In this document: positions 1 to 35,790 of the stretch, one piece after another
How the letters are laid out: each line of letters starts with the position of its first letter
How positions within the stretch are numbered: position 1 is the first letter of the stretch
Assembly: GCA_027371845.1 (NCBI GenBank)
Contig: DAHXLD010000008.1
Span: 1 to 35,790 of the forward strand
Direction of reading: 5' to 3'
DNA: 35,790 nucleotides
Origin: Candidatus Saccharimonadota bacterium
GTDB taxonomy: Bacteria > Patescibacteriota > Saccharimonadia > Saccharimonadales > UBA4665
Notes under the pieces: generated by a model
Seen by the model: only the letters and a program-made list of their open reading frames with translations
Databases searched by the model: none
Told to the model about the DNA's origin: nothing
Translations under genes and position numbers: made by a program

Positions 1-1308
1 AAGACTTTTACCGCCCATTGATCCATAATAATGAGCAGATCCTTCGCTAAAAATTCCACCATCAGCACCCTGTAGCCAATAACCGTCATTGGAAGTGGCA
101 ATTCCGCCAACAATAGGAGCGTTAGTTTTTGGAAGATTGGTCTCGGTTGGACTTAAAACCCCACTTGCTGAGGTTGTTATACTACCACTAGAAACTGGAT
201 TCCCGTTAACATAAGTAACGGTAGTCCCATTAACTTTTTGGGTAGTTGTTGCTCCAGATGAAGATCCTGAAACTGATTTAGTTGGCGAACTAGATGAGCC
301 ACTGGTAGTGCCAGATGTGCTAGTGATGCCAGTTGTTGATGATGTACCATAATAAACTCTCCCCTGATATTGAGCACTTCCGAAAGCAAACACACCACCA
401 TCTCCTGTTGTCAGCCAATAGCCTCCGCCATCAGAATCAGCAGCTATTCCAACCATTGGTTTATTTAAAGTTTTGCCACCCATCGAACCGTAATAAGTTG
501 CTCCGTTATAACTAAATACACCACCATTGGCATCAGCGGTCCAAATACCTCCACTTGGATCTGTAGCTATTCCAACTACAGGATCAACTAACGGGTTTTG
601 AACATAAGACTGACCATATATATATGGACTTCCTCTCCTACTAACTACCAAACAACCATTCTGACCAGAACCAGGAGCGTTACCATAAGCCCAAACTTCT
701 CCGAAATTAGACACAATATAATAACCATTATCCCCTGTTGTTGTACTTGATATTCCAACTACACCCTCGCCGTAAGCAGTGGCTAGTGGCTGGGAAGATG
801 AAATTGGACTATTAACTCCACCTTCATATTTAGCATCTCCGAAAGCATAAACAGCGCCATCTGCTCCAACTAACCAATAGCCTCCGCCATCTGGGGTGGA
901 AGCAATGCCAACTATTGGCTTGGATAAGGTTTGACCGCTAGTCGAACCATGATAATGAGCATCACCAAAGCTAAAGACACCGCCATCTGCTCCAACTAAC
1001 CAATAGCCTCCGCCATCTGGGGTGGAAGCAATGCCAACTATTGGGGCATTTATGGCTTTACCTCCCATTGACCCATAGTATTGAGCTGAACCCTCGGTAA
1101 ATACGCCTCCATCAGCAGCTACTAACCAATATCCGTTATTTGTGTGATTAGAGGCTATTCCTACTGGTATGAAATTAGTTGAAGTAATTGTTACCGCAAA
1201 ACTTTTCCATACAATCACTCCCCCAATAGATGCAAATATAAGTGCAACTAGAATCGCCCATAACTTGTTAAAGCCTTTTTTTTTGAAGCTTTTTTGATCT
1301 TTAAGCAT
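1..1308 (-). CDS. Secreted/surface repeat protein (YWLV-x-ADGGVFSFGDA-type repeats), 3' end outside window
   Basis: Minus strand open from ATG at 1308 to window edge: MLKDQKSFKKKGFNKLWAILVALIFASIGGVIVWKSFAV (signal/TM) then repeated GIASTPDGGGYWLVGADGGVFSFGDAHYHGS units and a Ser/Thr-rich linker. Missing from the ORF track, probably because it runs off the edge. Confidence 0.88.
   Translation of the reverse strand, partial: MLKDQKSFKKKGFNKLWAILVALIFASIGGVIVWKSFAVTITSTNFIPVGIASNHTNNGYWLVAADGGVFTEGSAQYYGSMGGKAINAPIVGIASTPDGGGYWLVGADGGVFSFGDAHYHGSTSGQTLSKPIVGIASTPDGGGYWLVGADGAVYAFGDAKYEGGVNSPISSSQPLATAYGEGVVGISSTTTGDNGYYIVSNFGEVWAYGNAPGSGQNGCLVVSRRGSPYIYGQSYVQNPLVDPVVGIATDPSGGIWTADANGGVFSYNGATYYGSMGGKTLNKPMVGIAADSDGGGYWLTTGDGGVFAFGSAQYQGRVYYGTSSTTGITSTSGTTSGSSSSPTKSVSGSSSGATTTQKVNGTTVTYVNGNPVSSGSITTSASGVLSPTETNLPKTNAPIVGGIATSNDGYWLQGADGGIFSEGSAHYYGSMGGKSL
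855..918 (-). repeat. 64-bp exact direct repeat, copy A (within surface repeat CDS)
   Basis: cgccatctgctccaactaaccaatagcctccgccatctggggtggaagcaatgccaactattgg, identical to 981-1044. Confidence 0.93.
981..1044 (-). repeat. 64-bp exact direct repeat, copy B
   Basis: Identical to 855-918; offset 126 bp (42 codons), one protein repeat period. Confidence 0.93.
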
Positions 1309-1389
1309 CTTAGTATTTAAATTACATCAAAAAATTTACTTTGGCAATATACATACTTCAAACTGTGGAAAACTATTAATTTATGTACT

Positions 1390-1530
1390 TGGTCATAAAA
1401 CACGGGTCGGAGTAGCGAGCGTGAAGTCCTAATATAAAGGACCAGGCAGCTCTGAAACTACCTTAAAAAGTTATGCGAATTATTAACCGATACCTCTAAC
1501 GGTTCGAGGCTAATGGGAATAGGACTCGAA
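1390..1530. repeat. ~140-bp element, copy 1 (left of toxin-antitoxin pair)
   Basis: Shares with 2419-2557, in order and at matching spacing: tggtcataRaacRc, agtcctNNtataNag, and ggttYgaggcYaatgggaataggactcgaa. Confidence 0.6.
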
Positions 1531-1642
1531 CTACCTCATATTACTGTCTAAACTTTAGGTTCAATACATCCTAACTTACATTTTGGTTTAATCAAAATCA
1601 TTTATAATAAATGGTGCTCAGATATTGAACCACCACAGAATC

Positions 1643-1670
1643 TTGTATTTGTATCACAATGTGCTACAAT
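1643..1670 (+). promoter_or_regulatory. Putative promoter of toxin gene (TTGTAT-16-TACAAT)
   Basis: -35 TTGTAT at 1643-1648, -10 TACAAT at 1665-1670; predicted +1 coincides with ATG at 1677. Confidence 0.55.
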
Positions 1671-1676
1671 ATATAT

Positions 1677-1955
1677 ATGGTAAACGTAAAACGTTTAGTC
1701 TGGGACGAATGGAATGTTGACCATATAGCACGTCACGGTGTAGTACCCAAACAAGTAGAAGAAGTTTGTCATGGTGATCATGTTATACGTGAAGCTTACG
1801 GTGGTCGTCTAATGGTTATCGGTTACACCAAGGACAAAAAACTACTGGCCATGGTCTTAGCACCAAAAGGTAAAGATGAATACTACCCTGTTACTGCTTA
1901 TCCCGCTAGTGGTAAATTACGCCTCACATATTATCAAGAAAAAGGAAAGGAGTAG
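1677..1955 (+). CDS. brnT: BrnT-family type II toxin
   Basis: MVNVKRLVWDEWNVDHIARHGVVPKQVEEVC...YYPVTAYPASGKLR; BrnT-like fold signature (DxWNxxHIxxHGV). Track start 1659 extends upstream through the -10 region; the ATG at 1677 is preferred. Confidence 0.85.
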   Translation: MVNVKRLVWDEWNVDHIARHGVVPKQVEEVCHGDHVIREAYGGRLMVIGYTKDKKLLAMVLAPKGKDEYYPVTAYPASGKLRLTYYQEKGKE

Positions 1956-1960
1956 AAACT

Positions 1961-2212
1961 ATGACAACTACAAAAGGCAAGGTGCCTAATTTCAAAAGCC
2001 GCGATGAAGAAGCGGCCTGGTTTGAGGAACATATGGCTGAATATTGGGACAAGGCAAAGCCAGTTAATGCCCATTTTGCAAAAAACCTTTCTGCTGGCTT
2101 AAATGTTCGCTTTGATCCTGACAGTTTGTCTAAAATACGGTCAATTGCCAGAGAAAAAGGTATTGGCCCCACTACATTAGTACGTATGTGGATTATGGAA
2201 CACTTACATTAA
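1961..2212 (+). CDS. BrnA/CopG-type antitoxin
   Basis: 5 bp after toxin, strong SD (aaaggagtagaaactATG); VPNFKSRDEEAAWFEEH then ribbon-helix-helix-like LNVRFDPDSLSKIRSIAREKGIGPTTLVRMWIMEHL. Confidence 0.85.
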   Translation: MTTTKGKVPNFKSRDEEAAWFEEHMAEYWDKAKPVNAHFAKNLSAGLNVRFDPDSLSKIRSIAREKGIGPTTLVRMWIMEHLH

Positions 2213-2229
2213 TTGAAAATGGGCTTACT

Positions 2230-2238
2230 TGCTATAAT
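2230..2238 (+). promoter_or_regulatory. Extended -10 promoter element (TGCTATAAT) upstream of candidate sRNA
   Basis: TGCTATAAT at 2230-2238, just after the antitoxin stop. Confidence 0.45.
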
Positions 2239-2244
2239 TATTCA

Positions 2245-2367
2245 ACCGGCTTGTTCTGTTTAGAAATGTAATGTTTATGACTAACTTAGGGCCAGGTAGA
2301 TGCAAATGCTCTACTAGGAACTTCAGTGAGGTGTACACAGTCCCAACTCCCACAGCTGAATTTTTTT
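2245..2367 (+). ncRNA. Candidate small structured RNA with intrinsic terminator
   Basis: Hairpin GTAGA-tgcaaatgc-TCTAC, then TTCAG...CTGAA stem followed by TTTTTTT at 2361-2367; extended -10 upstream; no plus-strand ORF. Confidence 0.35.
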
Positions 2368-2418
2368 AAAAATCTCTCATCAATTATTTTTTTGCAATTC
2401 AGAAACATTCAAATAGAT

Positions 2419-2557
2419 TGGTCATAGAACGCAGTTTAAGTTTCTGATATCCAGTCCTCGTATAGAGAAAGTACTACCATAGCGTCTATCAAGAGGTTAT
2501 ATGGTAGGGTTCTAGATAATTTAGAGTGGTTTGAGGCCAATGGGAATAGGACTCGAA
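2419..2557. repeat. ~140-bp element, copy 2 (right of toxin-antitoxin pair)
   Basis: Same motif order as 1390-1530; 30-bp core differs at only 2 positions. Contains perfect 8-bp stem CTACCATA/TATGGTAG (2474-2481/2500-2507). Confidence 0.6.
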
Positions 2558-2589
2558 TCTAATTAAAGGTGTAAGGTTTTAAGAAGTAA

Positions 2590-2618
2590 TAAAAAAGACC
2601 GGTCTAGGAACCCGGTCT
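2590..2618 (-). terminator. Rho-independent terminator for tRNA-fMet
   Basis: AGACCGG (2596-2602)/CCGGTCT (2612-2618) stem, followed in minus direction by a T tract (plus-strand aaaaaa at 2591-2596). Confidence 0.75.
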
Positions 2619-2638
2619 ACTTCTGTTGGTGCTTGACT

Positions 2639-2713
2639 TGGTTGCGGGGGCAGGACTCGAACCTGCGACCTATTGGTTATGAGCCAATCGAGCTGCCGCT
2701 GCTCCACCCCGCG
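2639..2713 (-). tRNA. tRNA-fMet(CAT), initiator
   Basis: CGCGGGGTGGAGCAGCGGCAGCTCGATTGGCTCATAACCAATAGGTCGCAGGTTCGAGTCCTGCCCCCGCAACCA; C1:A72 mismatch typical of initiator tRNA; encoded CCA. Confidence 0.93.
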
Positions 2714-2784
2714 ATAATTTATTTATTTAATAATATTCTAACACGTATCTGTTAAAAAGTATAGGAAAATTTAATGTTATGTAT

Positions 2785-3243
2785 TCAACTTCTATGAAAA
2801 AAGAAGTTTATCCAAGAGATAAAGTTTTTCTGAACTCGAGATTCTTTATATAGATTTTTGGTGGGCTTTAATGTGCTTTGATTATTTAAATTTAAGGTAT
2901 ATCGAGCAGCAACACTGTCTGGAACTATAAGCTCAGTTTCTCCAGTATAGCCTAGTCCAAAATTTTGTCGGGCAGATAACTCTTTATATTGTTTAGAGGA
3001 ATAGTATTGATTTTGAAGTTCAATGTTATTGTTTTGAATTTGTACTTGATTGTTTTGTTGTTTTAACTTAATTATCTGTTTTTGTAAATTGAAATTGCTT
3101 TGGACGGCCCGAGCCCCACTCCAAAATATTAAAATAACAATAATGCCGAATATAACCTGCCCGGTAAACCTAATGTCTGAAAATCTATTAAGTTCTTGAA
3201 GGGCGATTTTCTTGTATTCTTCTATTTTTTCTTTTGAAAACAT
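2785..3243 (-). CDS. FtsB/DivIC-like septum formation initiator protein
   Basis: Single TM (VIFGIIVILIFWSGARAV) followed by coiled coil (LQKQIIKLKQQNNQVQIQNNNIELQ...). Confidence 0.7.
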   Translation of the reverse strand: MFSKEKIEEYKKIALQELNRFSDIRFTGQVIFGIIVILIFWSGARAVQSNFNLQKQIIKLKQQNNQVQIQNNNIELQNQYYSSKQYKELSARQNFGLGYTGETELIVPDSVAARYTLNLNNQSTLKPTKNLYKESRVQKNFISWINFFFHRS

Positions 3244-3338
3244 ATTCTTATTAAATTATATTATCTAAATTGTTAATAATCTGCTATACTCTCATCTGTT
3301 ATTATAATGCTTTTTGATGTAATATAATAAATATTTAT

Positions 3339-3414
3339 GGGGGCGTAGCTCACCGGTTAGAGCAGGCGGCTCATAACCGCTTGGTAGTTGGTTCGATTCC
3401 AACCGCCCCCACCA
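3339..3414 (+). tRNA. tRNA-Met(CAT), elongator (tRNA-Ile2 not excluded)
   Basis: GGGGGCGTAGCTCACCGGTTAGAGCAGGCGGCTCATAACCGCTTGGTAGTTGGTTCGATTCCAACCGCCCCCACCA; full cloverleaf, encoded CCA. Confidence 0.93.
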
Positions 3415-3460
3415 TCTTATATGAAGAATAGGAATTAAAGATAAAATTAAACTTAATTCT

Positions 3461-4426
3461 TTAAATTAGATCAATTTGTTTGTTAATTTTAAATAATAAT
3501 TCATCAGATGATTTAGAATTCATCAAGTCTTCCCTAAGTTGTTTTGATCCATCAAAATTGTTTATATATATTTTACAGAATTTATTGAGTATATTACTGG
3601 GCCTGGAGTCATTCCAGGTCTTTTTAAATAGTTCTACATGGGTTTTTAGTAAGTCTAATTTTTGTTTTTTAGTATAAGACTCCCAGGGGCTTTTTTTTGA
3701 AAAAACAAAAGGATCCTGAAATACTCCTCTACCAATCATGGCTCCATCAATTTTATATTCCTCGATAAGTTCTAACGCTTTTTGATAGTTCAAAATATCA
3801 CCATTGCCCACAATTAAAGTATTGGGAGATATCTTGTCTCTAAGTTCTTTAATGGTTTTAAACGAGTCCCATCTAGCCGGAACCTTGCTCATTTCAGTTC
3901 TGGTTCTGGCGTGAACAATCAGCATATCCAGTTTCTGATTTAAAAGAAACTCGATCCATGAATAATCTAATTTATTAAAGCCAAGCCTCGTTTTAACACT
4001 TAGGGGTAACTTGCCCTTTAAGCCTTTTCGGGTAGCTTCTATTATGTCTTTAGCCAGCTCCCTGTTATTAATTAATGCACTACAAGCTCCATTCTTTACA
4101 ACCACCTTATCTGGACATCCCATATTTAAATCGACTCCTAAAAATTTACCAAATTCATTATCGGCTATTTCTTTAGCTATCTGATAAAAGTTTAAAGGGT
4201 TAAGGCCCCAAATTTGAGCAACCAGATTCTTCTCTGTTTTGGGATGATCAAGTTTTTTTCGTAAAGTTTCTCTACCCTTACTAACTAGCCCGTCAACATT
4301 AACAAATTCAGTAAAATAAAGATTTGGGGGATAGCATTTATTAATAATGTCTCTAAAAACTCTATCCGTTACATCGTCCATTGGGGCAAGAACTAAGAAA
4401 CCCGGATTTAATAGATATTTATTCAA
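3461..4426 (-). CDS. dus: tRNA-dihydrouridine synthase
   Basis: LAPMDDVTDRVFR, NMGCPDKVVVKNGACSAL, SVKTRLG, VHARTR, GNGDI, GAMIGRGVF. Likely TTG start at 4426 overlapping the upstream stop (TTGA); the track start at 4513 overlaps the upstream gene. Confidence 0.9.
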   Translation of the reverse strand: MNKYLLNPGFLVLAPMDDVTDRVFRDIINKCYPPNLYFTEFVNVDGLVSKGRETLRKKLDHPKTEKNLVAQIWGLNPLNFYQIAKEIADNEFGKFLGVDLNMGCPDKVVVKNGACSALINNRELAKDIIEATRKGLKGKLPLSVKTRLGFNKLDYSWIEFLLNQKLDMLIVHARTRTEMSKVPARWDSFKTIKELRDKISPNTLIVGNGDILNYQKALELIEEYKIDGAMIGRGVFQDPFVFSKKSPWESYTKKQKLDLLKTHVELFKKTWNDSRPSNILNKFCKIYINNFDGSKQLREDLMNSKSSDELLFKINKQIDLI

Positions 4427-5052
4427 TCCCCATCCTCGATTATGCCTACATTCCCATAAGCTTCTTGTTTCTTTCGAAAATATTTTCTTGATGCTTCTAA
4501 GTATATGTCCCAAACTTTTTTACGGTCCTTGTGGTCAAATAATAGATATTTGAGTTCAGAAAATGCTCTAGTTGCAAATCTTTGGTCTAATCGATGGGAA
4601 TCTAAATAAAGTTTAATTATTTCATTAAAAATTGAAGCCCCTTGATTTAATAAACTTCTGTTTATATTGCCAAAAACGTCGTTTTCTAAAGAAATTTGTA
4701 TTCTGTCTAAAACCGATAAAGATTCTCTAGTTTTATTCACAAAAGCCATTAGTCCGGCTTTATCTTTATTAAGTCTTTCTAGATAAGATCTATACTCCTC
4801 CTTTGACACAACAACTACTGAATCATCTGAGCACCTAAGAGTCCAATCAGCTTCTTCAGCCCCTTTGCCAACTAAGCCAGATAATAAAGAGTTTGGGTTT
4901 AAGATTTCTGGAATTGGGTCTCTATAATTAGATGGGTGCTCAGATATTGCAGCTTGAAGTTCTTCTGAGGGGACATCGCTTCCTGAATCTATTCTAGTAT
5001 TATCTGGGAACGGAACAATGTTATTACCTTCATTTTCAAAACCTTTAGTCAT
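4423..5052 (-). CDS. Hypothetical protein (209 aa)
   Basis: Intact ORF in minus-strand run; translationally coupled to dus. Confidence 0.7.
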   Translation of the reverse strand: MTKGFENEGNNIVPFPDNTRIDSGSDVPSEELQAAISEHPSNYRDPIPEILNPNSLLSGLVGKGAEEADWTLRCSDDSVVVVSKEEYRSYLERLNKDKAGLMAFVNKTRESLSVLDRIQISLENDVFGNINRSLLNQGASIFNEIIKLYLDSHRLDQRFATRAFSELKYLLFDHKDRKKVWDIYLEASRKYFRKKQEAYGNVGIIEDGD

Positions 5053-5070
5053 TTTAACCCTTAATATTAT

Positions 5071-5304
5071 TTATGAATTTGAGTTTGGATCTTTTGGTGA
5101 GCCATCTAATAGTTTTCTAAGTTCAGCTATACGGGCCAAGGCTATATCTTGTGGGGTAACAAACCCTTCTTCAGTAGCATCTTTCTCATCCGGGTGAAGA
5201 ATTCCTATAATTCTTTTATCCGTTTTTTTATCCTGAGGAACATAGCCAGTTTCTTCCCATACCGATCTTGGTTCTAAATTCTCTTCTGATTCTGGGTTTA
5301 ACAT
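5071..5304 (-). CDS. Hypothetical protein (~77 aa)
   Basis: MLNPESEENLEPRSVWEETGYVPQDKKTDKR...; ATG at 5304 is preferred to the track's TTG at 5319, which lies inside a TATAAT box. Confidence 0.65.
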   Translation of the reverse strand: MLNPESEENLEPRSVWEETGYVPQDKKTDKRIIGILHPDEKDATEEGFVTPQDIALARIAELRKLLDGSPKDPNSNS

Positions 5305-5336
5305 AGAGATATTATACAACTTTTATTGTTAAAAGT

Positions 5337-6452
5337 CTACTCCCATTTAAAGACTCGGAAAGCAATTAAATAAATTACTACCATCCAGGCCAAAACTAAA
5401 CCCAGTTGAGGTCCTATTTGTAAAAGGTTCTTGCCACCCGTTGTAAGCAACCTAAGGCCGTCTATGACCGGGGTTAGAGGTAACCAGGTTGTTAGAGACT
5501 GGAGCCATAGAGGCATGTCAAATCTTGGAAAAAAAGTTCCCGAAAGAAATAACATTGGGAAAACAATAATATTGCTTAGTGGGGCGGCCTGTCTCTCATT
5601 CTTAGCCCATCCTCCAATTGCTAATCCTATACCCAAGATCATAAATGTACTAAGAATAATGTATATTAAAATGCTGAGATAATCCCCATTAATACTAAGA
5701 TGAAAAACGGTCAATGCGACTATAAACTGAACTGCTATTGAAACTACGCCGACAATAGCTTGGGAAAACATAGTCGAAAGGAAATATTGCCAAACTTTTA
5801 ACGGGGTTGTGTGAAGCCTTCTTAAGATGCCCTGCTTTTTAAGTTCTGGGAAGACATTGATCGGACCAAATATTCCAACTCCCATTATTGAAAAGCCGAG
5901 AAGCCCCGAAAAAGTATAATCGAAAGCCGTTAAACTTTTTTCCGATAATTGTTTTGAAGAAACCGAGAAAGGAGTTTTTATATTTACAAAATGGCTATTT
6001 AAGACTTTTAAGTTTTGGTTAAGAATTGTGGTCAAGGTTTGTCCAGCAATCTGAGAATTTTGAGTATAAAGAACCTGGATCTTGCCGCTCGGAATATGGT
6101 TAGAGTCTAAATTACCAAAGTTACTGGGCAGAATAATAGTTGCATCTAGTTGGCTCTTCTGCATTTTATCTTCGGCTTGGCTTAGATTATGGACAGTTTG
6201 ATCTATTTTATATATTTTTTGTTTGCTCAAGTCATTTACAAAAACTTTTGAAAAAGAGCTTTTGGAATGATTTAAGACAGCAATTTTAAAAGATATTTTA
6301 TTATTACCATTAGTTAGGCTTCCAAAGACAAAGAGAAAGATCAAGGGAAAAAGAATTCCAAAGAAAATAGCTAATCTGTCTCTAAAGAAACGTTTAGTGC
6401 CAATTTTAGTAAAAACAAGTACAGTATAAAGATCTTTTCTTATTTTTAGCAT
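5337..6452 (-). CDS. ABC-2 type transporter permease
   Basis: N-terminal TM, extracytoplasmic domain, then multi-TM ABC-2 region (FPMLFLSGTFFPRFDMPLWLQSLTTWLPLTPVIDGLR). Confidence 0.9.
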   Translation of the reverse strand: MLKIRKDLYTVLVFTKIGTKRFFRDRLAIFFGILFPLIFLFVFGSLTNGNNKISFKIAVLNHSKSSFSKVFVNDLSKQKIYKIDQTVHNLSQAEDKMQKSQLDATIILPSNFGNLDSNHIPSGKIQVLYTQNSQIAGQTLTTILNQNLKVLNSHFVNIKTPFSVSSKQLSEKSLTAFDYTFSGLLGFSIMGVGIFGPINVFPELKKQGILRRLHTTPLKVWQYFLSTMFSQAIVGVVSIAVQFIVALTVFHLSINGDYLSILIYIILSTFMILGIGLAIGGWAKNERQAAPLSNIIVFPMLFLSGTFFPRFDMPLWLQSLTTWLPLTPVIDGLRLLTTGGKNLLQIGPQLGLVLAWMVVIYLIAFRVFKWE

Positions 6453-6454
6453 AA

Positions 6455-7213
6455 TTAATCCCTTAAAGCCTTACCCGTTAAATCTATAAAAACATCGTCA
6501 AGATTAGCCTGTTCGACGTGTTGTTCCTTTTTAAAGCCTCTCGACAATAATTGCTTGATTAAGTTTTTAGGAGTATCTAAGGCTATAATTTTACCATTGT
6601 CCATAATGGCTACTCGATCACACAATAGTTCAGCTTCATCCAAATAGTGAGTTGTCATAATGACTGTTACCCCTCGATCTCTAACCATCTTAATTAAATC
6701 CCATAGATTTCTTCGAGCCTGAGGATCTAAACCGGTTGTGGGCTCATCTAAAAAGAAAACTTTAGGGTTATGAACTAAAGCTACGGCAATACTTAAACGT
6801 TGTCTTTGTCCACCACTTAGATTTTCGGCATAACTATTGGCCTTTTGGCCTAATTCGACCTCTTCCAGGAAATCTTTAGCTTTTACTCTTTCGCCATAAG
6901 CGGCCGCAAACATATCTATTATTTCAATAAGTTTCTGTTTATCTTGAAAGGCAGGAGTTTGGGGTTGAACACCTATGACTTTCTTTATTTCTGAGGGTTT
7001 AGAGGCGACATCAATACCATCTAGGATTATTTTCCCACCATCTATGGGTCTCATGGTTTCAATCATTTCGAGAGTTGTTGTTTTGCCAGCTCCATTAGGC
7101 CCCAATATACCAAAAATCTCTCCTTTTTTAACATCAAAAGATATTCCATTAACAACAGCTTTGTTGTCATAAATCTTTTTAAGATTCTTAACTTTTAAAA
7201 TATCTTCGGACAC
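6455..7213 (-). CDS. ABC transporter ATP-binding protein
   Basis: Walker A GPNGAGKTT, signature LSGGQRQR, Walker B VFFLDEPTTGLDP; GTG start; 2 bp from permease. Confidence 0.95.
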   Translation of the reverse strand: MSEDILKVKNLKKIYDNKAVVNGISFDVKKGEIFGILGPNGAGKTTTLEMIETMRPIDGGKIILDGIDVASKPSEIKKVIGVQPQTPAFQDKQKLIEIIDMFAAAYGERVKAKDFLEEVELGQKANSYAENLSGGQRQRLSIAVALVHNPKVFFLDEPTTGLDPQARRNLWDLIKMVRDRGVTVIMTTHYLDEAELLCDRVAIMDNGKIIALDTPKNLIKQLLSRGFKKEQHVEQANLDDVFIDLTGKALRD

Positions 7214-7240
7214 GTCTGTTTATTATATTTAGATTTTAAT

Positions 7241-7277
7241 AAAAAACAAAGGCTCAGATTTTACAATCGAGCCTTTG
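7241..7277 (-). terminator. Rho-independent terminator of small CDS 7300-7494
   Basis: CAAAGGCTC (7247-7255)/GAGCCTTTG (7269-7277) 9-bp stem followed in minus direction by TTTTTT. Confidence 0.85.
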
Positions 7278-7299
7278 CGAGCTAGTTTGAGTTAGCTAA

Positions 7300-7494
7300 T
7301 TATTTTCTTTTTACTGTTAGAAAACCGTTTCGTGGGTTTTCATTAACTTCTCTGTCTCCAGGTAGGTCGCAACCTTCTGGTCGTTGATCTTTACTAAAGT
7401 AATAAATTGTCTGTTTTTTCCCACCTCTCAAAGTAACTTCCTTTGAGTTTAGGTAATATGTTACACCTTTAGAGTTAGTGTGCTTATAAGCCAT
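7300..7494 (-). CDS. Small conserved-looking hypothetical protein (64 aa)
   Basis: MAYKHTNSKGVTYYLNSKEVTLRGGKKQTIYYFSKDQRPEGCDLPGDREVNENPRNGFLTVKRK; own promoter, SD (agaggg) and terminator. Confidence 0.8.
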   Translation of the reverse strand: MAYKHTNSKGVTYYLNSKEVTLRGGKKQTIYYFSKDQRPEGCDLPGDREVNENPRNGFLTVKRK

Positions 7495-7529
7495 GCTATT
7501 TCCCTCTCTTTAATTAGTAATGTACCCCT

Positions 7530-7559
7530 AACATACTCTTGAGAGAAAATGTTTGTCAA
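7530..7559 (-). promoter_or_regulatory. Promoter of 7300-7494 (TTGACA-18-TATGTT)
   Basis: Minus strand TTGACAaacattttctctcaagagTATGTT. Confidence 0.65.
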
Positions 7560-7720
7560 CCCTTTTTATATAAAAAACTTCTTTAATCCATAATCTAACA
7601 GATAGAATAAGGGATTGTAATAAATACTATTTTAATTAGTAAAATTACTTGATTAGAGACTCCTTATATATTAAACTTAAGCAATAAAGATAAGGACCGT
7701 GAAAGGTGGAGGGAAGATAA

Positions 7721-8350
7721 ATGGATATAAATAACAAAAATCCTCAAGTTAATATGAGTCCCGTTAATAACCAAGCTCATTATCAGAACAGTAATAACAA
7801 TAATAATAACTTTAATAAGAAAAGTAATTCTGGGAGTAAAGACAAGTTTGCCAGGATTGGACAATCTATTCTCATGTTTGCAGTCTCGATTGTTTTAATT
7901 GGTTTACTGGTTCTTTTGGCTTTTGGAACCAAAAATACGAATGAGTACAAATTTGTTGATACCAATAAGTTACAGGCTGTTTTCTTAAATACTGGCCAAG
8001 TCTATTTCGGAAATATTCAAGCTATTAATTCACAATATCTTGATTTAGTTAATATATTTTACTTGCAGTCTAATTCCAGTAGTTCTAAATCTAACGCCAA
8101 CGTTACTTTAGTTAAATTAGGCTGTGAACTTCATGCTCCACTTGATCAAATGGTCATTAACGCCAGTAGCGTCACTTTTTGGGAAAACTTATCTCCAAAT
8201 GGACAAGTTGCTAAGGCCGTATCTACCTTCTGGAAACAAAACCCAAATGGACAAAAGTGTAGCGACCAAAGCACGGCTGGAACAAGTGGTCAGAATTCAA
8301 CCCAAAACACTTCTTCCACAAATAGTTCATCTCCAAGTATTAAACCTTAA
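7721..8350 (+). CDS. Single-TM membrane protein, hypothetical
   Basis: Asn-rich N-terminus, TM (ILMFAVSIVLIGLLVLLAFG), Ser/Thr/Asn-rich C-terminus; SD-like ggaggg upstream. Confidence 0.75.
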   Translation: MDINNKNPQVNMSPVNNQAHYQNSNNNNNNFNKKSNSGSKDKFARIGQSILMFAVSIVLIGLLVLLAFGTKNTNEYKFVDTNKLQAVFLNTGQVYFGNIQAINSQYLDLVNIFYLQSNSSSSKSNANVTLVKLGCELHAPLDQMVINASSVTFWENLSPNGQVAKAVSTFWKQNPNGQKCSDQSTAGTSGQNSTQNTSSTNSSSPSIKP

Positions 8351-8383
8351 TAAGGAGCCAAAGAGGCTTAGGAAGATTAAGAT

Positions 8384-8605
8384 ATGACGAATGGATCGGT
8401 TATAACTGACTTTGTGACTAACGAACCGAAACAATCGTCAGTCAAAGCACCTGAACTAAATAAAATTGTAGCCGATCAGAAAAAGAATCCTTCTAAAAAA
8501 GAGGATAGTTTAAATGGTAATCTTTTCTCGGTTGTATTCATTAGCATTCTAATATTAGTAATTTTGATTGGAATAAGTATAATATCTTATTTAAAGACTA
8601 AATAA
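8384..8605 (+). CDS. Small membrane protein, hypothetical
   Basis: 73 aa with C-terminal TM (LFSVVFISILILVILIGISIISYL). Confidence 0.6.
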   Translation: MTNGSVITDFVTNEPKQSSVKAPELNKIVADQKKNPSKKEDSLNGNLFSVVFISILILVILIGISIISYLKTK

Positions 8606-8615
8606 GATATTAAAT

Positions 8616-9173
8616 ATGAGTCCCCAAGAAGTTGCTATACATTTTAAAAAAGGGGTGGTCGGAGTTTTATTAACCGACACTATTTATGGCTTGGTAGCGA
8701 AAGTTTCAGATAAAGAAGCTGTCGATAAGCTTTATTGGCTCAAAGATCGTTCCAATAAGCCCGGAACAATTATTGCTTACTCCTTTGATCAACTTGTTGA
8801 ATTGGGTATAAAATATCGTTACTTGGCTCCCTTTAAAAACTACTGGCCAAATCCTTTGAGTGTTATTATTCCTTTGTCAAAGAGGTTGGATTACTTAGAT
8901 TTAAAAAAGGGTTCTTTAGCAGTTAGATTACCCAAAGACAAAAGAGTTCAAAGTATATTAAAGCTAACTGGTCCCTTAATAACTACTAGCGCTAATTTAC
9001 CAGGGGAACCTTTTGCAAGAAATATCAAAGAAGCTAAAAATTATTTTAAAGATAAAGTAGATTTTTATATCGATGATGGTGATTCTAAAAATAATCAACC
9101 CTCAACTATTGTTAGGATGATTGACGATGAAATAGATATTTTAAGAGATGGAGAATTTAAATTTAAGTCTTAA
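8616..9173 (+). CDS. Sua5/YciO/YrdC-family threonylcarbamoyl-AMP synthase
   Basis: GVVGVLLTDTIYGLVAKVSD...KLYWLKDRSNKPG...LITTSANLPGEP. Confidence 0.88.
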   Translation: MSPQEVAIHFKKGVVGVLLTDTIYGLVAKVSDKEAVDKLYWLKDRSNKPGTIIAYSFDQLVELGIKYRYLAPFKNYWPNPLSVIIPLSKRLDYLDLKKGSLAVRLPKDKRVQSILKLTGPLITTSANLPGEPFARNIKEAKNYFKDKVDFYIDDGDSKNNQPSTIVRMIDDEIDILRDGEFKFKS

Positions 9174-10461
9174 AATTTGATCTAAGCCATTCATCTAAAC
9201 TATTTCCCCCGCCCCCGCTTAAGGCAACTACCAGATTCCCCGAGTCAATTTGTTTTTGAATTTCAAGTTTTAAGCTCTGGTCCATGTGAGCTTCTTCGGC
9301 CATATTTGGATTCGATAAATAGCTAATTAGATCCTTCGGTTTAAGTTCGGGTTGATTTGGGTCTTCTCTTGCTAAGTAACTATCTACCCAATAAATGTGA
9401 TCAGCGTTCTTAAAAGTATTAAGGTACTGCTCTTTTATGTAATGTTGTCGTCGATTGGTTAATGGTTCATAAACAACAATTATTTTTTGGTGTGTTCCCT
9501 GAACCATCTCTTTAGCTACATTTAAGGCGGCTATTATCTTTTCTGGCGTATGAGCATAATCGGTATATAAATTAGGCTTAATTTCTTCCATTCTTCTATA
9601 AAGTCCTGGAAACTGTGAAACTCTTTCTAGTACCTCGTCTATATTTCGATTGGTTAACTTGCTAAAAAGCCTAGAGACTAAAAGAGCATCCTTGCGATTA
9701 TATAAACCTATTAATTTAATCTCGTTTAGCAGAGAGTCATCATCTTCTAGAATATTTAATTCTTGACTAGAAAGACTTAGGAAATCATAGTCATATCGAT
9801 AGATATATGTCTGACTAGACTGGCTAATGAACTGCCTAAAAGCTTCTTTATATTCTTCTTGGGTTTGATATATCTCATGATGGTCCCAAGCTACCCCAGA
9901 TATAATAGAAAAATCTGGATTAAAGTTTAAAAAATTGTGATCAAATTCATCAGCCTCATAGACTAAATAGGGACTTTTAGGACTATACTCAGCCATATCG
10001 GCAAAACTAACCTTGGCCGGCAATAAATGGTTTATATCCAAATTAAAAGCTTTAAAGAGCCATATTAACATAGCCGAGGTGGTTGTTTTTCCGTGGGTAC
10101 CGGCTATAGCCAACAATTGAAGTTTTTTATCCTTAATAAGCTGATTTATAAAAACATCTCTTTTGGTAGTCTTGATGTTATTTTTATTAAAGAAGTCTAG
10201 CATTTGAGAGTCGGGATTTTCGAGTAAAACCGCTGAGCTGTAGACAACCCAATCAATTGGTTTTTGAGCATTAAATTCTTTAATAATAGCAACGTCATTA
10301 TCGGTAGCTACAAAAATATCTTGAATGCCTTTTTCTCTTAAATATTCTAAAGTATTAGAATCCTGTTTATCTGATCCGCTAACTTCGTAACCAGCTTCTT
10401 TGGCAAAGAGAGCCAAGGGTCCAATACCGGCTCCGCCAATTGCCATAAAATGTATATGCAT
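9163..10461 (-). CDS. murC: Mur ligase, MurC/Mpl-like
   Basis: HFMAIGGAGIGPLALFAKEAGYEVSGSD, AIAGTHGKTTTSAML, YEADEFDHNFL, YTDYAHTPEKIIAAL. Confidence 0.85.
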   Translation of the reverse strand: MHIHFMAIGGAGIGPLALFAKEAGYEVSGSDKQDSNTLEYLREKGIQDIFVATDNDVAIIKEFNAQKPIDWVVYSSAVLLENPDSQMLDFFNKNNIKTTKRDVFINQLIKDKKLQLLAIAGTHGKTTTSAMLIWLFKAFNLDINHLLPAKVSFADMAEYSPKSPYLVYEADEFDHNFLNFNPDFSIISGVAWDHHEIYQTQEEYKEAFRQFISQSSQTYIYRYDYDFLSLSSQELNILEDDDSLLNEIKLIGLYNRKDALLVSRLFSKLTNRNIDEVLERVSQFPGLYRRMEEIKPNLYTDYAHTPEKIIAALNVAKEMVQGTHQKIIVVYEPLTNRRQHYIKEQYLNTFKNADHIYWVDSYLAREDPNQPELKPKDLISYLSNPNMAEEAHMDQSLKLEIQKQIDSGNLVVALSGGGGNSLDEWLRSNFKT

Positions 10462-10518
10462 ATCTTTAGTTTAAACAACAAAACGCATATGACAAGTTAA
10501 AGATCGAATAAAAAAGTA

Positions 10519-10524
10519 TATAAT
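10519..10524 (+). promoter_or_regulatory. -10 box TATAAT placed 6 nt before ATG of next CDS
   Basis: TATAATttacttATG. Confidence 0.5.
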
Positions 10525-10530
10525 TTACTT

Positions 10531-11121
10531 ATGTTTAGATTTTTAAGAAAAATAAAAAAGATCAAAGCCTGGCATTTTTTGATTTTAACCGTTATCTCAC
10601 TTATCGTAAGTATCTTTGCTCTTAGAGCCAATAATCTCGAAATGGCTAATCTAAGACAAGCCTTATACGTAGCTGATAAGAATAATTTAAACGTTCCTCA
10701 AGCCTTAGATAATCTTCAAAAGTACGTAACCTCACACATGAATACTTCCCTAACTAATGGGAACAGTTCGGTTTATCCTCCGATTCAATTAAAATATACT
10801 TACCAGAGACTCTTGAACCAACAGGGCCAGACCTTAAATAATAACAATTCACAGATATATACCGAAGCTGAAAATTATTGCCAAGCAAAAATTCCAAATG
10901 GTTTTTCAGGAAGATATCGGGTCCCTTGCATAGAACAATACATTTCGTCTCATAAGCTAACTGTTCCAAATATACCAGCCTCTCTTTACGAGTTTGACTT
11001 CGTATCACCAAGTTGGTCGCCCGATTTAGCGGGATGGAGTTTAGTGGCTACGGCTTTCTTGGGACTATGCTTTTTTGTAAGAATAGCCCTAAATTTCTGG
11101 AACAAGTTTTTTAATTGCTGA
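10531..11121 (+). CDS. Two-TM hypothetical membrane protein
   Basis: N-terminal and C-terminal TM helices flanking a ~120-aa extracytoplasmic domain. Confidence 0.75.
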   Translation: MFRFLRKIKKIKAWHFLILTVISLIVSIFALRANNLEMANLRQALYVADKNNLNVPQALDNLQKYVTSHMNTSLTNGNSSVYPPIQLKYTYQRLLNQQGQTLNNNNSQIYTEAENYCQAKIPNGFSGRYRVPCIEQYISSHKLTVPNIPASLYEFDFVSPSWSPDLAGWSLVATAFLGLCFFVRIALNFWNKFFNC

Positions 11122-13126
11122 TGCTTAGACCGGCATAAGGAGCGACTAAAAGAGGATTGCCGGGTTCTCCCTGATAATAGGCAACGTAGAGCTTATTACT
11201 TTTACTTAAGATCAGGTAAGTGTTGTTATACCATCCAACAACGCTATAGCCGTAGGGTATTTGAGACTGTTTCTTATTAGAGCCGTTTTGATCGGCCCAA
11301 AAGACGGTGGGATTGCCGTTCTGATCTTGAGACCAAGCGCTTAAGATACCGTTACTAGCTAGATGATAAGATGGATATTGGGCATAAAGAACACTGCTCC
11401 CCAATGAGCTTTGAGAATTGATTAAACCATTCGAATAGCTATATGTTATTGGCGGTTGATTAGTTAGATAGTCATAATTACCAAAATAAAGTGAGTTTGG
11501 AAGATTTCTAACAACCGACTCTATATCATTGGTTTGAGCGTTTACTGAAAAAACATCTTTTTTGTTTGTTCCGTTTGGATCAATTATTCTTATGGTGTTT
11601 AAAGTATTACTCGGTATCGAAGTACCAGACTGGAACCACTGAGTAACATAAACCAACTGATTGGCTATAATATTAAAAAAACTAAATTGTTGATAAACCT
11701 GATTTGATCCACTGCCGCTGGCCTGACTTTGATCTAACATGATATTTTGTTGATCTAAGGCATCGTAACTTTTAATTTGGCTGGTGTTTAAGGTGCCCAT
11801 ATTGTAGTCCGATAACTCATAAACAAAGTAATTGTTAATCCAACCAATCGGTGTGAAGTAATGATTGCTATCAACGGAATCAAATTCATTAACAGTGCCG
11901 GTTTTAGTGTTAATTAAATATAGACCAATTCCCGAGCTAGATCGTTGCGCCTGTAAGACTAAATAATCTAAGTTACTAGATGGGTATAAGAGAGTTGTAT
12001 TAATGCTCATACTAGAAGTACCCGCTAAAAGTACTTTTGAAGAAGTCCCATCTAAATTACTCCCGACAACATTGATTAATCCATTAGACTGACTAAGATA
12101 ATAGATTTTCCCCGAAGGCACCATCTTAACTGTTTCGAGTAAGTCGCTAGGAGAATAACTTAGGGTTGCGTCTTGATTATTAAATCCATTAGCCGAAAAG
12201 ATTAAACTATATTTTTTTAATGAAGCTGGAAGAATCAAACTGGCAAGCCCAGCACTGGAACTAAAAGATGTAACTTTCTCTGAAGATATTTTAACCGATG
12301 AAATGGGAACATTAGTAATGGCATTAAGTACCTTTAGGGAAAGTCTTCGACCGTTAGCGGTAAGCCGAATCGTATTCCTCTGATTAGACCCTAATCCAAT
12401 TAGAATATTAGAAGAATAACTATTGTAATAATCTTTTGAAATATTTAATGAATAATAACCTACTCCTAGAGTAAGGTTAAGATCACCCTCTCCATTAGTT
12501 AAATAATTCTTATTGTTAATGGATACTTTAGCTCCACTTACAGGAGTTTGATTAAGACTATCGATAATTTCTATTTTAATATCTTTTTTAATAAACAGCC
12601 CCAATACTTTATACCTTGTAAATGGTATAGCAAAGATTAGTATCAAGATTATGATTATTAAAATTAAATAGAACCTTTTCTTTTTAAATATATTCTTGGA
12701 TTTAGGCTTTTTGGGAGGCTTCTTGACTTGTTTGATTTGATCTTCAACGGCTAGAACTTCATCTGCTTCTTGAGCAACTATTTCATCAACACTGCCATCT
12801 TGATCTTCTTGGTCTAGATTATCTTTAGTTATGTTAATCGGGGGATCACTAACAATAGCCGGGTCGGTTTCTTTTGACTCTGACGGTTTTTCGGTTGTGG
12901 AATTATTTTCTAACGGGACTTGATTGTTAGTATCAACTACTTTAGGATCTGCCTTTTCTTCTGACTCTATATCTTTAGAGCTGGAATCGAGATTTAAAAT
13001 CTTAATTTCAGGATTATCGTCGTTTTCGGAATTATTTTCTTCTGGTTTGGCTGGATCTAAATAAAGCATTTTGTCGATCTTTTTTTCAAGATCTTTTTGA
13101 TCCGAGTCTTCTCTTCTTGGTTTCAT
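11111..13126 (-). CDS. Large single-TM protein with carboxypeptidase-regulatory/PEGA-like repeats and propeller-like region
   Basis: Acidic cytosolic N-terminus, TM (RFYLILIIIILILIFAI), repeats such as IEIIDSLNQTPVSGAKVSINNKNYLTNGEGDLNLTL, then TolB-like repeats (KTGTVNEFDSVDSNHYF...). Confidence 0.75.
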   Translation of the reverse strand: MKPRREDSDQKDLEKKIDKMLYLDPAKPEENNSENDDNPEIKILNLDSSSKDIESEEKADPKVVDTNNQVPLENNSTTEKPSESKETDPAIVSDPPINITKDNLDQEDQDGSVDEIVAQEADEVLAVEDQIKQVKKPPKKPKSKNIFKKKRFYLILIIIILILIFAIPFTRYKVLGLFIKKDIKIEIIDSLNQTPVSGAKVSINNKNYLTNGEGDLNLTLGVGYYSLNISKDYYNSYSSNILIGLGSNQRNTIRLTANGRRLSLKVLNAITNVPISSVKISSEKVTSFSSSAGLASLILPASLKKYSLIFSANGFNNQDATLSYSPSDLLETVKMVPSGKIYYLSQSNGLINVVGSNLDGTSSKVLLAGTSSMSINTTLLYPSSNLDYLVLQAQRSSSGIGLYLINTKTGTVNEFDSVDSNHYFTPIGWINNYFVYELSDYNMGTLNTSQIKSYDALDQQNIMLDQSQASGSGSNQVYQQFSFFNIIANQLVYVTQWFQSGTSIPSNTLNTIRIIDPNGTNKKDVFSVNAQTNDIESVVRNLPNSLYFGNYDYLTNQPPITYSYSNGLINSQSSLGSSVLYAQYPSYHLASNGILSAWSQDQNGNPTVFWADQNGSNKKQSQIPYGYSVVGWYNNTYLILSKSNKLYVAYYQGEPGNPLLVAPYAGLSISN

Positions 13127-13199
13127 AGACTAAGCATAAGCTTATCATAATATAAGGGTTAATGAAAAGTAATTAAATGTCCAGAGCTTCTATTTATAG

Positions 13200-13344
13200 A
13201 TGCGTCTTATAAACAAGCTTGGTCAGTTCTTTCTTAGCTTATAAACAACAACTCGCTTTAGATATTGCGAACAAGGATTCACGACCAGACTCTTCAATTA
13301 ATGCTGAATTAAATGAAGAACTAATGTCTGAAAGGTTTTTTTAA
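13200..13344 (+). pseudogene. Short ORF or gene remnant
   Basis: MRLINKLGQFFL continues, with a frame change near 13234, into LAYKQQLALDIANKDSRPDSSINAELNEELMSERFF*; a TTG-start ORF at 13219-13344 is also possible. Confidence 0.3.
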
Positions 13345-13436
13345 ATGAAATATATGTTTTACTCATTTTTTTAAAAGTTTTTCTATTTAAAACCTAAGTA
13401 TAGTTTTACTCCGATCAAAGTTCTTATGCAAATATA

Positions 13437-14825
13437 TTATTCAAATCTTAAGGCTTCAACAGGATCTAGCCGAGCAGCTCTACGGGCAGGATATAAACCA
13501 GCCAACAGTCCTATAACAGTAGTCCCGATAATTACACTTAAGATTAGCCAAGTAGGCATTGCTAAAATGTTTTGCGATGAAATGTTATTTCCTTTGAGTT
13601 GATTATTAATTAAAGGATTACCGGCTAGAGTTAGGAGATAACAAAGTAATACTCCAAGGGCTCCCCCTAAAAGCCCGAGTAAAGATGCTTCAAAGGTAAA
13701 AAGACGATTAATAGTAGATCTTCTTGCGCCGACAGCCCTCATTACTCCTATTTCTCTCGTTCTTTCCAAGATAGACATGATCATTGTATTGACAACTCCT
13801 ACTGCCGCCACCACTAAAGCTATGCCTCCAATTCCCCCAAGTATGTATCCTATAATATTAAAGATTGAAAGTTGTTGCTTAATAGCGGTTTCAGCGTCAG
13901 CCGCTCCAACACCGAAATCTTTTCTAATTGTTTGAGCGACATTCGCGGCATTTGAGGCATTATCTACTTTTACAATTAATTGAGAATACCCGTTTTGGGT
14001 TAATAAATTTGTTACCTTTAGTTGTGATGAGGGATATTGAACGGATTGTTGTTCTTCCATGCCCGTGGCCCAAGACATAGGAACTCTAATGGTGTACCGT
14101 CCTGGTCCGATAGGAGAATTAGAGTTTGATATACCTATAATCTTAGCTTTCAGTTCTGTAGCTGGAGGCGAACACTGATTAGTGCTATTGTTGCAGAACT
14201 GCTGAATATATTGAGATTGGGCAACAGGATTAGATCCTACCCCAGAATAAAAGGCTGTTGAGTGAAGAATTACTGTTTGCCCGATTAATTTGGAATAATT
14301 GTTCTTAAATCCTAAAGCGTTAGCGTAGTCTGAAGTTATGGTTATAACACCCGGTCCATCACTGGGTCTTATATCTCTTCCGGCTAGCATACTACTCGTC
14401 ACTATTCCGTTGGCATCATAGGCCAAAACTTGCATTACTTGAAGTTTTTTATGGCCATAAAATAAACCATCAAATGCTCCTTGAACCGCTATCTCTTTTG
14501 TTACTCCAATAACATGAGGTAATTTAGATATCTTGTTGACTATCGAATCTGTTATATTGACACAGCCGGTGACAGAGGATTGGCTGTTACAGCCTTGATT
14601 ATTTCTTCCCCATTGAATACTTTGTTGAGGGGATACTTCAATTTGTTGAAAAGTACCATTTTTTTCAAATTGACTATTTATAAAGTTTTTAGCACTAAAA
14701 ACTATGGTTAACATAATAGCCACACTAGTAGAGCCAATAACAATAGCAAAGATTGTTAAAGCGCTTCTTAATTTTTGGCGACTTATATTTCTTAATGCTA
14801 AAAAAATGTAATCTAAGAATCTCAC
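13437..14825 (-). CDS. MacB/FtsX-like ABC transporter permease
   Basis: RNISRQKLRSALTIFAIVIGSTSVAIML, periplasmic MacB-like domain, C-terminal MSILERTREIGVMRAVGARR...GLYPARRAARLDPVEALRFE. Confidence 0.93.
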   Translation of the reverse strand: MRFLDYIFLALRNISRQKLRSALTIFAIVIGSTSVAIMLTIVFSAKNFINSQFEKNGTFQQIEVSPQQSIQWGRNNQGCNSQSSVTGCVNITDSIVNKISKLPHVIGVTKEIAVQGAFDGLFYGHKKLQVMQVLAYDANGIVTSSMLAGRDIRPSDGPGVITITSDYANALGFKNNYSKLIGQTVILHSTAFYSGVGSNPVAQSQYIQQFCNNSTNQCSPPATELKAKIIGISNSNSPIGPGRYTIRVPMSWATGMEEQQSVQYPSSQLKVTNLLTQNGYSQLIVKVDNASNAANVAQTIRKDFGVGAADAETAIKQQLSIFNIIGYILGGIGGIALVVAAVGVVNTMIMSILERTREIGVMRAVGARRSTINRLFTFEASLLGLLGGALGVLLCYLLTLAGNPLINNQLKGNNISSQNILAMPTWLILSVIIGTTVIGLLAGLYPARRAARLDPVEALRFE

Positions 14826-15496
14826 CGTAACCTGACCTTCCCGTCATGAATTTTAATTATTCTAGAAGCTTCTCGAGCGATAGTTTGATCGTGAGTAATA
14901 ATAATTAAAGTGATCCCTTGTTCATTCAAGTCTTTTAATACACTTAAGATTTCTTGGCCCTTAACGCTATCTAAGTTACCGGTTGGTTCGTCGGCGATAA
15001 TTATTTTAGGGTTTAAGGCTAAGGCTCTAGCAATTGCTACTCTTTGTCTTTGCCCACCAGAAAGCTGTCCTGGTTTATGATTAATCCTGTCTCCTAAACC
15101 AACTGACTCTAAACATTCACGAGCTCTTTTGTGGCGATCTTTATGGCCTACTCTTGAAAAATACATTGGCATCATAACATTCTCTAAGGCTGTCTGATTA
15201 CCCTGAAGATTAAAAGACTGAAAAACATATCCTAAATTTTTATTTCTATAGTCTGACAATTTTCGATCTTTCATCTTTGATAAATCTGATCCATCAACTA
15301 TTATCGAGCCTTTTGTTGGCCTGTCTAGTCCGCTAATAATGTTAGCAAGTGTTGATTTGCCAGAACCACTTGGACCGGTTATGGCTACGAATTCACCAGC
15401 TCTAATGTTTAAGGTAACATTGTCTAGAGCATTTAAAATCTCATCCCCGAGTTTATAGGTCTTAGTTAAAGAAGTGATTTTAATTAATTCTGGCAT
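14822..15496 (-). CDS. ABC transporter ATP-binding protein, MacB/LolD type
   Basis: GPSGSGKSTL, LSGGQRQRVAIARAL, IIIADEPTGNLDS; 4-bp overlap with permease. Confidence 0.95.
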   Translation of the reverse strand: MPELIKITSLTKTYKLGDEILNALDNVTLNIRAGEFVAITGPSGSGKSTLANIISGLDRPTKGSIIVDGSDLSKMKDRKLSDYRNKNLGYVFQSFNLQGNQTALENVMMPMYFSRVGHKDRHKRARECLESVGLGDRINHKPGQLSGGQRQRVAIARALALNPKIIIADEPTGNLDSVKGQEILSVLKDLNEQGITLIIITHDQTIAREASRIIKIHDGKVRLR

Positions 15497-15510
15497 TTAT
15501 TTAAGGTTTC

Positions 15511-16344
15511 TTATGAGAATTGAAAAGATTTAATAATGTTTATAATTGGAAGCGAGAAGGATGATTTACTCCAGTCAGAAGCTGAAATAACCAACGGAGT
15601 AAGATTCTTGCAGTTATTAGAACATTTTTCAAAGCTTACTCGCACCAACGGATCAACACTTTGAATATCGCTTTGATTAATATTTTGACCTTTTAAGTAT
15701 CCATAATTCCCGGTAACATAAATTCCATTTAACCCCCCGATTATGGTTGTTGAACCATATTGTAGAAAACTTATATAAGTTTGAGCATCTTGAGCTGGGG
15801 TGGGACTAGTATAACTAACTAACTGGGAATTCAAAACGGCCGTGGCAGCAGAGCTTCCAAAATCTGACGGAAGTTGGCCTTTTGGACTTACACTTAAGAT
15901 GATTCGGCCCTGAACTGTCTGATTATTGGCATTGGTTAAGGAAGTTTCTGGGGATGTTAAGCTTAAAACTGAAGTTGTGTCGCTAATAATCCAATTTGAA
16001 GGATAATTTACACTTAGATTAAAGTTAGTCGAATTATAAGAAGTTATTTTAGCTGTTGGAGTAACAGAATTGTTAGTCTTTTGGGTTGTTCTTTGAACAG
16101 ATCCCTTAACTACTTTAGAACTTTTATGCTTTAAAAGAGTATAGCCTCCGAAAGCTAATAAGACAATTATAATAAGGATGCTTAAGACTAGATATGGTTT
16201 ATTGTTTGGCTTGGGCTTTTTTGATAAGGGCTTAGCATTAGTATAACTAAAGTCTTTAATCGGAATCTCTTTGAAAAGCTTTTCATCAACTTCCGAATTA
16301 GCCCTTAAATGGACTTGATTGTTGTCGTTTTTATAATCGTCCAT
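15511..16344 (-). CDS. Single-TM secreted/anchored hypothetical protein
   Basis: Start MDDYKNDNNQVHLR at 16344 preferred to track start 16434, which overlaps the divergent gene; TM (YLVLSILIIIVLLAFGGYTLL). Confidence 0.75.
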   Translation of the reverse strand: MDDYKNDNNQVHLRANSEVDEKLFKEIPIKDFSYTNAKPLSKKPKPNNKPYLVLSILIIIVLLAFGGYTLLKHKSSKVVKGSVQRTTQKTNNSVTPTAKITSYNSTNFNLSVNYPSNWIISDTTSVLSLTSPETSLTNANNQTVQGRIILSVSPKGQLPSDFGSSAATAVLNSQLVSYTSPTPAQDAQTYISFLQYGSTTIIGGLNGIYVTGNYGYLKGQNINQSDIQSVDPLVRVSFEKCSNNCKNLTPLVISASDWSKSSFSLPIINIIKSFQFS

Positions 16345-16386
16345 TAACTTAATTGTAGTACTATTTCTAATAAATAGCTTAATAAA

Positions 16387-17019
16387 ATGATTTTTTATAT
16401 GGATCAAGAAACTATTACAAAAGCCCAAAAACACTTAAAGAATTATGATCCCGTTATGGCTAAGCTTATCGGATCTTTTGATTTCAGTTTAAATATTAAC
16501 TCAAACTACCTTGAGGCTTTATCTAAAACTATTGTTGATCAACAACTCAATGTTAAAGTTGCTAGTATTATATATAAAAGATTTCAAGATCTAATTAAAG
16601 ATAATTCTAGCTTTATAGAAGTTTTAGGCATAGATGATTCGATACTACGTCGTCTTGGATTAAGTTATTCAAAAATATCTTATTTAAAAGATTTAGCCCA
16701 AAAGTATCAGAACCGAGAAATAAATTTTGAAGCTTTCCCTAGAATGGATGATGTGTCCGTTATTAAAGAGCTAACTAAAATTAAGGGTATTGGTATTTGG
16801 AGTGCTCAAATGTTTTTAATATTCTCCCTAGCTCGGAGTAATGTTTTACCCGTTATTGACGGAGGCATAAGAAGAGCTATTCAAATTAACTACGGGCTTA
16901 GCCGAAAACCTTCTGAGCTAGAAATAGAATCCATGGCAAAAAAATATAATTGGGAGCCTTATCAATCAATTGTTTCGATATATTTATGGGCTTCTTTAAA
17001 GAATAGTCCTAAGGCTTAA
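16387..17019 (+). CDS. HhH-GPD DNA-3-methyladenine glycosylase (AlkA-like)
   Basis: ALSKTIVDQQLNVKVASIIYKRF...LTKIKGIGIWSAQMFLIFSLARSNVLPVIDGGIRRAI; helix-hairpin-helix plus catalytic Asp. Confidence 0.9.
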   Translation: MIFYMDQETITKAQKHLKNYDPVMAKLIGSFDFSLNINSNYLEALSKTIVDQQLNVKVASIIYKRFQDLIKDNSSFIEVLGIDDSILRRLGLSYSKISYLKDLAQKYQNREINFEAFPRMDDVSVIKELTKIKGIGIWSAQMFLIFSLARSNVLPVIDGGIRRAIQINYGLSRKPSELEIESMAKKYNWEPYQSIVSIYLWASLKNSPKA

Positions 17020-18753
17020 GTCCTTAAGTTGAGAATCATCTATTTGACTGGGGGAGTCCATCATTAAATCAACTCCAGATCCATTTTTAGGAAAGGCCAC
17101 TACTTCTCTGATATTCTCTTCGTTGAGCAAAATCATGAAAATTCGGTCTATCCCAAAAGCACAGCCGGCGTGAGGAGGAGCTCCATATTTAAAGGCATTA
17201 ACCATGGCTCCAAATTTTTTATCAACGAATCCCTTTTGGTATCCAATTGCTTCGAAAACTTTATACATAATTTCAGGGTGATGGTTTCGAACCGCTCCAG
17301 AACAAATCTCATAACCATTCATGACCATATCATACTGATCGGCTAAAACGCTTAGTTTGTCTTCTGTGTTTAAAGCCTCTATTCCCCCTTTGGGCATAGA
17401 AAAAGGATTATGTCCAAAATCCAAACGTTGCTCATTTTCATTCCACTCATAAAGCGGAAAATCAATTATCCAAGCTATGGCGATAGTGTTGGGGTCTTTA
17501 AGCTTAAGATCGTCGCCAGCCTTATCCCTAACCCTACCCAGGACCCGATTAACAAGTTCTTTTTTATCGGCCCCAAAAAAGATTAAATCTCCATCTTTTA
17601 AATCAGTTTGTTTACTAATTTCGGCTATTTCAGACTCTGACAAGAACTTTAAGATCGGAGACCTTAGTTCATTGTTTTCTTTAATAATATAAGCCAAACC
17701 TTTAGCTCCCTCGTTCATGGCCATATCGGTGTATTGATCTATTTGGGATCTACTAAAAGAAGAGGCCGCCTTTTTTAAATTAAGAGCCTTGACTACTCCC
17801 CCGTTTTTAATGGCCGATTTAAAGACACTAAACTCTGAATTAGAAAAAATAGAAGATACATCAACTAGCCTAAGATCGAATCTTAGATCTGGTTTATCCG
17901 TTCCATAAAGATCCATAGCATCTTGATAGCTAATCCTTGGGATATCTTTAAATAAAAGTTTTTTCTTAGCAAAATTTATTACTAAATCCTTTATTAAGGG
18001 CTCAGTCATCTTCCTGACTTCTTCTCCGTCGTTCACAAAAGACATTTCAATATCTAAATGATAGAAATCTCCATAAAGTCGATCTGCTCTTGGGTCTTCG
18101 TCCCTAAAGCAAGTAGCTATCTGATAGTACCTATCAAGTCCACCAACCATTAATAGCTGCTTAAACTGCTGAGGAGACTGGGGTAAGGCATAAAACTTTC
18201 CAGGATGTACCCTTGATGGAACTAAAAAGTCTCGAGCTCCTTCGGGTGAAGAATTAGCTAAGATGGGCGTGGTAACTTCCGTAAAGTCATTGCCATCCAT
18301 ATAGCTTCGCATGATGCGGTAAAGTTCAGCTCTTTTTTTTAATATGTTTTGAGATCTTTTTGTTCGTAGATCTAGATATCTATATTTAAAACGTTGCTCT
18401 TCACTAGACTCATTTTCCCCAAATAGACTTATGGGTAAGCTCTCAGAAGTATTTAAAACTTCAATGTTATCAACAACTAATTCTATCCCGCCAGTCTTAA
18501 TTTTAGGATTAATAAGATCCTTGTCTCTATTCTTTATCTTACCTTTAACCGATATCACGAATTCATCTCTCAAACCTTCGCTGATTTTAAAACAGTCTGA
18601 ATTATCGGGGCTAGTAACAAGTTGGAGTAAGCCACTATGGTCTCTAAGGTCAATAAAAATTAGACCACCGTGATCACGTCTGGAGTGAACCCATCCTTGT
18701 ACAACTATTTCTTGACCTACCAGGTTTAGTGAATCTTTAATTAAAGTTCTCAT
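16996..18753 (-). CDS. aspS: Aspartyl-tRNA synthetase
   Basis: GWVHSRRDHGGLIFIDLRDHSGLLQLV, FRDEDPRADR, FGIDRIFMILL; start at MRTLIKD (18753) favoured over 18771. Confidence 0.95.
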   Translation of the reverse strand: MRTLIKDSLNLVGQEIVVQGWVHSRRDHGGLIFIDLRDHSGLLQLVTSPDNSDCFKISEGLRDEFVISVKGKIKNRDKDLINPKIKTGGIELVVDNIEVLNTSESLPISLFGENESSEEQRFKYRYLDLRTKRSQNILKKRAELYRIMRSYMDGNDFTEVTTPILANSSPEGARDFLVPSRVHPGKFYALPQSPQQFKQLLMVGGLDRYYQIATCFRDEDPRADRLYGDFYHLDIEMSFVNDGEEVRKMTEPLIKDLVINFAKKKLLFKDIPRISYQDAMDLYGTDKPDLRFDLRLVDVSSIFSNSEFSVFKSAIKNGGVVKALNLKKAASSFSRSQIDQYTDMAMNEGAKGLAYIIKENNELRSPILKFLSESEIAEISKQTDLKDGDLIFFGADKKELVNRVLGRVRDKAGDDLKLKDPNTIAIAWIIDFPLYEWNENEQRLDFGHNPFSMPKGGIEALNTEDKLSVLADQYDMVMNGYEICSGAVRNHHPEIMYKVFEAIGYQKGFVDKKFGAMVNAFKYGAPPHAGCAFGIDRIFMILLNEENIREVVAFPKNGSGVDLMMDSPSQIDDSQLKDLSLRTIL

Positions 18754-18799
18754 TAATTCATATTCTACCATTTTTTATCTTAAGGACTACTTATTTATA

Positions 18800-19747
18800 T
18801 CAAGAATTGATTAAGGTGTAATCTTTGGCATTGTCCTGATCGTCTGTTTTAAATAAATTAATAATGTCTAAATAGCTGATAAGGCCACTATATTTTGAAG
18901 CATAGTCTACTACTATGAATACCTCGTTGCTAGTTTTATTGATTGCTAGGATTAGATCGGCAATAGTATCTTCTTCATTTATAAAGTAAAGTTTAGGAGA
19001 TTTATATTCAAATACTTTTCCAACCTGCTCGAGGTTTAAATTATTGACATTTAAAATACCGATAACCTTTTTGTCTTCATTAATAATGGGAACATAGGGT
19101 TGTTTCTTTTTATATAATTCATCAAGAAGAATTGGGCCAATCTTTTCGTCGGCCTTTAATCTTTTTACTCTGGACCATTTGAGACAAAGATCTTTAACTT
19201 TAGTTTCGGACAAACTTAGAGCTCTTTTAGTAAACTCAAGATCATCTCGATCTATTCGGTTACCGTTTTTCTTGCTTTGGTATTCTAAGAATTTAATTAG
19301 ATCAATCGAATCAAAGACTAATGGAGTTCGATCTTTTTCTAGTTTTAAAAACTCAACTACTTTTTTTAAACTCGAGTGCAAATAACCCAAAAAGAAGGTT
19401 AGAATAGGGCTAAATAGAATTATTAAGAACTTAGAAAAGCCCTTAAAACTATTAGCAATTAGAAAAACTGAGAATAAATAGACTAGGCTCAGTAGAATAA
19501 ATTGATACTCTGGCAATTGTTTCATGAAAATAAGCGAAAGCGTTAGAAAGATAACAATTAGAATAATTAACAATAAACCATAGCTTTCTTGATAGGCGAT
19601 AACCTTTTGAATCTTTTTAGCAAGGTTATCTCCAGTATTAGCCAAATATTTAGCTTCTTTTAATGAATAGGCTTTATAACTTTTTTTAAGACTTAATAAA
19701 CAAAAAGCTAACCCAAAGAATATGATTGATAAAATAATATTTACCAT
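18800..19747 (-). CDS. Membrane protein with C-terminal CBS-domain pair
   Basis: N-terminal TM helices; CBS-like YKKKQPYVPIINEDKKVIGILNVNNL and NKTSNEVFIVVDYASKYSGLISYLDII. Confidence 0.7.
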   Translation of the reverse strand: MVNIILSIIFFGLAFCLLSLKKSYKAYSLKEAKYLANTGDNLAKKIQKVIAYQESYGLLLIILIVIFLTLSLIFMKQLPEYQFILLSLVYLFSVFLIANSFKGFSKFLIILFSPILTFFLGYLHSSLKKVVEFLKLEKDRTPLVFDSIDLIKFLEYQSKKNGNRIDRDDLEFTKRALSLSETKVKDLCLKWSRVKRLKADEKIGPILLDELYKKKQPYVPIINEDKKVIGILNVNNLNLEQVGKVFEYKSPKLYFINEEDTIADLILAINKTSNEVFIVVDYASKYSGLISYLDIINLFKTDDQDNAKDYTLINS

Positions 19748-19883
19748 TAATTATAAATATACTCTTAAAATATGATTTTTTTAATTAACTAAACTTTCTT
19801 TGGAACAAAACTTTAGTTAGTAAATTTTAAAACTGAAATTTAATTATATAGTATAATTGATTGAATAGATTTAAGGAGTTGAA

Positions 19884-20594
19884 ATGACAAAACAATTTTG
19901 GATTATGGTAGTTGTAGTTATAGTAGTTCTGGTTGGTATATTTACTCTAACGGGAAAAAATAACTCTCTTCCAGCCAATGCCAAACCCACTGATCATATT
20001 ATGGGAAGTACTTCTAGTGGGGTGAGCCTGGTTGAATACGGAGATTATCAATGTCCTTATTGTGGACAATATTATGAAACTTTAAAACAAGTTTTATCTC
20101 AATATTCATCTCAAATTACATTCCAATTCAGAAACTTTCCCTTAACTAGCATTCACCCGAATGCTTTTGCTGGAGCTAGAGCGGCTGAGGCGGCCGGTTT
20201 AATGGGTAAATTCTGGCAGATGCACGATCTTTTATATACCCAAAACCAGGAGTACTATAACTCGAATGGTGCTATCGCCACTTGGATTGGGACCACTAGC
20301 CCCTTAAGTGTATTTGATCAAGACGCAACAAGTCTTGGTTTAAATGTTAATCAATTTAATACTTATTACAACTCTGAACAGGTTAATAACCTTATACTTG
20401 CTGATGAGAATGTTGGGAATAAGCTAAATATTCAAGGAACCCCAACGTTTTTTCTCGACGGAAAACAAGTTCAAATTAATGACAGTGTTTCAGCGTTCGA
20501 CAATATCATAAATTCTGCCTTAAAGACAAAAGCCGATCACGGCGCAACTCAGACTAAAACTACTTCAGGATCAACCTCCCAGACTAAAAAGTAG
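19884..20594 (+). CDS. DsbA-family thiol:disulfide oxidoreductase
   Basis: N-terminal TM anchor, VEYGDYQCPYCGQYYETL active site, IQGTPTFFLDGK cis-Pro loop; SD aaggag. Confidence 0.93.
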   Translation: MTKQFWIMVVVVIVVLVGIFTLTGKNNSLPANAKPTDHIMGSTSSGVSLVEYGDYQCPYCGQYYETLKQVLSQYSSQITFQFRNFPLTSIHPNAFAGARAAEAAGLMGKFWQMHDLLYTQNQEYYNSNGAIATWIGTTSPLSVFDQDATSLGLNVNQFNTYYNSEQVNNLILADENVGNKLNIQGTPTFFLDGKQVQINDSVSAFDNIINSALKTKADHGATQTKTTSGSTSQTKK

Positions 20595-20602
20595 CCTTTA
20601 CT

Positions 20603-20695
20603 TCAAGCTTCTAGGAATTCTCTCCAAAAAGGTCGCTCGATATTTACGGGAATTCTTTCCTCAAATCCACCAACCACCTTTACCTCTATAGACAT
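20603..20695 (-). CDS. Small ORF, 30 aa
   Basis: MSIEVKVVGGFEERIPVNIERPFWREFLEA*, with aaaaaaggagacttaaATG (strong Shine-Dalgarno). Below the ORF track's length cut-off. Confidence 0.6.
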   Translation of the reverse strand: MSIEVKVVGGFEERIPVNIERPFWREFLEA

Positions 20696-20785
20696 TTAAG
20701 TCTCCTTTTTTGTTTTGTTTTTTGTTAATTTATTTTATAAGCCTATCTTATCTAAAAGACTTAAAAGTTGCAAATTATTATTTTC

Positions 20786-21409
20786 TTATTTAATAGATAC
20801 GTATAGCCAGTTCCGTCTTATGTAGCGTGAAACACTTTGCAATAAGCCTTCCGGCATATCGTTATTAAGTAAAGCATCTCTAATGTTGCTAGAGCTTACG
20901 GCTGGGGCGTAGCTCTTTAGAATCTTAACTCTTTTGGTAGGCCATTCTTTTACCAGAGTTCTGATGGTCATTAAATCAATATCGTTTCGGGCGCCTATTA
21001 CTAGCTCTGACCTTTTAAACATCAATTCGATATCTGGCCAAGACGGAATATTCTCAACCTTGTCTGAGCCAAACAGGAATATAATCTTGGAATCAATAAA
21101 TTGTTTTTCAATTTTGGAAAGAGTACTTTTTACCTCAAGTCTTTTGTCGTCTAGTTCTAATATTTTCATTTTAGGATAAGGCTTGATAGCCTCTTTAAGC
21201 ATCGCAACCCTATGGCCAAAATGCTCCATGGCTACTTTATTTCTAGGGAATCTTTCTGGAAGAAAATAAAGCTCATCTAGTTTTGCCTTCTTAATGGCTG
21301 TTAGAGCAAACGTCATATGGCCAACATGGACTGGATCAAAAGTCCCGCTATAAATAGCAACTCTTTTAGGTTTTTTATTAATCTTAATAAATTTATTCGC
21401 TATATTCAT
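20786..21409 (-). CDS. nadD: Nicotinate-nucleotide adenylyltransferase
   Basis: VAIYSGTFDPVHVGHMTFALTAIKKAKLDELYFLPERFPRNK, SSSNIRDALL. Confidence 0.88.
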   Translation of the reverse strand: MNIANKFIKINKKPKRVAIYSGTFDPVHVGHMTFALTAIKKAKLDELYFLPERFPRNKVAMEHFGHRVAMLKEAIKPYPKMKILELDDKRLEVKSTLSKIEKQFIDSKIIFLFGSDKVENIPSWPDIELMFKRSELVIGARNDIDLMTIRTLVKEWPTKRVKILKSYAPAVSSSNIRDALLNNDMPEGLLQSVSRYIRRNWLYVSIK

Positions 21410-21417
21410 AAGCTTTA

Positions 21418-22980
21418 TTATAGGACCATTGCTGTATTTAAGCTTATTTTTTTAGGTTTTTTTATGTCTTTAGTAGGAGTTTTATTCACCATATTCTTGG
21501 GTTTTGTTATGGGACTAGTGTTGATTTCGGGTTTTTGGGGTTTTTTAGTCTTGATGTCAGTTTTTTTACAATTAGTGCAAGCTTTGTTAGCATGCATGTC
21601 ATAATGTACACTTTTTTTACCGCAATATGGGCATTTTCTAATTGTATCCATGAGTTTTTCTCCCTTAAGGCCTAAGCGAGATAACTCTTTATCTTTTTCG
21701 CTACCAGTGATTACACCAACGAGTCCACAGCTTCCGGCTCCACAAAAAGTAGTAAGCGGTAGGGTTTTGATTAAACTTTCAATTGAATTATCGTAAGAAG
21801 TTTTATCTTTAGTGATTTGATATTGAAAATTGATAACCTCTAGATCAATTGCTGTTTGAAGTCCAAAAATACGTTTGATTTCTCTAGGATTATGTTTAAA
21901 AGCCTGAAACGATCTTTCGGTTAAGAGCTTGATCAAATTCATTTCGCTTATTCTAGGATCATTGTTTTGCCTAGATTCATTTAAGAGAAACTCTGAGATT
22001 TCATCAGCTAAGACTCGATACTGTTGATCTTGGTCTAGAAATTGATTTATGGTCTGTGAGTAATCTAGGTCTGTGTCGTCTGCAGCTACCTCGCCCGTAA
22101 AAACTCTTTGATGGTGTTTTTGAGTTGCTAAATCATCTAATAACTCAACAAATTCAAAAAGGGATTCTGGTTCATTTGGCATAATAAAACTTTTTGCTCT
22201 TAGTTCTAGGCCGCTTAGATCTTGATATTTATCTTCACCACTAAGAAAACCTAGTGCATCGCGAACAACCTCAGCATCTATTAAGGTTCCGGGGAGAGCA
22301 AAATGATCACTATAGACTCCTTCTGGAGTAATCCGATCTCTTTGAATGACAAACTTTTTAATTTGCGGAACGTAGCCATTATATAAATCCTTTTCATCTT
22401 GAGTTCTTTGATACTTATCAACAATATAATCAGGACACTCTTTAATTCTCAATAAAGTAACGGTTGAGTTATTTTCTCGACATTTTTTAACAAGTTCAAT
22501 ATTTAGTTTATTGTCAACATAATCTAAGGCTCTTATTTCTACTTCTTCTGGCTCACAGAATGGACTTAAGCCGTTCTCAGATATCTCACTTAAAGATCTA
22601 GGACCAATAATAAGATCCTCTGATTCTTCGTCAAAGGATTGAAAAATAGTAGGAAAATATATAGGCGAATATTTATTTCTAACTTCTGCTACTGTTCTTA
22701 AGCTATCTAAGAATAATGCCTCTCTTAAATAAAAAGTGTCTTCAAATTCTTCTTGTTTAACTATTCGATCTGATACCGATAAAACATTAATCGGGAGTGG
22801 AGTATTGTTGGCTATGTTCGGGTCAGCATTAAAAGCCCGTTCTTGGTTTTGTAATAAAATCCGATTAGCTTCTTCAAGATAAAAAGAATGTACTATTTGA
22901 CCTTCAAAATAATTATCAAGGTCTGTTAGTTGATAAAGTGGTGTTTGATTTTCTAGAGAGTTTAGCTGCTCGGCTAACAT
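21418..22980 (-). CDS. Protein of unknown function (520 aa) with C-terminal zinc ribbon
   Basis: Long ORF; CxxC pairs in TFCGAGSCGLVGV and RKCPYCGKKSVHYDMHANKACTNCKKTD, followed by Lys/Pro-rich tail. Confidence 0.85.
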   Translation of the reverse strand: MLAEQLNSLENQTPLYQLTDLDNYFEGQIVHSFYLEEANRILLQNQERAFNADPNIANNTPLPINVLSVSDRIVKQEEFEDTFYLREALFLDSLRTVAEVRNKYSPIYFPTIFQSFDEESEDLIIGPRSLSEISENGLSPFCEPEEVEIRALDYVDNKLNIELVKKCRENNSTVTLLRIKECPDYIVDKYQRTQDEKDLYNGYVPQIKKFVIQRDRITPEGVYSDHFALPGTLIDAEVVRDALGFLSGEDKYQDLSGLELRAKSFIMPNEPESLFEFVELLDDLATQKHHQRVFTGEVAADDTDLDYSQTINQFLDQDQQYRVLADEISEFLLNESRQNNDPRISEMNLIKLLTERSFQAFKHNPREIKRIFGLQTAIDLEVINFQYQITKDKTSYDNSIESLIKTLPLTTFCGAGSCGLVGVITGSEKDKELSRLGLKGEKLMDTIRKCPYCGKKSVHYDMHANKACTNCKKTDIKTKKPQKPEINTSPITKPKNMVNKTPTKDIKKPKKISLNTAMVL

Positions 22981-22996
22981 GGGACCCTTCTTTTTA

Positions 22997-23075
22997 GGCA
23001 GCTGTATCGGACTTATCTAGATTAGAATTACCGTTGCGGCACAGTGAAGGACTTACACCCTCTTCCAGCTCTATT
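22997..23075 (-). ncRNA. Cobalamin riboswitch-like aptamer
   Basis: Minus strand GAGCTGGAAGAGGGTGTAAGTCCTTCACTGTGCCGCAACGGTAATTCTAATCTAGATAAGTCCGATACAGCTGCC: matches GGGAA..GGTG.AAxTCC..CxG..CCGCxACxGTAA and the B12 box AGTCCGAxxACxxGCC. Confidence 0.85.
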
Positions 23076-23142
23076 TATTAATGTACTAGGAAGTTTAGCA
23101 CTAAGAAAGTTTATTAGATATAGTATTTTTAACTATGGGGTT

Positions 23143-23616
23143 TCAAGTTTGTTTCTTTTTTAGATCGCTTAATCTGGGTATAAAACTTTGGGCAGCACCT
23201 TCTAGGCCCAAAACTCTTAATGACCCCACTAAGACATAAAGGTGATCAAGACTAGTTGTTCTGATTTCATCACCCAGACTCTCTATTTGCTCAAAGGCAT
23301 GTTCTATCTTTTCGACTAACCATTTTTCTTCGGAAGGAGCAACGTAGTTAGTAGAAATCTTTTGATAATCTGTTCCTTCAACTACTTCGAGCGAGCGAGC
23401 CGAACGATCCCTTTTCCTTAAATGTCCTCTTTTTAAGAGTGAATTAACGTGCAGGGCAACCGTTGCTAAGGAGTTATAGTTAAGGGCGTTCATTATTTCA
23501 CGATAACTAGGACTATAGCCATGTTCGGATATAAAAGATTTAATAAATTCTAAAGTTTCAGCTTGCTTTTTAGTGGGTCGAATGGCTTCTTTTTTCTGAC
23601 TATTCTCTTCCATCAT
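23143..23616 (-). CDS. LexA-type winged-helix DNA-binding protein lacking S24 peptidase domain
   Basis: PTKKQAETLEFIKSFISEHGYSPSYREIMNALNYNSLATVALHVNSLLKRGHLRKRDRSARSLEVVE; ends ~75 aa later with no autoprotease motifs. Confidence 0.8.
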   Translation of the reverse strand: MMEENSQKKEAIRPTKKQAETLEFIKSFISEHGYSPSYREIMNALNYNSLATVALHVNSLLKRGHLRKRDRSARSLEVVEGTDYQKISTNYVAPSEEKWLVEKIEHAFEQIESLGDEIRTTSLDHLYVLVGSLRVLGLEGAAQSFIPRLSDLKKKQT

Positions 23617-23621
23617 TAATA

Positions 23622-24968
23622 TTATGTCACTTTTTGTTTATATTTAGGTATTTTGGCCTTATAGAAACTAGCGAATTGAATGCCACAAATGCCCCACCAC
23701 AAATAAGAAAGAGTGTCGTCTGACCAGGCAAAAAGAAACATATTAACCACACTTATACCTATTAAGCTAGCCAGCAAAAAGAGACTAAAGTAATTAGAAC
23801 GATTCTTGTATAGCCTATAAGCAACCATAGCGGTTATAGCCAAATAAACTAAAAGTCCTATAATTCCAGTTTCCTCACCTATTTGAATAAAATAGTTTTC
23901 TGGAATACGAGCGTGATGATTGTTATATATTGAAGCTGGTCCAGAGGTGCCCGGTCCTCGTCCTAAAGGCTCTTTAGCAATTTCTTTAAGTCCACTATAA
24001 AGAGCATTGAAATGAGCCTGATCCGAGGACGTTTTAATCTTAGAATTGGATTGAGTATGATAAAGAAAATTCTGAAGATGGTGATTGTTTCTAAATAAGT
24101 AGGTTCCGACTCCAAGGATAAGCACCAGAACAAGGCCTAAGATAAAAATATTTCTTCTTAAAGCCTTAGACTTAAAAGAATAGAAAATAATTATACAAGC
24201 TGAAACCGCAAGCCCCAACATAGCACTTCTTGAAAAGCTAAAGAACAAAACTATAAGACCTAGAAGTATTAATAAACCAATTCTTATTTTCTTATTCTTG
24301 GTCATAAATAGGCTAATTAATAAGGAGATGGGTACGATCAGATAGGCTCCTAAAGGATTAGCGCCTCTTAAGGTTGATATGATTCGAACGTATTTGGAAT
24401 TGGAATTAATAGTTTCAAAGGGCAAAATAGTTTTTGAACTATACCCAAAGTGGCTTAAAAAGTTATGCGGCAGAACAAATATCTGCATTAAACCAAACAA
24501 GATTACTACTAAGCTTGGATAGAGGATGATCTTAATAAGATTATTTTTTAACTTGTTATTTTTTAATGAAATGATTAGTCCTAGTCCAAAGAATATAAAA
24601 TAGCGACTATTAATTAAAAGCCCATAAAACAAAGCTTTTTTAGAAACGTCTTTATTAAGGTACGAGAATATGCCCCAAATAAGCTGGATAGCTAAAAATA
24701 GAATTATTAAAAGAACCAAGCGATCTTTAAAAAGAACTTTTCTAATAGACTTATCAAGAAACAAGAAATAACAGCCTATTAAAAGAATTATGACTAGTAA
24801 GAATTCTTTCCAGAGTCTGAGTAAAGTATAGTGGCCAAAAATACTACTTAACCAAACCGTCAAAAAACCATGAAAAGGGACTAGGACGATTATCAGGAGA
24901 ATTAAGCAACTAGCTAGGTAAATAAAATTCTGTTTTGATAGAAATTTAAGTCTCATTTTGTCTTTCAT
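23622..24968 (-). CDS. O-antigen ligase/polymerase-like (WaaL family) membrane protein
   Basis: Multi-TM; LRGANPLGAYLIVPISLLISLF, FSFSRSAMLGL, LGRGPGTSGP, PENYFIQIGEETGIIGLLVYL. Confidence 0.85.
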   Translation of the reverse strand: MKDKMRLKFLSKQNFIYLASCLILLIIVLVPFHGFLTVWLSSIFGHYTLLRLWKEFLLVIILLIGCYFLFLDKSIRKVLFKDRLVLLIILFLAIQLIWGIFSYLNKDVSKKALFYGLLINSRYFIFFGLGLIISLKNNKLKNNLIKIILYPSLVVILFGLMQIFVLPHNFLSHFGYSSKTILPFETINSNSKYVRIISTLRGANPLGAYLIVPISLLISLFMTKNKKIRIGLLILLGLIVLFFSFSRSAMLGLAVSACIIIFYSFKSKALRRNIFILGLVLVLILGVGTYLFRNNHHLQNFLYHTQSNSKIKTSSDQAHFNALYSGLKEIAKEPLGRGPGTSGPASIYNNHHARIPENYFIQIGEETGIIGLLVYLAITAMVAYRLYKNRSNYFSLFLLASLIGISVVNMFLFAWSDDTLSYLWWGICGIQFASFYKAKIPKYKQKVT

Positions 24969-25036
24969 TATACTTTAAGTTTCCATTAATTTATATATAT
25001 TTACTCTTTAGGATATAATTAAGTAATACTAAAAAT

Positions 25037-26476
25037 ATGCGAAATAATACTTCTATTATCTATAATCTGATTCTTTTAGTGGGTGACGGGCTAGCTGTAG
25101 TTTTTGGATTAAGTATTGCCTACATTTTAAGGGTTTCTGTTAGCCATCAAGCCTTAACGGCTCATGTCTATGCTATTAATTACTTAAAGTTTCTCTTCCT
25201 GCTTTTACCTTTTTGGCTTATTATCTTTGCCTTGCTTGGATTGTATCAAGAGAGATATTACCAAAATAGATTTTTTGAGTTTGGGCGAATTGTAATTGGT
25301 TCTTTCATTGGGATTTTATTTGCCGTTAGCTATTCCTATATGCTCAATGTAGCTATTTTCCCAGCTAGATTAGTTGTTGTATATGGGTTCTTGTTGGCAA
25401 CAATTGCAGTATTAATCTTTAGAAATGTGCTTAGAGAGATTCAAAAAGATTTATTTAAAAAGGGAGTGGGTGTAAACAAGGTTTTAATTATTGGGAACAG
25501 TAAGATTACTGCTAGTTTAATTGAGGGTCTTTCAACTACCGAAGTCACTGGCTATGAGATCATTGGTTTAGTTGGCTGTAGTAATAATCCCCTAAAAAAG
25601 GCTCATTTTAAGACTTATGATGATTTTGAGGTTGCCATTAAGGATTTATCAAATAATCAACCTCACACCATAATTCAAACTGAACTGTATTCTTCTTCGG
25701 AAAAGAATGATCAGATTCTTTCATATGCTCAAAACAATCATATTGCCTACCGATTTACACCAGGTAATAGTGAGTTATTCGTGGGAAATATAAAGGCTGA
25801 CTTATTCCATTCCATTCCAATAATAAGCGTTCATCAGACCGCCCTAGTTGGCTGGGGACGAGTTGCCAAAAGATTAACTGATTTAGTTTTAGGATGTTTG
25901 TTCTTAGTAATTAGCTCCCCTGTTTTTATAGTCGTTATAGTGATAGAGAAGATTACCGAGCCTAAGGGTAAAGTATTTTATACTCCTAAAAGATTAACTA
26001 TCTTCGGAAACTTTTTTAAGATATATAAATTTCGAACTTTGAAAACTAAATATACCGATATGAGTCCAGAAGAAGGCTTTAATAAGATGGGTCAACCAGA
26101 GCTTATTAAGACTTATAGAGAGAACGGAGATTTTATACCAAATGATCCCAGAATATCCAAATTAGGAAGGTTTTTAAGAAAATACAGTATCGACGAATTA
26201 CCTCAAATAATAAACGTTATAAAAGGAGACATAAGTCTAGTGGGTCCCCGAGCCCTTGATGCTTTTGAGCTCGAGAAATATGATAAGAAAAATCAGATTC
26301 TTGCCGTTAAGTCTGGTTTAACTGGTCTAGCCCAGATTTCTGGCAGAAGGTCTATTAGCTTTAAAGAAAGGCGTAAACTGGATATTTATTATGTTCAAAA
26401 CTGGAGTTTTTGGGGAGATTTAATTATTATTGCTAAAACTTTTTGGGTTGTTTTATTTCATAAAGGAGCCGATTAA
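25037..26476 (+). CDS. Undecaprenyl-phosphate phosphoglycosyltransferase (polyprenyl sugar transferase)
   Basis: N-terminal TMs, Rossmann-like middle, C-terminal KRLTDLVLGCLFLVISSPVF...IYKFRTLKTKY...LRKYSIDELPQIINVIKGDISLVGPRAL...SGLTGLAQISGR. Confidence 0.93.
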   Translation: MRNNTSIIYNLILLVGDGLAVVFGLSIAYILRVSVSHQALTAHVYAINYLKFLFLLLPFWLIIFALLGLYQERYYQNRFFEFGRIVIGSFIGILFAVSYSYMLNVAIFPARLVVVYGFLLATIAVLIFRNVLREIQKDLFKKGVGVNKVLIIGNSKITASLIEGLSTTEVTGYEIIGLVGCSNNPLKKAHFKTYDDFEVAIKDLSNNQPHTIIQTELYSSSEKNDQILSYAQNNHIAYRFTPGNSELFVGNIKADLFHSIPIISVHQTALVGWGRVAKRLTDLVLGCLFLVISSPVFIVVIVIEKITEPKGKVFYTPKRLTIFGNFFKIYKFRTLKTKYTDMSPEEGFNKMGQPELIKTYRENGDFIPNDPRISKLGRFLRKYSIDELPQIINVIKGDISLVGPRALDAFELEKYDKKNQILAVKSGLTGLAQISGRRSISFKERRKLDIYYVQNWSFWGDLIIIAKTFWVVLFHKGAD

Positions 26477-27573
26477 TGAAAGTTGCGATCGTTTGTGATT
26501 GGTTAACTGGAATCGGTGGAGCTGAAAGAGTAGTTCTAGCTCTTCATGAACTTTATCCTAAAGCCCCCATATATACCTCTCAATACGATCCAGATAAAAT
26601 AGGCTGGTTTAATGACGCCGACATTCGAACCACTTGGCTTCAGAAGCTTCCATCCTCTTTTAAGAAATTTTTACCTATTCTTAGGGCTTGGACATTTAGT
26701 CGGCTTGATTTAAGCGCCTATGATTTAGTAATAAGTAGTAGCGGTGCTGAAGCAAAAGGAGTTAAAACGGGGCCAAACACGGTTCATGTTTGTTATTGTC
26801 ACTCACCTACTCATTACTATTGGATTCGTAAAGAAGAATATCTAAAAAATCCAGGCTTCCCGCTTGGCTTAAATTGGTTAGCTAAACTAGGCCTAAAGAT
26901 TCTGGATGAACCCCTAAAGAGATGGGACCGTCATGCGGCTAAAAAACCAGATTACTTTATAACAAACTCCAACCATACAAAACAAATGATCAAAAAGTTT
27001 TACAAGAGAGATTCGGTTGTTATCCATCCGCCAGTAGATTACGACCGATTCAAATTAAAAGATCCTGATTTATTAAGACACGGTTTCGTTATTGCTGGTA
27101 GACAAACTCCGTATAAACGAATTGATTTAGCTATTAAAGCTTGTAATAAACTAAAGGTCCCCTTAGTGGTGATCGGTGATGGCCCTGAACATAAAAAGCT
27201 AGAGAAGATCGCAAGACGAACAATAACTTTTCTTACCGACGTCAATGATTTAAAAATTGTCGAGCAATTTCAATCTTCCCTTGGTTTTATAATGCCCAAT
27301 ATGGATGACTTTGGTATAGTGGCAGTTGAAGCCTTGTCAGCTGGCACTCCTGTTATAGCCTATAAAAAGGGAGGTGCCTTAGATTATGTTAATGATGGCC
27401 TAAATGGTATCTTCTTTAACGTTCAAACAGTTTCAAATTTAGTAAAAGCTCTTGAAAAATGTATTGATAAGAAGTTTAATTACCAAAAGATTAGCGATAA
27501 TGCTAAAAAGTTTTCTAAGGATAATTTTAAAGACAATCTTAGAAACTATATAAAAACTCATATTAATAAATAA
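26476..27573 (+). CDS. Glycosyltransferase family 4
   Basis: MKVAIVCDWLTGIGGAERVVLALHELYP...FVIAGRQTPYKRIDLAIKACNKL...FGIVAVEALSAGTPVIAYKKGG; TAATG overlap with upstream gene. Confidence 0.92.
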   Translation: MKVAIVCDWLTGIGGAERVVLALHELYPKAPIYTSQYDPDKIGWFNDADIRTTWLQKLPSSFKKFLPILRAWTFSRLDLSAYDLVISSSGAEAKGVKTGPNTVHVCYCHSPTHYYWIRKEEYLKNPGFPLGLNWLAKLGLKILDEPLKRWDRHAAKKPDYFITNSNHTKQMIKKFYKRDSVVIHPPVDYDRFKLKDPDLLRHGFVIAGRQTPYKRIDLAIKACNKLKVPLVVIGDGPEHKKLEKIARRTITFLTDVNDLKIVEQFQSSLGFIMPNMDDFGIVAVEALSAGTPVIAYKKGGALDYVNDGLNGIFFNVQTVSNLVKALEKCIDKKFNYQKISDNAKKFSKDNFKDNLRNYIKTHINK

Positions 27574-27662
27574 TTATCCACAGGTACTTTAATTTGTTGT
27601 TTACAAGAAGAGATGAATGCACTATCATCGAAATAGAAATAAACTAACAAAAAGAGAAAAAA

Positions 27663-29375
27663 ATGAAAAAATTTAAAAAGCTTTTAATTATAAACATAGC
27701 TTTAGTGTTAGCTTTTGTGTCATTAGTGGGTTTAATTAAAGTCCCAAAAGCTGATGCTTTAGCCCCTTATACCTGTACGTGGACAGGGGGAGGTGGAAAT
27801 AGTAATTTTAGTACAGCCGGAAACTGGTCGGGCTGTAATAGTGCTGCCCCAGTAGCTACGGATGGTGATAATCTTGTTTTTGATAACAGTAGTCTTACAA
27901 CTAGCCAAACTCTAAATAACGACATAACCGGATTAACGATTGGTGATATTACCTTTCAAGGTAGCAGTATTTATGGATTTACTATTACGGGAAATAGTCT
28001 TACGGTAAATTCTTCTATAACCCAAAACACTAATGCAATGTCGAATCTAAATTTAGATATTACCCTGGGGGGCAATGTCCTCATTAATCCGCTTAGTGGA
28101 ATACTGTTGATCGGAGATCAGAGTCAAACAACCAGTCATTTAATCAACACCCAGGGCTATAGCTTAACGATGGCCTCAAGTAACGGGGTTAAGTGCTCAA
28201 ATGTAGAAATGTACTCAGCTCTAAGTGGAGGAGGATCATTAATAGACAATTCTGTAATGCCGGTAAATCTCCTTGCGAACAGCCCCAGTTACACCGGAAG
28301 TGTAACGGTTGCAGCGGGTATTCTTGCCCTAGGAAACGGGAATACTCTGAGTTCTATTAGTGGAATTACAGTAAATCAAAATTCTATATTAGATATACAG
28401 ATGAATCAAAACACGAGCTACAATTTTCCCATTACCTTAAATGGAGGCGATTTAGCAACAGACTCAACTCCTGGAATTATTCTGGGTTCATGTGGCGGAG
28501 GAGGCGTAAGTCCAGTTAACTCTACAGCAACTCTAAGTAAGTCTTTAACTTTTACGGCTAATTCAAGCTACTATGGAGGACGTTTTACAGGTTCGAACAT
28601 TAATTTAGATGTTACGGGGACATATAATCCAAACGGTTTTAGTTTGACGGCCATGAGTGGCTCGTCTGGTAATATTAGTCTTCCTGATGGTACGCAAATA
28701 AGTCCTCCGGCTCAAACAATTAATTACGATGTGAATTCTCCGACTTTAAGCTTATCCGTTGGGCAGAATATTACTGCAATTGTGGACGGAACGGTTGGCG
28801 ACGTAACCGTCAATTATGGTGGTATCTTAAAGGGATCTGGGAGTATGAGTAGCATAACAGATAATGTGGGTGGCGTTATTGCACCGGGACATAGTCCAGG
28901 ATGTTTAACGACATCTAATGATCTTACGCTAGCAGGAACATATCAGGCTGAAATTGGAGGCACCACTGCCTGCACGCAGTATGATCAATTGATAGTTTAC
29001 GGTACAGTATATTTACAAGATATGGCTGGAAATTCTGGTACCCTTCAATTATCTGTAATAAATGGCTTTAAGCCTCAAGTAGGTCAAACTTTTGAAATAA
29101 TAAATAATAAAGGATCAAGTCCCGTAAATGGTACGTTTGCTAACCTTCCTGAAGGATCTACCATTAATGTTAACGGTAATGTTTTTAAAATAAGCTATAA
29201 GGGTGGAGATGGTAACGATGTAGTGTTAACGGTGATTACCGCAGCCTCCCCTAACACTGGCTTTGCATTTACTGGCTTTAATGCTTTATACCCTATAGTA
29301 GGTACGGTATTTATGGTTACTGGAATAGGTATAATATCATTGAGACTAAGAAAAGCTTCTACCAATAAACGTTAA
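27663..29375 (+). CDS. Secreted beta-solenoid-like surface protein with C-terminal sorting signal
   Basis: Signal peptide; WTGGGGNSNFSTAGNWSGCNSAAPVATDGDNLVFDN; C-terminal SPNTG + TM (YPIVGTVFMVTGIGIISL) + RLRKASTNKR. Confidence 0.85.
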   Translation: MKKFKKLLIINIALVLAFVSLVGLIKVPKADALAPYTCTWTGGGGNSNFSTAGNWSGCNSAAPVATDGDNLVFDNSSLTTSQTLNNDITGLTIGDITFQGSSIYGFTITGNSLTVNSSITQNTNAMSNLNLDITLGGNVLINPLSGILLIGDQSQTTSHLINTQGYSLTMASSNGVKCSNVEMYSALSGGGSLIDNSVMPVNLLANSPSYTGSVTVAAGILALGNGNTLSSISGITVNQNSILDIQMNQNTSYNFPITLNGGDLATDSTPGIILGSCGGGGVSPVNSTATLSKSLTFTANSSYYGGRFTGSNINLDVTGTYNPNGFSLTAMSGSSGNISLPDGTQISPPAQTINYDVNSPTLSLSVGQNITAIVDGTVGDVTVNYGGILKGSGSMSSITDNVGGVIAPGHSPGCLTTSNDLTLAGTYQAEIGGTTACTQYDQLIVYGTVYLQDMAGNSGTLQLSVINGFKPQVGQTFEIINNKGSSPVNGTFANLPEGSTINVNGNVFKISYKGGDGNDVVLTVITAASPNTGFAFTGFNALYPIVGTVFMVTGIGIISLRLRKASTNKR

Positions 29376-29386
29376 GTTATATAGAT

Positions 29387-30337
29387 ATGTCTGAAATAGG
29401 TCACATATCACTTAACGATTCAATTCTAAGATCAAGACTTAAGTTTAATGATACTTATTTAAGAAGATCTGTAGAAAGAGCCCCCAGAAGAATTATTCAA
29501 GACATAACTAGTCCTTCTATAAAACCATCAACCATTCTAAAGGTTCAGATTCAATCAAAAACTATAGCTCCAGAAATCATAACCAACCCTGTTAATTATA
29601 GTCCTGGTCATACTCAACCGAATCTCCGTAAAGTAGTTTATGGAACTTTCGAAAAAACAAAAAATAAAAAATATAGGGAGATAATACAACTATCTTTAGC
29701 CATACTGGTTATCTTTATGATTGGATTTGGTGGATATCTAACCTACTCCGGATTAATGACAAAAGACGAGCTATCGAAACAAGTATCAAAGCTTAGCGCT
29801 CAAGCAAACACTAGTAAATCCAATAGCGTAATTGTCCCGTCGACCGTAAAGCCAGCGCCTGTAAGTATCGCAAACTATATGGTTGCACCCGATCTTCCGC
29901 GCTATCTAAATATTCCAAAATTAAACGTTCATGCTAGGGTTTTATCGGTTGGAGTAACTAAAAATGGCGCACTAGGGACTCCAAACAATGTTTTTGATAC
30001 TGCTTGGTATAATGAGTCTTCTAAGCCAGGACAGCCTGGAGCGGTGCTTATTGATGGGCATGTATCATCTTGGACTAGTAATGGGGTGTTTTACGGCTTA
30101 AAGAATCTTAGGCCCGGGGACATTCTACAAATCATTAGAGGAGACGGGAAGATATTTAATTACAGGGTTGTTAAAACTGTAATATTTAATTCAAATAACG
30201 TTAACATGACAGAATCTCTAAGCTCTGTTAATCCAAACGTACCGGGCCTTAATCTAATGTCGTGTACTGGTGATGTCATCCCAGGTACTAGCGAATTTAA
30301 TGAACGTATATTAGTATTATCTTCACAAATAAATTAA
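29387..30337 (+). CDS. Sortase (class F-like)
   Basis: N-terminal TM; RYLNIPKLNVHARVLSVGVTKNGALGTPNNVFDTAWYNESSKPGQPGAVLIDGHV; catalytic His (DGHV), Cys (MSCTG) and Arg (NERIL). Confidence 0.9.
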   Translation: MSEIGHISLNDSILRSRLKFNDTYLRRSVERAPRRIIQDITSPSIKPSTILKVQIQSKTIAPEIITNPVNYSPGHTQPNLRKVVYGTFEKTKNKKYREIIQLSLAILVIFMIGFGGYLTYSGLMTKDELSKQVSKLSAQANTSKSNSVIVPSTVKPAPVSIANYMVAPDLPRYLNIPKLNVHARVLSVGVTKNGALGTPNNVFDTAWYNESSKPGQPGAVLIDGHVSSWTSNGVFYGLKNLRPGDILQIIRGDGKIFNYRVVKTVIFNSNNVNMTESLSSVNPNVPGLNLMSCTGDVIPGTSEFNERILVLSSQIN

Positions 30338-30347
30338 ACTTTTATTG

Positions 30348-32177
30348 ATGTGTGGAATTGTAGGATACATTGGTAAGGATAATGGGATAGACCTCGTATT
30401 GGAGGGATTGAAAGAACTGGAATACAGAGGATACGATTCATCTGGAATTGCTGGTCTTGGTAAGAGTCAAGATCCGTTTGTCTTTAAAGAAGTCGGTAGA
30501 ATAAACAATTTAGAGAATAAACTAAAGAAACAAGAAATCTCTTCTAATCTAGTTATAGGTCATACCCGTTGGGCAACTCACGGCAAACCGTCTAAGAATA
30601 ACTCTCACCCACATTATAATAATTCTAAGAATATATTCGTGGTTCATAATGGGATAATTGAAAATTATTTAGATATTAAAAAAGAATTAATCCAGAAAGG
30701 ATATACTTTCTATTCCGAGACTGATACAGAAGTTATACCAAATCTAATAGATTATTATTTTAAAGAAACAAAAGATTTTAAGAAAGCGATTAAGATGGCT
30801 CTGAATGACTTAAGGGGAACTTATGCTTTATTAATATCATCTTCCCTTCTAGATAATAGGCTGTTTCTGGCTCGATTGGGAAGTCCGCTGGTAGCTGGCT
30901 TTGCTAAGGACTATATCATTATAGCTTCTGACCAAAGTGTTATTCTAAAACATACTAAAAAAGTTACTTATTTAGAGGATTTTGATTTAGCTGAGGTTAG
31001 CAATAACAAGATTAAAATTGAAAACCTAAAGACCTTGAAAACCTTTGATCCTAAAATAGAGATCTTAGAGTCTAATCTTACAGAAGATTCTTTAAACGGG
31101 TTTCCAGACTATATGTTAAAAGAGATTTTTGATATTCCGGAGACGATTAGATTAGCTTCCAGGGGTAGAATTGACTCAAAGAAAAGACTTGTAAAGCTAG
31201 GTGGTCTAGACAGTGTTATAAGTCAATTAGAGCATATTGAGAGGATTATTATTGTTGCCTGCGGGACTTCTTATTATGCCGGGATGTTTGGAGAATATCT
31301 TATTGAAGAGCTTGCCGACATACCAGTAGAAGTTGTCTTAGCCAGTGAGTTTAAGTATAAAAAAGAACCTATTTCTAGAAGTACTTGTGTGATTGCAGTG
31401 TCTCAATCCGGAGAAACAGCCGACACTATCGCTGCTCTAAATAAGGTAAAAGATTTTGGGGTTTTAAAACTTGGGATAGTCAACGTTATTGGCAGTACTA
31501 TCAGTAGAATTACTGATGCCGGAGTCTATTGTCATGCCGGAACGGAAAAAGCGGTGGCTTCAACCAAGGCTTTTGTTTCTCAGATTGTTATTCTAGTCTT
31601 AATTTCTTTAAGGCTTAAAAATGTTTCAAGTAAACAAACTAAGGAAATATTAAAAGAACTAGAGAACCTGCCCGCTAAAATAGAAGAATTGTTAGCCAAA
31701 AAAGAAGATATTAAAAAAATTAGTCAAAAATATTCTAAGTATAAAGATTTCTTATTCATTGGGCGGGGCTATGACTATCCTACTGCCCTAGAAGGAGCTT
31801 TAAAATTAAAAGAAGTTTCATATATTCACGCCGAGGGATACGCAGCAGGAGAAATGAAACACGGACCAATAGCTATGATTGATTCGAATTTTCCAACTGT
31901 CGCATTAATTGGAGATGATTCACTTTATGAAAAAACTTTATCTAATGTTGAAGAGATTAAAGCTCGAAAAGGACCGGTGTTAGTAATAACTTCAAGAGTC
32001 GATAAGAAAATAAAAGATCTGGTTGATGATCTTTTTTACATACCAAGGTCATCAAATTATACAGAAAGTATCTTAACGGCTGTTTTCCTGCAATTATTTG
32101 CTTATTATATATCTAAGGATCTAGGTCTTAATGTAGACAGACCTAGGAATTTAGCTAAATCGGTAACGGTAGAGTAA
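30348..32177 (+). CDS. glmS: Glutamine--fructose-6-phosphate aminotransferase
   Basis: MCGIVGYIGK (Cys1 nucleophile), GHTRWATHGKPS, SQSGETADTIAAL, DRPRNLAKSVTVE. ATG at 30348 places Cys at position 2 before Met removal. Confidence 0.97.
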   Translation: MCGIVGYIGKDNGIDLVLEGLKELEYRGYDSSGIAGLGKSQDPFVFKEVGRINNLENKLKKQEISSNLVIGHTRWATHGKPSKNNSHPHYNNSKNIFVVHNGIIENYLDIKKELIQKGYTFYSETDTEVIPNLIDYYFKETKDFKKAIKMALNDLRGTYALLISSSLLDNRLFLARLGSPLVAGFAKDYIIIASDQSVILKHTKKVTYLEDFDLAEVSNNKIKIENLKTLKTFDPKIEILESNLTEDSLNGFPDYMLKEIFDIPETIRLASRGRIDSKKRLVKLGGLDSVISQLEHIERIIIVACGTSYYAGMFGEYLIEELADIPVEVVLASEFKYKKEPISRSTCVIAVSQSGETADTIAALNKVKDFGVLKLGIVNVIGSTISRITDAGVYCHAGTEKAVASTKAFVSQIVILVLISLRLKNVSSKQTKEILKELENLPAKIEELLAKKEDIKKISQKYSKYKDFLFIGRGYDYPTALEGALKLKEVSYIHAEGYAAGEMKHGPIAMIDSNFPTVALIGDDSLYEKTLSNVEEIKARKGPVLVITSRVDKKIKDLVDDLFYIPRSSNYTESILTAVFLQLFAYYISKDLGLNVDRPRNLAKSVTVE

Positions 32178-32181
32178 AAAA

Positions 32182-32955
32182 TTAGAATATTTGCAAAATA
32201 GCTTCTATACATAAAGCGGTTTCTTTCCAGTCGCTTACTTCGATACAATCAATACCATAAGCTTTAACAGGATAATCATTACCACCCTCTTGTAATCTAT
32301 CTCCCATGAATAAAATGTCTTTTTTTTGAAGATTTAGAGTTTCTATTAACTTTTGCATTCCATAAGCTTTATCTATGCCTGGCTTGGTGACGTCTATTGA
32401 CGTTAAGCCACCTACCCTAAATTCATATTCTGGCACTAATTTTGAAGCATAGTCTCTCATTTTTTGTTTTTTAGAGTTATCTGGATCCCAAGCTTCTTTT
32501 AATTTAACTCCTTCATCACCTAAAGCCGAAACAATGTCTTGACCTAATACCGAGAGAGTTATTTGAGTTTTACGATCTTCAACCATCTCTCCATAAATTA
32601 TTTTTTCTTTATAACCAAAATGGTCTAAAGATTTTATTAAAGCATTTGAAATTCTTTTACGGTCCTTGGGGTCAATTTCTTCTGAATAAATAATATTCCA
32701 TTCTTTAGATTTTAAGTCATATCTATAATAACTGGTACCACATGTTGGCATTATATGAAGTTTTTGTAGTAAGGCATGATCTAGAGCAGAATTAGTTAAT
32801 AGTTGAGTTTTAAATTGCTCGAATTTACCTCCCGATATTATACAAACCTCAAATCTCTCTAATAGTTTATATAAATCTAAAGCGATTCGATCTGAAGCTA
32901 GCGATTTACTGGGAGCTATAGTACCATCTAAATCAAAAGCAATAAGTTTTTTCAT
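32182..32955 (-). CDS. HAD-family phosphomannomutase (eukaryotic PMM-like)
   Basis: KKLIAFDLDGTIAPSK...CIISGGKFEQF...GGLTSIDVTKPGIDKAYGMQKL...ILFMGDRLQEGGNDYPV. Confidence 0.85.
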   Translation of the reverse strand: MKKLIAFDLDGTIAPSKSLASDRIALDLYKLLERFEVCIISGGKFEQFKTQLLTNSALDHALLQKLHIMPTCGTSYYRYDLKSKEWNIIYSEEIDPKDRKRISNALIKSLDHFGYKEKIIYGEMVEDRKTQITLSVLGQDIVSALGDEGVKLKEAWDPDNSKKQKMRDYASKLVPEYEFRVGGLTSIDVTKPGIDKAYGMQKLIETLNLQKKDILFMGDRLQEGGNDYPVKAYGIDCIEVSDWKETALCIEAILQIF

Positions 32956-33983
32956 CGGTTAATTCTCTTACTAATTTCTCCAACCTTTTGAGACAGGTCT
33001 TTTCTTGTTACCAATATTCCGTGTGCCGTGTTAACAACAACAATGTTATCTAATCCAATAGCGATTAAAGGTTTAGATTCAAAGTTCTGAATAAATGAAT
33101 TTTCAATTTCAAATGTTTCTATGTTCTCGCCTTTAATATGGTTTCCTAGCTCATCATTATCTACTGCCCTGTGCAGATCCGCATAAGACCCCAGGTCTAG
33201 CCAGTCGAAAGAAGCGGGGACAACCAATAAGTCTTTAACCTTTTCAATTAATCCATAGTCTATTGTTTGATTGCTTAGTTTTAAATAGCTTTCATTAAAA
33301 TTATCCTTAGACTCTAGTAATTTCTGGTAGTTACAGTAAAGTTCCTTAGAATACTCTTTCATCTCTTTAATAAAAGTGTTGAAAGATGCTACAAAGTAAC
33401 CACAATTCCATAAATAATCACCACTTTTTAGATATTTCTTAGCTGTTTCGAAGTCTGGTTTTTCTTTAAATGAGTGAACACTATATGCTAATTGTTCACT
33501 ACTTAATAGCTTATCTTTTTTGATATATCCAAAACCCGTAGCAGGATAATTAGGTTCAATACCAATCAATGCGATTTGCTTATACTTAGAGGAGATTTTC
33601 CCAGCTACTTTAAAGGTGTGAGCAAAACCATCTAAATCTCTTATGTAGTGGTCAGCCGATAGAATGGCGATTGGTTCATTTAAATCAATGCTGTCCTTTA
33701 TGTGAATTAGGGCTGCAATTATGCAGTTAGCCGTTCCTCGTCGAGATGGTTCCGATATAAAGGCCTCGCTAGAAAGTTCTTTTAATTGATCTTTGACGTG
33801 TTTAATGTGTCCTTCTTCAGAAACTACGTATATTTTATCTCCTAATTGCTTAGCTCTTGCATAAGTTTGCTGGAGAAGAGATAAATTATCGCTATTAATC
33901 TTTAAAAGGTGCTTAGGATACTGGGGTGTAGAAATTGGCCATAACCTCGTACCCGAGCCTCCAGCGATTATTATAGTTATCAT
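32952..33983 (-). CDS. manC: Mannose-1-phosphate guanylyltransferase
   Basis: IIAGGSGTRLWPISTPQYPKHLL, EPSRRGTANCI, FKEKPDFETAKKYL, FDWLDLGSY. Confidence 0.95.
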   Translation of the reverse strand: MITIIIAGGSGTRLWPISTPQYPKHLLKINSDNLSLLQQTYARAKQLGDKIYVVSEEGHIKHVKDQLKELSSEAFISEPSRRGTANCIIAALIHIKDSIDLNEPIAILSADHYIRDLDGFAHTFKVAGKISSKYKQIALIGIEPNYPATGFGYIKKDKLLSSEQLAYSVHSFKEKPDFETAKKYLKSGDYLWNCGYFVASFNTFIKEMKEYSKELYCNYQKLLESKDNFNESYLKLSNQTIDYGLIEKVKDLLVVPASFDWLDLGSYADLHRAVDNDELGNHIKGENIETFEIENSFIQNFESKPLIAIGLDNIVVVNTAHGILVTRKDLSQKVGEISKRINR

Positions 33984-34016
33984 TTAATATATGATACCAG
34001 ATTTTATTTTTGGGGA

Positions 34017-34541
34017 TTATGATTTTTCATCTCGAAAAGAAACAAGATTATCTTCTATATTAATGTGGGTCTTAAAGACAATCTTTTTATAAAAAAGATA
34101 ATTCCAACTCATACCTATAATAACTGCTATTATCTTTGCGGTGTTTAAATTAACAAATTTTACGCTAAGATTAGTCAGCCCCAAACCAACTACCGTACGA
34201 TAAATTATTGTCTTATTGGCGCCCAGTATGTGAGTAACTAGCGAAATAGTTAACGATTGTAAGGCTAAAATGCTTATCCCAGTTATTAGGAAGAACTTTA
34301 TAAATTTATCTATACTGTGAGGATGTTTTTCTCGAAATACTATATGGTGATTTAAAAAATAGGACATTGTTATACTGATTGAGGCTGAAATAAGATTTGC
34401 AAGTAATGGCACTAACCCGAAAAGAAATACTAAGGTATTTAGTATGGTTATATCAAATAATGTATTAATCACACCGATACAAGCAAAACGAAATATCTTT
34501 CGGCTCCAAATAGTATTAATGGTTTTAAATATAATAGACAT
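34017..34541 (-). CDS. GtrA-family membrane protein
   Basis: FACIGVINTLFDITILNTLVFLFG...SYFLNHHIVFREK, four TM segments. Confidence 0.88.
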   Translation of the reverse strand: MSIIFKTINTIWSRKIFRFACIGVINTLFDITILNTLVFLFGLVPLLANLISASISITMSYFLNHHIVFREKHPHSIDKFIKFFLITGISILALQSLTISLVTHILGANKTIIYRTVVGLGLTNLSVKFVNLNTAKIIAVIIGMSWNYLFYKKIVFKTHINIEDNLVSFRDEKS

Positions 34542-34572
34542 AAGGCTCGTTATATATTAGCATTTATGTATT

Positions 34573-35328
34573 GTGTTGAGTAACGACATAAATATAAAAT
34601 TAGCAATTGCTATTCCAACCTATAACGAAGCTAAAAACGTTAGGGCATTAACTTCAAGTATAAAAAAATATGCAATTAAAAATAACACTCCCTGTACGGT
34701 TCTCTTTATCGACGACGATTCTCTCGATGGTACTGGAAAAATAATTGACAAATTAATAAAAACAAAACAATCAGAACTTTTTAACGTTCAAGTTTTGCAT
34801 CGCACGAAAAAAGATGGCTTCGGAAAAGCCTATATATGCGGTTTTAAAAAACTACTTAAACAAGATTTTACACATATATTACAAATGGATGCTGATTTGT
34901 CACATAACCCAAAGTATATAACTAATTTTATACTACAAGTTGAGCATAAAGGGGCAGATTTTGTAGTTGGGTCTCGTTACATTAACGGAGGTTCAACCCC
35001 AGATTGGTCGGTTGAGCGTATCTTATTAAGTAGATTTGGTAACTTATATGCTAGATTGTTTTTAGGTAATAAGATTCACGATTACACCGGTGGTTATAAT
35101 CTGTATTCAATGGGCTTATTAAAAACTATTAATCTTAATTCCTTGAAGGCTGAAGGATATGGGTTCTTGATTGAACTAAAATATAAAGCTTTGAAGAGTG
35201 CGGTAAACGTCCAAGAGATTCCAATCGTATTCATGGATCGTCAACACGGTAATTCCAAATTACCAAAAAACACTATTTTAAAAAACATTATGCTGGTCCC
35301 TAAAATTAGATTTACTAATAGTGGGTAA
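34573..35328 (+). CDS. Polyprenol-phosphate mannosyltransferase (DPM1-like GT2)
   Basis: AIAIPTYNEAKNVRALTSSI...VLFIDDDSLDGTGKIID...ILQMDADLSHNPKYI...FVVGSRYINGG; GTG start. Confidence 0.92.
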   Translation: MLSNDINIKLAIAIPTYNEAKNVRALTSSIKKYAIKNNTPCTVLFIDDDSLDGTGKIIDKLIKTKQSELFNVQVLHRTKKDGFGKAYICGFKKLLKQDFTHILQMDADLSHNPKYITNFILQVEHKGADFVVGSRYINGGSTPDWSVERILLSRFGNLYARLFLGNKIHDYTGGYNLYSMGLLKTINLNSLKAEGYGFLIELKYKALKSAVNVQEIPIVFMDRQHGNSKLPKNTILKNIMLVPKIRFTNSG

Positions 35329-35352
35329 AAATGAAACTTTCAAAACCTTAAG

Positions 35353-35382
35353 TTGCCCAACGCCATATTCTAGGCTTATAAT
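35353..35382 (+). promoter_or_regulatory. Promoter upstream of last GT2 (TTGCCC-18-TATAAT)
   Basis: TTGCCC at 35353-35358 and TATAAT at 35377-35382. Confidence 0.45.
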
Positions 35383-35515
35383 GAATTCGGGTGAAGATTG
35401 GAAATATATAAATATTTAAACTAACATACACTAGTCTATGCGTAAATTGATTCAAATATGGATAAAGACATCTAACAAATACGTAAATGCAATCCTTGGG
35501 ACATAAGATCTTAGC

Positions 35516-35790
35516 ATGAAAAAATTAGTAAGTTACCTGCTACCGATATTCAATGAAGAAAAAAACATTAATTATTTATATGAGACTCTAATAAAATTAT
35601 TGGACAAAGAACTATCGTACAATTTTGAGATAATCTTCATAAATGATGGAAGTAATGATGATTCTTTATCTCTTCTATATAAACTTCAAGAAAGAGATGG
35701 TCGAATAATAGTTATTAATTTTGCTCGAAACTTCGGACATCAAATTGCAATAACTGCCGGCTTAGATTTATGCAAAGGGGATTGCGCTAT
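35516..35790 (+). CDS. GT2 glycosyltransferase, 3' end outside window
   Basis: MKKLVSYLLPIFNEEKNINYLYETLIKLL...FEIIFINDGSNDDSLSLLYKLQERDGRIIVINFARNFGHQIAITAGLDLCKGDCA. Confidence 0.9.
   Translation, partial: MKKLVSYLLPIFNEEKNINYLYETLIKLLDKELSYNFEIIFINDGSNDDSLSLLYKLQERDGRIIVINFARNFGHQIAITAGLDLCKGDCA

Follow-up and report, generated by a model that had tools for sequence, protein, structure and literature searches.

A compact cobalamin-type riboswitch, probably of the OFF type, in front of an undescribed zinc-ribbon protein family of Saccharibacteria

Results

Organization of the locus

The window, by which we mean the whole analysed stretch of 35,790 nucleotides from a Candidatus Saccharimonadota bacterium (contig DAHXLD010000008.1 of assembly GCA_027371845.1), carries on its minus strand a lexA-like gene (23143..23616), a leader with a cobalamin aptamer core (23000..23072), the gene of a 520-aa protein (21418..22980), here called ZnP, and, after a gap of 8 bp, nadD (20786..21409; PF01467 E 3.4e-15, TIGR00482 111.8 bits against a cut-off of 112.45), the downstream gene of a putative operon. 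The order lexA-like - RNA - ZnP - nadD is a recurrent one. The product of the lexA-like gene has a LexA-type DNA-binding domain (PF01726 E 4.9e-15; TIGR00498 52 bits against a cut-off of 111), and no peptidase domain was detected in it with the Pfam and NCBIfam profiles. In most genomes of the GTDB family the riboswitch is preceded by the lexA-like cluster, and the gene is probably a co-linear upstream neighbour which is not on the riboswitch transcript.

The earlier note, made from the window sequence, had placed a promoter TTGAAA-18-TATATC in front of the aptamer. These hexamers exist (23146-23141 and 23122-23117), but TTGAAA was rejected as a shared -35 box, since the relatives that were read do not show it there; what is conserved instead is a locus-specific element, TACTATATCTAATA (23112..23125, minus strand; consensus TACTATATCTAGYGT, with a palindromic CTAYATRTAG core), found at the same place in most of the leaders read. 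Its copies, exact or with one mismatch, are nearly confined to the riboswitch locus in ten relatives, and it is a candidate operator or part of a promoter. The near-palindromic form of the element, together with the LexA-type regulator, makes a second, DNA-level control possible. A candidate extended -10 box, TGCTAAACT (23092..23100, minus strand; TGCTACACT in relatives), was deduced from the upstream regions, and it lies 25 nt from where the upstream element starts, a distance shared with the relatives.

Identity and structure of the aptamer

The conserved blocks of the cobalamin core that had been claimed for the minus-strand leader are all present: GGAAGAGGGTGTAAGTCC from 23066, CACTGTGCCGCAACGGTAA, and AAGTCCGATACAGCTGCC ending at 22997. 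The last of these is the B12 box (22997..23014), which is near-invariant as AAGYCNGAYAC in an alignment of 35 relatives, as are the aptamer core and L5. The close spacing of the B12 box to the ATG at 22980 stood, with 16 nt counted in place of the earlier ~17. On the same strand the core is made up of P3 (23070-23066/23004-23000), P4 (23062-23058/23050-23046), P5 with L5 UGCCG (23041-23037), P6 (23033-23031/23010-23008) and a short P7 (23026-23023/23019-23016); at the position of the multi-helix P6 accessory arm, a class I feature, the window has one 4-bp P7 hairpin. Long insertions in the P6 region, sharing AAAAAGAGCAGCCGGA, were seen in leaders of two distant genera (L057 of G082 and L042 of G092).

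The cmscan check proposed earlier gave a match to RF00174 at 23066-23004 with 24.1 bits and E 2.1e-4 (Rfam, 301-nt search, 4227 families), but this is under the gathering score of 31.5 bits, which is an Rfam threshold and no structural feature, and the default output for the leader is accordingly empty. In the 530-kb assembly the leader is the only RF00174 match. A held-out covariance model, R1, built from the alignment of 35 relatives with the window and its sister species left out, matched the window leader at 23072-22962 with 71.2 bits (E 1.9e-18) and aligned from end to end. Among the 93 genomes of the GTDB family RF00174 matches were found in 68, nearly always one per genome and 36 of them above the cut-off, and the R1 model finds the RNA in 83.

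The match of R1 includes the hairpin P13, TTAGC-[CGAGCA]-GCTAA (22962..22977, minus strand), which stands directly after the ATG and spans codons 2-6 (LAEQL). The expression platform reaches into the coding sequence, beyond the interval described before.

Covariation among the homologous leaders was indeed found. In the alignment of 35 relatives 94.8% of the cells were paired against 78.4% in shuffles, and 177 two-sided changes were counted against 59, a control which ignores relatedness; when the partners were slid, which corrects for relatedness in part, pairing fell to 27-48%. P3, P4, P6, P7 and P13 covary, the first four of them with two-sided changes, so that the four-helix-junction core is supported, and the P13 stem covaries in the larger set of 98 leaders as well. 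The L5-L13 complementarity holds in 34-35 of 35 relatives at each position and is nearly invariant, hence it shows no covariation. L13 is CGAGCA in 89 of the 98 leaders and can pair with L5 UGCCG via CG and GCA, with one bulged A, this bulge being the most variable position of L13; the evidence for a kissing loop is therefore predicted complementarity and not covariation. Folded as a single sequence, the window leader did no better than shuffles (z = +1.1); this was not used as evidence, and the support is comparative. On these comparative grounds, with the RF00174 score, the R1 score and the covariation in agreement, the leader is to be regarded as a real member of the cobalamin-type riboswitch family, far above chance, and its first designation as a cobalamin riboswitch-like RNA holds.

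The ZnP protein

In ZnP, residues 1 to about 405 make up a helix-rich domain that has a central beta sheet, and the C-terminal part carries a zinc ribbon, CPYC(450-453)...CTNC(468-471); Glu99, Ser180, Cys413 and the zinc-ribbon cysteines are near-invariant in the homologue alignment A1. It had been stated that the 520-aa protein has no recognisable domain of B12 transport, synthesis or B12-dependent enzymes, and the profile searches bear this out: none of the known families of these kinds matched, ZnP has no family in Pfam, NCBIfam, PHROGs or PADLOC, where only weak chance or zinc-ribbon matches were obtained, and nothing in ZnP itself hints at B12. The weak matches to HypA, Elf1 and eL43 were rejected, for they concern only the generic C-terminal zinc ribbon. 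A search of the genome collection with ZnP alone or with the full alignment of 63 sequences gave nothing usable; a search with a subfamily of 13 sequences matched Saccharibacteria contigs.

AlphaFold models of two distant members were confident (pLDDT 87.3 and 88.2, pTM 0.83 and 0.80, the values of the window ZnP being 87.3 and 0.83), and in both the secondary-structure elements follow each other in the same order. The Foldseek comparison that had been suggested could thus be made, but no significant PDB match resulted (best E 0.07 and 0.26, TM about 0.1), and the near-matches (PAS, Roadblock, flavin monooxygenases) lie below significance; for the first model there was no match among viral models either. 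Judged from the models, the fold is apparently new, in the sense that it has no match in the PDB (both models) or among viral models (the first). Roughly one in five ZnP homologues has a C-terminus that reads LAA, VAA or similar (e.g. L033, L042, L049, L054, L055, L060); such ends resemble an ssrA tag, which suggests regulated proteolysis.

ZnP diverges fast: over 29 genomes its median pairwise identity is 15.3%, compared with 47.7% for nadD, 51.4% for thioredoxin and 60.0% for the lexA-like gene, and the same zinc-ribbon types are combined with different N-terminal types, as seen in a simple-pattern sorting which left many sequences unclassified. A fast-diversifying interaction protein facing hosts or phages, induced at B12 shortage and not belonging to B12 metabolism, would agree with these features and with the absence of a metabolic family match, but neither a signal peptide nor a membrane segment was noticed in the protein, a phage or defence origin finds no support in PHROGs or PADLOC, and ZnP is kept as a single copy at one locus; this explanation is unlikely, even if it survives better than the other alternatives. 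Our preferred reading is that ZnP would be made when B12 is scarce and would help to take up, handle or spare B12 for the B12-dependent ribonucleotide reductase NrdJ.

Linkage of the RNA to ZnP

The presence of the aptamer before ZnP homologues elsewhere, another check that had been named, was clear in the GTDB family: in 78 of the 80 ZnP-bearing genomes the RNA is directly upstream of ZnP on the same strand, the remaining two ZnP genes are cut at contig ends, and ZnP was never found away from the RNA. The class-level survey gave the same picture, the RNA preceding ZnP homologues in most matches, often without nadD. As to nadD, formerly proposed as the partner of ZnP under the riboswitch, its 8-bp distance and its co-linearity in many genomes stand, but the partnership is not obligatory, and in many other families the RNA is not followed by nadD.

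The riboswitch might serve mainly other genes, ancestral B12 uptake genes or nadD, with ZnP as a passenger, and in some genomes the RNA is indeed followed first by DUF4430-DUF6580, ZnP coming second or being missing; we hold this for improbable, since most loci have ZnP as their first gene, and in several other Saccharibacteria families ZnP stands behind the RNA with neither nadD nor uptake genes present. The recurrent pairing of the RNA with ZnP points to an undescribed B12-linked function. In three loci (L165 of G160, L174 of G198, L162 of G280) the riboswitch is followed not by ZnP but by long acidic proteins that do not match it.

Expression platform

Between P3 and the start codon of the window there is a likely Shine-Dalgarno sequence, AAGAAGGG (22985..22992, minus strand), with AGAGAGGG and AAGGAAG at the same place in congeners. 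In the window genus (G000, G034, G035) P13 is coding and a terminator is absent, the P13 stems of the congeners being TTAGC/GCTAA and ATAGC/GCTAG; the reading of P13 as part of the ORF relies on these three congeners, too few for covariation there. Control of translation initiation, as proposed from the short gap, is suggested by the layout of the window and of two congeners, and for this genus the sequences suggest translational OFF control.

Most relatives appear to have a transcription-attenuator layout. Of 98 leaders, 63 have a terminator-like GC-rich hairpin with a T-run after P13 and ahead of the gene; the frequency in shuffled segments is 4%. In these 63 P13 is a hairpin of its own, separate from the terminator, and its predicted pairing with the terminator 5' arm has a mean of -13.0 kcal/mol compared with -6.1 for shuffles (Wilcoxon p 9e-12). 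Four leaders (L036, L038, L075, L084) have, besides the leader P13, a second P13-like CGAGC hairpin in the first ZnP codons; such genomes are a possible evolutionary intermediate, and a second P13 at the start of the ORF would permit joint transcriptional and translational control.

Discussion

Mode of action

We consider it quite probable, as a whole explanation, that this RNA is a B12 OFF switch and that ZnP serves the B12 economy of NrdJ. A compact cobalamin riboswitch would shut ZnP off when cobalamin is abundant. In the window, the binding of cobalamin would make both the P3-P6 junction and the L5-L13 kissing loop more stable, and the kissing loop would lock P13, that is codons 2-6, beside the AUG, thereby blocking the loading of the 30S subunit; without cobalamin P13 would be weak, and ZnP, probably also nadD, would be translated. 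In most relatives P13 would alternate between the kissing loop with L5 and the 5' arm of the intrinsic terminator.

The P13/terminator arrangement has been established by mutation for the metE corrinoid riboswitch of Priestia (Bacillus) megaterium, a repressing switch (PMC10653944), where the kissing loop stabilises P13; L5 is UGCCG here and not UCCCG, L13 has a bulged A, and the window genus has lost the terminator. In env8HyCbl and E. coli btuB (as described in PMC10653944) P13/L13 is also coupled to ribosome access, and the env8 kissing loop has an L13 bulge too, but P13 is formed here from codons 2-6 and not from a leader hairpin of the ribosome binding site. With RF00174 (clan CL00101) the RNA has in common the P3-P6 core, L5, the B12 box and P13/L13 with kissing-loop complementarity; it differs in its very short P6 accessory arm, in that many members fall below the Rfam cut-off, and in its target, an undescribed protein family.

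An ON switch, in which cobalamin binding activates ZnP, is about as improbable as a passenger role of ZnP: the sign is unreadable from the window alone and one activating corrinoid riboswitch, that of A. halodurans cobT, in which P13 and the terminator share sequence, has been reported (PMC10653944), but the 63 leaders show the repressing layout, with P13 separate from the terminator and pairing with its 5' arm, and B12 is expected to repress the NrdAB and uptake genes that stand behind the same RNA. An OFF switch remains our preferred reading.

Ligand and consumer of B12

The B12-independent NrdAB is a classical target of cobalamin riboswitches. Three genomes (L067 of G024, L058 of G079, L163 of G305) have a second copy of the riboswitch that is followed directly by class I NrdA and NrdB. 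This recalls the B12-controlled class I ribonucleotide reductases, with NrdAB beside NrdJ: G079 and, by the class survey, G305 carry both, and G024 has NrdAB behind the riboswitch, whereas the gene under control in the window is ZnP. In some relatives DUF4430 and DUF6580 are behind the same RNA. In three loci (L138 of G095, L158 of G111, L213 of G022 C2) the RNA has another kind of target, a secreted DUF4430 protein plus an alpha-toroid protein, in L138 with an LPSTG-like C-terminal anchor; the pair recalls the two domains of transcobalamin and resembles a split surface form of it. With NrdAB and probable B12-uptake genes among the targets of the same RNA, the ligand is likely to be cobalamin. 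That a cobalamin-like aptamer has drifted to another compound, for example a different corrinoid or, given nadD, a metabolite of the NAD pathway (the earlier note had offered the sensing of something related as a choice), is the least probable of the alternatives: many members below the RF00174 gathering cut-off, the short P6 accessory region and the co-linear nadD would fit it, but the core, the B12 box and L5 are near-invariant, the other targets speak for B12, and many other families have no nadD behind the RNA.

The consumer of B12 is likely NrdJ, which is present in 83 of the 93 family genomes (81 above the cut-off); it was not found in the 66%-complete assembly of the window genome. Over the class NrdJ occurs in 91 of 99 genomes with ZnP and in 43 of 244 without it, raw counts in which kinship is ignored. 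CobA/BtuR adenosyltransferase is encoded in 86 of the 93 family genomes, including that of the window (contig C5), for which reason ZnP was rejected as the missing corrinoid adenosyltransferase; PduO-type adenosyltransferase was found in none of the 93. G036 has a gene of CobA/BtuR type immediately ahead of the RNA.

Significance

We lean, with some reserve, towards describing ZnP as a Saccharibacteria family of new fold, induced by B12 scarcity, with swapped C-terminal zinc modules and always located behind a cobalamin riboswitch, which may represent either an undescribed step in the handling of B12 for NrdJ or a diversifying host-interaction factor brought into use at B12 shortage. Saccharibacteria are tiny epibionts which take most of their nutrients from other bacteria, and B12 appears to gate their DNA precursor synthesis via NrdJ. 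No report of cobalamin riboswitches in Saccharibacteria was found among the open-licence PMC papers searched. A riboswitch that nearly always guards ZnP implies that ZnP matters to the B12 economy, and it gives a direct route to the function of the protein. If confirmed, an undescribed protein family, possibly of new fold, would join the cobalamin regulon, and the nutrient dependence of these epibionts would gain a testable handle; furthermore, the leader would provide a natural B12-responsive control element for the genetics of Patescibacteria, where inducible systems are lacking (PMC11665869).
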